Shown: one piece after another, positions 1 to 64,000 of the stretch
How the letters are laid out: every line of letters begins with the position of its first letter
Numbering within the stretch: position 1 is the first letter of the stretch
Assembly: GCF_002874775.1 (NCBI RefSeq)
Contig: NZ_CP020991.1
Coordinates: forward strand, 1,369,225 to 1,433,224
Direction of reading: 5' to 3'
From: Monoglobus pectinilyticus
Lineage (GTDB): Bacteria > Bacillota > Clostridia > Monoglobales > Monoglobaceae
DNA: 64,000 bases
Program-made: the position numbers and the translations under genes
The notes under the pieces: generated by a model
Told to the model about the DNA's origin: nothing
The model's database searches: none
The model's input: the letters and a program-made list of their open reading frames with translations, nothing else

Positions 1-126
1 CCTGAGATTGAGTATGATAAGATAGACAAACTCAGAGGAATGGATATAACATTTGTTACAACAGCGGAAACTGACGAGGAAGCAAAAGAGCTTCTCACCC
101 TTATGGGTGCGCCGTTCACAAAATAG
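1..126 (+). CDS. rplE: Ribosomal protein L5, C-terminal fragment (cut by window start)
   Basis: The reading frame is open from the first base and ends at TAG 126. It encodes the last 41 residues of a protein ending in [10 protein letters not shown] and LLTLMGAPF, which is the usual C-terminus of bacterial L5. L5 binds 5S rRNA in the central protuberance of the large subunit. The position directly upstream of rpsN matches the standard spc operon order. The N-terminal part lies outside the window, so nothing can be said about its start. Confidence 0.93.
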
Positions 127-151
127 TACCGAATAAGGAGGATAAAAGCTT

Positions 152-337
152 ATGGCTAGAAAGTCAATGGTTATTAAGCAACAAAAAAAGCAGAAGTATT
201 CTACACGCGAATACAACAGATGCAAGATTTGCGGCAGACCGCATGCTTATCTTCGCAAGTTCGGTATTTGCAGAATTTGCTTCCGTGAGCTTGCTTATAA
301 AGGCCAGATTCCAGGCGTTAAGAAAGCTTCGTGGTAA
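152..337 (+). CDS. rpsN: Ribosomal protein S14, zinc-binding (type Z) form
   Basis: This 61-residue protein has the length of the short, zinc-containing S14 found in many Gram-positives. Two CxxC pairs are visible, at C24/C27 and C40/C43, which form the zinc ribbon. S14 sits in the head of the 30S subunit. The ATG is preceded by AAGGAGG with good spacing. It lies 25 bases after rplE and about 110 bases before rpsH; that gap contains a second RBS-like stretch but no recognisable gene. Confidence 0.97.
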
Positions 338-449
338 GCCGATATAAAAGTTAACAGAATACAAACATAGAAGGAGATAAGGTGGTCTTTGATATAGAGA
401 CGGAAAACCAAACCAATCTCTGATTCCGATAAAAAGGAGGTAAGTCTAA

Positions 450-848
450 ATGCATATTACAGATCCTATAGCAGATATGCTCACTAGAATCAGAAATGCT
501 AACAATGCAAGACACGAATCCGTTGATATTCCCGCTTCAAAAATGAAGAAGGCAATAGCTGACATTTTGGTTCGTGAAGGATATGTTAAGAGTGCCGAGG
601 TTATTGACGACGGCATACAGGGAGTTATCCGCGTTACACTTAAGTACGCAGAGAACAAGCAAAAGGTATTGACAGGTCTTAAGAGGGTTTCAAAGCCCGG
701 TCTTAGATCTTATGCTTCAAAGGATGAGCTGCCCAGAGTTCTAAAAGGCTTGGGTATAGCTATAATTTCAACATCCAAGGGAGTTATGACAGATAAAGAA
801 GCCCGCAAGCAGAATGTTGGCGGCGAAGTACTGGCATTTATTTGGTAG
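450..848 (+). CDS. rpsH: Ribosomal protein S8
   Basis: A 132-residue protein, full length for S8. The N-terminus reads [17 protein letters not shown] and the C-terminus contains [22 protein letters not shown], both family hallmarks. S8 binds helix 21 of 16S rRNA and nucleates assembly of the 30S platform. In E. coli it also represses the spc operon by binding its mRNA; whether that happens here cannot be told from the sequence. AAGGAGG lies just before the ATG. rplF follows after only 16 bases. Confidence 0.98.
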
Positions 849-864
849 AAAGGAGGAGAATTCA

Positions 865-1410
865 TTGTCACGTATAGGAAATATGCCGATTACAGTGCCG
901 GCAGGCGTTACTGTTACAATCGGTGCAAACAATGAAGTTACCGTAAAGGGTCCTAAGGGAGAACTCAAACAGTCACTCCCCGAAGATATTATTTTAGAAC
1001 AAAACGGAGATACGATTAACGTAAAGCGTCCGTCAGAAATTAAAAAGCATAAGTCACTTCACGGTCTTACTCGTACTCTGCTGAACAATATGATTGTCGG
1101 TACAAACGAGGGATTCAAGAAGGAGCTGCAAATCAACGGTGTTGGTTACAGAGCAGCAAAGCAAGGCAATAAGCTTGTTATGAATTTGGGTTATTCTCAC
1201 CAGGTTGAGATGGAAGAAAAGGATGGAATTTCTATTGATGTTCCGCAGCCAAACCAAATTATTATCTCAGGAGCTGACAAACAGAAGGTTGGACAGTTTG
1301 CAGCAGAGGTAAGAGAGAAGAGACCGCCTGAGCCGTATAAGGGCAAGGGAATTAAATACGTTGATGAGTATATCATACGTAAGGAAGGTAAGACCGGTTC
1401 TAAGAAGTAA
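865..1410 (+). CDS. rplF: Ribosomal protein L6
   Basis: I place the start at TTG 865 (M/L-SRIGNMPITVP), 8 bases after AAGGAGGAG. The frame is open further upstream into rpsH, but that extension has no RBS and would overlap the S8 coding region. The resulting 181-residue protein has both L6 repeats and the C-terminal RPPEPYKGKGIKYVDE motif that contacts 23S rRNA. L6 lies near the factor-binding site of the 50S subunit. Confidence 0.97.
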   Translation: MSRIGNMPITVPAGVTVTIGANNEVTVKGPKGELKQSLPEDIILEQNGDTINVKRPSEIKKHKSLHGLTRTLLNNMIVGTNEGFKKELQINGVGYRAAKQGNKLVMNLGYSHQVEMEEKDGISIDVPQPNQIIISGADKQKVGQFAAEVREKRPPEPYKGKGIKYVDEYIIRKEGKTGSKK

Positions 1411-1435
1411 TTAGACGCTTGGAGGTGCAAATTTA

Positions 1436-1798
1436 ATGATTAAGAAGCAAAACAGCAATGTATCAAGACTCGCAAGACATGCCAGAGTCCGCAAGAAGAT
1501 ATCGGGCACTGCTGAGCGTCCGAGACTTTGCGTGTTCAGAAGTCTTAAAAATATCTATGCTCAAATTATTGATGATACAACTGGAACAACTTTAGTATCA
1601 GCATCTTCGCTTGATGCGGATTTAAAGGCAAACTATGGCGGCAATAAAGATGCAGCAAAAGCTGTAGGTCAGGCTGTAGCAAAGAAAGCTTTGGCTGCCG
1701 GTATAGAGAACGTTGTATTTGACAGAGGCGGATATGTATATCACGGCAGAGTTGCAGAACTCGCCGCAGGCGCACGTGAAGGCGGCCTGAAATTCTAG
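1436..1798 (+). CDS. rplR: Ribosomal protein L18
   Basis: A 120-residue protein with [20 protein letters not shown] near the N-terminus and the family's closing region [25 protein letters not shown]18 binds 5S rRNA together with L5. The ATG follows TTGGAGGTG. It is the expected member between rplF and rpsE and is full length for the family. Confidence 0.98.
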
Positions 1799-1829
1799 TT
1801 TAGATAACAAGAAAGAGGTGAAACGATAA

Positions 1830-2360
1830 ATGGCAGAAAAGGGCGAAAGAACAAAGAAGCAGGAGCGTATAGACGCAGAAGTTCTTGAGTTGGAAGAAAA
1901 AGTTGTTTTCTTAAACCGTGTTGCAAAGGTTGTAAAGGGTGGTAGAAACTTCAGATTCAGCGCACTGGTAGTAGTGGGCGACCATAACGGCCATGTTGGC
2001 TGCGGTATGGGTAAGGCTGCTGAAATCCCGGACGCTATCCGTAAGGGTATCGACGACGCTAAAAAGAATATGATTACAGTTCCAATGGTAGAAACTACTA
2101 TTCCACACGAAATTATCGGTGAATTCGGAGCCGGAAGAGTACTGCTTAAACCGGCTGCAGAAGGTACCGGAGTTATCGCAGGCGGACCTGCTCGTGCAGT
2201 GCTTGAGCTTGCAGGTATAAAAGATATAAGAACAAAATGTTTGCGCAGTAATAACCCGAAGAACGTTGTTTCAGCAACAATCGAGGGATTGGCTTCACTG
2301 AAGAGCTTAGAAGAAGTTGCAAGGCTCAGAGGTAAAAAGCCTGAAGAAATACTGGGCTAA
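1830..2360 (+). CDS. rpsE: Ribosomal protein S5
   Basis: A 176-residue protein with an N-terminal dsRNA-binding fold ([35 protein letters not shown]) and a C-terminal domain with [19 protein letters not shown]5 acts with S4 and S12 in decoding accuracy and sits at the mRNA entry channel. AAAGAGGTG precedes the ATG. Gene order and length are standard. Confidence 0.98.
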
Positions 2361-2390
2361 TAAAGGCGATTGAGACAGGAGGAAAGATCC

Positions 2391-2570
2391 TTGGCTAATA
2401 CAATTAAAGTAACTTTAACAAAAAGCACCATCGGTGCTAAGCCGGACCAGGTAGCCACAGTCAAGGCGCTGGGTCTTAGAAAGCTGCACCAGACAGTTGA
2501 GCAGCCTGACAATCCTCAAATCAGAGGAATGATTTTCAAGGTTAAGCATCTTGTTACTGTAGCTGAATAA
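2391..2570 (+). CDS. rpmD: Ribosomal protein L30
   Basis: I choose TTG 2391 as the start: it lies 7 bases after AGGAGG (2378-2383) and gives a 59-residue product ([16 protein letters not shown]), the normal length of bacterial L30. An ATG 21 bases upstream in frame would put the Shine-Dalgarno inside the gene. The motifs LRKLHQTVE and [12 protein letters not shown] are typical. The gene sits between rpsE and rplO as usual. Confidence 0.95.
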
Positions 2571-2624
2571 TTTCAAAAGATTTTAACTAGACAATTTTCG
2601 ATAAAAAAGGAGGAGGTGGACTCA

Positions 2625-3065
2625 ATGAAACTTCACGAATTATCTCCAAGCGAGGGCTCAAAGAAGAAGGCGTTCAGAGTCGGCAGAGGTCACGGAAGCG
2701 GAAACGGTAAGACATCCGGCAAAGGTCAAAAAGGTCAAAAAGCTCGTAGCGGCGGCGGTGTTCGTCCCGGCTTTGAAGGCGGACAGATGCCTATCTACAG
2801 AAGACTTCCAAAACGTGGCTTTACAAATATTTTTGCAAAGAAGTACACATCAATCAATGTTGAAGATCTCAACAAGTTTGATAACGGTACTGAGATTACA
2901 GCGGAAGTTCTTAAAGAGAACGGCGTTATCAAAAAGATTAATGATGGCATAGTTGTTTTGGGTCGTGGAGACTTAAACAAGAAAGTAACTATTAAGGCTA
3001 AGAGATTCAGCAAGAGCGCTGAAGAAAAGATTAGTGCAGCAGGCGGAAAGGCTGAGGTGATTTAA
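2625..3065 (+). CDS. rplO: Ribosomal protein L15
   Basis: ATG 2625 is favoured; the in-frame GTG at 2616 lies inside the AGGAGGTG ribosome binding site. The product is 146 residues and starts [20 protein letters not shown]. It has the glycine-rich [18 protein letters not shown] segment that threads into 23S rRNA and the RGFTN motif. It ends two bases before secY, so translation of the two is probably coupled. Confidence 0.97.
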
Positions 3066-3067
3066 TC

Positions 3068-4348
3068 ATGATAGATACCATACGTAATGCATGGAAGATT
3101 ATCGACCTCAGAAAAAAGATTTTATACACGATTTTAATGATAATAATCTTCCGTCTTGGTTCATGTATCCCGGTTCCTCTTTTGGATCCGGCGGCAATGA
3201 AGGAAATATTTACATCTGATAATTCACTTTTTGGATTCATTGACGTTATTTCCGGTGGTGCGTTCCAGAACGCGACCATATTCGCTATGAGTATCACACC
3301 ATACATCAATTCATCGATTATTATGCAGCTTTTAACCGTTGCTATTCCTGCTCTTGAAAGACTTCAGAAGCAGGGTGAGGACGGAAGAAAGAAGATAGCA
3401 CAGATTACAAGATACGGCACAGTAGTTTTGGCATTTATTCAGGCAATCGGTCTTTATTTCATGCTGAAGAGCTATAATGCAGTAACTAATCCGGGACTTC
3501 TTACCGCTGTTGTTGTTATATTTACATTCACAGCCGGCACAGCGTTCCTGATGTGGCTTGGTGAGCAGATAACCGAAAAGGGTGTAGGTAATGGTATTTC
3601 ACTTATCATTTTCGCAGGTATCGTTTCACGTCTGCCATCTATGGCACAGTCGCTTTACGCATATGCAAAAGGCGGCGGAATCGGCTTGATTGGAGTAGTT
3701 GCTCTGCTTATTATGATAGTCGTAGTAGTTGGTCTTGTTGTAATGATGAATGAGGCCGAGAGACGAATCCCGGTGCAATATGCAAAGCGTGTTGTAGGGA
3801 GAAAAATGTACGGCGGTCAGAGTACGCATATCCCGATTAAGGTTGCGTCAGCAGGCGTTATTCCTATTATTTTCGCTATGTCAATTATGTCATTCCCGAG
3901 CACAATCGCCGGATTTTTCGGTGTGACATCACAGACAGGCGGATTCTGGGGAGGATTCTTAAAGATATTCTCTTCAACTTCTTGGGTTTATGCAATACTG
4001 TATTTCTTGCTGATTATCTTCTTCACATATTTCTATACAGCAATACAGTTCAACCCAATTGAAATGTCTAATAATATGAAGAAGAACGGCGGATTTATTC
4101 CGGGTATAAGACCCGGCCGTCCTACATCAGAATACATTTCAAAGACACTTTCGAGAATTACATTGGTTGGCGCTATTTTCTTAGGATTAATCGCCATCCT
4201 GCCTATTTTCATTAATTTGGGACTTGGTATAAATAATTTCGCAATAGGTGGTACATCACTGCTTATCGTTGTAGGAGTTGCTCTTGAAACCGTTAAGGAT
4301 ATGGAGTCACAAATGTTAATGAGACACTACAAGGGTTTCTTGGAATAA
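3068..4348 (+). CDS. secY: Protein translocase channel subunit SecY
   Basis: The 426-residue protein has about ten hydrophobic helices, as expected of the SecYEG channel. Family motifs include the plug-region signature GGAFQNATIFAMSITPYINSSII, the segment RRIPVQYAKR in the cytosolic loop that binds SecA/ribosome, and FIPGIRPGRPT. The gene starts two bases after the rplO stop. SecG is encoded separately at 31 kb in this window. Confidence 0.98.
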   Translation: MIDTIRNAWKIIDLRKKILYTILMIIIFRLGSCIPVPLLDPAAMKEIFTSDNSLFGFIDVISGGAFQNATIFAMSITPYINSSIIMQLLTVAIPALERLQKQGEDGRKKIAQITRYGTVVLAFIQAIGLYFMLKSYNAVTNPGLLTAVVVIFTFTAGTAFLMWLGEQITEKGVGNGISLIIFAGIVSRLPSMAQSLYAYAKGGGIGLIGVVALLIMIVVVVGLVVMMNEAERRIPVQYAKRVVGRKMYGGQSTHIPIKVASAGVIPIIFAMSIMSFPSTIAGFFGVTSQTGGFWGGFLKIFSSTSWVYAILYFLLIIFFTYFYTAIQFNPIEMSNNMKKNGGFIPGIRPGRPTSEYISKTLSRITLVGAIFLGLIAILPIFINLGLGINNFAIGGTSLLIVVGVALETVKDMESQMLMRHYKGFLE

Positions 4349-4385
4349 TCTGAGTTTTAACAATTTAAGCGATTATTTACGGCAT

Positions 4386-4441
4386 GAGTAGGTGTTACCT
4401 CACTGTTTTGTGAGGTTAAATGCCTGCTCTATCCGTTTTTT
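4386..4441 (+). terminator. Imperfect hairpin with T-run between secY and adk
   Basis: The arms GAGTAGGTGTTACCTCAC (4386-4403) and the complementary strand at 4410-4429 form a long imperfect stem with a TGTTTT loop, followed by CCGTTTTTT. It could end or attenuate r-protein transcription before adk. An internal regulatory role is equally possible because adk has no strong promoter of its own that I can see. Confidence 0.55.
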
Positions 4442-4500
4442 AGGATAAAATTTGATTTAATATTTCAAGTTTTGTCAAAAATGAATAGGAGGTATGTTTT

Positions 4501-5133
4501 ATGAGATTGATTTTACTGGCTGCACCAGGTGCGGGAAAAGGTACGCAAGCGGAGAAATTAAGTGAGCATTATGGTATACCCACTATTTCTACAGGAGCGA
4601 TTCTCAGAAAAAACATAAAAGAAGAAACTGAGCTGGGGAAAGTAGCAGCACAGTATATAAATGATGGAAAGCTTATACCCGATGATGTTATGATTCAGGT
4701 TATGTCCGACAGATTGAGTCATGAGGACTGTAAAAACGGATTTATTTTAGATGGATTTCCTAGAACCTTAGCCCAGGCTGAAGCTCTTGAAAAATCAACT
4801 ATAGAAATTGATAAGGTTCTGATGCTTAACGTAGCTGATGAAACAATAATAAGCAGGCTTTCAGGACGTTTGGAGTGTGAAAGCTGTGCTACTACTTATC
4901 ATAAGGAGTTTAGGCCTCCTGCAGAGGCAGGCATATGCGACAAATGCGGAGGTCATCTGACAGTACGTGACGACGACAAGCCGGAAACTGTAAAGGCACG
5001 TCTTGAGACTTATCATACTCAGACAGAGCCTCTTATAAATTATTATAAAGAAAAAGGTTTGCTGAGAATAGCTGCAGGCAAAGAGAAGATTGAGGACACG
5101 ACAGCTGAAGTCATAAAGGCTCTGGGGGAATAA
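4501..5133 (+). CDS. adk: Adenylate kinase, zinc-finger LID type
   Basis: Adenylate kinase converts ATP and AMP to two ADP. The P-loop APGAGKGT lies at residues 8-15. The mobile LID carries four cysteines at C126, C129, C146 and C149, so this is the zinc-stabilised long form common in Gram-positives. The total of 210 residues is normal. GGAGG lies 7 bases before the ATG. map follows after 2 bases, and the secY-adk-map-infA order is the Firmicute standard. Confidence 0.97.
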   Translation: MRLILLAAPGAGKGTQAEKLSEHYGIPTISTGAILRKNIKEETELGKVAAQYINDGKLIPDDVMIQVMSDRLSHEDCKNGFILDGFPRTLAQAEALEKSTIEIDKVLMLNVADETIISRLSGRLECESCATTYHKEFRPPAEAGICDKCGGHLTVRDDDKPETVKARLETYHTQTEPLINYYKEKGLLRIAAGKEKIEDTTAEVIKALGE

Positions 5134-5135
5134 AA

Positions 5136-5903
5136 GTGGTTATTATAAAATCTAAGTCAGAAATAGAAAAGATGAAAGAAGCCGGCAGGATAACATATGA
5201 AACTTTAAAGGAAGTGTCTAAGGCAGTAAAACCCGGCGTTACCACAATGGAACTCGATAAGATTGCCGAGGATTATATCCGTTCTCGTGGATGTACTGGT
5301 TCTTTTAAGGGTTACGGCGGATTTCCCGGCACAGTTTGCGCCAGTGTTAATGATACTATAATACATGGATTTCCTGATAATGTTCCATTAAAAGATGGAG
5401 ATATAGTCAGTATTGACGTAGGAGCATGTTTTGAGGGATATCATGGAGATGCTTGCAGGACATTTAAGGTTGGAAAAGTGGATTCAGAAACAGAGCGCTT
5501 GATTCAGGTTACAAGACAGAGCTTTTTTGAAGCATTAAAATTTGCTCGTGACGGATACAGAATATCTGATATTTCCAGAGCTGTACAGACGTACGTTGAG
5601 GCAAACGGATTTTCTGTGCTGCGTGGATACTGCGGTCATGGTGTTGGCGCTGACCTCCACGAAGACCCTGAAGTGCCGAATTATGTTACCAAAAGCAGGG
5701 GGATAAGGCTTAGACCGGGAATGGTTATAGCTGTTGAGCCCATGATATGCGGCGGAAGCGAAGACGTGTATGTTGCTGATAATGAATGGGCAGTAATCAC
5801 TAGAGACGGAAAAAACACAGCTCATTATGAAAATACTATTTTAATTACAGCAGGCGACCCTGTTCTTTTAACTTTGCCGGATGGTTTTCCGGAAGTTGAA
5901 TAA
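5136..5903 (+). CDS. map: Methionine aminopeptidase, type I
   Basis: Removes the initiator methionine from nascent proteins. The five metal ligands of the family can be placed: D94 and D105 (SIDVG, GYHGDACRTF), H168 (GHGVGADLHEDP), E201 (EPMI) and E232 (HYENT). The 255-residue length is that of the single-domain type Ia enzyme. The start is GTG 5136, two bases after adk, with the GGGGGA at the adk end serving as RBS. Confidence 0.97.
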   Translation: MVIIKSKSEIEKMKEAGRITYETLKEVSKAVKPGVTTMELDKIAEDYIRSRGCTGSFKGYGGFPGTVCASVNDTIIHGFPDNVPLKDGDIVSIDVGACFEGYHGDACRTFKVGKVDSETERLIQVTRQSFFEALKFARDGYRISDISRAVQTYVEANGFSVLRGYCGHGVGADLHEDPEVPNYVTKSRGIRLRPGMVIAVEPMICGGSEDVYVADNEWAVITRDGKNTAHYENTILITAGDPVLLTLPDGFPEVE

Positions 5904-5937
5904 AAGTCAAAAATCAGCATAATATTTAGGTGAACCA

Positions 5938-6207
5938 ATGACAGATCTTATTGAATCGAAGCTTACAGTCGGAGATATAGTCAAATCTACCGCCGGCCGC
6001 GGAAGCGGAAGAATATATTTGGTAGTAAAGTCTTTAGAAAACGGATACGTTTATATTTCTGACGGAAAGACTAGAAAAATTAATAATGCAAAATTAAAAA
6101 AGAATAAGCACTTAGTTAAACTGGGAAATATTAATGACTTAGATTTTTTGGATGCTCCCGGAGGAACTGCGGATGCTGAAATCAGAAAAATTTTAAAGGA
6201 GGTGTAG
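5938..6207 (+). CDS. Small KOW-domain RNA-binding protein
   Basis: An 89-residue basic protein with a KOW-type motif near the N-terminus ([21 protein letters not shown]). KOW motifs bind RNA in L14e/L24/NusG-like proteins. Small KOW proteins between map and infA are a recurrent feature of Clostridia and are usually thought to be ribosome-associated. I cannot assign a precise function. It ends 5 bases before infA and is probably cotranscribed and translationally coupled. Confidence 0.85.
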
Positions 6208-6212
6208 CGAGT

Positions 6213-6431
6213 ATGTCAAAAGAAGATGTTTTGGAAGTTGAAGGCAAGGTTTTGGAGGCGCTGCCAAACGCAATGTTTAAGGTAGAACTCGAAAATGGAC
6301 ACAAAATTTTAGCTCATATTTCAGGAAAACTAAGAATGCACTTTATAAAAATACTGCCGGGTGATAAGGTTACAGTTGAAATTTCACCTTATGATTTATC
6401 AAAGGGCAGAATTACATGGAGAGCAAAATAA
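6213..6431 (+). CDS. infA: Translation initiation factor IF-1
   Basis: A 72-residue single S1/OB-fold protein ([23 protein letters not shown] ... [23 protein letters not shown]), full length for IF-1. IF-1 occupies the A site of the 30S subunit during initiation. AAGGAGGTG precedes the ATG. In most Firmicutes rpmJ follows immediately; here a CapA-like gene of about 1 kb intervenes. Confidence 0.98.
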
Positions 6432-6476
6432 GTCCTATTTGTATAGGGCTTATAAGTAGTTGGGGAGGCCTGTTTT

Positions 6477-7505
6477 ATGAAAAAAATCTGTCTGATTCTT
6501 ATATGTATGGTCATTTCTGCATTTTCACTGTCATCATGCGGAAATTCTGATAATGAAGCGCAGTCAGTTGCTAATGTTGTAAGCACAGTTACAATTAGCT
6601 GTGCCGGAGATTGTACTTTGGCGTCAGATGAGAGTTTTTCTGACAATACATTTGAGGATGTACTTAAAAATAACAAGAATGATTATTCTTATTTTTTTAA
6701 AAACGTTAGACATATTTTTGAAGATGACGATATTACCATTGTCAATTTTGAAGGTACATTGTCCAATAATGGGGAGAGACAGGATAAGGAATATGCGTTC
6801 AGAGGAAAACCCGATTATGTAAACATTCTCAAAAAGGGCAGTGTTGAGGCTGTCACTTTGGCAAACAATCATAGTGAGGACTATGGACCGGAAAGTTTAA
6901 AAGATACTAAAAAGACGCTTTATGATTCGGATATAAAATATGCTTTAAATACCGAAACGGCTCATTTTAACATTCGGGGAGCAAAAGTTGGGATTATCGG
7001 TCTTTATCAGTTAGACGGGTCTGCCGGTGAGGTATTACCGTCGGCTATGTCTAAGATTGAGAATGATGATTTGAAAATTGTTCAGGTTCATTGGGGCGAA
7101 GAAAAATCAGATACGCCTTCAGACGAGCAAGTAAGTCTTGCGCACCGTGCTATAGATATGGGCGCCGATTTGGTAATAGGTCATCACCCTCATGTTCTGC
7201 AGGGAATTGAGAAATATAAGGGAAAATACATATGTTACAGTTTAGGAAACTTTTGCTTTGGCGGAAATCCAAATCCCAGCGACACAGATACAATGATTTT
7301 CCGACAGACCTTTACTTTTAGAGAAGGTATGGCAGCAAAAGATGATTACTACTCAATAATTCCCTGTTCAATATCTTCAAGCAGGACAAGCAATAATTAT
7401 CAGCCGACACCTTTAGAGGGTGAGGAGAGGAATAGAGTTGAACAGAAGATTTCCGAAAGATCAAAGAAAGTCGGCGATGGTAATCTTGACTTAAAATTTG
7501 AGTAA
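6477..7505 (+). CDS. CapA-family lipoprotein (PGA_cap metallophosphatase fold)
   Basis: A 342-residue exported lipoprotein: the N-terminus MKKICLILICMVISAFSLSSCG has a hydrophobic stretch and a lipobox ending in C21. The body carries the CapA/PgsA-type calcineurin-like motifs CAGDCTLAS, VNFEGTLSN, LANNHSEDYG, VHWGEE, GHHPHVLQG and YSLGNFCFGG. Family members take part in poly-gamma-glutamate capsule synthesis or are uncharacterised surface phosphatases. No capB/capC lies nearby, so the capsule role is not supported here. It interrupts the infA-rpmJ junction, 46 bases after infA and with its own GGGAGG. Confidence 0.88.
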   Translation: MKKICLILICMVISAFSLSSCGNSDNEAQSVANVVSTVTISCAGDCTLASDESFSDNTFEDVLKNNKNDYSYFFKNVRHIFEDDDITIVNFEGTLSNNGERQDKEYAFRGKPDYVNILKKGSVEAVTLANNHSEDYGPESLKDTKKTLYDSDIKYALNTETAHFNIRGAKVGIIGLYQLDGSAGEVLPSAMSKIENDDLKIVQVHWGEEKSDTPSDEQVSLAHRAIDMGADLVIGHHPHVLQGIEKYKGKYICYSLGNFCFGGNPNPSDTDTMIFRQTFTFREGMAAKDDYYSIIPCSISSSRTSNNYQPTPLEGEERNRVEQKISERSKKVGDGNLDLKFE

Positions 7506-7556
7506 CAGATATTTAAACTTTGTTAAAGATAAATAGATGAATATTTTTAATAAAGA

Positions 7557-7585
7557 TTGACTTTAAGCAGTAATTGTGGTAAAAT
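7557..7585 (+). promoter_or_regulatory. Sigma-A-type promoter for rpmJ-rpsM...rplQ
   Basis: TTGACT (7557-7562) and TAAAAT (7580-7585) are separated by exactly 17 bases. It lies after the inserted capA-like gene and before rpmJ, and would allow the alpha-operon half to be transcribed independently. Confidence 0.75.
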
Positions 7586-7638
7586 AATACGGTTCGTTAG
7601 TATGGAAATACATATTTTCGGATATAATACAAATTTAG

Positions 7639-7764
<126 letters not shown>

Positions 7765-7779
7765 GCTTTAACATAATGT

Positions 7780-7857
7780 GAGCAGGGTTAGGCATTAAGA
7801 CCACTAAATTTTTGCCGATGCCATAGAAAATATGGGTGAAATTCTGCTCCTTTTTCA
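7780..7857 (+). promoter_or_regulatory. Structured leader between rpmJ and rpsM
   Basis: An outer stem GAGCAG/CTGCTC (7780-7785 with 7844-7849) encloses GGCAT/ATGCC and CCATA-gaaa-TATGG hairpins, like a three-way junction, and is followed by CTTTTTC. It precedes rpsM by about 30 bases. It may be an autoregulatory r-protein leader or an attenuator; no known class was recognised. Confidence 0.45.
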
Positions 7858-7886
7858 TTTGAAATTTTTATGGAGGTGAATTAATT

Positions 7887-8252
7887 ATGGCACGTATCGC
7901 AGGTGTGGATTTACCAAACGAGAAGAGAGTTGAGATTGGCTTAACTTACATTTTTGGAATTGGTCTTTCTACTTCAAAAAAGATTTTGGCAGCAACAGGA
8001 GTTAATCCGGACACAAGAGTTCGTGATTTGACAGAAGATGAGATTCAGAAGCTCAGAAATGAAATCGACAACTACAACGTTGAAGGTGATCTGAGACGTG
8101 ATATCGCACTTGATATCAAGCGTTTGATGGAAATCAACTGCTACAGAGGAATCCGTCACAGAAAAGGTTTGCCTGTCCGCGGACAACGCAGCAAGACAAA
8201 CGCCAGAACCCGCAAGGGTCCTAAGAGAACTATTGCAAATAAGAAGAAATAA
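7887..8252 (+). CDS. rpsM: Ribosomal protein S13
   Basis: A 121-residue protein with the S13 N-terminus [25 protein letters not shown] and the basic C-terminal tail [25 protein letters not shown]13 lies in the 30S head and contacts the P-site tRNA and L5. TGGAGGTGA precedes the ATG. It opens the alpha operon after a structured intergenic segment. Confidence 0.98.
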
Positions 8253-8388
8253 TTAACTAGTTAATTGCTAAAAGCTTTAATACAGTTAATGTTTAGATTT
8301 TTATTTTAATAGTTTTATGATTTTGAATTTTCTTCAATATTTTTATATATTGCAAGATTCCGTAATCTTATAGGAGGTGAAAGATACA

Positions 8389-8781
8389 ATGGCAAAAGTA
8401 GCTAGAAAGTCAAGACGCCGTAAGGAGAAAAAGCATATCGAGCGCGGCGCTGCACATATCAAATCTACATTCAATAATACCATTGTTACTATTACAGACG
8501 TTGCCGGGAATGCAATTTCTTGGGCAAGCGCAGGCGGATTGGGATTTAGAGGTTCTAAAAAGAGCACACCTTTCGCAGCACAAATGGCTGCTGAAACCGC
8601 TGCAAGAGCTGCAATGGAACATGGTTTGAAGACAGTTGAAGTTTACGTAAAAGGCCCGGGAGCCGGACGTGAAGCAGCAATCAGAGCTCTTCAGGTAGCT
8701 GGTCTTGAGGTTAATATGATTAAGGACGTTACACCTATTCCGCATAACGGTTGCAGACCGCCGAAGAGAAGACGTGTGTAG
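8389..8781 (+). CDS. rpsK: Ribosomal protein S11
   Basis: ATG 8389 is chosen ([15 protein letters not shown]). An in-frame GTG at 8377 lies inside the AGGAGGTG ribosome binding site. The 130-residue product contains [27 protein letters not shown] and the C-terminal [14 protein letters not shown] typical of S11, which lines the E-site mRNA path. The 136-base gap before it holds a palindrome AATTAACTAGTTAATT but no gene. Confidence 0.97.
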
Positions 8782-8824
8782 TCTAAACTAAGAATGTTAA
8801 TAGATTTGTAAGGAGGATAAAAGA

Positions 8825-9418
8825 ATGGCTAAAAATATGCAGCCTGTGCTTAAAAGATGCCGTACCCTCGGTATTGAGCCGTCTGTTATGGGTATAGACA
8901 AGAGTTCTAACAGAACTTTTAACCAGAGACGCAAAAAGCAGAGCGAATATGGTATGCAGCTTAATGAAAAGCAAAAAGTCAGATTTATATATGGCGTTCT
9001 GGAAAAACAGTTCGCAAAATATTATGTTATGGCCACAAAGATGAACGGTGTTACAGGTGAATGTCTGCTTCAAATTTTGGAGTCAAGACTTGATAATGTA
9101 ATATACCGTATGGGATTGGCTAACACAAGACGTGAAGCAAGACAAATTGTTAATCACGGACATGTTACCGTTAACGGTAAGAGAGTAGACATCCCTTCTT
9201 ATCTTGTAAAGCCGGGCGAAGTTATCAGTCTTAGAGAGAGCAGCAGAAATGCTGACAGAATGAAAGACATCGTTGAAAGAAACTCAAACAGACTGGTACC
9301 TAAGTGGATAGATATGAATAAGGACACATTGGAAGGCAAAATCATTGCACTTGCTGACAGAGAGGATATCGACTTCCCTGTTGAGGAGCATTTGATAGTC
9401 GAGTATTACAGCAAATAG
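8825..9418 (+). CDS. rpsD: Ribosomal protein S4
   Basis: A 197-residue protein with the S4 RNA-binding domain LESRLDNVIYRMGLANTRREARQIVNHGHVTVNGKRVDIPSY and the C-terminal EHLIVEYYSK. The N-terminal region has no CxxC zinc cluster. S4 is a primary 16S binder and, in other bacteria, the translational repressor of the operon it lies in. AAGGAGGAT lies before the ATG. Its placement inside the alpha operon is usual for Clostridia. Confidence 0.97.
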   Translation: MAKNMQPVLKRCRTLGIEPSVMGIDKSSNRTFNQRRKKQSEYGMQLNEKQKVRFIYGVLEKQFAKYYVMATKMNGVTGECLLQILESRLDNVIYRMGLANTRREARQIVNHGHVTVNGKRVDIPSYLVKPGEVISLRESSRNADRMKDIVERNSNRLVPKWIDMNKDTLEGKIIALADREDIDFPVEEHLIVEYYSK

Positions 9419-9458
9419 TAGGGTTTCGCTACTATCCTAATTTATAGGAGGTTTAACA

Positions 9459-10406
9459 ATGATTGAAATTGAAAAGCCACGTATAGAATGTGTTGAAATA
9501 TCCGAAGACGACAGATACGCAAAGTTTGTTATAGAGCCTTTAGAAAGAGGATACGGAACTACTTTGGGTAATTCACTGAGAAGAATGCTTTTGTCATCTC
9601 TTCCCGGAGTCGCTTCAACGTCTGTTAAAATTGACGGTGTGCTTCATGAGTTTTCTACCGTTCCGGGCGTTAAAGAGGATGTTACAGAAATTATTTTGAA
9701 CATAAAAAATCTTGTTATAAAGCTTCACTCTGATGGTCCTAAGACTGTTTACATCAATCAGGAAGGCGCGGGTGAAATTTGTGCCCGTGACATAAAGCAT
9801 GACGCTGATGTGGAAATCCTAAATGGGGATATGCATATTGCAACTCTCGATGAAGATGGAAAACTGTTTATGGAAATCACAATTGATAAAGGCCGCGGTT
9901 ACGTCTCATCAGATCAGAACAAGGAGCTTATTCAAGGTCAAATCGGTGTTATTGCAACGGATTCGATTTTCACACCTGTTGAGAAAGTGAATTATTATAC
10001 CGACAGTACCCGTGTGGGTAATGTTACCGATTATGACAAGCTGACGCTTGAGGTGTGGACAAACGGCACTATTACGCCGGCTGAAGCTGTGAGCCTTGCA
10101 GCTAAGATAATCAGTGAGCATCTCAGTCTGTTTATCGATTTATCTGACGACGCTAAAAACGTTGAGATTATGATAGAAAAAGAAGAAGGACAGAAAGAAA
10201 AAGTACTTGAGACAACAATTGAAGAACTTGATTTGTCAGTACGTTCTTATAACTGTCTGAAACGCGCAGGTATCAATACCGTTCAGGATTTGACAACCCG
10301 CAGCGAGAGCGACATGATGAAGGTTAGAAACTTAGGCCGCAAGTCGCTGGAGGAAGTTATTGCGAAACTGGAGGCTATGGAACTTGGTCTCGCAAATGAC
10401 GACTAA
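9459..10406 (+). CDS. rpoA: RNA polymerase alpha subunit
   Basis: A 315-residue protein with both domains. The N-terminal assembly domain includes [25 protein letters not shown] (residues ~27-51). After a charged linker, the C-terminal domain (residues ~245-310) has [22 protein letters not shown] and [15 protein letters not shown], used for UP-element and activator contacts. ATAGGAGG precedes the ATG. Confidence 0.98.
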
Positions 10407-10440
10407 TTTGTATTAAGAATTATAGGAAGAGGTGATTTAA

Positions 10441-10782
10441 GTGGCACAACAAAGAAAGCTGGGTAGACCCACAGACCAGAGACGTGCTATGCTCAGAAAC
10501 CTCACTACTTCGTTTTTAGAGAATGGTAGAATTGAGACTACCACAACAAGAGCGAAAGAGGTTAAAAGAATGGCTGAGAAAATGATTACGCTCGGCAAAA
10601 GAAACACACTTCACACAAAGAGACAGGCACTTTCTTATATAACAAAAAGAGAGGTCGTTTCGAAGTTGTTTGACGAAATCGCTCCTAAGTACGCTGAAAG
10701 AAACGGCGGTTATACAAGAATTATAAAGGTTGGACCGAGACGCGGCGACGCTGCTGAGGTTTCTGTACTTGAGCTGGTTTAA
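10441..10782 (+). CDS. rplQ: Ribosomal protein L17
   Basis: A 113-residue protein starting at GTG 10441 after AGAGGTG. It contains [17 protein letters not shown] and [14 protein letters not shown], the two ends typical of L17, a protein near the exit tunnel. It closes the alpha operon and is followed by a strong terminator. Confidence 0.98.
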
Positions 10783-10795
10783 TTTAGTTTATTTT

Positions 10796-10827
10796 CCCCT
10801 TGCCTGTGCGGCAGGGGGATTTTTTTA
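10796..10827 (+). terminator. Rho-independent terminator of the alpha operon
   Basis: CCCCTTGCC pairs with GGCAGGGG around a short loop, followed by a run of seven T. It lies 14 bases after rplQ and ends at the 3' end of the convergent GNAT gene. Confidence 0.88.
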
Positions 10828-11259
10828 TTTATCTAAACTGTCAGTTAATTTTTTATACATCCAGACATGAGGATATGATTCGTCATAGTGAGGTTCGCCT
10901 TCATCTATATATCCGTTTTTGCGGTAAAATTCCACCGCTTGCAGCTGTGCTGATAAACGTATTAGTTTACCGCCTTTTTTGGCAATGAGATTTTCAGCTT
11001 TTTGCAGCAGCTGTGAACCAAGACCAAGACCTCCGTAGTTTTTTAATACTGCTATCCTGCCGATTAAGTATGTATCCTTTACCTTATCAATAAAAAAGCG
11101 GCATGTTGCGGCGGCTTTATCATCAGTATATAATACCAAATGAGTTGCAATGTCATCTATATCATCAAATTCATAATTAAATCCTTGTTCGTTTACAAAA
11201 ACTGTTTCTCTGATATTTTTAGCTTCCAAAGGAAGATAATTAAAAGATTCTATTATCAT
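10825..11259 (-). CDS. GNAT-family N-acetyltransferase
   Basis: A 144-residue protein of the Gcn5-related acetyltransferase fold (YjcF/ElaA-like small type). The acetyl-CoA loop is visible as IAVLKNYGGLGLGSQLLQKAENLI (residues ~70-92), preceded by the beta strand TCRFFIDK and followed by QAVEFYRKNGYIDEGE. The substrate is unknown. It is convergent with rplQ and stands alone. A GGAGGC sequence precedes the ATG on the minus strand. Confidence 0.88.
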   Translation of the reverse strand: MIIESFNYLPLEAKNIRETVFVNEQGFNYEFDDIDDIATHLVLYTDDKAAATCRFFIDKVKDTYLIGRIAVLKNYGGLGLGSQLLQKAENLIAKKGGKLIRLSAQLQAVEFYRKNGYIDEGEPHYDESYPHVWMYKKLTDSLDK

Positions 11260-11369
11260 TTATTGCCTCCGGTTTTTTATTTTATTTATTAAGTAAAATT
11301 ATATTAAAATATAGTTAAATTGTCAAATCGCTAGGGATAATACAATTTTAATTATAATTTTATAATTGT

Positions 11370-12037
11370 GACTGTAATTGTATATAGTTTTAATTTCTTG
11401 AATGTAGTTTAAAATGTTAGTTTAATTTTGTAATGCTCTTTATAGAGATACTATCTGAACAGAGAGCTTTTAAGACTTATTTTTTGTATTATTATATATT
11501 TATAGTAAGTATATATTTTCTTTTTATATGACCCCATATAAAAAAATTTATTATTACATAATAATGGTGTTTGAACCATTTCTTTTATTTGAGTATACAT
11601 AATAATGACATTGTAGGTTATGGCAAAATAAAATCATATGTATAACACACACTTTCAAGAAAAGTGTGGTCGCACTCGCAAGAAAAAGAAACGCTTCACC
11701 TGTGACCGCACCTATATGGTGCGTGTGATACAAAGTAACTTGTTTTGTAATAACCTACAATGTCATTATTATGTATACTCAAAAAAGAAAAAGTGCTGCT
11801 CGTTTAGGTCGCCTGCGGCTCCAAGGGGCGCTCGCCCCCGCTAATTTCTTTTGCGCTCCACGCACAAAAGAAAAAGCTTTGTAACTTTCCCGTTGACTTT
11901 GTGAACTACCGTGAAAAAATATACCGATTTCCTATAGATTTAACTTATCAAAAAAGCAGGTTTTAGGTGAACAACGGTAGGGCGCATTTATGCGCCGCGT
12001 GAGGTGAGCTATCATCTGAACACGTAGTGTTCAATAT
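11370..12037 (+). repeat. Dispersed hairpin-rich repeat, copy A
   Basis: This copy shares collinear sequence with copy B (12591-13123), and in inverted orientation with copy C (57984-58497). In order it holds an AT-rich stem, the nested inverted-repeat element (11589-11782), GCTCCAAGGGGCGCTCGCCCC, a TTTCTTTTGCG/CGCACAAAAGAAA hairpin (11845-11873), CCGTTGACTTTGTG, the hairpin GGCGCA/TGCGCC (11981-11996) and a GAGGTGAGCTATCATCTGAA tail. It shows no coding potential of its own. Confidence 0.85.
11589..11782. mobile_element. 194-bp MITE-like element with perfect 32-bp terminal inverted repeats
   Basis: Bases 11589-11620 (TTGAGTATACATAATAATGA...) are the exact reverse complement of 11751-11782. 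Inside lie hairpins CACACTTT/AAAGTGTG, GTGTGGTCGCA/TGTGACCGCAC and CGCACC/GGTGCG. A second copy at 58228-58420 has the same organisation. No transposase is encoded. Clear target-site duplications were not found; the flanks are themselves A/T-rich near-palindromes. Confidence 0.7.
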
Positions 12038-12112
12038 CTAATATTAATTAAAAATAATATTGTATATAACCGTATAGAATATATCATTTTGCTGATTCAA
12101 AATGAGAAATTT

Positions 12113-12283
12113 CTATCTTGTTAATTTTATTAAATCGTTTAAATTGCAATTGGGCAATACTGTACAAATTCTTTCTAAAACGCTTAAATCAATTCTTGTA
12201 ACTTTGTTATCACAATACCGCTGGACTTGACTATATCCCATTCCAGTCATTCTACACAACTCGTTTCTTGAAATATAAAACAT
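12113..12283 (-). CDS. Short XRE/Cro-type HTH protein, probably truncated at its N-terminus
   Basis: Reading the minus strand from ATG 12283 gives 56 residues: MFYISRNELCRMTGMGYSQV ... DNKVTRIDLSVLERICTVL ... NDLIKLTR. This matches helices 2-5 of a Cro/C1 helix-turn-helix domain (compare the generic ELAEKTGIS...NGKVKRIDLDTLAKICKAL pattern). Helix 1 is missing, an in-frame stop lies upstream and no RBS is seen, so it may be a decayed gene. It starts its 3' end about 75 bases beyond repeat copy A, matching the other repeat/regulator pairs. Confidence 0.55.
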   Translation of the reverse strand: MFYISRNELCRMTGMGYSQVQRYCDNKVTRIDLSVLERICTVLPNCNLNDLIKLTR

Positions 12284-12590
12284 AAATATTTTGCATAAAA
12301 GTTAACTGGGAGTAAAGTTAGTAATAAAAATAAGTTGATTAACTTTTAAAAAACTGTGATTATTTTGTGTTGTCAATCGGTTTTTATATTGTGTTAGGCG
12401 AGAAATGAATTCTATTATGATATTGGAAAAAACATCTTATTGATATAAATATAATTGATAATGTTTATGGTGAATTAATTTTTTTGTTTTCATAAAGACT
12501 TGCTTGTTGTATATACTTATCTAATATATAAAATTTATAAAATGGTAGGGATATATTTTTTATTTACAATTATTTTGAGGTGTTTTTTAT
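12284..12590. other. AT-rich intergenic stretch, nothing recognised
   Basis: This stretch between the HTH remnant and repeat copy B is very AT-rich. I see no gene, promoter of good quality or stable hairpin. Confidence 0.5.
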
Positions 12591-13123
12591 GACTGTAATT
12601 GTATATAGTTTTAATTCTTTGAATGTAGTTTAAAATGTTAATTTAATTTTGTAATACTCTTTATATAGATACTATCTGAATAGAGAGTTTTCAAAACTTA
12701 TTTTTTGTATTATTATATATTTATGGTAAGTATATATTTTCTTTATATATGACCCCATATAAAAAATTTTATTATTACATAATAAGGTGTTTGAACCATT
12801 TCTTTTTCTCGTAAGAAAAAGAAACGCTTCACCAAAGAAAAAGTACTGCTCGCTTAGGTCGCCTGCGGCTCCAAGGGGCGCTCGCCCCCCGCTCATTTCA
12901 CCATGAAGCATGGCTTCATGATGAAAAAAGCCCTGTAACTTCCCGTTGACTTTGTGTACTACCGGAATAAAGATACTTCGAGTTCATATTAATTTACTAA
13001 TTAAAAAACTAAGTTTCCAGTCTAAATTAATACAAAAAAGCAGGGTTTTCAGTGAACATCGGTAGGGCGCATTTATGCGCCGCGTTAGGTGAGCTATCAT
13101 CTGAACACGCAGTGTTCAATATA
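12591..13123 (+). repeat. Dispersed hairpin-rich repeat, copy B
   Basis: Collinear with copy A but lacking the stem arms of the nested element; only its 26-base central loop remains (12808-12833). In the slot where A carries TTTCTTTTGCG..., copy B has a different hairpin, TTTCACCATGAAGC/GCTTCATGATGAAA. The terminal hairpin GGCGCA/TGCGCC (13066-13081) and the GTTAGGTGAGC...GTTCAATATA tail follow. An XRE gene starts about 40 bases downstream. Confidence 0.85.
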
Positions 13124-13160
13124 CAAACTATATTAATTTATTATTTTATGAGGATATAAA

Positions 13161-13457
13161 ATGCGTAAAGAAGCAGGTTTTGAAAACAGAGACCGATTCG
13201 TTGAATTGGGGTTGATGATTTCAGCTTTAAGAAAGGCTAAGGGATATACCCAATATGAACTTGCAGAGAAAGCCCATATTAGCCGGTCGCATCTAAGTTC
13301 TATTGAAGCCCCTAATATAACCGCTTCCTTTTCTCTTGAGGTTTTCTTTAATATAGCCGACATTTTGGGAGTAAAACCCGGTGATTTGCTAAATCTTAAT
13401 TTGCCGTCTTCCTATTTTAATAAGGATGAAAAAGATAAAAATTCAAAGGACAAATAG
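13161..13457 (+). CDS. XRE-family helix-turn-helix regulator
   Basis: A 98-residue protein with a Cro/C1-type HTH at residues ~16-75 (LGLMISALRKAKGYTQYELAEKAHISRSHLSSIEAP...FFNIADILGVKPGDLL) and a short lysine/aspartate-rich tail. Such stand-alone HTH proteins bind palindromic operators and often regulate themselves or a mobile element. It lies next to repeat copy B with no partner gene downstream. A GAGGAT precedes the ATG. Confidence 0.85.
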   Translation: MRKEAGFENRDRFVELGLMISALRKAKGYTQYELAEKAHISRSHLSSIEAPNITASFSLEVFFNIADILGVKPGDLLNLNLPSSYFNKDEKDKNSKDK

Positions 13458-13655
13458 AGCAACAGCAAGCTGCTTAAAATACAATATTATATAAACTTAA
13501 ACGGTTTGGCAGAGCTGTCCCATTTTCTGTAAATGATAGATTACTCTCACAATTTTTTCCATCATGAAATTTTACAACATTGTGATGTTTTCCCTATTTT
13601 ACGATACGGGTATGTTTTTTATATATTGCTGAGTATACAAAGCAATAAAATATTT

Positions 13656-13693
13656 TATAAATATAAATATAAATATAAACATAAATATAATAA
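13656..13693. repeat. ATAAAT simple repeat
   Basis: About six imperfect tandem units of ATAAAT. Such tracts are slippage-prone. It lies between the XRE gene and a terminator hairpin, with no gene to phase-vary nearby. Confidence 0.8.
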
Positions 13694-13700
13694 TAGGCAA

Positions 13701-13730
13701 GAGCACCTGACAAATATTTGTCAGGTGCTC
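13701..13730 (+). terminator. Perfect 30-bp palindrome with T-run
   Basis: GAGCACCTGACAAAT is followed immediately by its exact reverse complement and then TTTTG on the plus strand. It lies between the plus-strand XRE gene and the convergent SLH gene and probably terminates both directions, best on the plus strand. Confidence 0.75.
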
Positions 13731-13756
13731 TTTTGTTACTGTTTAGAAATATTTGA

Positions 13757-16636
13757 TTATTTTACGATAACCATTTCCTGAACAGCGTCCTGATAAAGTT
13801 TTACGAACAGTCTTGCTTCGTTGTCTTTCTCGTAAAGCTCTATATCAGCCGGCGATACAACAGATATACTATTCTTCTTCTTTGATGAATCATAGAGATA
13901 TACTATTGCGTCCCCTGTAGAGTAGTTGTAAGTTGCGTCACCAACAGCTACGTTTACGCTTCCGCTGAACTTCTTAATAGCTCTTCCGTAAACGGTTGTC
14001 AGGTCGGTCGTTACATTTCTCAGGAATTCTTCTGTCTTGTTGTCGCTGTCGAACAGAACTGTTATACCGTCAATCTCACCCTTAGCGTTTGTCTTATACT
14101 GGATGATATCACCTGACTTAAGGGCTGTTCCGTCACTCTTTCTAAGAACGCTCTTGTCTGCTGCCATTATTTCAACTGTCTCTCCTGACTGGTATCCATA
14201 AAGCTTATCGGTATACTCATAGTCAGCATTCTGTGTCTCTGCGAGATAATTTACAACTGTTATCGGCGACTCAGCGCTTGTGATGCTTGTTGAGCTTGTG
14301 ATTATTACTACGTTAGCCATATAGTTTTCCTGAAGGTCATAGATTATTGCGTCGTATGAAGAATCATTTGACAATGTGGAACTGTTACGCATTGAATACT
14401 TGTCTGTGTCTGTTCCAGCGCTTGCAGGAATATCAAATATGATTGTGTCCTCGTTGATACCTACATTTCCTAATTTACCGGAAGCACGTTTGTAAACCAT
14501 ATCTTCCTTCTGAATGTTTTTAGTAAATGTGCTTGTGTTCGGAGCGCCTGTTGCTGTCTCATCTTTTGCTGTTTCGATTGCTGTTATCTTGCCGTCGCTG
14601 TTAGCTTCATAGATTATGAGCTGCGGTGTTGCTTTTCCTCCGGCTGTCAAGGCATTTACTACGGTTGTAGGAGTCTGAGCGTATTCTTCGTTAAATCTGA
14701 GTTTTGTTGCACTCTCCATAACAACAGTTTCACCGGTCTTTGTGAACAGTTTAAACTGACCTACTTTGTCAAAGCTGTCTTTGAGAGCAGCGTCAACCAA
14801 GTATGCGTAGTTGGTTGTTATAGCGGATTCGTTTGTTGCTTTTGTGTTTACAGCAGCAATCTTATCCTCAATATCTAAATAGAATGTTCCCCTGTCACGG
14901 AGTTTAATTTCGTTTGGATAACTTGTAGCTTTTTCATAAAGTGTTTCACTGTCACCTATTCTGTATCCGTCTTCAGAAATTTCATTTACTGTACCGGTTA
15001 TTGACGCGTCTGAAACATATGCTTTTATCAAGTTCTTATCATCACTTATGGTGTAAGAAATTACATTCCATTCTTTGAGGTCTGAAATGTCAATCTTGGC
15101 TCCGTCCTTGATGATACTGTATTTAACGTCGGCATTATCTTTGTCAAATACCAGTGAACCGTTGAGATATTTGTCTGTAACTCTTCCGGTTATTTCTGAT
15201 ACTGTGTCAACTACCAGATTAGTAAAGTGGTTTACGAATACAACATTGTACATACTGTTGAGGTTAGTGTCTAGAAGAACGAGGTTACCGCTTGCCGGTT
15301 TAAGGTCTTCGTTTGTGAGTCCTGTTTTATACTTACCGTTATAAATATAGACGGCGTTCGGATCTATAGATACTGTTTTTGTTCTTCTGTCTGTATTTCT
15401 GTCTGCCCAGTATTCAACTGTTCTCTTGTCTGTTGTGTCGCCTGTTACGTCTACGATGTCTGTTGAGTTAAGTGTTAATGTGTTGTTTTTGTTCGGCTGT
15501 TCTGTTACTAATATAAGTGTCTTTTCGTCTGTGGTTTTATCTATTCTTGCGTAATACAATACATTGTAACCAAGCATTTGTGTTGCGTTTGTATCACCCA
15601 TCAGATAAAGTTTGTCGTTGATTTGGATTCTGTCTTCAGCTGTTGTTGAACCGCCAGACAGTGAAGTTTCACCGGTTGCTGTTATCTGACCGTATGCTTT
15701 TTCAACATTTAATTTGTCATAAAGCAAAGTCTTGTCTACAACTTCATAAGATATGCTTGAACCATATCCAACCTGCTCCATAAGGTTAACGGTCATTGCA
15801 TTAAATACCAACTGTGCTATGTCGCCTCTCATTGCAGGCTCAGCAGCTGTAGCGTCAATGCCTCTCAGCAGCTGGTTAGATGACGCGATATACATATATC
15901 CGGTTGGAAATCCGCCCTTGTCCTCAGCGGCCGGCTCATATCCTAGAGCACGAACTATAATTGCTACCGCTTCTTCAAATGTTACGTTGTCATCAGGTCT
16001 AAAAGTTCCTTCTGTATCACCGACTACTAAACCTTGCTGGTCGGCAGTGTTTATTGCGCCTGTTGCCCAGTGATCTGCAGGTACGTCAGGAAATTTTGTA
16101 ATTCCGTTGGAACTTTTTACTACGTCTTCAAGTCCAATAGAGTATACAGCTACTTTTGCCATCTCACTTCTGAGGATTGGGTCGTTAGGTCTGAATGCGC
16201 CTGACTCGGCGTCTCCGACCATTATTCCCAATGCTCCGAGGAGTTCTGCTGCCTCTGCATATTTTGTATCTGATATATCCGGAGACAGCGCAACGCGTGC
16301 CGTGCTGTATCTTGACTGTGCCATATTCGAGTTTATCGGCATGGTTGCCATACCGTTATACTTCGAACCGTTTTCGATTAATGTTGTGGAAACGCCGTTA
16401 GTTATGTCAATTGTTCCATCTGTGTTTGTGCCGTCAAATGTGCGCAGATTGACATCCTGCTGACCTTCTCCTGTTGTTGTTTCGTTATTTCCATTATTAT
16501 TAGTAACGGAACCTTGAGGATAGTTTTCAATGGTTCCGCCTTCATTGGGCACTACATCAGCAAATACGGCAAATCCGCACATTGAATAGATTGCGATGCT
16601 CATAGCCACAATAAAGGAAATGAAAGTTTTTTTCAT
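13757..16636 (-). CDS. Large SLH-domain S-layer-type surface protein
   Basis: I place the start at ATG 16636 (MKKTFISFIVAMSIAIYSMC), 9 bases after AGGAGGACT; an upstream in-frame ATG lacks an RBS. The 959-residue product has a signal peptide ending near AVFA, then three SLH motifs at ~residues 115-290 (FRPNDPILRSEMAKVAV, FPDVPADHWATGAI, GTFRPDDNVTFEEAVAII). SLH domains bind pyruvylated secondary wall polymer. The remaining ~650 residues are Thr/Asp/Lys-rich beta-type sequence without a recognised catalytic motif, consistent with a structural S-layer or adhesion protein. Confidence 0.9.
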   Translation of the reverse strand: MKKTFISFIVAMSIAIYSMCGFAVFADVVPNEGGTIENYPQGSVTNNNGNNETTTGEGQQDVNLRTFDGTNTDGTIDITNGVSTTLIENGSKYNGMATMPINSNMAQSRYSTARVALSPDISDTKYAEAAELLGALGIMVGDAESGAFRPNDPILRSEMAKVAVYSIGLEDVVKSSNGITKFPDVPADHWATGAINTADQQGLVVGDTEGTFRPDDNVTFEEAVAIIVRALGYEPAAEDKGGFPTGYMYIASSNQLLRGIDATAAEPAMRGDIAQLVFNAMTVNLMEQVGYGSSISYEVVDKTLLYDKLNVEKAYGQITATGETSLSGGSTTAEDRIQINDKLYLMGDTNATQMLGYNVLYYARIDKTTDEKTLILVTEQPNKNNTLTLNSTDIVDVTGDTTDKRTVEYWADRNTDRRTKTVSIDPNAVYIYNGKYKTGLTNEDLKPASGNLVLLDTNLNSMYNVVFVNHFTNLVVDTVSEITGRVTDKYLNGSLVFDKDNADVKYSIIKDGAKIDISDLKEWNVISYTISDDKNLIKAYVSDASITGTVNEISEDGYRIGDSETLYEKATSYPNEIKLRDRGTFYLDIEDKIAAVNTKATNESAITTNYAYLVDAALKDSFDKVGQFKLFTKTGETVVMESATKLRFNEEYAQTPTTVVNALTAGGKATPQLIIYEANSDGKITAIETAKDETATGAPNTSTFTKNIQKEDMVYKRASGKLGNVGINEDTIIFDIPASAGTDTDKYSMRNSSTLSNDSSYDAIIYDLQENYMANVVIITSSTSITSAESPITVVNYLAETQNADYEYTDKLYGYQSGETVEIMAADKSVLRKSDGTALKSGDIIQYKTNAKGEIDGITVLFDSDNKTEEFLRNVTTDLTTVYGRAIKKFSGSVNVAVGDATYNYSTGDAIVYLYDSSKKKNSISVVSPADIELYEKDNEARLFVKLYQDAVQEMVIVK

Positions 16637-16812
16637 TTTCAGTCCTCCTATTACAAAAATCATCTTTATTTTTGATTTTTTTACAATGTTAGTATTAGCG
16701 CAGGAATTGAAAATACACCGAAAACTTTATGGTATTAAAGACATTTTATTTGAAATTTGGTTTTTTGTTACATAATTGTTAAAAAAAACTTTCACATTTG
16801 GATAATTGGCGG

Positions 16813-16841
16813 TTGAAATATTTTGGCACGTATGGTATATT
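16813..16841 (+). promoter_or_regulatory. Promoter for the 611-residue SLH protein gene
   Basis: TTGAAA (16813-16818) and TATATT (16836-16841) with a 17-base spacer, about 50 bases upstream of the AGGAGG and ATG. The intergenic space is shared with the divergent SLH gene. Confidence 0.65.
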
Positions 16842-16893
16842 TAAAGTAGATAATTAACAATATAATGTGTATCATATACATAGGAGGTTTAAA

Positions 16894-18729
16894 ATGAAAA
16901 TTAAAAGATTTATTTCGGCGCTGCTTTGCGGCACAATGCTGGCAGCGGTACTTTCGACCTCGGTTTTTGCGGCGACTTTTTCCGACGTGGAAAACGACGC
17001 GACAGTTGCATGGGCAAAGCAGGCAATAAACGAGATGACGGACAAGGGATACATAAAAGGTTATGAGGACGGCACCTTTAAACCTCAGCGTGCAGTCTCA
17101 AAGGTGGAAACCCTGGTTCTGATGTCCAGAATTCTGGGAGTTGAAGACTCTGAGTATTCGCAGACGGTGAAGTGGGCAGACGCCGGTTACTCGGCTACGG
17201 TTAACGCTATTAATACGACATATGTTGATGAGCTTAGCTTTTTAATGTATTTTGACGTTTTGAATATTACTGACTTGCGCGACTATGCGTCAGCGGCAAA
17301 TGCAAACACATCTCTTCTCAGATGGCAGGCAGCGTATTTGATGGTTAAACTGGCTGGAAAAGATGACCAAGCACAGTCAGCTGTTTTGGATGAAAACGAA
17401 TATTCAGATTATGCTTCTATCCCTGAAGCTGCGCGTCCTTATGTTGCTTATGCTACAAATTTAGGGCTCATGAACGGTATGGGAAACGACGAGAACGGCA
17501 AAGCATTTTTCTCACCGGAAACAACGCTTACCAGAGCTCAGATGGCAACTCTTCTTAACCGTATGATGGAGAAGATGGACAGAAATTATATTCAGGGAAA
17601 AGTCAGCTCAATAGATACTGGCAATAAAAAAATGGTAGTAAACGCTGACGGAAAGAATACAACCTGCACTATCGGAGATATGACAGGTATAAAGATTAAT
17701 GGCGAAAATTCAAAGTTCAGCAGAATAGAATCACAGAGCGAAGTTATGGTCACTTATACATTCGGCGATGTCAGAATGATAGAGACAGTTCCGCCTGAGG
17801 AAAATCTTTCTGTATATGGAATAGTTGTTCAGACAAGTGATAATTCCGGCGGACAGCAGATAACTATAAAAGATTCCGAGGACGAGAACAATAAGGCGAC
17901 ATATACTTTCGCTTCAAACTGTAAGTATACTATTAAAGGAAGCCAGGGTTCTTACGGAGACGTTAAGGCAGGCAACTTTGTAAGATTGGTACTGTCAGGT
18001 TCAAAGGTAACTGAATGTTCAGTAGAGAGCAAAACCTCAGATGTGTCCGGAACTTTCGTAAAGGTTAATGCCGGAGACGATAATCGTACAACAATAACAA
18101 TTAAGAACAGTGATAATGAGCAGGAGACATTTGACGTTTCTATAAACGGTGTTGAGGTTACCAGAAACGGCAATATTGCGGGAGTTAGAGATTTGGCTAA
18201 GAACGACAGCGTTGTTTTATCACTGACATACGGCAAGGTTGTTTCAATAAAGGCTACAAGTGAGACTGAAAACGTATCAGGTACAATAAAGGAGATAATC
18301 CTGAGCGAAACTCCGCAGATTACTCTTGATGTAAAAGGAAAGAGTGAGACATATAACCTTACTGCTTCAACGTCTGTTAAGGTTAACGGAGTGGACGCAA
18401 CTATATACGACCTGCGTCCGGGAAATGCCGCAACGGTTGTTACAGATGGTTCAAATATTTCCAAGATAGAGTCCAGCGCGACTTCATCAACGGGAAAGAC
18501 GACAGTGACAGGTAAAGTTGTAAGCATAAACACAACGCTTAAGGTTATAACAGTAACCAATTCATCTGGCGGAACAGAGACGGTATATTATGAGTCAGGA
18601 ACTACATTCCTGAAATCAACCACCGGAAAGAGTATTACAGCAAAGGATATTGTTGCAGGGTCTAATATAACAGCAACAGGTTCAGATTCAACAGGATACT
18701 TTGTAGCAACTATAGTTATTTCAGATTAA
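16894..18729 (+). CDS. SLH-domain surface protein with repeated beta-type C-terminal region
   Basis: ATG 16894 follows AGGAGGTTTAAA. The 611-residue product has a signal peptide (MKIKRFISALLCGTMLAAVL...VFA), SLH motifs at ~residues 25-230 (FSDVENDATVAWAKQAINEM, GYEDGTFKPQRAVSKVETLVLM, FSPETTLTRAQMATLLNRMM), and then about 380 residues of repeated short beta modules of the type VSGTFVKVNAGDDNRTTITIK and VSGTIKEIILSETPQITL. These resemble small OB-like or DUF5666-like repeats. It is probably a wall-anchored structural protein paired with the divergent large SLH protein. Confidence 0.9.
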   Translation: MKIKRFISALLCGTMLAAVLSTSVFAATFSDVENDATVAWAKQAINEMTDKGYIKGYEDGTFKPQRAVSKVETLVLMSRILGVEDSEYSQTVKWADAGYSATVNAINTTYVDELSFLMYFDVLNITDLRDYASAANANTSLLRWQAAYLMVKLAGKDDQAQSAVLDENEYSDYASIPEAARPYVAYATNLGLMNGMGNDENGKAFFSPETTLTRAQMATLLNRMMEKMDRNYIQGKVSSIDTGNKKMVVNADGKNTTCTIGDMTGIKINGENSKFSRIESQSEVMVTYTFGDVRMIETVPPEENLSVYGIVVQTSDNSGGQQITIKDSEDENNKATYTFASNCKYTIKGSQGSYGDVKAGNFVRLVLSGSKVTECSVESKTSDVSGTFVKVNAGDDNRTTITIKNSDNEQETFDVSINGVEVTRNGNIAGVRDLAKNDSVVLSLTYGKVVSIKATSETENVSGTIKEIILSETPQITLDVKGKSETYNLTASTSVKVNGVDATIYDLRPGNAATVVTDGSNISKIESSATSSTGKTTVTGKVVSINTTLKVITVTNSSGGTETVYYESGTTFLKSTTGKSITAKDIVAGSNITATGSDSTGYFVATIVISD

Positions 18730-18744
18730 TATAATTCTCTAAAA

Positions 18745-18775
18745 AGTCCGGCGCTGTATAGCGCCGGACTTTTTT
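18745..18775 (+). terminator. Rho-independent terminator after the SLH gene
   Basis: AGTCCGGCGC-TGTATA-GCGCCGGACT followed by TTTTT, a perfect 10-bp stem. Confidence 0.95.
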
Positions 18776-19435
18776 AAATATAATTTAATAAAAAATTTTT
18801 AAAACAGAAATATTACATTAATTTAAAAATTTTTATAATTTTTAAGAAATATATATGGATATAGATAAGAACTTAAAATATTTATTTAAATAATCTGAAC
18901 TGTATAATAATACATCCGATTATCTTTTTTCTGATTGTTTCATAATCATATGTATATAATATTTGTATAATATACGGAGCGTGAAAAGCTTAATAATTTT
19001 TTGATGACTTTCTGTGTTTAGTAATTATAGATTTATAAAATTTTATATAAAAATATATGTTTTCGGTGAAAGCCGGCCTGAGAAATATTGTTTATCTCGT
19101 TAGATGAGCAGCAGATAAACACTTATTGTTCAATATACAGTTTGTAACCAAAATTATTCTTATATATTAATTTTAATATTATGTATTATGATTAATGAAA
19201 ATAAAATATAGCATAAACACTATATAAAAGGTATAATTTATATAACATTTTTAGTTGAGTAAAAGTTTATAGAAGACCGAGCCTGTATACAGTGAAGTCT
19301 AAAAGGTATATTTAAATCTAATATTATTATTAAGCCAAATAGCAAATAGTTTGTGAAATATAATCTATAGACCCTCGGTGAAAGATAAATTTATTTTGCA
19401 AATCATTACAACATATATACAAATGCGTTACTATC
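18776..19435. other. Gene-free AT-rich region with a decayed repeat tail
   Basis: No gene is recognisable. Bases 19099-19144 (GTTAGATGAGCAGCAGATAA...GTTCAATATACAG) resemble the tail of repeat copies A and B (GTTAGGTGAGCTATCATCTG...GTTCAATATACAA). This looks like an eroded copy whose other parts can no longer be seen. Confidence 0.5.
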
Positions 19436-19464
19436 TTGCATAAAATATGTTTTTGTGCTATAAT
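19436..19464 (+). promoter_or_regulatory. Promoter for the TagA-like gene cluster
   Basis: TTGCAT (19436-19441), 17-base spacer, TATAAT (19459-19464), 39 bases upstream of the ATG. Confidence 0.7.
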
Positions 19465-19503
19465 AAATTAGAATATGTAAAAATATCGGTAAGGAGCTTT
19501 TGA

Positions 19504-20241
19504 ATGCGAGATACAATTGATATATTAGGAGTTAAAATTGATAGGATTACATCGGCTTATGCTTTGAAGAAGGCTGAGCAAATGGTAAGAAGCGATGGGG
19601 TTTCAACTATTTTTACTCCCAATCCTGAGATAGTTATGGCGGCTTATGAAGACGCCGGATTTAGAGAAGTCCTGAACTCGGCTGATATGTGTACCCCTGA
19701 CGGTATAGGCGTTGTTTATGCGGCCAAAATGCTTGGAACTCCTGTGCCTGAACGGGTTGCCGGCTTTGATTTGGTCTGTGGTCTTTTGTCCAATATCAGA
19801 AAGACAGGTGAAGGCGTTTTTTTATTCGGAGCTAAGCCGGGCGTTGCTGAGGCTGCAGCTGTTAAACTTCTGGATGAATATGTTGGTTTGAATATAGTTG
19901 GTGTTCATCATGGATATTTTTCGGATAATGAAACCGATGATATTGTTAAACAGATAAACGAGTCAGGCGCTAAGCTGCTTCTAGTCTGTCTGGGAGCTCC
20001 TAAGCAGGAAAAGTGGATATTTGAAAACAAGTCAAAGCTTACTAATGTCTCTCTTTGTATGGGAGTCGGCGGGGCTTTAGACGTATTTGCGGGCGTTGCA
20101 AAAAGAGCGCCTGAGTTATTTATAAAGTGTAATCTTGAATGGCTGTATAGATTTTGCAAGAATCCCAGCAGATTGGGTAGATTTGCTACACTTCCAAAGT
20201 TTGTTATGACTGTCAGGAAGGATAAAAAGAAAAATAAATAG
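19504..20241 (+). CDS. tagA: WecG/TagA/CpsF-family glycosyltransferase
   Basis: A 245-residue GT26 enzyme. Family motifs: TIFTPNPEIVMAAYED, CTPDGIGVVYAAKMLG (with the conserved Asp), FLFGAKPGVAEAAA and LVCLGAPKQEKWIFENK. Members add ManNAc or a related sugar to a GlcNAc-lipid carrier, the second step of wall teichoic acid or SLH-binding wall polymer synthesis. The C-terminal EWLYRFCKNPSRLGR appendage targets the enzyme to the membrane. The exact polymer is not shown by context. AAGGAGC precedes the ATG. Confidence 0.9.
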   Translation: MRDTIDILGVKIDRITSAYALKKAEQMVRSDGVSTIFTPNPEIVMAAYEDAGFREVLNSADMCTPDGIGVVYAAKMLGTPVPERVAGFDLVCGLLSNIRKTGEGVFLFGAKPGVAEAAAVKLLDEYVGLNIVGVHHGYFSDNETDDIVKQINESGAKLLLVCLGAPKQEKWIFENKSKLTNVSLCMGVGGALDVFAGVAKRAPELFIKCNLEWLYRFCKNPSRLGRFATLPKFVMTVRKDKKKNK

Positions 20242-20280
20242 AGGGAACAGGGAGAAATATATAAAAAAGAGGTTGATAAG

Positions 20281-20811
20281 ATGCTGTATATTTTCTTAGC
20301 TGATGGATTTGAAGAGACCGAAGCGGTGGCTCCTGTTGATGTGATCAGAAGAACAGGGCTGGAGGTTAAGTTCGTTGGAGTGGACGGCGAACTTGTTTGC
20401 GGCGCTCATAATATTACCATAAAAACAGATTGTTCTGAGCCGGATTATTCAGATATTTCAGGTGTAATTCTGCCTGGAGGAATGCCGGGAACCCTAAATC
20501 TTCAGAAAAATAAAATGGTTACCGATGCAATTGAGTACTGTGTGAAAAATGAAAAGCTGGTTGCCGCTATCTGCGCTGCCCCAATGATTTTAGGTGATCT
20601 TGGATATCTTGACGGCAAAGATGCAGTTTGCTTCCCGGGGTTTGAGGATAGTCTGACAGAATCAAACATATTATCAGACGGAGTAGTGAGAGATGGAAAT
20701 TTTATCACAGCTAAAGGCGCAGGGAAAGCGCTGGAATTTGGAGCCGCTATTGTGGATTATTTCTCAGAGCCTCCAAAAGGTGAGCGCATTTTGCAGAAAA
20801 TGCAGGTTTAG
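20281..20811 (+). CDS. DJ-1/PfpI-family protein (YajL/ThiJ type)
   Basis: A 176-residue single-domain protein with the DJ-1 features: FLADGFEETEAV near the N-terminus with the conserved Glu, GVILPGGMPGTLNL, and the nucleophile elbow VAAICAAPMILGDLG with the reactive cysteine. Family roles include protection against oxidative or glyoxal damage, but specific activity cannot be assigned. It ends 3 bases before the next gene, so the two are an operon with the TagA-like gene upstream. Confidence 0.93.
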   Translation: MLYIFLADGFEETEAVAPVDVIRRTGLEVKFVGVDGELVCGAHNITIKTDCSEPDYSDISGVILPGGMPGTLNLQKNKMVTDAIEYCVKNEKLVAAICAAPMILGDLGYLDGKDAVCFPGFEDSLTESNILSDGVVRDGNFITAKGAGKALEFGAAIVDYFSEPPKGERILQKMQV

Positions 20812-20814
20812 ATT

Positions 20815-21390
20815 ATGAATAAGCAAGAGCAGAGAAGAACTTTGAGAAAAATAAGAGATGAAATTCCACAGGAATTAAGAACTTTAAAGAGCTCTGATAT
20901 AACAGAAAAATTTTTAAAGTCAGATAAATATATATCTGCAGAAACGGTTATGCTTTACATATCTTTTGGAAGTGAACCTGATACATTTGACATTTTGGAC
21001 AGAGTGATTTCAGACGGTAAGAAGCTGGCTGTGCCATTGTGTGATAGTGTGAAATGTGAAATAACAGCTTTTGGAGCAGACAGTCTAAGTCAGCTGAAAT
21101 CCGGCAGTTATGGAATTTTAGAACCTGACTCTGAGCTGATTGAATCCGGTGTTTTGAAACCTGTTCAAAGTTCTGAAATAGATTTAGTTGTGGTTCCGGG
21201 ACTGGGTTTTGATAAATACGGATATAGGATAGGATACGGCAAAGGGTATTACGACAGGTTTTTAAACGGCTTTGCCGGTGATACTATTGGTCTTTGTTTT
21301 AAAGAGTGTCTGCTTGATAAAATATACCGTGACGAGTTTGATATAAAAGTTGATACAGTTATCACGGACAGTGATATAATGTGCGGTTAA
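20815..21390 (+). CDS. 5-formyltetrahydrofolate cyclo-ligase
   Basis: A 191-residue protein with the family's N-terminal basic region (KQEQRRTLRKIRDEI), VPLCD, and the signature VVPGLGFDKYGYRIGYGKGYYDRFL that binds ATP and folate. The enzyme converts 5-formyl-THF to 5,10-methenyl-THF using ATP. It overlaps closely with the DJ-1 gene. The symbol ygfA or fthC is used in other species. Confidence 0.95.
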   Translation: MNKQEQRRTLRKIRDEIPQELRTLKSSDITEKFLKSDKYISAETVMLYISFGSEPDTFDILDRVISDGKKLAVPLCDSVKCEITAFGADSLSQLKSGSYGILEPDSELIESGVLKPVQSSEIDLVVVPGLGFDKYGYRIGYGKGYYDRFLNGFAGDTIGLCFKECLLDKIYRDEFDIKVDTVITDSDIMCG

Positions 21391-21448
21391 ACAGCGGCTT
21401 ATGAATCAGCCGGGATTTTAAAATACATATAAACGGAGGGTGATTCAA

Positions 21449-22603
21449 GTGGAGCATGAATATAAAACTCTTGAAGAGCTTGAAGCAAAAAGAGCGGCAA
21501 GAGAGGCAATGAAGCAGTTAAAACAAAAAAAGAGAAAAAGGGTCAGAAGAATAATAGCCCTATGTATTGCTGCAGTCATAGTTGCTGTTGTCATAGGCGC
21601 TGCAGGTAATTTGGCATACCGTGATATAAACGGTCTAGACGGCGATGGAAAGAATTATGTTATTGATGTACCCGCAGGAGCCGGTTCGGCTAAGGTTGCT
21701 AGCCTGCTTGGAAACCGCGGCGTTATAAAATATCCGGCGTTGTTTAAAATGTATGCCGGAAATAAATACATTTTTCAAAGAGGAAGACATTCTGTCAATT
21801 CTTCTATGACTTATGACGAACTTTTGGAGACATTTGGAAATTACGCTGAGGGCGGCGTAGGCGAACAGGTTCAGATAGTTATCCCGGAGGGTTATGAGCT
21901 TGGGCAGATAGCTGATATATTGGCTCAGAACGGACTGGTGGATAAGGAAGAGTTTATGGATGAAGTAAATAACGGAGAATTTGATTATGACTTTGTGAAT
22001 GAGATTCCGCGTTCGGAGAATCGCCTTGAGGGGTATCTGTATCCGGCGACATATCAAATATATCCGGGCACCTCGGCTCATGATATAATTATTATGATGC
22101 TGGACGCGTTTAAGTCAAATGTGCTGCCTGTATACAATCAGAGCGGTTCCGGAGACCCGATTGATCAGGTTGTGACAATGGCTTCTGTGATTGAGAGAGA
22201 AGCGGCAAATGACGGAGAGAAAAAGCTGGTTGCCTCCGTGTTTAACAATAGGCTGTATGAGGGCAAAAAGCTGGAATCGTGTGCCACTGTGCAGTATTTG
22301 CTCCATGAAAGAAAAACTGTGTTGAGTATTGAGGATACAGAAATAGATTCTCCATATAATACATATAAATATAAAGGTTTGCCGGAAGGTCCAATAGCTT
22401 CTCCGGGGCTTGCGTCGATTAAGGCGGCGCTTAGGCCTGCTGATACCAATTATATGTATTTCCTTGCTGACCCGAGCGGAAATAAAAATTATTTCTCTCA
22501 GACTTATGATGAACATCAGGAAAAAATGAAGCTTCTTGAGGAGGGAAAGCCGGTTGACGAGAGTACGCCGACACCAAGCCCTACCGAAAAGGCTAAAAAT
22601 TGA
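21449..22603 (+). CDS. mltG: Endolytic murein transglycosylase MltG
   Basis: GTG 21449 is preferred, 8 bases after GGAGGG; an in-frame GTG at 21440 overlaps that RBS. The 384-residue product has a basic cytosolic N-terminus, a membrane helix (RRIIALCIAAVIVAVVIGAA), a LysM-like segment (VIPEGYELGQIADILAQNGL) and the YceG domain. The catalytic Glu region ASVIEREAANDGEKKLVASVFNNRL and the closing GLPEGPIASPGLASIKAAL are present. MltG cleaves nascent glycan strands and limits their length. Its nearness to rodA fits a role in wall elongation. Confidence 0.95.
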   Translation: MEHEYKTLEELEAKRAAREAMKQLKQKKRKRVRRIIALCIAAVIVAVVIGAAGNLAYRDINGLDGDGKNYVIDVPAGAGSAKVASLLGNRGVIKYPALFKMYAGNKYIFQRGRHSVNSSMTYDELLETFGNYAEGGVGEQVQIVIPEGYELGQIADILAQNGLVDKEEFMDEVNNGEFDYDFVNEIPRSENRLEGYLYPATYQIYPGTSAHDIIIMMLDAFKSNVLPVYNQSGSGDPIDQVVTMASVIEREAANDGEKKLVASVFNNRLYEGKKLESCATVQYLLHERKTVLSIEDTEIDSPYNTYKYKGLPEGPIASPGLASIKAALRPADTNYMYFLADPSGNKNYFSQTYDEHQEKMKLLEEGKPVDESTPTPSPTEKAKN

Positions 22604-22636
22604 TTATGGTTTAGACTTTTTAAAAAGGGAATAGAT

Positions 22637-23293
22637 ATGATAGACGATAGCGTAAATTATGATTATATAATCAGATATATTAGGAGTGTTATTCCGGAGA
22701 GCACCGGTTTTTTAAAAGAGCTGGAGGAATTTGCGGCTGAAAATCAGGTGCCAATTTCACAGCCCGAAACCATAAAACTGATAGAAGTTTTGATAAAATT
22801 TGGGCGCTGTGAAAAGGTCCTTGAGGTCGGCAGTGCTATTGGCTATTCGGCCATACGCATGATAGGCGCAGGAGCCGGGAAGGTCGATACTATAGAACTC
22901 AATCACCAAGCAGCGGTATTTGCTGAAAAGAATTTTGCAAGAGCGGGATTTTCTGACAGGATAAAGTTGTTTGAGGGTGACGCAAATGATATATTGCCGG
23001 AATTGGCGCAGAATAAAAATAATAAATACGATATGATTTTTATAGACGCGGCAAAAGCCCAGTATAATTCGTTTTTTGAACCATGTTTCAGTATGCTGCG
23101 ACACGGGGGGCTGTTAGTTTCAGATAATGTGCTGTACAAGGGAATGACTGCAACAGACGATTTGGTTCTGCATAGAAAGCGTACTATAGTTAAAAGGCTC
23201 AGAGAATATATAAAAATGCTTTGTGAACATGAGAGTCTCGAAACAGCGGTTCTGCCGCTGGGAGACGGGGTGGCGCTGAGTATTAAACGCTGA
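22637..23293 (+). CDS. SAM-dependent O-methyltransferase (YrrM/TrmR type)
   Basis: A 218-residue class I methyltransferase. SAM-binding motif VLEVGSAIGYSAIRMI, then KVDTIELN, DMIFIDAAKAQYNSFFE and GGLLVSDNVLYKG, which carry the catechol-O-methyltransferase-like metal ligands. In Bacillus the gene directly after mltG (yrrM, trmR) encodes a tRNA 5-hydroxyuridine methyltransferase. The same order here supports that assignment by synteny, though the substrate is not shown by sequence alone. Confidence 0.88.
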   Translation: MIDDSVNYDYIIRYIRSVIPESTGFLKELEEFAAENQVPISQPETIKLIEVLIKFGRCEKVLEVGSAIGYSAIRMIGAGAGKVDTIELNHQAAVFAEKNFARAGFSDRIKLFEGDANDILPELAQNKNNKYDMIFIDAAKAQYNSFFEPCFSMLRHGGLLVSDNVLYKGMTATDDLVLHRKRTIVKRLREYIKMLCEHESLETAVLPLGDGVALSIKR

Positions 23294-23338
23294 TAGGAAT
23301 TACGCTTATTTTTATGACGCTGGAATGGAGTTTAATAG

Positions 23339-24454
23339 ATGCTTGAAAAGACAAGAAAGTTTAGGGACGCGATTAAGAATATTGATTTTACCCTTATTGC
23401 ACTGACTGTTTTGACGGCTGTTTTCGGAATAGTTATGATTTCAAGTGCCGGTGGTGACGGAGCGGTTAGATACGTTATAGTGCAGTCTGCGGCATTAGTT
23501 TTAGGATTGATAGGGGTTGTCATAATAAGCATACTGGATTATGATTATTTGGCGAGATTGTCAAAGTATATTTATGCGGCATGTATCATATTATTGGTTT
23601 TAGTGCTGATACCCGGACTGGGCAGAGTGCAGAACGGTGCGAGAAGCTGGTTTGTTTTCGGTCCTGTCAGTTTTCAGCCGGCAGAGCTGGTCAAAATAGG
23701 ATTTGTGATAACGTTTTCCAAGCATTTGAGTGAGGTTGGAAGCGGTTTGAATGAACCGAAAAACATGTGGAAAGTAGCTCTGCATCCAGCAGCGCTGTGT
23801 ATTTTGATGTTGCTTCAGCCGGATTTCGGAACGGTTGTAGTATTTGTGATGATGGCGCTGGCTATGCTGTTTATGGCAAAAATCAGCTGGAAGTATTTAG
23901 CCGGAGCTTTTGGGGCTCTGTTGGCGGCCTGTCCGCTGATTTGGATATTTCTGCTTAAACAATATCAAAAGGATAGGATAATCACCTTGTTTAATCCGGA
24001 GAATGACCCGACAGGCAGCGGCTATCATGTTATTCAGTCAAAAATTGCCGCAGGCAGCGGCAAGCTTACGGGCATGGGGTTATACAACGGTTCCAGCCGC
24101 TATAATAATCTTTTGCCGGAGCGGCACACGGACTTTATATATTCTGTAATTTGTGAAGAATTGGGTATGATAGGCGGTGTGGCTGTAATAGTGCTGTTAT
24201 CAGCGATAATTATCAGGTGTTTATATATAGGGCTCAATGCGAGGAACAGCGAGGGACTTTATATTTGCACGGGAGTGGCGGCTATGCTGGCGTTTCAGGC
24301 ATTTGAAAATATAGGGATGTGTATAGGGTTGTTCCCTGTAACCGGAATAACTCTTCCGTTTTTCAGTTACGGAGGTTCATCGCTTGTGACGAATTTGTTG
24401 GCTGTGGGACTTGTGCTTAATGTGAGGTACCGGTATAAGAAGATTAATTTTTAG
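23339..24454 (+). CDS. rodA: SEDS-family peptidoglycan glycosyltransferase RodA
   Basis: A 371-residue polytopic protein with about ten membrane helices and the SEDS hallmarks: RSWFVFGPVSFQPAELVKIGFV, LQPDFGTVVVF (with the catalytic Asp), GSGKLTGMGLYNGS, LPERHTDFIYSVICEELG and the closing LPFFSYGGSSLVTNLLAVGLVLNVRYR. RodA polymerises glycan strands with a class B PBP during elongation. The lack of a division cluster nearby and the short N-terminus favour RodA over FtsW. A matching PBP is not in the window. Confidence 0.92.
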   Translation: MLEKTRKFRDAIKNIDFTLIALTVLTAVFGIVMISSAGGDGAVRYVIVQSAALVLGLIGVVIISILDYDYLARLSKYIYAACIILLVLVLIPGLGRVQNGARSWFVFGPVSFQPAELVKIGFVITFSKHLSEVGSGLNEPKNMWKVALHPAALCILMLLQPDFGTVVVFVMMALAMLFMAKISWKYLAGAFGALLAACPLIWIFLLKQYQKDRIITLFNPENDPTGSGYHVIQSKIAAGSGKLTGMGLYNGSSRYNNLLPERHTDFIYSVICEELGMIGGVAVIVLLSAIIIRCLYIGLNARNSEGLYICTGVAAMLAFQAFENIGMCIGLFPVTGITLPFFSYGGSSLVTNLLAVGLVLNVRYRYKKINF

Positions 24455-24484
24455 TTAGATAAGCATTGATTTGATGTTAAATAT

Positions 24485-24560
24485 AAAAAGACTAATTGAA
24501 TTGACATGCACCATAAAATCTAAACATTTGTGGATGCATATTGATTCAATTAGTCTTTTT
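24485..24560 (+). terminator. Long-stem terminator after rodA
   Basis: AAAAAGACTAATTGAAT (24485-24501) pairs perfectly with 24544-24560, which ends in CTTTTT. The 42-base loop contains a further ATGCA/TGCAT pairing. The A-start and T-end make it bidirectional. Confidence 0.85.
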
Positions 24561-25604
24561 GGTTGTAAAAGGCGCAGTCTTTTATAATTAGGATTTCTAT
24601 ATTATTCATGTATATATTTAATAAGTATCTTTGTGTTATATATTGAATGCTGTGTGTTAGATGAGCTAACATCTAACTTGTTTGCTGTCATACATCACAA
24701 CTAAGTGATTTATATATTACAATTAAGTTAATTATTGGTATTTATAGTGTATGTAATACAATATAGTTTGTATTACATACACTTTTAAACAAAAGTGTAG
24801 CCGCAATTGACTTTGTAGGATAATCAAAATAAGCTAATTTGTATCACACCTGTCTTGCAGGTTGGGCACAGACGTTTCAGGTTATCAAAATATGGTTCGT
24901 ATTACACGCACCAAGTATATCAAAACAAGCCTGATGATGTTTATCAACAACACTGTAAATAAAAAACTTCTAAAATAATGAATTTTTTTAATATGGCATA
25001 GCAAACATTTGAGTGGGATGAAATCAGGTATGTAAGGCGTGCAGCTGCGAAATAGTTCAATATAAAAAGAATTATGATGAACTGTTTTAAATATGTTAAC
25101 GCTCCATGTACTCCGGCAGTTCACCTAATGAGATATACAATAACATATATCAGATTAAGTCAGACTAATGCCGTTGTAGATTTCAAATTGGGACGAGTCT
25201 GAATAACATATACCTTACAGCTGCGGCAGAAGTCACAGATATTAAGGTTTTAATGTAAAAAGTCATTGAGGCCTGCACACTTATCTAGGCCTTGTCATAT
25301 TGCGTTTATTTATTTTTGATTATATATGACCTTAACGTATCTGTATGTTTTATTGAAGCTTTTCTTATACCAATATCTTATTATTTAAAAAATTTTCTTT
25401 TAAAGTTATATTTTTAATATTATTGTAATATTATCTTCAAACTTGTTTTAATTTGTAAAAAGTATAAAAAATCCTCTTCATTCTATATTTTTCAGATATA
25501 CTGTTAAAAAGTATAAGTATATTTTTTAGATAAGTTGTTAATTTTGTTTAGATAAATTTCGGATTTCGCGCCGATTGTTTCAGCGGCTGATGAAAGAAAT
25601 TTAA
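24561..25604. other. Gene-free region with decayed copies of the dispersed repeat
   Basis: No gene is recognised. At 24655-24685 GTTAGATGAGCTAACATCTA resembles the tail of repeats A/B. At 24775-24910 the order ACACTTTTaaacAAAAGTGT, GTATCACAC, an ACCTG/CAGGT hairpin and GGGCACAG matches the inside of the inverted-repeat element (11641-11740) in both orientations. These look like eroded copies. Confidence 0.45.
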
Positions 25605-25633
25605 TTGACATTTAAAGTTATTGGTGTTATAAT
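25605..25633 (+). promoter_or_regulatory. Promoter for the MBOAT/DHHW operon
   Basis: Consensus TTGACA (25605-25610), 17-base spacer, TATAAT (25628-25633). About 97 bases of 5' leader precede the ATG. Confidence 0.85.
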
Positions 25634-25729
25634 CTAACCTAATTATTTGTAATTATAAATTATAATGGATTATTTTGCGGATAATTTAATTTTTAACAGT
25701 TAGTTGACAGAGGGGAGAACAGGATAGGT

Positions 25730-27124
25730 ATGGTATTTTCTAGCTTGCTTTTTTTGTGTATATTTCTGCCAATAGTGCTTTTGCTATACTTTTGGAACAG
25801 TAATATTACCTACAGAAATACTGTTATGGTTATTGCCTCATTGATTTTTTATGCCTGGGGTGAACCTGTATGGGTTATTGCCTTGCTGTTCAGCGCGGCT
25901 ATAGATTATGTCAATGGTCTTATAATACATAAATATTTTGGAAAATGGCAGGCTAAGCTGGCGCTTATCATGTCTCTTGTGCTCAACTTGGGTATTCTTG
26001 CTACTTTTAAATATTCGAGCTGGATTATCAGCAGTATAAATACCGGTTTCGGACTTAGTATCCCATACTATAACTTCGCTTTGCCGCTCGGTATTTCTTT
26101 CTATACTTTCCAAACCCTGTCTTATACTATAGACATGTACAGAGGCGAAATAGAGGTTCAGAAAAATCCGTTAAGTTTCCTTTGTTATGTTTCGATGTTC
26201 CCCCAGCTTGTTGCTGGTCCTATTGTCAGATATATCGATATTGAACACCAAATCAATGACAGACATGTCACTCTTAAAGGATTTGAGTATGGAATATTAA
26301 GGTTTGTGCAGGGAATGGTTAAAAAGGTAGTATTTGCTAACGGCGTCGGTGCAATAGCAACCGCGCTGCTCGACGGCAATATGGCGTCATCATCTGTTCT
26401 GTCCGCATGGGTTGGTATAATTGCTTATACTTTCCAAATATATTTCGACTTTTCAGGTTATTCGGATATGGCAATAGGTATGGGAAGAATGTTTGGCTTT
26501 AACTTCCTGGAGAACTTTAATTATCCTTACATAGCCAAAAATGTTACAGACTTTTGGCGGAGATGGCATATATCACTCAGTACATTTTTTAGAGACTATG
26601 TTTATATACCGCTTGGCGGAAACCGGCGTCATCAGATATTTAATATCTTGCTTGTTTGGACGCTTACCGGTCTTTGGCACGGCGCCAGCTGGAACTTCCT
26701 GCTTTGGGGCGCTTATTACGGAATATTATTGGTGATTGAAAAGAAAATGTTTAGAGGCGCTTTGATGAGGCTCCCGTCATTTTTTGCTCATTTATATACA
26801 ATCATTGTGTTTGTTTTGGGATGGGCACTGTTCTACTATACCGACTTCGGAGCTTTAAAGGATTGGTTCTTATGCGCATTTGGAGGCACAGGAAAACTGT
26901 ATGACTTTGCCGGCTTTACGACTCTTATGTCGAATCTATGGCTCCTTATTGCCTGCGCCGTTATTTCAACTCCGGTTTTAAGATATGGATACAGGTGGTT
27001 TGCGAAGAAGTGCAGCGCTGTAAATGTGATTGTAACTCCTGTGCTTGTTGTAGCATTGCTGGCGTTCTGCTTTATACTTTTAGTCGGCGAAACATATAAT
27101 CCGTTCTTATACTTTAGATTTTAA
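25730..27124 (+). CDS. MBOAT-family membrane O-acyltransferase (AlgI/DltB-like)
   Basis: A 464-residue polytopic protein. The MBOAT signature is clear: TDFWRRWHISLSTFFRDYVYIPLGGNRR and LTGLWHGASWNFLLWGAYYG with the catalytic His. Such enzymes move acyl groups across the membrane onto alginate, cell-wall polymers or other exported glycans. It is followed 50 bases later by a DHHW/SGNH-type protein, the usual partner that completes the transfer outside the cell. The target polymer is unknown here; secondary wall polymer or exopolysaccharide are the likely options. Confidence 0.93.
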   Translation: MVFSSLLFLCIFLPIVLLLYFWNSNITYRNTVMVIASLIFYAWGEPVWVIALLFSAAIDYVNGLIIHKYFGKWQAKLALIMSLVLNLGILATFKYSSWIISSINTGFGLSIPYYNFALPLGISFYTFQTLSYTIDMYRGEIEVQKNPLSFLCYVSMFPQLVAGPIVRYIDIEHQINDRHVTLKGFEYGILRFVQGMVKKVVFANGVGAIATALLDGNMASSSVLSAWVGIIAYTFQIYFDFSGYSDMAIGMGRMFGFNFLENFNYPYIAKNVTDFWRRWHISLSTFFRDYVYIPLGGNRRHQIFNILLVWTLTGLWHGASWNFLLWGAYYGILLVIEKKMFRGALMRLPSFFAHLYTIIVFVLGWALFYYTDFGALKDWFLCAFGGTGKLYDFAGFTTLMSNLWLLIACAVISTPVLRYGYRWFAKKCSAVNVIVTPVLVVALLAFCFILLVGETYNPFLYFRF

Positions 27125-27174
27125 TTAAGCATGAGCTGAATATCCGCGGCGGCGGAGTTAAGGGGGCAGGTAAG

Positions 27175-28371
27175 GTGAAGACTGCAAGAAGAGTCATTAC
27201 TTTGATATTATTTATTGTATTTTTAATTGCCGGGTTTACTGCTGTTGTAATTCTGCCCAGAGACGAGGCGTCAGCACAGCAGGAAAACAGAAAACTGGCT
27301 GATTTTCCTTCATTTTCTTTTGAAAGGCTTAAATCAGGAAAGTTTACTTCTGATTTTGAGACATACCTTTCAGATAATGTTGGCTACCGCAGCACGTTTA
27401 TGAGTGTTTCTGCTGCGTATAAAAACAGCAAGGGTATAAATGAGTTCGGCAAGCTGGTGGAAACGAACGGCGATTTAGGGACAGGCTCAACTAAGAAAAG
27501 TGAACTGCTTGTGACCGATGACCGTGTTATGGAAGTCTACCGTGCCGATGAACAGGCTCAGGAAGAATATATAAAAATGTTGGATTTCTATGCTGAGAAA
27601 CTGCCGGCAAGTATAAATCTGTATTCTATGATTATCCCTACTCAAATTGATTTTATGCCGTTTTACAAAACAGTGGGTGATGACGAAAAGGAAAATATAG
27701 ATTATTTATATAGTAACTTTAATAAAAGAGTAAAAAATATCAATGTTTATGATACCTTAAAAGAACATTTTGATGCAGGTGAATATGTCTATTTCAGAAC
27801 AGACCATCATTGGACAAGCTTGGGAGCGTACTATGCTTACTGCAAAATGGGCGCTGATATGGGCTTTGGCACGCTGAGACTGGACGAATTCCAGAAAGGT
27901 GAGGTCAAAGACTTCACCGGATATCTTTACAGTCAGGCGCAGGCTCCGTATTTAGACAGTCATAAGGATACTATAGAATATTATAAAAATGCTTTAAATG
28001 ATATTACTTTTAAGTGTACTACCTTTAGTTATATACCCGATCAGGAATTTGACTACACAGGAAAAATGTTTGATTTGAGCCGCGGGGCTTCATATAACAT
28101 GTTTTTGGGCGGCGACCAGCCGTATATAGAGATAGACTCTAACAGCCCGAATAAGAAAACTCTTGTTATGCTGAAAGATTCTTATTCAAACGCGCTTATA
28201 CCGTGGCTGACATGTGCCTACAGCAAGATAATAGTGGTTGACGCGAGAACTTTTGACCAAAGTATAACAAAGATACTTAACACAACTCCGGTGGATGATT
28301 TCTTAATAACTAATTACATTTTGGGAACAAATTTCCGTGATTATATAAAATTGTGTCATGATATATATTGA
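27175..28371 (+). CDS. DHHW-family (AlgJ/AlgX-like SGNH) exported protein
   Basis: A 398-residue protein with a N-terminal membrane anchor (RRVITLILFIVFLIAGFTAVVI). The DHHW motif appears as YFRTDHHWTSLGAYYAY, and a Ser block as LVMLKDSYSNALIPWL; together they form the SGNH-like active site of AlgJ/AlgX acetyltransferases. It partners the MBOAT protein upstream, which would hand over the acyl group. GTG 27175 follows GGGGGCAGGT. No other acylation genes are adjacent. Confidence 0.9.
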   Translation: MKTARRVITLILFIVFLIAGFTAVVILPRDEASAQQENRKLADFPSFSFERLKSGKFTSDFETYLSDNVGYRSTFMSVSAAYKNSKGINEFGKLVETNGDLGTGSTKKSELLVTDDRVMEVYRADEQAQEEYIKMLDFYAEKLPASINLYSMIIPTQIDFMPFYKTVGDDEKENIDYLYSNFNKRVKNINVYDTLKEHFDAGEYVYFRTDHHWTSLGAYYAYCKMGADMGFGTLRLDEFQKGEVKDFTGYLYSQAQAPYLDSHKDTIEYYKNALNDITFKCTTFSYIPDQEFDYTGKMFDLSRGASYNMFLGGDQPYIEIDSNSPNKKTLVMLKDSYSNALIPWLTCAYSKIIVVDARTFDQSITKILNTTPVDDFLITNYILGTNFRDYIKLCHDIY

Positions 28372-28451
28372 TAATAACGGCGGTTTAATGCGTTTGCAGC
28401 GACATGAAAAATTTGTCGTGTAACTTTTATGTTAGAATTTTGTAATTTCTC

Positions 28452-28480
28452 TTTACAAATTTGTAATAATATGTTATAAT
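28452..28480 (+). promoter_or_regulatory. Promoter for veg
   Basis: TTTACA (28452-28457), 17-base spacer, TATAAT (28475-28480), 33 bases upstream of the TTG start. Confidence 0.75.
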
Positions 28481-28512
28481 ATAAAAAATATTTGTGAAGA
28501 GGGGTTTGATAA

Positions 28513-28833
28513 TTGTACGGTCAGAATGATTTATCCAAGATAAAGTCCGATCTTACTGACAATGTTGGGCATAAGGTCCGGCTTACGGCTAAGAAAGGCA
28601 GAAAACAAATTGTTACACGCGAGGGTGTCATCGAGAGCACATACCCCAGTATCTTTACTGTAAAATTAGATAACCAGAGTGAATTTTTTACATCGGAGCA
28701 GCGGGTTTCTTACAGCTATACTGATGTGCTGACAAAGTCGGTTGAACTTGTTATCTACACTCCCGAAGAGGAGTGTTCGGAGAAATCTGTTGATGAGACT
28801 TCTGTTGTTGCCGAACTAGAAGACATAGTTTAA
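28513..28833 (+). CDS. veg: Veg-family protein
   Basis: The product starts at TTG 28513 after AGAGGGG and has 106 residues. The core matches Veg: LSKIKSDLTDNVGHKVRLTAKKGRKQIVTREGVIESTYPSIFTVKL and QRVSYSYTDVLTKSVELVIY. Veg (also called DUF1021) stimulates biofilm matrix expression in Bacillus subtilis. The acidic C-terminal ~20 residues extend past the usual length of about 85. It has its own promoter and terminator. Confidence 0.93.
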   Translation: MYGQNDLSKIKSDLTDNVGHKVRLTAKKGRKQIVTREGVIESTYPSIFTVKLDNQSEFFTSEQRVSYSYTDVLTKSVELVIYTPEEECSEKSVDETSVVAELEDIV

Positions 28834-28863
28834 AGAAACGTACCTTTTTAAATGTAACATTAG

Positions 28864-28939
28864 ACTTCGCTCCGGCGTTACGCACACTTTGCCGGACGAA
28901 GCGCAAACGGGATTTAGGCTTAGGCCTATCCCGTTTTTT
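28864..28939 (+). terminator. Double hairpin terminator after veg
   Basis: A first imperfect hairpin, CTTCGCTCCGGC with GCCGGACGAAG (28864-28901), is followed by CGGGAT-tt-AGGC/GCCT-ATCCCG (28908-28933) and TTTTTT. Confidence 0.88.
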
Positions 28940-28991
28940 CTTTGTTATAAAAATGTAATATATATATTGGATAAACGAAAGTTTATTAGTC

Positions 28992-29020
28992 TTGACTTTT
29001 TGACGAAATTTGTGTATAAT
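28992..29020 (+). promoter_or_regulatory. Promoter for the RNase Y gene
   Basis: TTGACT (28992-28997), 17-base spacer, TATAAT (29015-29020). It predicts a leader of roughly 270 bases before rny. Confidence 0.8.
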
Positions 29021-29102
29021 GTAATACGTGAGTTTTATGCGTACACAGATTTTATGCAGTGTCACATGTATCATCTTCTTTAATTGCTGATTTTTATTTC
29101 AA

Positions 29103-29231
29103 AACTATCCCGGCAGACTAAGCGGAACAATTGAATGATGTGTTTATTATAACAGTTACGAAAGTTGATCTGAAACAGCCCGAGAAATTTGCGCCGCGAG
29201 TGCGCTATTATTGTGATTTTGCTGGATAGTT
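29103..29231 (+). ncRNA. Candidate closed structured leader of rny
   Basis: AACTATCCCGGCA (29103-29115) can pair with TGCTGGATAGTT (29220-29231), enclosing about 105 bases that contain a GCGC/GCGC hairpin. It lies wholly within the predicted rny 5' UTR. No known RNA family was recognised. The case rests on one long-range stem only. Confidence 0.35.
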
Positions 29232-29300
29232 AATTGAAAAGTCAAGAATGAATTGTTTTACAATCAAAATTATAGAAGGGGGTGCTTTAAGATAAATACT

Positions 29301-30866
29301 TTGATATGGATATTGATTTTAATTGCCGTTATCATAATAGGCGTTATTAGCGCGTTTATGTCGTTTAGATACGGTTATGCATATAGAAAGAACTTTGCTG
29401 AGCTTAAAATAGGCAGCGCCGAAGAAGAAGCGGAGCGTATTTTAAACGATGCAGCGGCTGCGGCCGAGAAGGATGCAGAAAACATAAAAAAGGAAAAATT
29501 ACTTGAAGCCAAAGAAGAGATACATAAGTCAAGAAGTGAACTTGAAAGAGAAATCAAAGAGAGAAGAAACGAACTTCAAAGACAGGAAAGACGTGTACAG
29601 CAAAAAGAAGATACAATTGATAAGAAAAATCAAATGATTGAAAAGAAGGAAGAACAGGTTCAAAGAAGGTTTAACGAGGCAGAAGAACTGCAGGCTGAAA
29701 TAGAACGTGTTAAAAAGCTGCAGATAGCTCAGCTTGAGAAAATTGCTACTATGACTGCGTCTCAGGCAAAAGATTTGCTTTTAAAAGAAGTTGAAGATGA
29801 TGTTAAGCATGAGTCTGCACTGCTTATTAAAAGTGTTGAAGAGCAGGCAAAAGAGGAAGCTGAAGAAAAGGCGAAGAAGATTATTACCGGAGCTATTCAG
29901 CGCTGTGCCGCTGACCATGTTACCGAGACCACAGTTTCAGTCGTTCCACTTCCCAATGATGAAATGAAGGGAAGAATAATCGGCCGTGAAGGCAGAAACA
30001 TTAGAACGATAGAAACGCTTACAGGAATAGATTTGATAATTGACGATACGCCGGAGGCGGTTATACTTTCTGGATTTGACCCTGTAAGACGTGAGATTGC
30101 AAGACGTTCGCTTGAAAAGCTGATAACTGACGGAAGAATTCATCCGGGCAGAATTGAGGAAATGGTTGAGAAGTCTCAAAAAGAGGTTAAAAATGTTATC
30201 AAGCAGGAGGGCGAAAGAGCGGTATTTGAGACCAATGTTCACGGACTTAATCCTGAGCTTGTAAAGCTTATAGGCAGACTGAAATATAGAACCAGTTACG
30301 GTCAGAATGTTCTCCAGCATTCAATCGAAGTATCGCATATAGCAGGTTTGATGGCGGCGGAGCTGGGTGCGGATGTTACACTGGCAAAACGTGCAGGACT
30401 TCTGCATGATATTGGCAAGGCGATAGATCATGAGGTTGAGGGTTCGCATGTAACTATAGGTGCCGATATAGCTAAGAAGTATAAAGAGAATGATAAGGTT
30501 GTTCATTGTATTTTGGCACATCACGGAGATATTGAGCCAAACTCAATAGAGGCATGCCTTGTACAGGCTGCTGACAGTATTTCTGCGGCTCGTCCCGGCG
30601 CAAGACGCGAGAATTTGGAAAATTATATCAAGAGACTTGAACAGCTTGAGGAAATATCAAATTCATTTGAAGGTGTTGAACGCTCTTTTGCTATACAGGC
30701 AGGGCGTGAAGTTCGTATCATGGTTAAGGCCGATAAGGTTAGTGACGACGATACGATTTTGATGGCTAAGGATATAGTAAAGAGAATAGAAGAAACAATG
30801 GAATATCCGGGTCAGATAAAAGTGAATGTAATCCGCGAACTCAGAGCAATAGAGTACGCGAAATAA
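29301..30866 (+). CDS. rny: Ribonuclease Y
   Basis: Initiates mRNA decay at the membrane. It has an N-terminal membrane helix ([20 protein letters not shown]), a long charged coiled coil (~residues 35-190), a KH domain ([38 protein letters not shown]) and the catalytic HD domain ([12 protein letters not shown]). Starting at TTG 29301 gives 521 residues, the usual length. However, the strong GAAGGGGGTG (29275-29284) is 17 bases away from it and is better spaced for the in-frame ATA at 29292. A TTG at 29253 is also open but lies upstream of that RBS. The start is therefore uncertain. Confidence 0.95.
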
Positions 30867-30878
30867 ATATTAAACGGG

Positions 30879-30917
30879 AACAGCCGCTGTCTTGTTTGCC
30901 GGCGGCTGTTTGGTTTT
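30879..30917 (+). terminator. Terminator after rny
   Basis: AACAGCCGC pairs with GCGGCTGTT, followed by TGGTTTT. Confidence 0.85.
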
Positions 30918-30950
30918 GTGCGGAAAAAATAGAAATTTTTAAAAAAAGAC

Positions 30951-30979
30951 TTGATTTTTACCAGGTGCTGTGATATAAT
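30951..30979 (+). promoter_or_regulatory. Promoter for secG
   Basis: TTGATT (30951-30956), 17-base spacer, perfect TATAAT (30974-30979). Confidence 0.8.
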
Positions 30980-31063
30980 CTAGTGCACTGGTGCTTTGAA
31001 ACTAAGCAAAATACTATATTTTACTAATATACGTTATTGAACGTATGAGGAGGAAGTTTAAAA

Positions 31064-31594
31064 ATGCAAACAGCTTTAGTTATTATCCACGTGATTATCG
31101 CCGTGGTGCTTACAGTGATTGTTTTGATGCAGCACGGAAAACAGCAGGGTCTGTCTGGTGCTATTGCCGGCGGCGCTGAAACATTTTTTGGAAAGAATAA
31201 AGGAAGAACTGTTGATGCGATGCTCAAGAAGTTCACGGCTGTTGTAGCTATATTATTTATAGTTTCATCTGTTGTGCTTACTTATGTTTCAATACAGGAG
31301 TATGCTTCTCAGAATGCAGTTTCAGACAGTGCGTCAGACGAAGGAACTATGAATGTTTCTACTGATGAAAATGGAAATCTGGTTGATGCAAACGGTAATA
31401 TAATCATGACTGCTGAAGATATGCAGGCAGCTCAGGCGCAGCAGGAAGCTGAAGCCGGTGCGGCTGAAGGGGCAGATGGCGCAGCTGAGCAAGGTGCAGC
31501 TGAAGGCGATGCAGCAGATCAGGGTGCTGCTCAGGACGGAGCCGCTGATGGTGCGGCACAGCAAGACGCAGCACAGCAGGGTGAAGGTCAGTAA
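31064..31594 (+). CDS. secG: SecG translocase subunit with an unusually long acidic, Ala/Gln-rich tail
   Basis: Residues 1-75 are a standard SecG: helix VIIHVIIAVVLTVIVLMQHGKQQGLSGAIAGGAETFFGKNKGRTVDAMLKKFTAVVAILFIVSSVVLTYV. SecG stimulates SecYEG-SecA export. Residues ~95-176 form a low-complexity tail rich in Ala, Gln, Glu, Asp and Gly (for example GAAEGADGAAEQGAAEGDAA), which more than doubles the usual length of about 75-80. The frame stays open without disruption up to a terminator, so it is probably real. AGGAGGAAG precedes the ATG. Confidence 0.93.
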   Translation: MQTALVIIHVIIAVVLTVIVLMQHGKQQGLSGAIAGGAETFFGKNKGRTVDAMLKKFTAVVAILFIVSSVVLTYVSIQEYASQNAVSDSASDEGTMNVSTDENGNLVDANGNIIMTAEDMQAAQAQQEAEAGAAEGADGAAEQGAAEGDAADQGAAQDGAADGAAQQDAAQQGEGQ

Positions 31595-31648
31595 TTTTAA
31601 CTATGACTGCCCGTTACAGTCTGACAATTAATTTGTAAATTGGATTTA

Positions 31649-31678
31649 GGGTAGGCTTACGCCTGCCCTTTTATTTTT
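31649..31678 (+). terminator. Terminator after secG
   Basis: GGGTAGGC-TTAC-GCCTGCCC followed by TTTTATTTTT. Confidence 0.9.
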
Positions 31679-31700
31679 AAAGTTTTAATAGGAGGACGAT

Positions 31701-32660
31701 ATGAAGGATACAAAATTATTTGTAGTTCTGCCGTGCTACAACGAGGAGGAAGTGCTGGGGGAAACCTCAAAGCGCTTGCTGGAATTATATGGGAAAATGA
31801 TTAGCGAAGGAACAGTCAGTCCTGAGAGTAAGATAGTTTTTGTAGATGACGGAAGCCGGGACAGGACATGGGAAATAATCAGCGGACTATGCGAGCAAAA
31901 CAATATTTACAGGGGTGTAAAGCTGGCGCATAATGCCGGACATCAAAACGCTCTTTTGGGAGGTTTGATGACTGTAAAGGACGAGTGCGACTGTGCGGTT
32001 TCGATAGACGCCGACCTGCAGGACGATATTAATGTTATTCCTGAGATGGTGAAGAAGTTTGACAATGGATGCGACGTGGTATACGGCGTTAGAAGTGAAA
32101 GAAAGACCGATTCGTTTTTTAAGCGCACTACTGCCCAGGGCTTTTATAAATTTATGGCTATGATGGGTGTAGACGTTGTATACAATCATGCAGATTACCG
32201 TCTGATGAGCCGGCGGGCGCTTAATGACCTGGAAAGTTTTAAAGAAGTAAATCTGTTTTTAAGAGGATTGGTTCCTCTTATCGGTTATAAAAGCGATAGT
32301 GTGTATTATGAAAGAGCGGAACGTTTTGCCGGTGAAAGCAAATATCCGTTAAAAAAGATGCTGTCTTTTGCCTTTGACGGTATAACTTCGTTCAGCGTTA
32401 AGCCTATTAAAGTTCTGTGGTCTATGGGGTTGATTGTGTGTGTTGCAGCTGTTATCGCTGCGATATATACTCTTGTCAGCAAATTTTTTGGTTATACCTC
32501 AGACGGCTGGGCGTCTCTCATGTGTTCAATTTGGTTTTTGGGCGGTGTTCAGCTTGTGTCTATTGGAATAATAGGAGAGTATATAGGAAAAATTTATAAA
32601 GAATCCAAGGCTAGACCAAGATACATAATCGAGGAATATAAAAAGGAAGCAAATAATTAA
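31701..32660 (+). CDS. Family 2 glycosyltransferase, DPM1/GtrB-like, with two C-terminal membrane helices
   Basis: A 319-residue GT2 enzyme: VVLPCYNEEEVLGETS, VFVDDGSRDRTWEII, AHNAGHQNALLGG and the DxD-type SIDADLQDDINVIPEM. Two helices follow at ~residues 235-260 and 270-295 (VLWSMGLIVCVAAVIAAIYT, SIWFLGGVQLVSIGIIGEY). These proteins transfer a sugar from a nucleotide donor to undecaprenyl phosphate for use outside the membrane. TAGGAGGAC precedes the ATG. The acceptor pathway is not encoded nearby. Confidence 0.92.
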   Translation: MKDTKLFVVLPCYNEEEVLGETSKRLLELYGKMISEGTVSPESKIVFVDDGSRDRTWEIISGLCEQNNIYRGVKLAHNAGHQNALLGGLMTVKDECDCAVSIDADLQDDINVIPEMVKKFDNGCDVVYGVRSERKTDSFFKRTTAQGFYKFMAMMGVDVVYNHADYRLMSRRALNDLESFKEVNLFLRGLVPLIGYKSDSVYYERAERFAGESKYPLKKMLSFAFDGITSFSVKPIKVLWSMGLIVCVAAVIAAIYTLVSKFFGYTSDGWASLMCSIWFLGGVQLVSIGIIGEYIGKIYKESKARPRYIIEEYKKEANN

Positions 32661-32815
32661 TATTTAATCTGCTGTTTTATCTATACCTGCTTTTTAGTGT
32701 AAAAAGTATATTTATAAGAGATACTTCCACTATTAGGAAGGTGAAAAAGGTTGTTTAACGCTTTGTAAATATATTCATAGTTTGTGAACATTCTATTAAA
32801 AATTGAAGTCAAAAC

Positions 32816-32844
32816 TTGAGAAAAGTCGAATTTTGTGTTATAAT
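32816..32844 (+). promoter_or_regulatory. Promoter for the SLH-M15 peptidase gene
   Basis: TTGAGA (32816-32821), 17-base spacer, TATAAT (32839-32844), about 110 bases upstream of the GTG start. Confidence 0.7.
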
Positions 32845-32957
32845 TTACTCTCAGTTTACGCACACAAATATAATGCTTTCGCTGATATATATATTTAATT
32901 TGAAGTTTTGTGTTGACTTAGATTGGCGGAGCAGAAATTTTATCAGAGGTGAATTTT

Positions 32958-34382
32958 GTGAAAAAGAGGATTACTGCGGTACTTTTGACATTATGTATGT
33001 CATTATCCAGCATAGCAGTCTTTGCGTATGAGCCGAATTGGTGGGCAGTTGACACGGTTAAAGGGGCGATGGAATACAGTCTTATTTCCACTGAGTATGG
33101 AGACAAGCCGTATACAGACGCTATAAACAGGCTTGACTTTATAAATGTTGCTGTAAATATTTATTGTACCATTACAGCAGAAAATGTTACATCAAACGCA
33201 TATACGCCTTTTGTGGATACCGATAATGTGTTTGCTAATATGGCTTATTATGTTGGAATAATCAGCGGCGACGGTGAGGGACACTTTTTTCCTAAGGATT
33301 TTATAACCCGTCAGGAAATGTGTAAGGTAATAACAAGTATGCTGTCTGCTGCCGGTGTTTTAGGTCCATATTTCCCTTCAACAGGCGTTTTTGATGATAT
33401 TCAGGACGCATGGGATATAGATGACTGGGCTAAAGATTATGTGGCGTTTATGCTGGATAATGATCTGATGGCAGGATACGATGGAATGTTTAAACCAAAA
33501 GATTATGTGTCACGTGAGGAAGCAGCAATAATTGCATACCGCTGCTTTGTAAAATACGGCAGGGATGTTGACGGCCGTATTCAGTCTGCTCTTAAATCAG
33601 GAACTGACTCAAACGGACGTTTGGTATATACATTGGAAAAAACAGTAATGCAGAGTAATGGAACAGTTATTGCCTTACGTAACGCTCCTGATAAGCAGCT
33701 TGTTACACCTGGCGGAGAAGTTGTCGGAGGGGAACCAATAGTTGAGGAAGATCCTGAACCGGTTCCGGACGGAACAGGCGGATATGCGCCAAGCGGAACA
33801 CCGCTGCAGGTTCCGGACAGCGACGGACTGTATCAGCTTAAAACATATTCAGAAACTTTAGCCACAGGTGAAGCAACTGACAAAGAAATAAGGATATTTG
33901 GTTCTGTCGGCGCTAGGTATTCAACTCACGAAGAAGCCGAGGCACATATGGTTGAAGTCGTGGTTCCTGTATGGGAATTTGGAGACGGAGACCAGCTTCA
34001 AACCGGATGGCGTTCATTTAAGGTGAATTCGGTACTAGCTGAAGATGTTCAGGCTATATTCAGCGAGATATATAATTCGCCGGAGAAGCCTCCAATAAAG
34101 GATGCGGTAGGGTATTCATGGAGAAATGCTCTTTCAGGAGGAAGCGTATCAGAACATAATTTTGGTACGGTTATAGACCTTAACTATAATGAAAATTATT
34201 GTGTTTACAAAAACGGACAGCAGATAGGAACATTCTATGACCCGTCGACTTCAGTGTTTTCATTTTCACCAACAGGCGTTGTTGTGCAGACTTTTGCAAA
34301 ATACGGCTGGCTGTGGGGAGGAAACGCATGGGTCAGCGGTACATATGACTATATGCACTTTACTTATTTAGGTAAACAATAA
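32958..34382 (+). CDS. SLH-anchored VanY/M15-type peptidase
   Basis: GTG 32958 is chosen because it lies 6 bases after AGAGGTG; an earlier in-frame GTG is part of that RBS. The 474-residue product has a signal peptide (KKRITAVLLTLCMSLSSIAVFA), SLH motifs over ~residues 25-215 (VGIISGDGEGHFFPKDFITRQEM, YDGMFKPKDYVSREEAAII), a Pro/Gly-rich linker and a C-terminal M15 domain with zinc motifs SEHNFGTVIDLN and YDYMHF. It probably trims peptidoglycan peptides (D-Ala-D-Ala carboxypeptidase or endopeptidase) while held on the wall by its SLH domains. Confidence 0.88.
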   Translation: MKKRITAVLLTLCMSLSSIAVFAYEPNWWAVDTVKGAMEYSLISTEYGDKPYTDAINRLDFINVAVNIYCTITAENVTSNAYTPFVDTDNVFANMAYYVGIISGDGEGHFFPKDFITRQEMCKVITSMLSAAGVLGPYFPSTGVFDDIQDAWDIDDWAKDYVAFMLDNDLMAGYDGMFKPKDYVSREEAAIIAYRCFVKYGRDVDGRIQSALKSGTDSNGRLVYTLEKTVMQSNGTVIALRNAPDKQLVTPGGEVVGGEPIVEEDPEPVPDGTGGYAPSGTPLQVPDSDGLYQLKTYSETLATGEATDKEIRIFGSVGARYSTHEEAEAHMVEVVVPVWEFGDGDQLQTGWRSFKVNSVLAEDVQAIFSEIYNSPEKPPIKDAVGYSWRNALSGGSVSEHNFGTVIDLNYNENYCVYKNGQQIGTFYDPSTSVFSFSPTGVVVQTFAKYGWLWGGNAWVSGTYDYMHFTYLGKQ

Positions 34383-34388
34383 AATTAT

Positions 34389-34433
34389 GGCGTTTAATTC
34401 TGCATATGCCGGATTAAACGCCGTTTTATTTTT
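34389..34433 (+). terminator. Terminator after the M15 peptidase gene
   Basis: GGCGTTTAAT pairs with ATTAAACGCC across a 14-base loop, followed by GTTTTATTTTT. Confidence 0.9.
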
Positions 34434-34614
34434 AACATTTTGAGTTTTAAGTGAGAAAAGAATATGTAATTATTGTAAATTTTTTGTGCTGAGAATGTTA
34501 GTAATTTAGAGAATTGCCCGTAATCACGGCGATTTATTCAATTGTATAATTATGTACAGTTTTTTTTACATAACATACTATGATTTTGTGGCAATCTTTC
34601 AGTATAACAAAGAT

Positions 34615-34643
34615 TGATTTTGTCGTAAAACTGTGATAAAATA
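34615..34643 (+). promoter_or_regulatory. Promoter of the riboswitch-pectate lyase unit
   Basis: TTGATT (34615-34620), 17-base spacer, TAAAAT (34638-34643). Transcription would start close to 34650, just before the aptamer. Confidence 0.75.
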
Positions 34644-34654
34644 GATATGGTTTT

Positions 34655-34735
34655 AGGGAGTAGCATACAGATTATATCTGTTGCGGTTTTCGTCATCACG
34701 GTGCGGTCAGCACCCGGAGACTGCAGTCTTTTTTA
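34655..34735 (+). promoter_or_regulatory. yybP-ykoY-type (Mn2+) riboswitch aptamer
   Basis: GGGAGTAGC (34657-34665) is followed by an ACAGAT/ATCTGT hairpin, then TTGCGGTTTTCGTCATCACG and a GGTGC/GCACC hairpin. TTGCGGTTTTC (34682-34692) can pair along its length, with wobbles, with GGAGACTGCAG (34718-34728). The core blocks GGAGTAGC, TGCGGT and CGTCA.(A/C)ACG match, in order and spacing, the riboswitch before the ATPase at 53 kb. The outer P1 stem is not obvious, which lowers confidence. Confidence 0.62.
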
Positions 34736-34746
34736 TAGATTTGCGA

Positions 34747-34801
34747 GACTACAACTCAATGGGTGCCAAGAGTGGCGTTTATTGTGTTGTAGTCTTTTTT
34801 G
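34747..34801 (+). terminator. Intrinsic terminator between riboswitch and pectate lyase gene
   Basis: AGACTACAACTCAAT pairs with ATTGTGTTGTAGTCT, enclosing a second small GTGCCA/TGGCG hairpin, followed by TTTTTT. AGTCT at 34726-34730 could compete for the 5' arm, giving an antiterminator. It ends about 50 bases before the start codon. Confidence 0.85.
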
Positions 34802-34852
34802 GTACTGCTTTTTAAAATCCACATAATTAAATTTTACTTTATGGAGGTTAGT

Positions 34853-37852
34853 ATGAAAAAGTTTACATCACTGTTTTTAGCTATGGCTCTTGTTATGATA
34901 CCCCTTTTCGGTTGTTTTGGAACCGGATATGCGGAGCCTGAAAAAAGTGCAGTTTTAGAATCAGCAAAATTAGTGGCATTCCCTGGAGCAGAGGGCGGCG
35001 GAATGTATACTACAGGAGCGAGAGGGGACAGCTCTCCCGAGATTTATCATGTAACCAATCTAAACGACAGCGGCAGCGGCTCTTTGAGAGACGCAATATC
35101 GGAGCCGGGTAGAATAGTGGTTTTTGATGTTGCGGGAACAATAAATTTGACGAATTATCTTCGTTTCAGTCAGCCTAACATAACTGTTTTAGGACAGACT
35201 GCGCCGGGAGACGGCATATGTGTGTCCGGCGCTCCTACAACTATAAATGCGGACAATATAATTATCCGTTATATGCGTTTCAGAATGGGAGTATATGACG
35301 AGGCAAATAAAAAGTATGATGACGACGCTTTCGGCGGAATATCCCAGACCTCAGATTTGATTGTAGATCACAGCAGTATGAGCTGGTCTACTGACGAATG
35401 CGTTTCTGTATATGCGATTAAGAATTCCACCATACAATGGTGTATAATAACAGAACCTCTAAATACATCTATACACTACGAGGGGGGAAAACTCCAGCAG
35501 CATGGATATGGCGGAATATGGGGAGGGGTTAATTCTACATATCATCATAACCTAGTATCAAGCGCTAACAGCAGATTTCCGCGTGTCGGAACCTCCGCTA
35601 CAGTAAAATCGTATAAGAGCGAGCCGGATTCAAACAGTTTGGTTGACATAAGAAATAATATCTTTTATAATTGGCGTTCTAATACATCTTACGGCGGCGA
35701 AAATATGGTTAGGGTCAATCTTGTTAACAATTATTATAAGGAAGGACCCGCGAGCAGCAGTATTAAAAGATTCTATGAAATGTATGCTACTGAAAGCAAA
35801 AGCAACAGCAAGCATCCTATAGTTGGAGCCGGTACTGATTTGGCTATTGCGGGAAATTTCTATGACCCAAAGAAGAGCAGCACCACAGTTGATGAAATTA
35901 ATGCTGACAATACTTTGGGAGTTGCGCATTCAAAAGCTAAGACTTATAATATAGTGGAGTATAATGGTTCTGATGACCCGGAGGCAGAGTTCTCGCACAC
36001 TCAGTATATAAATGATTATCCGATAACAACCGATACAGCACAAGAGGCATACGATAAGGTTTTGGCTGGAGCCGGGGCAAATATAGTGCGTGACGATGTT
36101 GATAACCGTGCTGTAGCAAATGCGTCAGAAAGAACTTCTACGGTTGGGACAAATGGAATTATTGACTGGTCAGAATTAAAGACTATGGATAGATATGAGT
36201 ATAAGGGAACACCGAAAGCTGACAGCGATGGCGATGGAATACCGGACGACTGGGAGGACAGCCACAGACTTGATAAGAACAATCCGGCAGATTCAATGTA
36301 TTTTTCTTCAAATCCGGAGTATACAGGGTATTATAATATAGAAGTATATTCATTCGATATAGCTGGGGATGAGCCGTCTCCTACGATGACTCCGGCACCG
36401 ACTCTTGATCCGACAAAGCCAACTCCAACGCCTAAGCCGACGGCTAAACCTACGGCGGCTCCAACGGCGGCTCCAACACAAACGCCAACCCCAACTTCTC
36501 CTGCATATGATGCGGAAATAAACGTGTCCGGCGAGGGGTATGTTAAGCTTACGGATGCAGCTGGCGTTGAGTTTCCGAAAGCAAGGGAGATATATAAAAT
36601 AGATACTGCTGCTTCATATGAAAACGGTAAGACTGTTCAGGCTGGTGATGGTCTCAGTGTTGTGTTCGGAGAAGCAGACGATAAGGGCGGCACAAAAAAT
36701 GTGTTTACCACCGCACAGGTAGAACCTGTTGAAATCGACGGCGTAACATATACAGCAACGCTCACAGGTTCACAAAATGCAATGTATTATAGTGGTTCAG
36801 GAAGCAAAAACGGAACGTATGACAATCCGCCGAACGGAGGAGCTTTTTTGAAGTTTTCACCAAGTGAGACGGGACGGCTTCAACTGGCGATAAGCTGGAA
36901 CACTGCAAAACCGATGAATTTTGTCAGAGTAACTGAAAACGGTGTTCCGGGTGCGTATATGACAGACGCGCTGACCGGGGTTAACTATAAGGCGTATACC
37001 TCAAGCGGAGGCCAGAAAGATATGGTTTTGAATATTGATTTGGAAGCCGGAAGCACATATTATTTCTTTTTAAACGGTTCAAAACCACCGATATATGGAG
37101 TTAGCTATTCTGCGGATAATTCAAATAAGTATAGTATCGGTGAGAAGTCTGTGGTTTTAGTTGACGCAGTGCCGGGTATTGCAGGGCAGAACGCGCAGAT
37201 TACTATGCGTACGTCAAATGGCAATTCTGTAGTATATAACAATACGTTTGTTATGCCCAGTGAAAATATAGGTTTAGATGTTGTATTTAATGCTGAACCG
37301 GTGCCGACATCTCCTCCGACAGCGGAGCCGACGAATGCACCAACAGCAGAACCAACATCATCTCCGACCTCAAGCCCTACAAGTACGCCGGTACCTGAGC
37401 CCAGTGCCACTGCAGGTCCAACAAGTGAGCCGATTGCACCGCCAACGGCAGAGCCCACAAGTTCACCAACTGATGATCCGGGTTCGTCTCCTACAGTATC
37501 CCCTACTGCTGTTCCGTCATTTGTTCCGACTGCTACACCGGAAACAGAGCCGACAAATCCGCCGGCATCATCGGAGACACCAAAACCAAGCAGTTCGCCG
37601 AGCGGAATCTATTATCAAGAAGTTCCGGTAATAAACGGATTGAACGTGACAGCTGAAATAGTTAATAAAACTGATGATAATGGGGTTATGTTTATAGTAT
37701 GCTCTTATAATGATGCAGGGGATGTTTTAACTGACGCTGCAATTGAGATAATACCAAAATCAGATATACCGAAACGAGTATCAATAGATTTGAAAAAGGG
37801 CGGAAATATAAAAACATTTTTATGGTCCAGCGAAATGGTTCCGCAGGATTAA
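34853..37852 (+). CDS. Secreted multidomain pectate lyase (PL1-like)
   Basis: ATG 34853 follows GGAGG; the frame upstream runs into the terminator. The 999-residue product has a signal peptide (MKKFTSLFLAMALVMIPLFG) and a pectate-lyase beta-helix over ~residues 40-440: FPGAEGGGMYTTGARG, VTNLNDSGSGSLRDAIS, ITVLGQTAPGDGICVSG, NIIIRYMRFRMG. Then come a calcium-binding DSDGDGIPDDWEDSH motif, a Pro/Thr linker, a ~240-residue beta domain that could bind carbohydrate, a second Pro/Thr/Ser linker and a C-terminal module (GIYYQEVPVINGLNV...KTFLWSSEMVPQ). No SLH or sortase signal is seen. It cleaves polygalacturonate by beta-elimination. Confidence 0.92.
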   Translation: MKKFTSLFLAMALVMIPLFGCFGTGYAEPEKSAVLESAKLVAFPGAEGGGMYTTGARGDSSPEIYHVTNLNDSGSGSLRDAISEPGRIVVFDVAGTINLTNYLRFSQPNITVLGQTAPGDGICVSGAPTTINADNIIIRYMRFRMGVYDEANKKYDDDAFGGISQTSDLIVDHSSMSWSTDECVSVYAIKNSTIQWCIITEPLNTSIHYEGGKLQQHGYGGIWGGVNSTYHHNLVSSANSRFPRVGTSATVKSYKSEPDSNSLVDIRNNIFYNWRSNTSYGGENMVRVNLVNNYYKEGPASSSIKRFYEMYATESKSNSKHPIVGAGTDLAIAGNFYDPKKSSTTVDEINADNTLGVAHSKAKTYNIVEYNGSDDPEAEFSHTQYINDYPITTDTAQEAYDKVLAGAGANIVRDDVDNRAVANASERTSTVGTNGIIDWSELKTMDRYEYKGTPKADSDGDGIPDDWEDSHRLDKNNPADSMYFSSNPEYTGYYNIEVYSFDIAGDEPSPTMTPAPTLDPTKPTPTPKPTAKPTAAPTAAPTQTPTPTSPAYDAEINVSGEGYVKLTDAAGVEFPKAREIYKIDTAASYENGKTVQAGDGLSVVFGEADDKGGTKNVFTTAQVEPVEIDGVTYTATLTGSQNAMYYSGSGSKNGTYDNPPNGGAFLKFSPSETGRLQLAISWNTAKPMNFVRVTENGVPGAYMTDALTGVNYKAYTSSGGQKDMVLNIDLEAGSTYYFFLNGSKPPIYGVSYSADNSNKYSIGEKSVVLVDAVPGIAGQNAQITMRTSNGNSVVYNNTFVMPSENIGLDVVFNAEPVPTSPPTAEPTNAPTAEPTSSPTSSPTSTPVPEPSATAGPTSEPIAPPTAEPTSSPTDDPGSSPTVSPTAVPSFVPTATPETEPTNPPASSETPKPSSSPSGIYYQEVPVINGLNVTAEIVNKTDDNGVMFIVCSYNDAGDVLTDAAIEIIPKSDIPKRVSIDLKKGGNIKTFLWSSEMVPQD

Positions 37853-38426
37853 CAAAGGTATCCAAATCTAGCGATAATGGAATTGTGTGTGTTATGTGGC
37901 CAGGCATAGAAAATTTCAATAATCAAGATATTGAAGTTAACTATTCTGAAAAAGTAGGATTTTATAAATTTTTATTACTATATAACATAGACCATGCACG
38001 AAACAATTTGCATAAATAAAAAAAGTTTGTCTTTACAGGACGGCGGAATTATATGTGTTTCTGAAATAGCGTGAAATGCAAATCATATATAGGGATAGGA
38101 AAAAACAAATCAGAGACTACTATGAAACGAGTATCAATAGAATTGAAATATTAATTTATCAAAATGGTTAGTGAAATTATTATAAAAGATATAAAAGTAT
38201 GCCGTTTATTAAAGATGAATTAGATATATGTTTTTATATTAAGGTGAGACAGCTGTATGTACTGCTATAGAAAAATACTAATTAAATTTAATATAACAAA
38301 TATAAATAGAATTGAAAAAGAGATAGGTTTTAAGACAGTTTTATATATTGAAGATTAAAAATAGAAAACAGTAAAAAATATTTGGCTTTGGCCATGTTAT
38401 AAAAAGAATAGTTTGGGGGCTTTACT
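37853..38426. other. AT-rich gap between the two pectate lyase genes
   Basis: No gene, clear terminator or riboswitch is seen. A degenerate echo of the upstream gene's 3' end occurs at 38120-38145 (TGAAACGAGTATCAATAGA, also at 37773), suggesting a short duplicated remnant. Confidence 0.5.
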
Positions 38427-40238
38427 ATGAAAAAGGCTGTTGTTATGTTTTTGTTGCTGAGCTTGCTTGTTATGAGCAATGCGGTGTATGCTGTTGATAT
38501 ATTGCCGGGGGGGCTGCCGGCCTTCCCGGGAGCCGAAGGCGGAGGTATGTATACAACAGGAGCTCGTGCCGTTCCGATTCCTGAAATTTACCATGTTGAA
38601 AACCTGAACGACAGCGGGCCGGGTTCACTGCGTGACGCTGTGTCCATCGGCAACAGGATAATTGTTTTCGATGTTGCTGGAACGATAAATCTGACAAAAG
38701 GTCTGACATTGAAAGCCCCTAATATAACTATATTGGGTCAAACCTCACCCGGTGACGGTATATGTGTTTCAGGAGCTCCAACAACGGTAAGCGCTGATAA
38801 TATTATAATAAGATATATGAGATTCAGAATGGGAGTATATGATTATGAAAATCATAAGTACGACGCTGATTCTTTCGGAGGTACTTACAATACTTCAAAC
38901 CTGATTGTGGACCATTGCAGTATGAGCTGGTCCAGCGACGAGTGCTGTTCGGTGTATGCAGTTAAGGACAGCACTATTCAGTGGTGTATAATAACTGAGC
39001 CTATAAATATAGGAATCCATTATGAGGAAGGGCAGCTCCAGGCTCATGGCTACGGCGGCATATGGGGCGGCAAGAATATGTCGTATCATCATAACCTTGT
39101 AGCGTCGTCTATAAGCCGTTATCCGCTGGTCGGGACATCCGCAACTGTTCATTCTTACAACTATGAACCTGACTATATGAGTCTGCTGGATATAAGGAAT
39201 AATGTTTTTTATAATTGGCAGAGCAACTCGTCGCATGGCGGTCAGAACATGGTTAGGGTTAATCTGGTAAACAATTATTATAAAATGGGGCCTGCCAGCA
39301 AAGACTTAAAGAGGTTCTATAAAATGATGGGGACTCAGCCTGAAAATCAGAGCAGTTATCCGATAGTCGGCGCTGCAACAGATTTAGCAATAGACGGAAA
39401 CTATTATGACGCAATAAAACCATCTGAAAAGGTTGCATTGATTAACAGTGATAATGTTTTTGGCGTAGAGTTTGATAATTATACAGAAACTTATAATTTA
39501 GAGAAATACGATGAGACTGCAGAACCGTCTGAAAAGTCGCATACTCAGTATATCAAAGATTATCCCATAACAACAGAGAGTGCTATAGAAGCTTTCGGCA
39601 GTGTTGTTCAAAGCGCCGGACATAATTTCCCGAGAGATAGCGTCGATGAACGGGCGGTAAATGACACGGTAAAAAGAATATCAACGGTCGGAGAAAATGG
39701 AATTTTAAACTATGACAAGTTTATACTTTTAGAGAAGCCTGAATATTATGGAACCGGAAAGCTCGACAGTGACGGCGACGGTATTCCTGACGATTGGGAG
39801 GATAGCCACGAGCTAAATAAAAACAATCCGGCGGACTCGTTGAAGATAGCGAATGAAAACCAGTATGACGGAAAATATACCGGATACCTTAATATAGAGG
39901 CGTATTCATTTGACATACTTGAAAATCCGCCTGAACCTACTGAGGATCCGACATCGTCACCATTACCTACAAGCGCGCCTGCCAGAGGAATATATTATGC
40001 GAAATCCCCTGAGATAAGCGGTGCAAATATTACCGCCTCTATTGTGAATGAAAATGATGAGAGCGGTGCTGTATTTGCGGCATGTTCATATGATGAAAGC
40101 GGAAAAATAATGACAGACGTTAAAATTGTCAGAATCCCTAAGTCTGATATTCCTCAGGATATAAACGTAACGTTAAAAAGCGATAAAAACATAAAAACGT
40201 ATCTTTGGACCAGCAGGCTGGAACCGGCCAGAAACTAA
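38427..40238 (+). CDS. Secreted pectate lyase (PL1-like), shorter paralogue
   Basis: A 603-residue paralogue of the preceding lyase. After a signal peptide (MKKAVVMFLLLSLLVMSNAVYA) it repeats the same motifs: FPGAEGGGMYTTGARA, VENLNDSGPGSLRDAVS, ITILGQTSPGDGICVSG, IQWCIITEPINIGIHYEEGQL, YHHNLVASS, and DSDGDGIPDDWEDSH. It lacks the central beta domain and long linker; a brief Pro/Thr linker leads straight to the same C-terminal module (GIYYAKSPEISGANI...KTYLWTSRLEP). GGGGGC precedes the ATG. It arose by tandem duplication with domain loss or gain. Confidence 0.93.
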   Translation: MKKAVVMFLLLSLLVMSNAVYAVDILPGGLPAFPGAEGGGMYTTGARAVPIPEIYHVENLNDSGPGSLRDAVSIGNRIIVFDVAGTINLTKGLTLKAPNITILGQTSPGDGICVSGAPTTVSADNIIIRYMRFRMGVYDYENHKYDADSFGGTYNTSNLIVDHCSMSWSSDECCSVYAVKDSTIQWCIITEPINIGIHYEEGQLQAHGYGGIWGGKNMSYHHNLVASSISRYPLVGTSATVHSYNYEPDYMSLLDIRNNVFYNWQSNSSHGGQNMVRVNLVNNYYKMGPASKDLKRFYKMMGTQPENQSSYPIVGAATDLAIDGNYYDAIKPSEKVALINSDNVFGVEFDNYTETYNLEKYDETAEPSEKSHTQYIKDYPITTESAIEAFGSVVQSAGHNFPRDSVDERAVNDTVKRISTVGENGILNYDKFILLEKPEYYGTGKLDSDGDGIPDDWEDSHELNKNNPADSLKIANENQYDGKYTGYLNIEAYSFDILENPPEPTEDPTSSPLPTSAPARGIYYAKSPEISGANITASIVNENDESGAVFAACSYDESGKIMTDVKIVRIPKSDIPQDINVTLKSDKNIKTYLWTSRLEPARN

Positions 40239-40348
40239 AGCACTTTAAAATAAAAATAGAGTTTGTATTTGATTGTAAAATATGGTTTTATATTAAAGAT
40301 TTTAAATATTAGAAATATTTAATAATTAATTTTGAATTTAAATTAGTC

Positions 40349-40375
40349 TTGACAATAATATTAGATTGATATAAT
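40349..40375 (+). promoter_or_regulatory. Possible promoter of the nitroreductase leader
   Basis: TTGACA (40349-40354) and TATAAT (40370-40375) are both perfect but separated by only 15 bases, which is short. Confidence 0.5.
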
Positions 40376-40382
40376 GATTGTA

Positions 40383-40514
40383 CTATGAATCAAGTCAGAG
40401 GCGCGGAAATTGTTTTGTTTCTCTTACGAGGACACAAGTACCGGAATTCTCAGCAGCTGTATTCCATTCATTAATAACTGTTCTATGAGCTGCTAACAGC
40501 AGCTCATATTTTTT
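40383..40514 (+). promoter_or_regulatory. Orphan structured leader with attenuator upstream of nitroreductase-like gene
   Basis: TTGTTTCTC-TTAC-GAGGACACAA forms a hairpin, and AGAGGCGCGG and AAGTACCGG flank it. A terminator ATGAGCTGCT-AAC-AGCAGCTCAT-ATTTTTT (40485-40514) follows. TCAGCAGCT at 40450-40458 could pair with AGCTGCT and break the terminator. AGAGGCGCG resembles the start of lysine riboswitches, but the rest of that motif is missing, so the class is unknown. Confidence 0.45.
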
Positions 40515-40628
40515 AACGAAAGGGATTATCTTCTTGTTATATTTTATGCTCCGGATTTTTTATTGATTTATATTTTATATAATTTAAAATCGTGGAATTA
40601 GTCAAATTAGAATGCGAGGTTTTATTTT

Positions 40629-41381
40629 ATGCAGGATATGCTCTACAACATGATATTTAAGAGAAAATCATTTCATATTTTTAAGGATATAGGAACCATT
40701 TCTGCCGCAGAATTATGTGAAATAGAGGAAAAATATAGAAGTTTTTTGCCGCTTGCGGAAGACATAAAAACAGCTGTCAGAATTGTTCCTGCCAAAGCAA
40801 CAACATGCAGACGCGGTCAGGAATACTGTATTCTTTTATATAGCGAAAAGAAGGATAACTATCTGCAAAACATAGGTTATATTGGAGAGCAGCTGGATTT
40901 ATATCTTGCTTCTAAAAATATAGGCTCTCTATGGTTTGGAATAGGAAAGACAGAAGAAAAATCGTATAACGGTATGGATTTTGTAATTATGATAGCCATA
41001 GCAAAAGTCGGGGAAACAAAATTCAGAAAAAATATGTATAAGAGCAAAAGAAAGACGGAAGAAGAAATATGGACAGGCGATAAAATTAAAAACGTAACAG
41101 AGGTTGTTAGGTTTGCACCGAGCGCTTGTAATACACAGCCATGGATAGCGGAGAACACAAATGGGTATATAGAGGTTTTTAGATACAAAAAGCCCGGTAA
41201 GCGCGGGATAATGCCGGCGGATAAAGTGAATTATTATAACAGAATAGATATTGGAATTTTTCTGTGTTTTATGGATTTGTGTCTTAATCATGAAAATATA
41301 GAATTTGAAAGAGAAATTTTTGCTGACAACAATGATAATGAAAAGGAGAAGACATTGACGGCAAAATATAAATTTATCTGA
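40629..41381 (+). CDS. Nitroreductase-family protein (TM1586-like)
   Basis: A 250-residue protein that looks like the double-length nitroreductase type: the first half has IFKRKSFHIFKDIGTIS and IGYIGEQLDLYLASKNIGSLWFGIGK, the second RFAPSACNTQPWIAE and MPADKVNYYNRIDIGIFLCFMDLC. RFAPSACNTQPW is the FMN-binding signature. The physiological substrate is unknown. It follows an attenuator-like leader and is monocistronic. ATGCGAGG precedes the ATG. Confidence 0.85.
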   Translation: MQDMLYNMIFKRKSFHIFKDIGTISAAELCEIEEKYRSFLPLAEDIKTAVRIVPAKATTCRRGQEYCILLYSEKKDNYLQNIGYIGEQLDLYLASKNIGSLWFGIGKTEEKSYNGMDFVIMIAIAKVGETKFRKNMYKSKRKTEEEIWTGDKIKNVTEVVRFAPSACNTQPWIAENTNGYIEVFRYKKPGKRGIMPADKVNYYNRIDIGIFLCFMDLCLNHENIEFEREIFADNNDNEKEKTLTAKYKFI

Positions 41382-42105
41382 TTATAATATTATGTAGCGT
41401 TGCTTTTTTCTGAGGTTTTGAGGCTAGGCAGTTTTTTATATTAATTAAAAGCTTTTATAAGGCGGTAATACTATAAAATAGAAGTTGTTTATAGAATTAA
41501 AAATCATGTGTATTAGTTATATTTTAATTATTGTATTTTTAGTTCAGAGAAATTTTTTAAATCAGTTTACTTAAAGTTTTTTTGTTCCAAGATATTAATC
41601 GTTTTGCGGCTGCAAGTGAAGTAAATTAAATTAAATATCATATAAAAGCTAAGTTAAAATTTAGAGTTGACAGCTCAAATTTTTATAGACAGCACAAGAA
41701 ATACCGGTTTGGTAAAAATATTTTATTTTGATTAATATACTGTTACCGGTATTCCTTTGCGGTGGTTTTATTTTTTACTGTATTGTTATAATGTTATAAA
41801 AGTATATATAACTGATTTTTTGCTTCCTTGTATGTTTTATATTCTTAATGTTTTGGACTTGACAGGTGAAAAATGTTGAGAATATCTATTTCAAGCAAAC
41901 CTTTTATAGCTTATTTTATTGCATAATTATAAAATATTATATACGTAATGAAAAAGATATAAAATTTTTGATTTTAGAAGGGATTTACTTCCTAATGTCG
42001 AATTTTATAAAGGTACGAAAAAGACGGTTTGCGTTTTAAATATTAAATTTTTAACTCTGACGGCAATCGTCTTTTTCAGCCGTAAAGAAAAGGAGAATAC
42101 ATAAT
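41382..42105. other. Long gene-free region upstream of gyrA
   Basis: AT-rich, no gene. It holds an AAATACCGGT/ACCGGTATT inverted repeat (41700-41756) with a wide loop; a possible promoter TTGACA (41859-41864) with a weak ATATCT 17 bases on; and a perfect GAAAAAGACG/CGTCTTTTTC pairing (42017-42026 with 42068-42077) just before the gyrA RBS. The last could be a weak attenuator. Confidence 0.45.
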
Positions 42106-44691
42106 ATGGCGTCAAGAGACAAATCAAATGAACCTATGTTCGACCCGGCCAAGCTTAATATAATACCGGTTGACCTTGATAATGAGATGAAAAAGTCGTA
42201 TATTGACTATTCTATGTCTGTTATCGTTGGACGTGCACTGCCGGATGTGAGGGACGGACTTAAGCCGGTTCACAGAAGAATACTTTATGCAATGTATGAG
42301 GACGGAATAACTCCGGACAAGGCGTACAGAAAGTGTGCGACCACTGTCGGAAATGTTTTGGGAAGATATCATCCGCACGGTGATGCGTCGGTATATGACG
42401 CAATGGTACGTATGGCGCAGGATTTTTCAATGCGTTACCCAACTGTTGACGGACACGGAAATTTCGGCTCAGTCGATGGCGACGGCGCCGCAGCATACAG
42501 ATATACTGAGGCAAGAATGTCTAAGCTTTCTCTCAATATGCTGACCGATATTGACAAAGAGACAGTTGACTTTATGCCAAACTTTGATGAAAGCAGACAG
42601 GAACCGGTAGTGCTTCCGTCGCGTATACCGCATTTGCTGGTCAACGGCTCAGACGGTATTGCGGTCGGAATGGCTACAAAAATACCGCCGCATAATTTGG
42701 GCGAGGTTATAGACGGCGTCATTGCGCTTATTGACAATCCGGATATTACTGTAGACGAGCTTATGGAATATATTCCGGGACCTGATTTTCCTACAGGTGC
42801 GCAGATAATGGGCACAAGCGGAATTCGTGCGGCTTATACTACGGGCAGAGGGAAGCTTAAAATACGCGCACGTGCAGAGATTGAACCGTGGAAGGAAACA
42901 AGAGAACGTATAATCGTAACCGAGATTCCATATATGGTTAATAAGGCTAGGTTGATTGAAAAGATAGCCGATCTTGTTCACGAAAAGAGAATTGATGGTA
43001 TTTCTGACCTCCGTGATGAGTCCGATAGGGATGGTCTCAGAATAGTTATCGAGCTAAAACGCGATGCGAACGCTTCTATCGTTTTGAATCAGCTGTATAA
43101 GTATACTCAGCTTGAGGATACTTTCAGTATAATTATGCTGGCGCTGGTAGACAGAACTTCGCCTCAGGTGCTTTCTCTAAAACAAATTTTGGAGCAGTAT
43201 GTTGACTTCCAAAAAGAGGTCATAGTACGCAGGACCAAATATGATAAGAAAAAGGCAGAGGCCAGGGCTCATATACTTCAAGGTCTCAAAATAGCGCTTG
43301 ATAATATCGATGAGGTTATTGATATAATTAAAAACAGCTATAATGACGCAAAACCACGCCTTATCGAGAGATTCAGTTTCACTGATATACAGGCGCAGGC
43401 TATTCTTGATATGCGTCTTGGACGTTTGGCAGGCATGGAGCGTGAAAAGGTCGAGAACGAGCTGAAAGAAATAACTGAGCTTATTGAGCACCTTGCAGAA
43501 ATATTAGGCAGCGAACAGATGGTGCTTGACATTATAAAGAAAGAAATAACCGAAATCAGAGATAAATTTTCCGATGAAAGGCGCACATCTATCGAGCCGG
43601 TTGTGGACGATATAGATATTGAGGACTTAATCGCCGAGGAAGACAATGTCATAACAATGACACATCAGGGATATATAAAGAGACTGCCTGTTGACACATA
43701 TAAGAGCCAGCACCGCGGAGGAAAAGGAATTGTGGGAATGCAGACAAAGGAGGAAGACTTTGTCTCAACTATGTTTGTGTCTTCTACACATTCATATATT
43801 ATGCTGTTTACCAACACAGGAAGAATGTTCAGGATAAAGGCATATAGAATACCCGAGGCAAGCCGCCAGGCAAAGGGGACGGCTATTGTCAATCTTTTGG
43901 ATCTTGCGCCCGGGGAGACAATTTCAGCGCTCATTCCGATACGCGAGTATACTGAAGGGCAGTATCTGACTATGTGCACTAAGAACGGTATTATTAAAAA
44001 GACAGATATAATGGATTATCAAAACGCTCCGAAGGGCGGAAAGATAGCTATAAAACTGGACGACGATGACGAATTGCTCAGAGTAAAACTCACAAACGGA
44101 GACACTGATTTGTTTATCGGAACTCATAAAGGAAAGATGATTAGGTTCAATGAAAAGGATGTCAGAGAACTGGGGCGTGTTTCCAGAGGAGTTAGGGCTA
44201 TTAAGCTTGAAGACGATGATTATGTTGTCGGCATGAGTGTATACCGCGATGGCGGTAAAATGCTTGTCGTATCAGAAAATGGGTTCGGAAAGAAGACAGA
44301 ACTTGAAGAATATAAGACCCAAAGCAGAGGCGGAAAAGGCTGCTCAACATATAAAATTTCACCTGAGACAGGCAATGTTTCCGGTATAAAAGTTGTATCG
44401 CCGGAAGATGATATTATAATAATCACATCAGAAGGCGTTATAATCAGGCTTGATTCAGAAGACATAAGCACATACAGCAGGGTAACAAAGGGCGTAAGGC
44501 TTATGAGACTGGCTGAAGGCGTTAAGGTAGCAACGATAGCCAGAGTTGAAAAGGAACAGGAATTTGAAGAAGAGGTAGACAGCTTAGAGAGCAAAGGTAC
44601 AGTTGAAACTTCTGAACCAACAGAAACAATGGAATCAGTCGAAGATACAGAACTGAGCGAAGCCACGGAGCCGACTGATGAAAATATTTAA
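42106..44691 (+). CDS. gyrA: DNA gyrase subunit A
   Basis: An 861-residue protein. N-terminal breakage domain: [49 protein letters not shown], and the catalytic Tyr133 in [12 protein letters not shown]. The C-terminal domain has the GyrA-box QHRGGKG that wraps DNA and separates GyrA from ParC; a second such turn, QSRGGKG, lies further on. The tail is acidic. The residue at the E. coli Ser83 position is Ala94; Asp98 matches Asp87. GyrB is not in the window. AAAGGAG precedes the ATG. Confidence 0.97.
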
Positions 44692-44711
44692 TGTTTTAAG
44701 GTTGTGATAAA

Positions 44712-45419
44712 ATGAAGAATAAGAAGCTTTTAAAAGCCGGACTTGTGACTGCTGCTGTTGTTTTATCATGTTCTATGCTGTTTGGCTGCGGAAATGACAA
44801 GCCAAAAGACAGCAAGCCGGAGAGCTCGGCTTCAGCAAAGCACGAAGCCGAGGGGGAGACAACAACGTCCAAGTTCAGCGGAGATAAAAAGTCTGCTTCG
44901 CCAGAAAAAAGAGTTCAGACTACACAGAGACCATATTCAAGTTCGTCTCCGGGAAGCGCTGATTCAGGCACTAATAATAAGACAGGGAGTTCTTCCGTCT
45001 CTAACAATTCGGTGCCTTCACAGTCTCAGTCCGAACTTGATGACGCGGAGTCATTTTTGAATTCAGGAATGTATACAGACGCCCGTGAAATGTTGAATTC
45101 TATAGACAAGAGTGGATTGAGCGACAGTCAGCTCACTCAATACGAGTCAATAGAAAGCCGTTTAGAAAACCACGAGAATTCCGGAGGCTCATCTTCAAGC
45201 GGATATACTCCTCAGGAGGCTGTTAAGATTGTTGAAGACCATTATGGTATAACGATTAACTATGATACCAATGGGCTTCAGCTTCAGACAAATTCAGGAG
45301 GAACTGAGTATTATCAGCTTCAGATTGAATTGAAAAATGAGAATCTCAGAAAAATAGTCAACGTATACAAAAATGGTGAGATTGAGGAAATCTCAAGTGA
45401 ACCGCTGGCATATGGATAA
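44712..45419 (+). CDS. Lipoprotein of unknown function with Ser-rich linker
   Basis: A 235-residue predicted lipoprotein (MKNKKLLKAGLVTAAVVLSCSMLFGCG, lipobox LFGC at C26). Residues ~30-115 are a Ser/Lys/Gln-rich disordered linker. The short helical stretch DDAESFLNSGMYTDAREMLNSIDKSGLSDSQL looks like one TPR-type repeat, and the end (TPQEAVKIVEDHYGITINYD...YQLQIELKNENLRKIVNVYKNGEIEEI) resembles a PepSY-like fold. No function is assigned. It starts 20 bases after gyrA and is probably cotranscribed. Confidence 0.8.
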   Translation: MKNKKLLKAGLVTAAVVLSCSMLFGCGNDKPKDSKPESSASAKHEAEGETTTSKFSGDKKSASPEKRVQTTQRPYSSSSPGSADSGTNNKTGSSSVSNNSVPSQSQSELDDAESFLNSGMYTDAREMLNSIDKSGLSDSQLTQYESIESRLENHENSGGSSSSGYTPQEAVKIVEDHYGITINYDTNGLQLQTNSGGTEYYQLQIELKNENLRKIVNVYKNGEIEEISSEPLAYG

Positions 45420-45434
45420 AAGAAAATTGCAAAG

Positions 45435-45468
45435 AAGTCTTCTGCTAATACAGCCGGAAGGCTTTTTT
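45435..45468 (+). terminator. Terminator after the gyrA-lipoprotein unit
   Basis: An imperfect stem AAGTCTTCTGC/GCCGGAAGGCTT followed by TTTTT. Confidence 0.75.
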
Positions 45469-46344
45469 GCTGGACTTTAACGGTAGAAATAATATTCATG
45501 TTTTATTACGGAAGGAAAATAGCTTTAGCAAGAAGCAGAAATCTGCCAAAAGAGGTGTAAATATGGTAGCAGACTTTTTTGTGCAGAGGATATTTTGTAG
45601 ACATAGCAGGAAAGAAAAGGAAGATAATAGCGAGATATTAGGAATAATTTAGAGAAAAGATACGTATTGGTTCAGGTTATTAGAAAAAGATTAAGCAGAT
45701 TGGTTTAAGGATAGCAGGAAGAAGTTAATCTAAAAAGACAGCCGCTTGTAAGCGGCTGTCTGAGATAGCGATGCGGCGTCAAACTTCGATGTTCGTTTTA
45801 AGAATTAAGTCCGTATTGGACAATATACTAGATTAGTAAGCTGCCGGTTTACCTGACTTTCAGATTATTATAATATTGGAGTAATGATAAGAAAATAATA
45901 ATATCAATATAAAAATATCAAAAAATAATTTATATAAATTTATTTGATATATCAAATATACTACGCTAAAGTATATTGAAAATGGGTGTTACTATATCCT
46001 AATTATCGCAGCTCAATTTTATCTCTTTTTATCAAACAAACCTGAATATTTTCACTGTTTCCACCAATTATCTAATAGAAGATTTATTATATCGCTCCAA
46101 AGTCGGGATATTAAATTTATAGTTTCTGTAATAAAAAATTCTATTTGCCGGTACAAATATCTAGCTATATAAGAATTGTTTTTTATATGGTCATGTTTAT
46201 TTCTTTATACAGGACATTAATTTTTAGACAACATTATTGTTGCTTTCGTACTAAACTAAAAAAAATATTACTTATATAAAAAGTGGAATTTGTGACTGTA
46301 TGAATATCGTCAAAACCAGCAAATTCGATTCAAGATAAATTATT
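45469..46344. other. Gene-free region with a strong isolated hairpin
   Basis: No credible gene is present. At 45736-45761 AGACAGCCGCT-TGTA-AGCGGCTGTCT forms a perfect 11-bp stem; on the minus strand it is followed by TTTTT, so it may stop read-through from the minus-strand ABC operon. The rest is AT-rich with short inverted repeats such as TTTGATATATCAAA near 45952. Confidence 0.55.
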
Positions 46345-47121
46345 TTATCTGCTTAGTTTATTTAAAAACATTCTTGTACGCTCATTTTTTGGATTGCCGA
46401 TTACCTGCTCCGGCGGACCTTCCTCAATAATAACACCGTCAGCCATGAAAACTACTTTGTCAGCCACGTTTCGTGCAAACTCTATTTCATGGGTTACAAT
46501 AACCATTGTTTTTCGTTCGGCGGCCAGGCTTCTTATCGTTTTTAATATGTCTCCGGTCAGCTCCGGGTCAAGTGCAGATGTGGGCTCGTCAAAAAACAAT
46601 ACTTTCGGGTTTGTAGCCAAAGCCCGAGCTATAGAAACTCTCTGCTGCTGCCCTCCTGATAATTGATACGGATACGCGTCGCCTTTGTCTGAAAGCCCCA
46701 TTTTTCTCAAAAGTTCTGCAGCTTCAGCTTGGACCTCAGCCTTATCCCGCTTTTGTACATGTAAAGGTGCGTCCATAATATTCTTTAACACAGAGTAGTG
46801 AGGAAACAAATTAAAGTTCTGAAACACCAATCCGAAATATGAACGGGCCTTTTTTAAAGCCGCTTTATCGGCGTAGACAGCGTTCCCGTTTTCGTCATTT
46901 TTTGTCACTTGCAAATCCTGGTATCTCATTTCACCGCCGTCCAGCTTTTCAAGTAATGTTGCGCACCTGAGCAGTGTTGATTTTCCTGAGCCTGACGGCC
47001 CAATTATCGCTAAAACGTCCCCATTTTCCACAGAAACGGATATATCCTTCAACACCTCGGTCTTGCCAAAAGACTTTTTTGCGTTTTTTATCTCAAATAT
47101 CTTTTCCTTTTCACCATTCAT
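46345..47121 (-). CDS. Polar amino-acid ABC transporter, ATP-binding protein (GlnQ-like)
   Basis: A 258-residue ATPase with Walker A GPSGSGKSTLLR, Q-loop FGLVFQNFNLFPHYSVLKN, signature LSGGQQQRVSIARALA, Walker B VLFFDEPTSALDPEL and switch His in VIVTHEIEFA. It energises the permease and binding protein encoded upstream on the same strand (order: binding protein, permease, ATPase). The start ATG 47121 follows AGGGGTGAG, 10 bases after the permease stop. Confidence 0.96.
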   Translation of the reverse strand: MNGEKEKIFEIKNAKKSFGKTEVLKDISVSVENGDVLAIIGPSGSGKSTLLRCATLLEKLDGGEMRYQDLQVTKNDENGNAVYADKAALKKARSYFGLVFQNFNLFPHYSVLKNIMDAPLHVQKRDKAEVQAEAAELLRKMGLSDKGDAYPYQLSGGQQQRVSIARALATNPKVLFFDEPTSALDPELTGDILKTIRSLAAERKTMVIVTHEIEFARNVADKVVFMADGVIIEEGPPEQVIGNPKNERTRMFLNKLSR

Positions 47122-47131
47122 ATTCTCACCC

Positions 47132-47782
47132 CTATCTGTAGTACGCCAGTTTTTTCTCTACCTTTTCCATTATGAAAGCTACCAGCAGATTGAATACATA
47201 ATAGAAAATTGCAGCCGCTATAAATGCTGTCATCGTCTTTTGGTTGGCTGCAATCGCTTTTGCCACTGTAAACATTTCGGTCACAGCCAGCGCGAACGCA
47301 AGAGACGTATCTTTTACCAGTGTTATAACTTCATTGGTTATAGGAGGAATTATACGCTTTATTACCTGCGGAAAAATTATCTTAAAAAACGTCTGTACTT
47401 TTGAATACCCCAAAACTTCAGCAGCTTCATACTGTCCCTTTGGCATGGCTTCAATACCGCTTCTGTATATTTCTGCAAAGTATGCGGCATAGTTCAAAGC
47501 GAAACCAATAATTACCGCTACAAAACGGTAAGTGTTGCTGATTTGAATTCCAAATATAAAGTATGGCCCGAAGTATACTACAAGAAGCTGAAGCATAAGC
47601 GGAGTGCCGCGCATGATTGATATGTAAATCTTGAAAATAAAACTGATGATTTTATGCTTAGACATGCGCCCGAAAGATATAAGCAGTCCAAGAGGAAGCG
47701 AAAATATTAGAGTAAGACAAAATATTTCAACGGACGTCAGCATTCCGCCGCAAAGTTCCTTTAACATTGTCATTAAATCCAT
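47132..47782 (-). CDS. Polar amino-acid ABC transporter, permease
   Basis: I choose ATG 47782 (MDLMTMLKELCGGMLTSVEIF) after GGGG; an in-frame start 30 bases upstream has no RBS. The 216-residue protein has about five membrane helices and the HisM-type EAA motif YRSGIEAMPKGQYEAAEVLGYSKVQTFFKIIFPQVIKRIIPP. It forms the homodimeric channel of the importer. Substrate is an amino acid, not further defined. Confidence 0.94.
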   Translation of the reverse strand: MDLMTMLKELCGGMLTSVEIFCLTLIFSLPLGLLISFGRMSKHKIISFIFKIYISIMRGTPLMLQLLVVYFGPYFIFGIQISNTYRFVAVIIGFALNYAAYFAEIYRSGIEAMPKGQYEAAEVLGYSKVQTFFKIIFPQVIKRIIPPITNEVITLVKDTSLAFALAVTEMFTVAKAIAANQKTMTAFIAAAIFYYVFNLLVAFIMEKVEKKLAYYR

Positions 47783-47882
47783 ATCTATACCCCGTTCAAA
47801 AATTTTCGGCAACCAATTTATTGATTGCCGAATTTGTTATAGAGCAAAGCCCTTTATTTTTATCTTAAATTTTTAAAAATAC

Positions 47883-48692
47883 TTAATCCGCTTTCAAGAT
47901 ACATACATCATATCCAAAGTATTTATCTGAAAGTTCTGCAAAGAAGCCGTCTTTTACCATTTCTTTTAAAGTATTCTGAACCTTGTCACGCAGTTCAGTA
48001 TTGCCTTTAAAGAACCCAACGCCATACTGCTCTTCGAGTATAGGCTCGTCAAGTATAACATATTGGTCTTCCTTGCCCTGAATTTGATACTTGGCAACTC
48101 CGATATCCATTGCCACAGAATCTACCGCTCCGGCTTCAAGATCCATAAAAGCGGAATTATACTGCTGGCAGGTTAAAAGCTTAGAGAAAAGCGCTTTTGT
48201 ATCAGCATGCTCCTCATCGTTTAAAGCATTAAGCGCCGCTGAATCAGCTTGCGCAGTAACAACTTTATCTTTTAAATCGGCTACCTTTGTAATTCCAGAA
48301 TCCTTCTTAACAACAAACACCTGGCTATTATCCATATAAGGCTCTGTCCATGTGTAATCATCTTCACGTCCGGTCATTGTGAATCCGTTCCAGATGCAGT
48401 CTATAGAACCTGAAGAAAGTTCCAAATCCTTAGAATCCCAGTCAACAGGCTGGAGCTTTATTTCAAGACCCATGCGCTTAGCGCATTCTGTTGCCATTTC
48501 AATATCAAATCCTGTAAACTGACCGTCATCTCCTACATAACCGTAAGGCGGAAAATCTTGGTCAAACCCAACTGTAAACGTTGTTTTTGCAGCGTCTTGC
48601 TGATTGCCGCTAGGACTGTTTCCGCAGGCGGACAACAGAGCCGCTGCCATTACACCGGCAAGAATAAATGCTACCAGCTTTTTTAACTTCAT
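47883..48692 (-). CDS. Amino-acid-binding lipoprotein (family 3 solute-binding protein)
   Basis: A 269-residue lipoprotein (MKLKKLVAFILAGVMAAALLSACG, lipobox LSAC). The family 3 signature FTGFDIEMATECAKRMG and the ligand-loop SGSIDCIWNGFTMTGREDDYTWTEPYMDNSQV, including the Arg that holds the amino-acid carboxylate, are clear. It delivers substrate to the permease encoded 70 bases downstream. Cystine or a polar amino acid are possible ligands. Confidence 0.95.
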   Translation of the reverse strand: MKLKKLVAFILAGVMAAALLSACGNSPSGNQQDAAKTTFTVGFDQDFPPYGYVGDDGQFTGFDIEMATECAKRMGLEIKLQPVDWDSKDLELSSGSIDCIWNGFTMTGREDDYTWTEPYMDNSQVFVVKKDSGITKVADLKDKVVTAQADSAALNALNDEEHADTKALFSKLLTCQQYNSAFMDLEAGAVDSVAMDIGVAKYQIQGKEDQYVILDEPILEEQYGVGFFKGNTELRDKVQNTLKEMVKDGFFAELSDKYFGYDVCILKAD

Positions 48693-48762
48693 AACTTATA
48701 ACCCCCTGTTAATTTTGGACGACTGATTATTCATGCAGAAGTCCAATCTGTTTTATAGGAAG

Positions 48763-48791
48763 ATATTATCATAAACAGCATAAAAAGTCAA
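48763..48791 (-). promoter_or_regulatory. Promoter of the amino-acid ABC operon
   Basis: On the minus strand TTGACT (48786-48791), 17-base spacer, TAATAT (48763-48768), about 70 bases before the ATG. A GGAC/GTCC pairing lies in the leader. Confidence 0.7.
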
Positions 48792-48836
48792 GATAAACTA
48801 GCAGTCAAAACAAATTGATTTTACGATATCGAGAGT

Positions 48837-48879
48837 AAAAAAACGCCTGACTTATAGGTGTTATCCTTTAAGACAGGCG
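48837..48879 (-). terminator. Terminator of the DUF4190-like gene
   Basis: On the minus strand CGCCTGTCTT pairs with AAGTCAGGCG, followed by a T-run (A-run 48837-48843 on the plus strand). Confidence 0.8.
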
Positions 48880-48903
48880 GCTTAAAAATATATTGAACAA
48901 TAT

Positions 48904-49287
48904 TTAGCTGAACGCCGCGGCGCAGCCTATACCAGCACAAGCGATAACGCAGGCACAGAAAATAATAGCTCCTACTATAACACAAATCAACGAAAGCACA
49001 AAACCCGCTGTTCTGATACCTCCGTAATATCCGGCTCCCTTTGACATTGCCGCTAAAATAATACCAATAATCCCCAAAACTACTGAAACAAATGCAGAAT
49101 AGCCAAACCACCAAAATACAATACCCACAATACCGAGTACCATACTTGCAATAGCCTGACCCTTTCCGGGTTCATACTGGGGATAATTATTATATCCGTT
49201 GTTTTGATAACCATTGTTTTGATAGTTATTATTTTGGTATCCATAATTATTCGGAGCGCCGTTGTTAGGATTGTAATTGTCCGCCAT
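48904..49287 (-). CDS. Small membrane protein with Asn/Gly/Tyr-rich N-terminus (DUF4190-like)
   Basis: A 127-residue protein. Residues 1-45 are repeats of NNYQNNGYQNNGYNN type; then GKGQAIASMVLGIVGIVFWW and two more hydrophobic helices follow (VVLGIIGIILAAMSKG, GFVLSLICVIVGAIIFCACVIAC). The layout matches DUF4190-type small membrane proteins. No function is known. It is monocistronic, with its own GGGAGAGG and a terminator. Confidence 0.8.
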   Translation of the reverse strand: MADNYNPNNGAPNNYGYQNNNYQNNGYQNNGYNNYPQYEPGKGQAIASMVLGIVGIVFWWFGYSAFVSVVLGIIGIILAAMSKGAGYYGGIRTAGFVLSLICVIVGAIIFCACVIACAGIGCAAAFS

Positions 49288-49379
49288 TTAAAATCCTCTC
49301 CCTTATTAAATTTTAATTTATCTTACTTTTGATACAGTTTGCAAAATATGTTACATATTATCACATTTTCTATAAAATG

Positions 49380-50180
49380 TCAATCTAGATGTTTTTTTGA
49401 AAACCAGTGACAAACATTGGTTTTTCTTATAAGCCACATCACGGTTATGATGAACAGAGCTGCGCTTATCCATTGAGAAGTAGAAAGACCGAGCATAAAA
49501 CCTCTGTGACTGTCACCTCTAAAAAATTCCAGGATAAACCTTATCGGCGCATATAATATAATATACATTGCCAAAGTATAAGGTTCTCGTTTAGGTGATG
49601 AAGTGTACCAAACTAAAAAAATAAAAATCAAAAATACGCAAAATGCTTCTATCAGCTGTATAGGCAGAAGAGGAATACCGTTTGGAGCCACAAGCGAGTT
49701 AGTATATGTATAGCCAATCCATGATGTTGTCTCAATACCATAACAGCAGCCGGCCGAAAAACAGCCGATTCTTGCTATCGAGTGTGCCAGCGCAAGAGCG
49801 GGAACCAATAAAACCAAATAGTCTGTTAACTTAGTTTTAATAATTTTGGAACACCACCAAGCCGCTGATATTCCTCCGAGTAATCCGCCGTAAAACACCA
49901 TACCACCGTTTGCCAGCGACCAAATAATTTCAGATGGATTCGAAATTCCTGATTCTAATGCGCGCAGTATATCCGGGATTTCAACTAAAATAAAAAGCAA
50001 TTTTGCGCCGGCCATTGCCCCAACGGCGCCAAGAACATAGATATAAACGGAGTTTTCCCTGTCTGCTCCGAATTTCGGAGCCATGAGCAGTATATACAGC
50101 ATGCCGAGCAGCGCTCCGGTTACTCCCAAAACGCCATACATAGGAATTGTTTTGCCCCAAATTATGATTTCTGATATCAT
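49380..50180 (-). CDS. lgt: Prolipoprotein diacylglyceryl transferase family protein
   Basis: A 266-residue protein with seven hydrophobic helices. The Lgt landmarks are present: MYGVLGVTGALLG, GGMVFYGGLLGGISAAWW, and ALAHSIARIGCFSAGCCYGIET, the form of the Lgt signature HxxxRIGCFxAGCCYG seen in many Clostridia, then PIQLIEAF. Lgt attaches diacylglycerol to the lipobox cysteine. The classical form is a little longer, so a paralogue with another acceptor cannot be excluded. GGGAGAG precedes the ATG. Confidence 0.85.
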   Translation of the reverse strand: MISEIIIWGKTIPMYGVLGVTGALLGMLYILLMAPKFGADRENSVYIYVLGAVGAMAGAKLLFILVEIPDILRALESGISNPSEIIWSLANGGMVFYGGLLGGISAAWWCSKIIKTKLTDYLVLLVPALALAHSIARIGCFSAGCCYGIETTSWIGYTYTNSLVAPNGIPLLPIQLIEAFCVFLIFIFLVWYTSSPKREPYTLAMYIILYAPIRFILEFFRGDSHRGFMLGLSTSQWISAALFIITVMWLIRKTNVCHWFSKKHLD

Positions 50181-50245
50181 TTTACTCTCCCAAATAAATG
50201 GTTTATATAAGCTGTCTGCAGATTTTTGTTTTTCATATCAAAGAA

Positions 50246-50280
50246 TAAAAGCCGGACAGCGGTTAAATATCTGTCCGGCT
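50246..50280 (-). terminator. Terminator of the P-type ATPase gene
   Basis: On the minus strand AGCCGGACAG pairs with CTGTCCGGCT and is followed by TTTTATTC. Confidence 0.9.
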
Positions 50281-50326
50281 TCCAGCTTATAGAGATTATA
50301 TCATAATTCTCTATATTTTGCAATCA

Positions 50327-52924
50327 TTATCTGTTGCCTAAAAAGTATCTTATGTTTTTATATATTTGAATTATCACAGTTGGCAATACTGCGAAAAATA
50401 TTATTTCGACTATCATTGACGGTCCTAGCAGTGAAATAGAGAACAAATCATGGATAGGTGTAAAAAACAATACGGCGCTGAGGAAACATACTCCGGCGGC
50501 AAACGCCACTATACTAAATGGGTTCGAACCGAATCCAAGAACGTTTATGGGCTTGCTTCCGCGGCAGTTAAAGCAGTGGAAGAGCCTACCCAGACACAGA
50601 GCGCTGAAAGCCATTGTTCCGGCTGTTTCTGCTCCATGTTCCAGCCCTATATAATACGCCGCTATTGTTGAAATAGATATAAGAATCCCTATAAAACTTG
50701 TGTTTATAATCATCTTTTTGTCTAGTATGCTGTCGTTTATTCCTCTGGGTTTTTCATTAAGCAGGTTTCTGTCTGGTTTTTCCATACTTATAGCTATTGC
50801 CGGAAGTGAATCTGTTAAAAGGTTTATAAATAATAGCTGAACGGCCGTAAACGGAGCGGACAGCCCCATTATTACGCAGTACAATACGGCTATTATTCCT
50901 GCAAGGTTACCTGTTAAAAGAAACATGATACTGTTTTTTATATTAGTGTATATGCTTCTGCCGCTGGCAACCGACCTGACAATAGTAGCAAAATTGTCGT
51001 CCGCCAAAACCATTGAAGCAGCGTCCTTGCTTACCTCTGTTCCGGTTATTCCCATAGCTACGCCAACGTCAGCCTTCTTTAATGCAGGTGCGTCGTTTAC
51101 CCCGTCGCCGGTCATCGCAACTATGTGTCCCAATTCCTGCCACAGTGTTACTATTCTTATCTTGTGTGCCGGGCTGACCCTTGCATATACACTGACCTTA
51201 GGCAGCATTTCCGAAAGTTCGCTGTCACTTATCATTTCAAGTTCTGCCCCGTCCAGAGCCAAATCACCGTCTTTAAAAATCCCAACCTCACGCGCAACTG
51301 CAATAGCTGTCATCTTATGGTCTCCGGTAATCATGACCGGCTTTATTCCGGCGCTGATACAATCGGCTACAGCCGCTTTGCTTTCCTCTCTGGGCGGGTC
51401 GGTCATTGCACATAATCCAATAAATGTGTATTTATTTTCATCATTTTCATTAATATCTGTTTTATTGCTAAACTCACGTTTTGCAAAACATAATACGCGC
51501 ATTCCGCGCTCAGAGTAGAAGACGTTCATATGTACTATTTCTTTTTTGTCCTCGTTGGTTATATCGCGTACGCGTCCGTTTACTTCAATTGATGTCAGCC
51601 GGTCAAGAAAATTATCAATCGCGCCTTTTGTCAGCATAGTGGGCTTTCCATTTATTTTGTGTAGGGTGCTCATCAGCTTCCTGTCACTGTCAAATGGGAT
51701 TTCTGCCAGCCTCGGATATGCGGAACGTACTTTGTCGCATCGTTCCTTACCGAAAAACTCGATCAAAGCTGTTTCTGTCGGATCACCGATAGATTCACCG
51801 TCGGCAGAGAAAGCTGCGTCATTACACAAAAGCATCGGGAGAATAAGATTGTCATTACTGTCAAAACGCTCAGCCGGGTGGCTGACTCCATCTCTGTAAA
51901 TTTCTCTGACCTTCATTTTATTTTGAGTTAAAGTTCCCGTTTTGTCAGAGCATATAACGCTGACGCATCCCAGTCCCTCAACTGCCTTCAAGTCTCTGAT
52001 AATGGCATTCTGCTTAGCCATTTTTTGAGTTCCTATAGCAAGCGAGATTGTTACTATTGAACTTAACGCCTCAGGTATTGCGGCAACAGCAAGAGCCACG
52101 GCAAACATCATAGCGTCGAGAATTTCTTCGCCGCGCAGAATTGACAGTGCCATAACCGCCAGACATATGATAACAATTGCAATTGTAAGTTTTTTAGAAA
52201 AGTTTTCTAAGCTCTTCTGGAGCGGCGTCTTCTTTGACTCCGCCTTGTTTATCATGGTCGCTATATTGCCTATTTCAGTTTCCATACCGGTAGCGGTTAC
52301 CACCACAACACCGCGTCCTCCTGTGACAAGAGAACCTGAATAAACCATGTTCACACGGTCTCCCAAAACTATTTCTTTACCATCAGAGTCCAAAACCTTG
52401 TCTGATTTGAGAACGCTGTCGCTCTCTCCGGTCAGAGAACTTTCGTTAACAAGCAAACCGGCGGCTTTTATAACTCTTCCATCGGCAGACGCGACAGCGC
52501 CGGCTTCCAGAATAAGTATGTCCCCTTTTACGACCTCTCGGGCAGGGATTTCACAGACATTTCCGTCCCTTATTACTTTTGCGTGGGGAGCAGACATATT
52601 TTTCAGCGCAGCCAGGGACTTTTCAGCTTTAAAGTGCTCCACCGTTCCTATTATACTGTTCATCACTATAACAAGAAGAATAACAGCGGCGCTGTCGCCG
52701 TTGCCGGTGAGTATAGAAACGGCTGAGCATACAAGCAGAATAATTACCAGCAAGTCTTCAAACTGGGAGAAGAAGACCTCTAATACATTTTTTTTCTTTT
52801 CTTCTTTAATTTCATTCGGACCGTTTTTCAAAAGCCTCTCCCTGGCTTTTTCCTGCGTCAGACCCTTTTCACTTGTCCGCAAGTTTTCAAGGACGGCGCC
52901 GGATGTCATCTCAAAAAACCTCAT
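50327..52924 (-). CDS. P-type cation-transporting ATPase, Ca2+/Mn2+ (PMCA/SPCA-like)
   Basis: ATG 52924 follows GGAGG; the frame upstream has weaker options. The 865-residue protein has the P-type features: LTGES, AAIPEAL in TM4 (cation site), ICSDKTGTLTQNKM with phosphorylated Asp327, MLTKGAIDNFLDRL in the nucleotide domain and VAMTGDGVNDAPALKKADVGVAMG. N- and C-terminal cation-ATPase domains are both present. It lies directly behind a Mn2+ riboswitch, so manganese export is the likely main job, perhaps with calcium as a second substrate. About ten helices. Confidence 0.95.
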   Translation of the reverse strand: MRFFEMTSGAVLENLRTSEKGLTQEKARERLLKNGPNEIKEEKKKNVLEVFFSQFEDLLVIILLVCSAVSILTGNGDSAAVILLVIVMNSIIGTVEHFKAEKSLAALKNMSAPHAKVIRDGNVCEIPAREVVKGDILILEAGAVASADGRVIKAAGLLVNESSLTGESDSVLKSDKVLDSDGKEIVLGDRVNMVYSGSLVTGGRGVVVVTATGMETEIGNIATMINKAESKKTPLQKSLENFSKKLTIAIVIICLAVMALSILRGEEILDAMMFAVALAVAAIPEALSSIVTISLAIGTQKMAKQNAIIRDLKAVEGLGCVSVICSDKTGTLTQNKMKVREIYRDGVSHPAERFDSNDNLILPMLLCNDAAFSADGESIGDPTETALIEFFGKERCDKVRSAYPRLAEIPFDSDRKLMSTLHKINGKPTMLTKGAIDNFLDRLTSIEVNGRVRDITNEDKKEIVHMNVFYSERGMRVLCFAKREFSNKTDINENDENKYTFIGLCAMTDPPREESKAAVADCISAGIKPVMITGDHKMTAIAVAREVGIFKDGDLALDGAELEMISDSELSEMLPKVSVYARVSPAHKIRIVTLWQELGHIVAMTGDGVNDAPALKKADVGVAMGITGTEVSKDAASMVLADDNFATIVRSVASGRSIYTNIKNSIMFLLTGNLAGIIAVLYCVIMGLSAPFTAVQLLFINLLTDSLPAIAISMEKPDRNLLNEKPRGINDSILDKKMIINTSFIGILISISTIAAYYIGLEHGAETAGTMAFSALCLGRLFHCFNCRGSKPINVLGFGSNPFSIVAFAAGVCFLSAVLFFTPIHDLFSISLLGPSMIVEIIFFAVLPTVIIQIYKNIRYFLGNR

Positions 52925-52961
52925 ATAACATTCCTCCATATAAAATTTTATGTTGTGCAAA

Positions 52962-53006
52962 TAAAAAAAGACCTCTATTACACAACATTAGTGTAATAAA
53001 AGTCTT
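52962..53006 (-). terminator. Riboswitch expression-platform terminator
   Basis: On the minus strand AAGACTTTTATTACAC pairs with GTGTAATAGAGGTCTT around TAATGTT, followed by TTTTTTT. The CTTTTATT in its 5' arm could instead pair with AATAAAG at the 5' side of the aptamer (P1). Confidence 0.88.
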
Positions 53007-53112
53007 GCTGTTGGCGAAATATTCATTAGCCCAAGTGCGGCACGGACCGATTTACAGTCGTATTGACGACACCGCACGCCTATGCTGAAAGCACAGACCG
53101 CTACTCCCCTTT
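53007..53112 (-). promoter_or_regulatory. yybP-ykoY manganese riboswitch aptamer
   Basis: On the minus strand: AAAGGGGAGTAGC (53100-53112), a TGCTTTCAGCA hairpin, GTGCGGTGTCGTCAATACG (53062-53078 region) and a closing CCGCAC, then CTTTTATT to close P1. This is the classical yybP-ykoY consensus (GGGGAGUAGC and CGUCAA loops). It senses Mn2+ and typically raises expression of exporters. Confidence 0.9.
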
Positions 53113-53121
53113 ATTGACTAC

Positions 53122-53150
53122 ATTTTACTACCAAATTTTATATTTGTCAA
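53122..53150 (-). promoter_or_regulatory. Promoter of the Mn riboswitch-ATPase unit
   Basis: On the minus strand consensus TTGACA (53145-53150), 17-base spacer, TAAAAT (53122-53127). Transcription would begin just before the aptamer. Confidence 0.85.
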
Positions 53151-53232
53151 GTATTTTTACAAAATTTTATTTTTCTTCTTAATATTCTGCATATCGAAAA
53201 GATACGTCAGTCCATGACATACGGCATCTGTA

Positions 53233-54033
53233 TCATATATAATCTGAGAAACTGCTGCGGCACCGACCGAATATAAATTTTGCAGAACAGTCTAGAACAA
53301 TGACTAATCCCCAAAAGTAAATGGTGTACCATACAACCGGAGTTCCTCCATATAGGACTGCGTTTCTGAAACCCTCGCTTATATATGAGACAGGGTTTAT
53401 AATAAAAATTAAATTTCTGATCCAAGGGGTTAAACTGTCGGAGCTCCAAAACAAAGGGGTCAGCCAATAACCAATCTGAGTCAAAACAGAAATAATATTT
53501 TTTATATCTTTGAAAAACACCGTCAAAGCCGACAGCAAATATCCCAGTACCAAAAGGAATATGGATTCAGACAGAACATAATATATCAGCCATACATTCC
53601 CGATCTTTGGAAAATATCCGAAAGCCAAAGCTGTAACAAGCAGAAGCAGTATAAACACGGCGTGTATAAAAAATGCTGATATAAGTCTGACAGCCGGCAA
53701 AACACTGACGTCAAACCGTACTTTTTTTACTAGATATGAATAATCAGTCAGAGCTGAGGCACAGCCGCCAAGACCATCGCAAAAAAACAGGTATGGCACC
53801 AAAGCCGACACTAGCCAAAGCACATATGGAACATTGTCGTCGGTCTTGCTTTTTAATGCAACCTGAAATACAAACCAGTAAAGAACGACTGTTAAACAAG
53901 GATATATAAAAGCCCAAAGCACGCCGAGAACACTCCCGGCGTACTTTGACCTGAAATCATTTTTAGCAAGTTCAAATATGTTAAGAATCTTATCTCGGTT
54001 AAATATAGACGAATGAAATTTTTTGACGGACAC
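53233..54033 (-). CDS. Polysaccharide/teichoic acid ABC exporter, permease (TagG/Wzm-like)
   Basis: A 266-residue ABC-2 type membrane protein with six helices: FELAKNDFRSKYAGSVLGVLWAFIYPCLTVVLYWFVF, LVSALVPYLFFCDGLGGCASAL, LGYLLSALTVFFKDIKNIISVLTQIGYWLTPLFW and INPVSYISEGFR. These exporters carry wall teichoic acid, O-antigen or capsule chains. GTG 54033 overlaps the end of galU closely. The matching ATPase (TagH/Wzt) is not next to it, which is unusual. The C-terminus IFGRCRSSFSDYI matches the family ending, so the gene looks complete. Confidence 0.9.
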   Translation of the reverse strand: MSVKKFHSSIFNRDKILNIFELAKNDFRSKYAGSVLGVLWAFIYPCLTVVLYWFVFQVALKSKTDDNVPYVLWLVSALVPYLFFCDGLGGCASALTDYSYLVKKVRFDVSVLPAVRLISAFFIHAVFILLLLVTALAFGYFPKIGNVWLIYYVLSESIFLLVLGYLLSALTVFFKDIKNIISVLTQIGYWLTPLFWSSDSLTPWIRNLIFIINPVSYISEGFRNAVLYGGTPVVWYTIYFWGLVIVLDCSAKFIFGRCRSSFSDYI

Positions 54034-54035
54034 CT

Positions 54036-54914
54036 TTACAGCTCCAAACCTTTCAGATAAGACTTAAACTGACCGCTTAAATCCTCACGGCGCAGAGCAT
54101 ATTCAACCGTCGCTTCCAAAAATCCCAAACGGTCGCCAACATCGTATCTTCGACCGACAAAATCGTACGCATACATAGCCTGTTCCTTGGCTAAAGCCTT
54201 CAGCGCGTCGGTAAGCTGAATCTCACCGCCTGCGCCCGGCTTTGTTGTCTCAAGTTTTTCAAAAATCTCAGGAGTGATAACATATCTTCCGAGAACGCCC
54301 ACATCCGTCGGCGCTTCCTCAGGCTTCGGCTTCTCTATCATGTCTTTGACAGAGTACAGTCTGTCACCCAGTTTCTCGCCGTCAACACAGCCATATTTGC
54401 AGATATTTTCATGCGGAACGGTCTGAACGCCCAAAACGCTTCCGCCTTTTTCGTTATATACGTCAATAAGTTGTTTCAAGCATGGAGTGCCGTCGTTATA
54501 GACAACGTCGTCTCCTAAAAGCACAGCAAACGGCTCGTCGCCGACAAACGATTTAGCGCATAGAACAGCGTGCCCTAGACCTTTAGCTTCCTTTTGGCGC
54601 ACTGCGACAACTTCAACCATATCGGCAATTGATTTGATTTGATTTAGGTACTCGGTTTTTCCGCCTTTTTCAAGCAGGGCTTCGAGCTCCAAAGTCCTGT
54701 CAAAATGGTCTTCGATTGCCTTTTTGGTGTGGCTGGTAATCAGGCATATCTGCTCAATTCCTGAGTTAACAGCCTCCTCAACGATATATTGTATTGTTGG
54801 AGTATCAACAATCGGAAGCATCTCTTTCGGCATTGATTTGGTAGCCGGAAGAAATCTGGTTCCCCACCCTGCTGCCGGAATAACCGCTTTTCTAACTCTT
54901 TTTATATTTGCCAT
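54036..54914 (-). CDS. galU: UTP-glucose-1-phosphate uridylyltransferase
   Basis: ATG 54914 (MANIKRVRKAVIPAAGWGTRFLP) follows AGGAGATG. The 292-residue enzyme has the nucleotide loop AAGWGTRFLPATKSMPKEMLPI, the uridine-site VLLGDDVVY and GAGGEIQLTDAL. It makes UDP-glucose for wall and exported glycans. It is coupled to the downstream exporter permease (2-base gap), tying both to polysaccharide biosynthesis. Confidence 0.97.
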   Translation of the reverse strand: MANIKRVRKAVIPAAGWGTRFLPATKSMPKEMLPIVDTPTIQYIVEEAVNSGIEQICLITSHTKKAIEDHFDRTLELEALLEKGGKTEYLNQIKSIADMVEVVAVRQKEAKGLGHAVLCAKSFVGDEPFAVLLGDDVVYNDGTPCLKQLIDVYNEKGGSVLGVQTVPHENICKYGCVDGEKLGDRLYSVKDMIEKPKPEEAPTDVGVLGRYVITPEIFEKLETTKPGAGGEIQLTDALKALAKEQAMYAYDFVGRRYDVGDRLGFLEATVEYALRREDLSGQFKSYLKGLEL

Positions 54915-54982
54915 GTTAAAACATCTCCTAATCTCTTTAAAAATAAAAAATTTATATGTTTTTCCAAATTCCAATTTGATTA

Positions 54983-55699
54983 TTAGTTATTGAGTTTTTG
55001 CCATGCCGGCAGTCCTGTCTGAATTGCATTAAGTATCTTTTTCTTAAAAAACTTATCATTCTTCTGTCCGCTGTTGATAAACTCTTTCATGTCCTGACGT
55101 TTCGATTTTCCGTCCATGGGACAGGGATTATAAACCACAGGAAGCTCCGCGCGGTTGGCGTATCCCTTTATATCGCCCTCAGCCACATAGATAAGAGGAC
55201 GGATAACATGTATGTCTTTTCTTGAAAGATAGGTGACAGGAGAAAAGCAGCCCAAACGCCCCTCGTAAAACAGAGACAGAAAAAATGTTTCGAGAACGTC
55301 CTCGTTATGGTGCCCGAGCGCAACTTTATTGCAGCCATTTTTCACTGCCAAATCATTAACTCCGCCGCGCCGCATTTTGGCGCAGAGAGAACAGGGATTG
55401 GATTCTTTTCTTATATCAAATACCACTTCGGCAATATCGGTTTTTTCTATTATGTATTCCACGCCGATTTTTTCACAGAGTTCCTGCACCTTTGAAAAGT
55501 CGGTGCCGTCAAAGCCCATATCAATGGACAGCGCCAAAATATCAAACTTATTAGGATAAAACCGCCGCAGTTCAGCAAGAGCGCAGAGAAGCGTCAGGCT
55601 GTCCTTGCCTCCTGATACGCCGACGGCTATTTTATCACCTTCGGCAATCATATGATAGTCGTCCACAGCCCGCCGCGTACGGCTTAAAATCTTTCTCAT
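54983..55699 (-). CDS. TtcA-like tRNA thiolation/ATP-pyrophosphatase protein
   Basis: A 238-residue PP-loop protein with IAVGVSGGKDSLTLLCALAEL, the CxxC pair in NPCSLCAKMRRG, LGHHNEDVLETFFLSL, and a third cysteine in YNPCPMDGKSKRQ. The three cysteines are the iron-sulfur ligands of TtcA, which makes 2-thiocytidine in tRNA. Many Clostridia have diverged paralogues whose RNA target is not known. GAGGAG precedes the ATG. galU follows after about 70 bases. Confidence 0.88.
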   Translation of the reverse strand: MRKILSRTRRAVDDYHMIAEGDKIAVGVSGGKDSLTLLCALAELRRFYPNKFDILALSIDMGFDGTDFSKVQELCEKIGVEYIIEKTDIAEVVFDIRKESNPCSLCAKMRRGGVNDLAVKNGCNKVALGHHNEDVLETFFLSLFYEGRLGCFSPVTYLSRKDIHVIRPLIYVAEGDIKGYANRAELPVVYNPCPMDGKSKRQDMKEFINSGQKNDKFFKKKILNAIQTGLPAWQKLNN

Positions 55700-55819
55700 A
55701 CCGGAATAATCTCCTCAACGTAATGTCTCAGATTTTTGGCTGAGACACAAAATATAAGCTGGTAGTAATTGTACCACATTCAGCCGAATAAAGCAATAAT
55801 AAATTGTTTTTAACCCAAG

Positions 55820-55930
55820 AAGTTTTAGTAATTATAATACTAAAACTTCTTTAATTTCAAAAGTTTTGGGATTGTAGTACCAAAACTTCTTTAATTTCAA
55901 AAGTTATAGGATTGTAGTACCAAAACTTTT
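55820..55930. repeat. Three tandem 40-bp hairpin units
   Basis: Units begin at about 55821, 55861 and 55901 with an exact 40-base period. Each is an inverted repeat, for example AAGTTTTGG-gattgtagta-CCAAAACTT, followed by CTTTAATTTCA. They lie between the stop of the MBL gene and the TtcA-like gene, and the last merges into the 3' end of the MBL gene. Reads as a repeated terminator. Confidence 0.85.
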
Positions 55931-56859
55931 TATTTTTCTTTTGACACAAAAATATTTTGTCCATCTGTAAATATAATTATTGTGCCGTCTCGGTCTGTTC
56001 GGCAGACGTCTGTTCCAATGTCGACTAGAGAATAAATCACATCATCGTCCGGCAAATTGTATTTATTGTTTAACCCGCATGAGATAATTGCATATCGTGG
56101 TTTTACTGTATTTAGAAATTGAGAAGTTGATGAAGTATTGGACCCATGATGACCAACTTTTAATATATCTGCTTTTATATTATCATTTAAAATGTCGTTT
56201 TCCACTTCTTTCTCTCCGTCTCCCATAAATAAAAATGATACGTCTCCATATACCACTTTGATTACTGCAGAATAATTATTTAAATCAGAATAGTAGTCTT
56301 TAACCGGAGAAAGAATATTTATATTAAGTTTTTCATCATTTAAAATAATGACACCTTTTTCGGCTTTTGTAACCGGAACATTTTTATTTTCTATAGCAAT
56401 AAGCATGTTCTCAAACGTTTTGGTTGTATGTGCTTTTTCAGGCATATACATTTTTCCTATAGACAAATTTTCAATTATATATGGCATACCTCCGATATGG
56501 TCGGCGTGGGGGTGAGTAGCGATAAGGTAATTTATATAGTTATAGCCGCAGCTATTTATATAATCTACAATTGTTTTTCCGTCATCAATACTACCGGCGT
56601 CTATTAAAGCAGTTTCGTTATTAGGCAATTGAATAAATATACAATCGCCCTGACCGACATCAATAAAATGAACTGTTACATTTTCCATGATGCTATTAGT
56701 CGCTAAAGGAATGTTTTCCATAACACTAGCTGTTGGTGAAGGAGTGTTTTCTATATTATTAAGCAATTTATCCCAACGTGCCTGTGTATAATTATTTATT
56801 ACAAATATAAAAATTATTAAAGATATTATAGCTAATACACCTGCTATACGTTTTTTCAA
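55930..56859 (-). CDS. ComEC/Rec2-like metallo-beta-lactamase-fold protein, membrane-anchored
   Basis: I place the start at TTG 56859 (M/L-KKRIAGVLAIISLIIFIFV), 6 bases after AGGTG; a GTG three codons earlier is part of that RBS. The 309-residue product has one N-terminal anchor and an outside MBL domain with VHFIDVGQGDCIFIQLPN, THPHADHIGG (zinc ligands), FLFMGDGEKEVE and LKVGHHGSNTSS. It corresponds to the hydrolase domain of ComEC without the channel part. Nuclease or phosphodiesterase roles are plausible but not shown. Confidence 0.88.
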   Translation of the reverse strand: MKKRIAGVLAIISLIIFIFVINNYTQARWDKLLNNIENTPSPTASVMENIPLATNSIMENVTVHFIDVGQGDCIFIQLPNNETALIDAGSIDDGKTIVDYINSCGYNYINYLIATHPHADHIGGMPYIIENLSIGKMYMPEKAHTTKTFENMLIAIENKNVPVTKAEKGVIILNDEKLNINILSPVKDYYSDLNNYSAVIKVVYGDVSFLFMGDGEKEVENDILNDNIKADILKVGHHGSNTSSTSQFLNTVKPRYAIISCGLNNKYNLPDDDVIYSLVDIGTDVCRTDRDGTIIIFTDGQNIFVSKEK

Positions 56860-56953
56860 TTCTATCACCTATTCTATTCAGATTATTATATTCGTTTTGC
56901 AAAATACAAGTTCTAATTCTGTAAGTATAAGTAGTACATCTGAAACAGACAAG

Positions 56954-56974
56954 TATATTAGTTATACTAATATA
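56954..56974. promoter_or_regulatory. Perfect 9-3-9 palindrome, candidate operator
   Basis: TATATTAGT-TAT-ACTAATATA lies between the divergent MBL gene and an XRE gene, 68 bases upstream of the latter. The size and symmetry suit a dimeric HTH protein; autoregulation by the adjacent XRE product is the natural guess. Confidence 0.5.
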
Positions 56975-57041
56975 AGTACAAGTTAAATTTAAGGGTAAAA
57001 TTTAAAAATAAAAAAAAAATTAGAGAGAGTGGAGAACAAAG

Positions 57042-57365
57042 ATGTATGAAGAATATATAAGGGAAAGAATAACAGAACTGAGGATGAGAAAAAACATATC
57101 AGAAAGATGTATGAGTTTAGATATGGGACGTTCGGAAGGATATATAAATCATATAACATCAGGAAAAGCGATGCCGTCAATGAGTGAATTTTTTGAAATA
57201 TGCAGATATTTTGGAATAACGCCATATGAATTTTTTAATGAAAATATAAAGTATCCTGAAAAAATACATAAAATAATAAAAGGAATAAAAAAACTAAATG
57301 AAAAGGATACAGAATTAATAATTAATCTAATAGAAAGTTATAAGGACAATAATAAAAAATATTAA
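57042..57365 (+). CDS. XRE-family HTH regulator
   Basis: A 107-residue protein with an N-terminal Cro/C1 HTH (RERITELRMRKNISERCMSLDMGRSEGYINHITSGKAMPSMSEFFEICRYFGITPYEFF, residues ~5-65) and a short lysine-rich C-terminal helix (KLNEKDTELIINLIESY). Codon use is strongly A-rich. A GTGGAG RBS precedes the ATG. A fragment of the dispersed repeat starts 4 bases after its stop. Regulon unknown. Confidence 0.87.
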   Translation: MYEEYIRERITELRMRKNISERCMSLDMGRSEGYINHITSGKAMPSMSEFFEICRYFGITPYEFFNENIKYPEKIHKIIKGIKKLNEKDTELIINLIESYKDNNKKY

Positions 57366-57368
57366 CAT

Positions 57369-57431
57369 TTCCGCGACTGCGTACCTCACGCGGCGCATAA
57401 ATGCGCCCTACCGATGTTTGCCAAAAGCAAC
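57369..57431 (-). repeat. Dispersed repeat, end fragment D
   Basis: About 63 bases match the start of copy C (57984-58044): TTCCGCGACTGCGTACCTCA, the GGCGCAT/ATGCGCC hairpin, and CCTACCGATGTTTGCCAAA. Together with copy C it forms direct repeats around the XRE gene at 57600. Confidence 0.85.
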
Positions 57432-57538
57432 TATAAATAGTGCTATAAGTTTATTCGGGAAATGACAGTTTTAGTTCACTTAAAACTTTTAATCATAGGA
57501 ATATAGTAGCTAAAATTCAATTGCATATATTATACCTC

Positions 57539-57566
57539 TTGACTTATCAGTTGTTTTTTGTATAAT
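57539..57566 (+). promoter_or_regulatory. Promoter of the second XRE gene
   Basis: TTGACT (57539-57544), 16-base spacer, TATAAT (57561-57566), 33 bases before the ATG. Confidence 0.75.
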
Positions 57567-57599
57567 AAAAAATATAAATAATGGCTAAGGTGACGACTA

Positions 57600-57923
57600 A
57601 TGGATAATTTACGCAAAATAAGGGAAGAAAAAAATTTAACACAAGAAAATTTAAGTACAAAATTAGGAATAACACAGAAGTCTATAAGTCTCTATGAAAA
57701 CGGAGAGGCAGCACCTTCCATTGAAACCTTTATAAAGTTGTGTGATATTTTAAATGTTTCAGCAGACTATCTGCTTGATAGAACAGATATACGTTATACA
57801 GCAAAAGAAGTGACTAATTTGAGTTTATCATCTGAGGAACTCGAACTCATCGAATATTTTAGAAAATTATCCCCTATGAAAAAAGTAAAAGCATTGGGAT
57901 TAGTTATTGGTATGACAGAATAA
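57600..57923 (+). CDS. XRE-family HTH regulator (phage-repressor-like)
   Basis: A 107-residue protein with a classical N-terminal HTH: LRKIREEKNLTQENLSTKLGITQKSISLYENGEAAPSIETFIKLCDILNVSADYLLDRTD (residues 3-63). A C-terminal helical segment (LSSEELELIEYFRKLSPMKKVKALGLVIGM) is like that in SinR/ImmR-type repressors and would form dimers. AAGGTGAC precedes the ATG. It has its own promoter and terminator and is bracketed by repeat fragments D and C. Confidence 0.9.
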   Translation: MDNLRKIREEKNLTQENLSTKLGITQKSISLYENGEAAPSIETFIKLCDILNVSADYLLDRTDIRYTAKEVTNLSLSSEELELIEYFRKLSPMKKVKALGLVIGMTE

Positions 57924-57937
57924 ATTGTAACGATTTA

Positions 57938-57972
57938 TAAGACTTTCATATAATTTGGAAGTCTTATTTTAT
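57938..57972 (+). terminator. Terminator of the second XRE gene
   Basis: AAGACTT and AAGTCTT pair across a 13-base loop, followed by ATTTTATT. Confidence 0.75.
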
Positions 57973-57983
57973 TATATATACAA

Positions 57984-58497
57984 TTCCGCAACTGCGCACC
58001 TCACGCGGCGGCACAGCCGCCCTACCGATGTTTGCCAAAGCAACAGTTTTTGATAGAGAAAATAAACAAGAACTCGAAATATCTATTTTCACGGTAGTTT
58101 ACAAAGTCAACGGGAAAGAGACAGGGCTTTTTTCATCATGAAGCATGGCTTCATGATGAAATGAGCGGGGTGCGAGCGCCCTTTGGAGCCGTTAGGCGAC
58201 CTAAGCGAGCAGTACTTTTTCTTTTATTTGAGTATTCATAATAATGACATTGTAGGTTATTTAAAACAAGTAACTTTTTATTACACACACCTTTCAGGTG
58301 TGGTCACAGGTGAAGCGTTTCTTTTTCTTACGAGTGTGACCACACTTTCCTTGAAAGTGTGTATTATACATATGTTCTTATTTTTCCATAACCTGCAATG
58401 TCAATAATATGAATACTCAAATAAAAAGAAATGGTTCAAACACCTATTATAAGTAAAATAATAAATATTATATGGGGTTATATACAAAGTATATAGA
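57984..58497 (-). repeat. Dispersed hairpin-rich repeat, copy C (inverted)
   Basis: Matches copies A and B on the opposite strand. The terminal hairpin here is GGCGGC-ACA-GCCGCC (58007-58021) in place of GGCGCA/TGCGCC. It carries the TTTCATCATGAAGC/GCTTCATGATGAAA hairpin (58131-58161) like B, and the nested inverted-repeat element (58228-58420) like A. The far end, ATATGGGGTTATATACAAA, is partly duplicated at 58535-58555. Confidence 0.85.
58228..58420. mobile_element. 193-bp MITE-like element, second copy
   Basis: The terminal inverted repeats (58228-58259 and 58389-58420) match those of 11589-11782 with a few changes. Internal hairpins are kept: CACACTTT/AAAGTGTG, GTGTGGTCACA/TGTGACCACAC and CACACC/GGTGTG. 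Some differences from the first copy are compensatory. It lies in the same position of its host repeat as the first copy. Confidence 0.7.
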
Positions 58498-58574
58498 TAG
58501 TTTTTTAATAAGCAAATTAATAAATTATTTTATATGGGATCATATACAAAATATAAATATAAAATATAAAATAT

Positions 58575-58612
58575 AAAAGACGTTCTCCCAAATCAAGGAT
58601 AACGTCTTTTTT
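58575..58612. terminator. Bidirectional terminator downstream of the membrane protein gene
   Basis: AAAAGACGTT pairs with AACGTCTTTT across a 16-base loop, with T-rich flanks in both directions. It probably ends the minus-strand operon at 58635. Confidence 0.85.
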
Positions 58613-58634
58613 CAGCCTTGTTCCACATTAAAAA

Positions 58635-59075
58635 TCACTTCACTTCTAAACTATCTATTAATTTCTTAATACGAATAGTATTCACTATACTTATGACGCA
58701 CGCAATAAATATACCCAAAAGAGCTGCGGCGCCGGCCATAATTAAAATAGTAAACCTTTGTTCATCATATGGCGAATCGGTTGAAATCCCATAGAATATT
58801 CTGTATATGTATTTAAGCAACCCATATTTTTCTAAACCTATAACCAGCCCCAAAGAAGCTATAACGTAAACCGCCGCAGAGATAAAGAATTTTGACATCC
58901 TCTCTTTGTCTATAAACAGTGCGGCTATGACTGAACAGCCTAACGGAAATATAAATTCCGAGACAAATATAAGCTTGCTTGAGTTATAGTTAAAATAAGT
59001 GGATATTAGCAGTGCATATAAAAATACCACAACCGATATACTGCCTAATAATCCTCTAAGTGCAGATTTGCCCAT
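58635..59075 (-). CDS. Small polytopic membrane protein of unknown function
   Basis: A 146-residue protein with four hydrophobic helices (LLGSISVVVFLYALLIST, LIFVSEFIFPLGCSVIAALF, FISAAVYVIASLGLVIG, ILIMAGAAALLGIFIACVIS). No family was recognised. It starts 16 bases after the RCC1-repeat gene on the same strand, with CAGGAGAAAAAG as RBS, so the pair is an operon. Confidence 0.75.
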   Translation of the reverse strand: MGKSALRGLLGSISVVVFLYALLISTYFNYNSSKLIFVSEFIFPLGCSVIAALFIDKERMSKFFISAAVYVIASLGLVIGLEKYGLLKYIYRIFYGISTDSPYDEQRFTILIMAGAAALLGIFIACVISIVNTIRIKKLIDSLEVK

Positions 59076-59090
59076 CTTTTTCTCCTGTAT

Positions 59091-60731
59091 CTAGTTTAAA
59101 TTGAATAATTCCTGCTTTTCATTGTAAGTCAGCTTCCAAAGCGTTCCGTTATTGTCTAAAGCGTACATAGTCTTTTGGTCTCCGGCGTATATTCCAATAA
59201 TTCCTGAAAGACTTGTATATTCCTGAGCACAGAAATGCTCAAACTGGGAATCAAGCTTCGGACTGAGCTTTGGACTGTCTCCCCACATATACAATTTGTC
59301 TCCGCATAAAGCGGCCGTCTGATATTCTCCGCATGATACTGTTTCGGCAGTTGTTATTATTCCGCCTTTATAATCCCTTTCGTCAATGTCCCAATAACAA
59401 TAGCGCATTCTGCGCGGCTTGTCATACTTATAATATCCATCACTGTCAGTGATTACCAAATTTTCCTCGTTGTTATCTAATATAATTGGTTTTTCATCTT
59501 TCCCCAGCTGACCCAAATATGTCGTCCCCCACATATATATGCTCTTGTCACTTCGTATTGCCGCAGACGAGTTAGGTCCCGCATAGACCGATTCTATGTC
59601 GTACATAGTTTTAATATATCCCGGAGAGGTTAAATATTTGCTGGATTCACTGCCGCGTCCTAACTGCCCTTCGCCGTTCTCCCCCCATGTATATACTGTG
59701 CCGTTTGTGCTGACTGCCGCCACATGGCCTGAACCGGCAGCTGCATCCTTAAATTTTGTCTCTGAAACGGAAACAGGAACTGTAGAATCCGTTGTAGTTC
59801 CGTTTCCAAGCTGTCCTTTATCGTTTCTGCCCCAAGTGTATAATGTTCCGTCACTGCTGAGCGCTATTCCGAAATATGTGCCGGATCCTATTTTTATAAT
59901 ATCTTTCAGTCCGTCTATTAAACCGGGCGTATTATCAAGCATGGAATCATTTCTTCCAAGCTGTCCGTAGTCGTTTGATGTTCCCCATGAATAGACAGTT
60001 CCGTTTTGAAGCAGGGCATAACCAAAATTTCTGCCCAATTCTACGGCTGCAGCATTCTCAATTCCTGATATTTTAACAGGTGTTTCTCCATTACTGCTAA
60101 CCCAAACGCTTCCGTCATCTTTTATGAATGCAATATTCTCTCCGTAAACGGCAACCCGGTTTTGAGTTTGGATTTTATCAGAGATATTTGGCGCGCCGGT
60201 TGCGGTTGGCGGCTCGGTTTGCGGTGCAGTGGTTTCTGTGGGTATAGTAGTGATTATGACTGAATAATTTTCTTCATCCCAGTTGACATCGCATGAAAAA
60301 CTTTCTGATACTGCCCTTACAGGAACCATTGTTGTGTCAAAATTATCATTGTATTTCATCAGTCTCGGCGCTGTGTCCAGGACAGTAGATACTCCGTTAA
60401 CATACATAACAGAATTATCTATAAACAATTTTACTGTGGTGCCGTTTGATGACGCTGTAATTGAATGCTCGTTTTCATCCCATGAGACTTCAGCGTTCAG
60501 TGTTTCAAACAGCTTGCGCATTGGTATAAGGGTTCGTCCGTCTATAATCACAGGCTCGTGAACGCCGCTGAAATCCAGAGCTGCGCCGTCAACAATAATA
60601 TCTATTCCGGTCTCTATAACCTCACCATTTTCGTTTATGTATGCTGTGTGATTTTGTGCCGCATAGCCGGACATAGTAATAAATATTGACATAGTTAAAA
60701 AAAGACAGATTAGTTTAGATATGCTTTTCAT
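59091..60731 (-). CDS. Secreted protein with copper-amine-oxidase-N domain and RCC1 repeats
   Basis: A 546-residue exported protein (signal peptide MKSISKLICLFLTMSIFITMSG). Residues ~40-165 form a CuAO_N-type domain: GRTLIPMRKLFETLNAEVSWDENEHSI, MYVNGVSTVLDTAP and TTMVPVRAVSESFSCDVNWDEE. These domains are common in Clostridial surface proteins and do not imply oxidase activity. A Thr/Pro linker leads to ~5 RCC1-type blades (NGTVYSWGTSNDYGQLGRND, DGTLYTWGRNDKGQLGNGT, NGTVYTWGENGEGQLGRG). Its ligand is unknown. AGGAGG precedes the ATG. Confidence 0.9.
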   Translation of the reverse strand: MKSISKLICLFLTMSIFITMSGYAAQNHTAYINENGEVIETGIDIIVDGAALDFSGVHEPVIIDGRTLIPMRKLFETLNAEVSWDENEHSITASSNGTTVKLFIDNSVMYVNGVSTVLDTAPRLMKYNDNFDTTMVPVRAVSESFSCDVNWDEENYSVIITTIPTETTAPQTEPPTATGAPNISDKIQTQNRVAVYGENIAFIKDDGSVWVSSNGETPVKISGIENAAAVELGRNFGYALLQNGTVYSWGTSNDYGQLGRNDSMLDNTPGLIDGLKDIIKIGSGTYFGIALSSDGTLYTWGRNDKGQLGNGTTTDSTVPVSVSETKFKDAAAGSGHVAAVSTNGTVYTWGENGEGQLGRGSESSKYLTSPGYIKTMYDIESVYAGPNSSAAIRSDKSIYMWGTTYLGQLGKDEKPIILDNNEENLVITDSDGYYKYDKPRRMRYCYWDIDERDYKGGIITTAETVSCGEYQTAALCGDKLYMWGDSPKLSPKLDSQFEHFCAQEYTSLSGIIGIYAGDQKTMYALDNNGTLWKLTYNEKQELFNLN

Positions 60732-60843
60732 TTTAATTCCTCCTTATAAAATATTTAGTATTTCTATTGTTCTTATTTAGACTGATTTAACGTCATCTTA
60801 GTTCCGGTTTGATTAAAATAAATCTTTTACCGCAAATAAAACA

Positions 60844-60880
60844 ATGGGATGTTGAGATTTTTACCTATCCAACATCCCAT
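60844..60880 (-). terminator. Terminator of the LCP gene
   Basis: On the minus strand ATGGGATGTTG pairs with CAACATCCCAT, followed by TGTTTTATTT. Confidence 0.88.
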
Positions 60881-60896
60881 ATTAAATTTATATTTG

Positions 60897-62033
60897 TTAT
60901 TCGGACTTATCGTCTGATGAGGGCGAACTGCTGCTGTCTGGTTCAGGAGAAGACTCGGCGGCTTGTTTTTCGAGATAAGATTCCCATTCCTCACGGCTTT
61001 GAGGTCTGAACACATTATTTACCAATTCTTCGGTTTTTCTTTCGCTGTGTACATAGTACCAAAGATTGTTTGTGTATTCATAGTCCCCGGGCAGCTGGTA
61101 TGAAGTGATGTCGTCAAGATTGACGTTCATCAGAGCGTTAAGGTTTCTCATAATTTCTGTCATAGTCAGATTGGTTCTGACGTTGTTTTGGAAGACTGCA
61201 TAAACATCATCAATTTTCGATAAATACTGTGCGTTAAGTTTTTGCTTTATAAGTTCTTTTAAGAACTGCTGCTGCCAATACATTCTGCCCTCGTCACCCA
61301 TTACATACTCACCGGGAGCGGAACCGTCATTGTTGTGACGGAAACGGACAAAATCGTGAGCCAGCTGTCCTGTAAGATGCTGCTGTCCTGCTTCAAGATG
61401 AATATGGAGCCCCTGCACCGGGTCGTCATAATCCATGTCATAAGGAACGTTGAATTCAACTCCGTCAACGGCTTCGATAACATCCATAAATCCGTCAAAG
61501 TCAACTGTTACAAAATAATGAACAGGCAGACCAGTTATACTTTTTACTTTGTTTATCAGTAGGTCTTCGTGACCTTCTGTTGTGCTGAGTTTTGAAGGAA
61601 GAGCGTCAAGCTCAGCCTGTGAAAGCTTAGGGGTAGGTTCCGGAGTAGGCTCGCTGTTCTTTTCCGGTTTGGGTGAAGGGCTTGCAGTAGGCGTGGTCGG
61701 AACTATACCCATAGTAGCGTTTATTTTTTGCGTAGTGCCGTTTATTGTAACCATTGTGTCACGGGGGATTGATAATATGCTCACTCGGTTTGAGTATCCG
61801 TCAAGAGAGGCAAGCATTATAGTATCGCTCCTGTAACCGCCGTCGTCTACGCCTATAAGCAGAACGTTTACCATACCCACATTTCCGTCAAGCGCGTCCA
61901 AAGATGAATAATTTCTAATTGTTCCGAGCGACAAGCCCGAAAGTTTTTGTGACGCCAAAACTCCGCAGTAAGTGGATACGGACAAAGTTATTATAGTAAT
62001 TATAATAGCAACAACTTTAAATCTTCTTGTCAT
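60897..62033 (-). CDS. LytR-CpsA-Psr (LCP) family wall-polymer ligase
   Basis: A 378-residue protein with an N-terminal membrane helix (FKVVAIIITIITLSVSTYCGVLA) and the LCP domain: VNVLLIGVDDGGYRSDTIMLASLDGYSNRVSILSIPRDTMV, INKVKSITGLPVHYFVTVDFDGFMDVIEAVDGVE and LAHDFVRFRHNNDGS with the catalytic arginines. A Pro-rich insert (TPTASPSPKPEKNSEPTPEPTPK) splits the domain after the first block, which is not typical. LCP enzymes move undecaprenyl-linked teichoic acids, capsules or SLH-binding polymers onto peptidoglycan. AGGGGAAT precedes the ATG. Confidence 0.93.
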   Translation of the reverse strand: MTRRFKVVAIIITIITLSVSTYCGVLASQKLSGLSLGTIRNYSSLDALDGNVGMVNVLLIGVDDGGYRSDTIMLASLDGYSNRVSILSIPRDTMVTINGTTQKINATMGIVPTTPTASPSPKPEKNSEPTPEPTPKLSQAELDALPSKLSTTEGHEDLLINKVKSITGLPVHYFVTVDFDGFMDVIEAVDGVEFNVPYDMDYDDPVQGLHIHLEAGQQHLTGQLAHDFVRFRHNNDGSAPGEYVMGDEGRMYWQQQFLKELIKQKLNAQYLSKIDDVYAVFQNNVRTNLTMTEIMRNLNALMNVNLDDITSYQLPGDYEYTNNLWYYVHSERKTEELVNNVFRPQSREEWESYLEKQAAESSPEPDSSSSPSSDDKSE

Positions 62034-62221
62034 TGAGATTCCCCTCGTAATGTTTGTGTTTTATATTTTTATGGTCAGAAAATATCTTATTCAAATATAT
62101 TCAAGTATCAAATAAAAATTCGAGTTCATTATTCGACAAAAAATACTATGCTAATTATACCATATATTGTGGGCTTGTCAATAAAGCAATCTAATAGTTA
62201 ACTAAATATTCATAAAAGTAT

Positions 62222-62956
62222 TTAGAGGGGAAGTATAACTATTCTGAATATATCTCCCATGTAACCGGCTAGAACAGTTAGGCTGTCTTTGGTATATATA
62301 TAGTAGTTCTCTTTTTCTAAGACAGTAAATCCGTTTGATGTCATAACTAACCGGTATTTTTCCTGAGCTCCTGTCTCCAGCCCGGTTTTTGAATAATTGT
62401 ATATGGTTCCGTTTTCCAAAACCGAGACTGGACTGATACCAACACAAGCTCCAAAATCAGGGACTGTTGTATAGGTTTGATAAAATACCGTTGCCGAATT
62501 ATCTAAAGGCGCTGAAGTAATGTTTACTCTATTTTTATCGTTTTCCCATTCCACAATACAGCCCAACGCTTCTGAAATTGCCCGGAGCGGCACGAATGTT
62601 GTATCATATACGAGATTGGGTGGATTGTCAAGAGTGTTCGGTTCACCGTTTATATACATTATATTTAAGCCGATTGCCAATATAGCCGTGGTTTGACCTT
62701 TTACCGCACTTACGCTTTGCGTGTCATCGTCCCATGTGACAGCCGCTCCGAGTTCCTCAAAAATTTTACGCATAGGAACCATTACCCTGTCGTTTTCCAT
62801 ATACGGATTTGCCTGAAAGGAGACGCGTTTATTGTCAATATAGACGGAAATATTACTTGTTTCCGCAAATGACAATATGGGTATTGATAATGAAAATAGC
62901 AGCAATAAGGCGGTAATTATTGAGATAATCTTATGACTTGTATTTTTTATATTCAT
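62222..62956 (-). CDS. Exported copper-amine-oxidase-N-domain protein
   Basis: A 244-residue exported protein (MNIKNTSHKIISIITALLLLFSLSIPILSFA). It carries one CuAO_N-type domain: NDRVMVPMRKIFEELGAAVTWDDDTQSV, MYINGEPNTLDNPPNLVYDTTFVPLRAISEALGCIVEWENDK, close to that of the RCC1 protein. The remaining ~90 residues (FYQTYTTVPDFGACVGI...) do not match a family I know. It starts 14 bases after nadE and may be cotranscribed. Confidence 0.85.
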   Translation of the reverse strand: MNIKNTSHKIISIITALLLLFSLSIPILSFAETSNISVYIDNKRVSFQANPYMENDRVMVPMRKIFEELGAAVTWDDDTQSVSAVKGQTTAILAIGLNIMYINGEPNTLDNPPNLVYDTTFVPLRAISEALGCIVEWENDKNRVNITSAPLDNSATVFYQTYTTVPDFGACVGISPVSVLENGTIYNYSKTGLETGAQEKYRLVMTSNGFTVLEKENYYIYTKDSLTVLAGYMGDIFRIVILPL

Positions 62957-62970
62957 TTTTATTCTCCGGT

Positions 62971-64000
62971 TTAAAATATTATTTCACTGTCGCTTGGCAT
63001 TCTCCAGTCACCTCTAGGAGACAGCGATACGGTTCCAACTTTGGGGCCGTCAGGCAGACATGAGCGTTTAAATTGGTTTTGATAAAAACGCTTATAGAAC
63101 ACATCAAGCCATTTTTTTATTATATTATCTGAATATGTTCCGTCAAAGGCGGCTTTAGCCATTCTGTATATTTTGGATTTGGTAAAACCAAAGCGCAGAA
63201 AGTAGAATAGGAAAAAGTCGTGCAGTTCATAGGGGCCTACCAAACTTTCTGTCTGCTGTGATATATTGCCGTCCTCAGACGGAAGAAGCTCAGGGCTTAC
63301 CGGAGTTTCTAATATATCATACAAAGTGAATTTAAGTTTATGGTCGCTTATATCAGCAACATGCTTAACAAGATATTTAACCAATGTTTTCGGTATAGAG
63401 GCGTTAACTCCATACATTGACATGTGGTCTCCGTTATAAGTTGCCCACCCTAATGCAAGCTCGCTGAGGTCTCCTGTACCGACGACTATACCGCCGGTTT
63501 CGTTGGAATAATCCATCAAAACCTGTGTTCTCTCACGAGCCTGCGCATTTTCATATGTTGTATTATGGTTATTGATGTCTGCGCCTATGTCTTTTAAGTG
63601 CTGAGTGACAGATTCGTTTATTGGAATCTCCACAAGTTCAGCGCCGATATATTCAATCAACTTTTTGGCGTTGTTGTAAGTCCTGTCTGTAGTTCCAAAG
63701 CATGGCATAGTTACGGCTTTTATTCCGCGAAATGATATTCTGAGCATTTCAAAAGCTTTGGCGGCAACCAAAAGCGCTAAGGTGCTGTCAAGCCCCCCCG
63801 AAATTCCTATTGTAACAGTGTTGCAGCCGATATGCTGAAGTCTTTTTCTGAGACCTTCAGCCTGCATTGTGAAAATAAGTTCACAGCGTTCATTTAGGTC
63901 CGCAGTATTTTTGGGAACAAACGGGTGAGGGTCAAAACGCCGCTCAAGTTCTGCATCGTTTACTGCTGTAGAAAAGTAAATTTTTTGATACTCATTGTCG
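62971..64000 (-). CDS. nadE: Glutamine-dependent NAD+ synthetase, C-terminal part (cut by window end)
   Basis: The frame is open to the window edge and its N-terminal half is missing. About 342 residues are visible, starting with the linker YQKIYFSTAVNDAELERRFDPHPFVP. The synthetase domain has the pyrophosphatase loop TIGISGGLDSTLALLVA, VTMPCFGTTDRTYNNAK, YENAQARERTQVLMDYSN and VVGTGDLSELALGWATYNGDHMSMYG. It amidates deamido-NAD with ammonia from the missing glutaminase domain. The linker before the PP-loop shows it belongs to the large two-domain type (about 640 residues). Confidence 0.93.
   Translation of the reverse strand, partial: DNEYQKIYFSTAVNDAELERRFDPHPFVPKNTADLNERCELIFTMQAEGLRKRLQHIGCNTVTIGISGGLDSTLALLVAAKAFEMLRISFRGIKAVTMPCFGTTDRTYNNAKKLIEYIGAELVEIPINESVTQHLKDIGADINNHNTTYENAQARERTQVLMDYSNETGGIVVGTGDLSELALGWATYNGDHMSMYGVNASIPKTLVKYLVKHVADISDHKLKFTLYDILETPVSPELLPSEDGNISQQTESLVGPYELHDFFLFYFLRFGFTKSKIYRMAKAAFDGTYSDNIIKKWLDVFYKRFYQNQFKRSCLPDGPKVGTVSLSPRGDWRMPSDSEIIF

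Follow-up and report, generated by a model that had tools for sequence, protein, structure and literature searches.

The locus considered here raises the question of whether a riboswitch of the yybP-ykoY (Mn2+) family can stand in front of a gene for a secreted pectate lyase. We analysed a stretch of 64,000 nucleotides of the Monoglobus pectinilyticus genome (the window), in which the region 34383–34853 contains, in order, a hairpin with a U run, a promoter, an aptamer, a terminator and a ribosome-binding site, followed by the lyase gene (Table 1). By the sequence and structure tests made, with the exception of the Rfam score, the leader is a member of the family with an unusual target, and it is kept in eight genomes of one genus. 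We put the probability that it is a yybP-ykoY-family (Mn2+) riboswitch controlling transcription of the lyase at roughly 75%.

Table 1. Features of the lyase locus and of the ATPase locus at 53 kb, in window coordinates.
Feature	Position	Strand	Basis or remark
Hairpin with U run, 3′ of the upstream gene	34390–34435		by eye
Sigma-70-type promoter, TTGATT-17-TAAAAT	34614–34642	+	predicted start at about 34649, the 5′ end of P1
Complete predicted yybP-ykoY-type leader (aptamer with P1, and terminator), behind the promoter	34649–34800	+	
P1 (switch helix), 5′ strand	34649–34656	+	R1 alignment, unconstrained fold, covariation with A3 columns 142 and 144
GGGAGUAGC: loop L1 and 5′ strand of P1.2	34656–34664	+	
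P2 hairpin	34667–34681	+	fold and pair counts
P3 with loop L3 (within CGUCAUCAC)	34682–34725	+	R1 alignment, folds, pair counts, invariant positions
Short P4	34726–34740	+	fold; helix 6 in pair counts
3′ strand of P1.2, GCGAGAC, 3′ strand of P1 (34749–34756)	34742–34756	+	alignment, folds, covariation, invariant positions
Intrinsic terminator	hairpin 34747–34794, U tract 34795–34800	+	full-length folds, covariation
Ribosome-binding site GGAGG	34843–34847	+	
Pectate lyase, 999 aa	34853–37852	+	N-terminal signal-like sequence by eye
P-type cation ATPase	50327–52930	−	Ca2+-type by NCBIfam, below equivalog cut-offs
Second yybP-ykoY-type RNA, 5′ of the P-type ATPase	52993–53121	−	R1 32.1 bits, E = 5.9e-6; fold

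The downstream gene encodes a pectate lyase, as the initial annotation proposed; by eye its N-terminus is signal-like, and its catalytic part resembles PDB entry 9buj, "Pectate lyase" (E = 8.1e-53). The protein scores 83.3 bits with the NCBIfam model PelZ, below the model cut-off of 840, and no Pfam family exceeds its cut-off. The closest lyase among named records, 64% identical, is found in "Candidatus Monoglobus merdigallinarum". The next genes on the same strand encode a second pectate-lyase-like protein, a nitroreductase and gyrase A; since none of them is a metal transporter, a transporter nearby cannot explain the leader. The genome that contains the window has 31 matches to the lyase protein but only two places of the strict core pattern, one in front of this lyase and one in front of the P-type ATPase, so the switch would serve one lyase of many.

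The sequence elements claimed for the leader are in place. The promoter has a counterpart, TTGNNN-17-TAWAAT, closely 5′ of the aptamer in all eight lyase leaders of the genus; promoter-like sites on the two strands number 5 compared with 2.3 expected, and in a single sequence such a site could arise by chance. The motifs TGCGGT, CGTCA and GGTGC/GCACC lie where they had been reported, the last of these forming the upper part of P3 at 34700–34714. The intrinsic terminator appears as a hairpin with a U tract in full-length folds, and the hairpin covaries over the eight leaders; a simple terminator scan reported none at 34747–34800, perhaps owing to a mismatch in the stem. GGAGG and an ATG are also found in all eight leaders, with the start codon 169–197 bases after the start of GGGAGTAGC. 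This latter sequence occurs twice in the window, at 34656–34664 (+) and 53100–53108 (−), compared with 0.21 occurrences expected, and two of 100 shuffled sequences contain it twice. The ATPase leader resembles the lyase leader in its core and in its terminator logic and differs from it in having a conventional target. The earlier claim that the two RNAs share the same blocks stands for GGGAGTAGC but not for GGTGC/GCACC, which belongs to upper P3 and is not the same block as GTGCGG/CCGCAC, found in the lower P3 of the 53 kb RNA. On a possible origin of the lyase leader as a copy of the nearby ATPase leader, the scores point in two directions: outside its own group, the best partners of the window lyase leader are leaders from other genera, and those of the G008 lyase leader are the genus's two ATPase leaders.

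The fold of positions 34645–34810 has a z-score of −6.47, and none of 200 shuffled sequences folds as well. When the transcript ends before the 3′ strand of the terminator, the unconstrained fold of the window aptamer (−31.9 kcal/mol) comprises P1, P1.2, P2, P3 with L3, and P4, and its four-way junction of P1–P4 is backed by pair counts over the eight leaders. The caveat that P1 is not evident and that the RNA may be a degenerate member can therefore be withdrawn: P1 is present in this fold, with seven of the eight pairs between 34649–34656 and 34749–34756 formed, and it overlaps the terminator. The one broken pair is U34653 × C34752, and in columns 35/142 of A3 the window is the sole unpaired row of eight in the register used. 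Among the four leaders of the G002 type the folds agree in outline; in G003, G006 and G009 the leaders retain P2 and P3, with a different outer pairing in the minimum-energy fold. The terminator forms in all eight leaders when they are folded through. The upper P3 stem is GGUGC/GCACC in the window; three genomes have GGCGC/GCGCC, and the remaining four have GGAAUU paired with AAUUCC or with a similar sequence.

Over the eight leaders, 93.9% of the aptamer pairs and 98.7% of the terminator pairs are formed, compared with 30–46% and 28–52%, respectively, for slid partners. None of 500 shuffles, for aptamer or terminator, reached the observed percentage of pairing, count of double-change cells or covariation score. 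The number of double-change pairs was reached in 72 of 500 shuffles for the aptamer and in one for the terminator, and the number of further pair types in 500 and 454, so that shuffles are not exceeded in two of the five aptamer measures and in one of the five terminator measures. P1 and the terminator are mutually exclusive through the shared strand 34749–34756, where covariation is double: in columns 142 and 144 of A3, C/U changes are matched by G/A both in the 5′ strand of P1 and in the 3′ strand of the terminator. Such matching of changes in both alternative partners would be expected of a working switch. In the window leader the terminator state (−57.1 kcal/mol) lies 15 kcal/mol below the best P1-forced state (−41.9 kcal/mol), and the ON state would therefore need kinetic help from the metal.

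Family membership was assessed with a covariance model, R1, made from an alignment (A1) of 16 leaders from the 21 loci L007–L027, none of which precedes a lyase. Left out of A1 were L008 (with a long P4), L012 (a false candidate) and L017, L020 and L026 (without the landmark GGAGTAG). The genes after the 16 leaders are 13 transport genes by eye, a P-type ATPase (L025) and, in two cases, an M48 membrane protease (L015 and L027). The alignment fits the family structure, with 94.7% of cells paired and 20 of 23 pairs changed on both sides, compared with 29–44% in slid controls. Run on nine sources without any A1 row (87 kb), R1 gives the window lyase leader 44.9 bits (E = 3e-9), inside the range of 42.4–61.3 bits of the left-out known members (L026, 61.3; L020 and L017, 59.7 each, all three with a P-type ATPase; L008, 42.4, with MntP by eye). 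The lyase leaders of three other genomes score 37.9–39.9 bits, and the full set of eight in the genus spans 31.4–44.9 bits. All 16 positions that are invariant in A1, located by landmark strings, are present in all eight lyase leaders. A whole-genome R1 search of the window's genome does not list the lyase leader; this means little, since scoring covered only 150 of 686 first-look candidates, and the leader is found when it is searched directly. Together with the four-way junction and the presence in 8 of 12 genomes of the genus, these results agree with the yybP-ykoY-like assignment in the initial annotation, and the lyase leader is almost certainly a family member with the architecture of a switch.

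The Rfam score is the exception. The window contains no gathering match to Rfam, and the proposed scan of the lyase leader with RF00080 (gathering cut-off 45 bits) gave no match at E ≤ 10, as was also the case for the 53 kb leader and the whole genome. No match exceeded the cut-off in 60 relatives in a loose first look, or in 291 genomes of the host's class under stricter filters with at most nine candidates scored per genome; two control genomes outside the 291 did yield matches over the cut-off. Run directly on eight test loci, six of them with non-lyase members, RF00080 gave no gathering match. Its weaker matches within the class are plainly exporter leaders, apart from L012, which sits inside a coding gene, has no R1 match at E ≤ 1 and was rejected as a member. 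Because the exporter leaders of the class likewise score below the cut-off, we read the miss as a limit of the model and not as a lack of family features, and RF00080 was set aside as a judge. The current Rfam model thus misses members in this bacterial class. The best Rfam match by E-value, a microRNA precursor family (E = 0.0038, 34736–34800), is essentially the terminator hairpin and was discarded.

The lyase leader and the RF00080 family have in common L1 (GGGAGUAGC), L3 with its invariant CA, GG, AGAC, the four-way junction and a P1 that overlaps an intrinsic terminator, and they differ in the target, which here is a secreted polysaccharide lyase. Just before L3, most R1 rows have a G–C or G–U pair; at this place the lyase leaders carry U or C opposite A or G. 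The same logic is described for the yoaB leader of L. lactis, a transcriptional Mn2+ ON switch in which the 3′ segment of P1.1 lies within the terminator and competes with it, and Mn2+ stabilises P1.1 and brings about antitermination (PMC11087558). The target of that leader is a Mn2+ exporter and its ligand was tested, whereas the target here is an extracellular enzyme, and we infer both the Mn2+ ligand and the ON direction from the family. In the proposed mechanism, RNA polymerase would start at about 34649, and a divalent metal, most likely Mn2+, bound in the L1–L3 pocket would hold P1 shut, which would occupy the 5′ strand of the terminator and let transcription run on into the lyase gene. 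When no metal is bound, the shared strand would join the 34747–34794 hairpin and transcription would stop at the U tract. Observed here are the component parts, the order in which they lie, and the helices that exclude one another, with their covariation.

The metal site of the L. lactis RNA, as reported in PMC9190785, consists of G9, U39, C40, A41, U44 and C45, with the invariant A41 giving its N7 to Mn2+, and in the X. oryzae RNA the conserved A10 of L1 makes an A-minor contact and an A48U mutant loses the stably docked state (PMC6754395). Judged by these residues, L1 and L3 are conserved in the lyase leader and include the counterpart of the invariant metal-binding adenosine. By alignment, the equivalents of the L. 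lactis site are G34658, U34693, C34694, A34695, A34698 (replacing U44) and C34699, A34659 corresponds to A10, and A34695 aligns with the invariant Mn2+-binding adenosine (A41/A48). The numbering (G34658 as G9, A34659 as A10) is deduced from these two papers and the L. lactis sequence. An A in the place of U44 is also found in the exporter leaders L019, L021 and L024. With the site residues intact, Mn2+ is a reasonable and probable ligand of the lyase leader, and pectin breakdown may reasonably be expected to follow metal status.

A DNA similarity search found the leader in 3 of the 11 other genomes of the genus. The core pattern (GGGAGTARY, a gap and TCATNACGG) occurs a single time in each of 8 of the 12 genomes of the genus, which are 8 of the 9 of high quality, compared with none for its reversed control, and all eight places are directly 5′ of a match to the lyase protein. 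A looser pattern over the family was in many genomes about as frequent as its reversed control and was left unused. Four of the 12 genomes have no match to the core pattern. One of them, G007 (94% complete), carries a decayed copy at positions 1340–1475 of L043 that keeps the terminator and part of P3 and has lost L1, P1, P2 and the promoter; the other three are 74–88% complete.

Among 23 lyase catalytic parts of the genus placed in a tree, those of the two lyases in the window form one group (100/97). The RNA stands 5′ of the first type of a tandem lyase pair in G002, G005, G008 and G010, and in the other three of these the first-type lyase shares 91% identity with that of G008. In G003, G006 and G009 the RNA stands inside the pair, 5′ of the second type, and the first type upstream has none. 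In view of the tree we rejected a constant association of the RNA with one and the same lyase, as these three genomes have the other paralogue behind it. Because the RNA precedes different members of the pair, there has been at least one change in either the arrangement of the two lyases or the position of the RNA, and each time a lyase has remained directly behind the RNA. The RNA thus goes with the tandem lyase pair and is not tied to one orthologous gene, a result that weakens an association with one gene, strengthens an association with a lyase and leaves the probabilities given here as they were. At 17 further lyase loci, two of them from "Candidatus Monoglobus merdigallinarum", R1 found no match better than E = 1.8.

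The targets of canonical members were surveyed with a pattern that has 88 places in 393 genomes of the class, of which 79 were examined; the nine others were already part of the analysis, as eight loci of the class and the ATPase leader of the window. R1 matched 74 of the 79 at E ≤ 1, 73 of them with at least 30 bits, and L167 (22.2 bits, 5′ of an ATPase) and the five places without an R1 match were dropped. The downstream gene, defined as the longest open reading frame starting 60–700 bases after L1, was identified with phmmer seeds. One of the 73 leaders, at a contig end, has no such frame, and the remaining 72 all precede transport genes (P-type ATPase, 32; MntP, 23; ABC ATP-binding, 6; sodium/calcium exchanger, 5; OAD beta-type, 3; GDT1, 2; TerC, 1). 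There is no secreted enzyme among these 72, but the pattern demands a G before the L3 block that lyase leaders lack, and it cannot find leaders of their kind. Targets other than transport genes exist, as L015 and L027 show with their M48 membrane proteases. Within the reach of a pattern blind to lyase-type leaders, the survey therefore supports the statement that the family is known for metal exporters and membrane proteins and not for lyases, and a secreted enzyme is an unusual target. An indirect precedent for a link between the family and secreted enzymes is the riboswitch-controlled MeeY of B. subtilis, whose part in Mn2+ export supports the metalation of extracytoplasmic enzymes (PMC12096827). 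A search of 5.39 million papers, which cover the subscription literature in part, returned no paper naming both "yybP-ykoY" and "pectate lyase". In the same collection, "Monoglobus" and "riboswitch" occurred together in one paper, on cocoa polyphenols.

The observations could be read in other ways. An ordinary attenuator hairpin with an accidental GGGAGTAGC would account for the lack of an RF00080 match, and the shuffled sequences with two copies show that the motif can recur, but the R1 E-value, the recurrence in eight genomes and the covariation refute such a chance similarity in practice and leave it a negligible probability. It is also quite improbable that the leader is a relic, transplanted from a metal transporter, whose aptamer no longer switches and which acts as a fixed attenuator only. 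The remnant in G007 shows that the aptamer can decay, and the missing RF00080 score would suit a relic too; against this stand the 16 of 16 invariant positions and the covarying helices in eight leaders, and the double constraint on columns 142 and 144 would be unexpected in a relic.

A reading that we consider unlikely, though less so than a relic, retains the RNA architecture and the switch and supposes another divalent ligand, with Ca2+ the obvious candidate. Pectate forms gels as its Ca2+ salt, pectate lyases usually depend on Ca2+, and the sister RNA at 53 kb is located 5′ of a Ca2+-type ATPase. The mgtA aptamer, in the cited work on Streptococcus, folds with Ca2+ or Mn2+ at physiological Mg2+ (PMC9495176), and another review considers it probable that certain yybP variants respond to divalent ions other than Mn2+ (PMC7266159). 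The Mn2+-selecting adenosine and the remaining invariant positions are, however, unchanged in the lyase leader, and its L3 sequence CAUCACGG is identical to that of the P-type-ATPase leader L024. Bacterial cytosolic Ca2+ is kept low, which also counts against Ca2+ as the ligand.

What purpose a Mn2+ riboswitch, the reading we prefer, could serve in front of this gene is a matter of speculation: the cell might read metal that is freed from or bound to pectin, or it might make the enzyme when the enzyme's metal is available. A more specific scenario, which we find doubtful, is that of a substrate sensor by proxy, where pectin carries Ca2+ and Mn2+, its digestion would raise the divalent metal in the cell, and the RNA would respond with more pectate lyase. 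If true, the result would be a loop of positive feed-forward: a riboswitch for metal would drive a programme of carbohydrate degradation and not the export of metal.

That seven related genomes also carry this switch before a lyase of this kind suggests that pectin breakdown is tied to metal status. If our main reading is correct, a very common riboswitch class would extend from metal transport to a secreted enzyme of plant-cell-wall feeding. This would bear on the yybP-type RNAs that precede genes not readily explained by Mn2+ sensing, a question raised in PMC7266159, and pectin-degrading gut bacteria would be a place to ask why a metal riboswitch precedes a lyase.

Genuine yybP-ykoY-type leaders are common in the genomes of the class Clostridia, despite the absence of any match above the 45-bit cut-off of the RF00080 model (Rfam 15; 177 positions) across the 291 class genomes searched.

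In three Monoglobus genomes (G003, G006, and G009), the RNA is situated between two tandem pectate lyases and, as judged from a tree in which loci L044, L048, and L054 were compared with L058, L056, and L045, lies upstream of the other paralogue. Either the order of the lyases or the location of the RNA has changed in these tandem pairs. In the window, the two pectate lyase genes are separated by approximately 570 bases (37853–38426) without a clear gene.

A decayed version of the lyase leader is seen upstream of a pectate lyase in a fourth Monoglobus genome, G007. This remnant retains the terminator and part of P3, while L1, P1, P2, and the promoter are missing, and represents a natural loss of the switch.

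Leaders in extracted loci and the genes downstream
Locus	Genome	Coordinates	Feature	Downstream gene
L015	G211	1531-1642	yybP-ykoY-type leader	M48-family membrane protease
L027	G211	1498-1612	yybP-ykoY-type leader	M48-family membrane protease
L043	G007	1340-1475	decayed lyase leader	pectate lyase

Among other leaders in the class, scored with a covariance model built from 16 non-lyase leaders, six precede an ABC ATP-binding protein (L173, L175, L176, L177, L179, and L180; 44–59 bits) and three a Na+-transporting decarboxylase beta-subunit-like protein (L135, L184, and L194; 39–45 bits), targets that look unusual for a Mn2+ switch. Besides the pectate lyase, the M48 membrane protease, HtpX-like on visual inspection, is a further non-transport target of yybP-ykoY-type RNA (two leaders, one genome).
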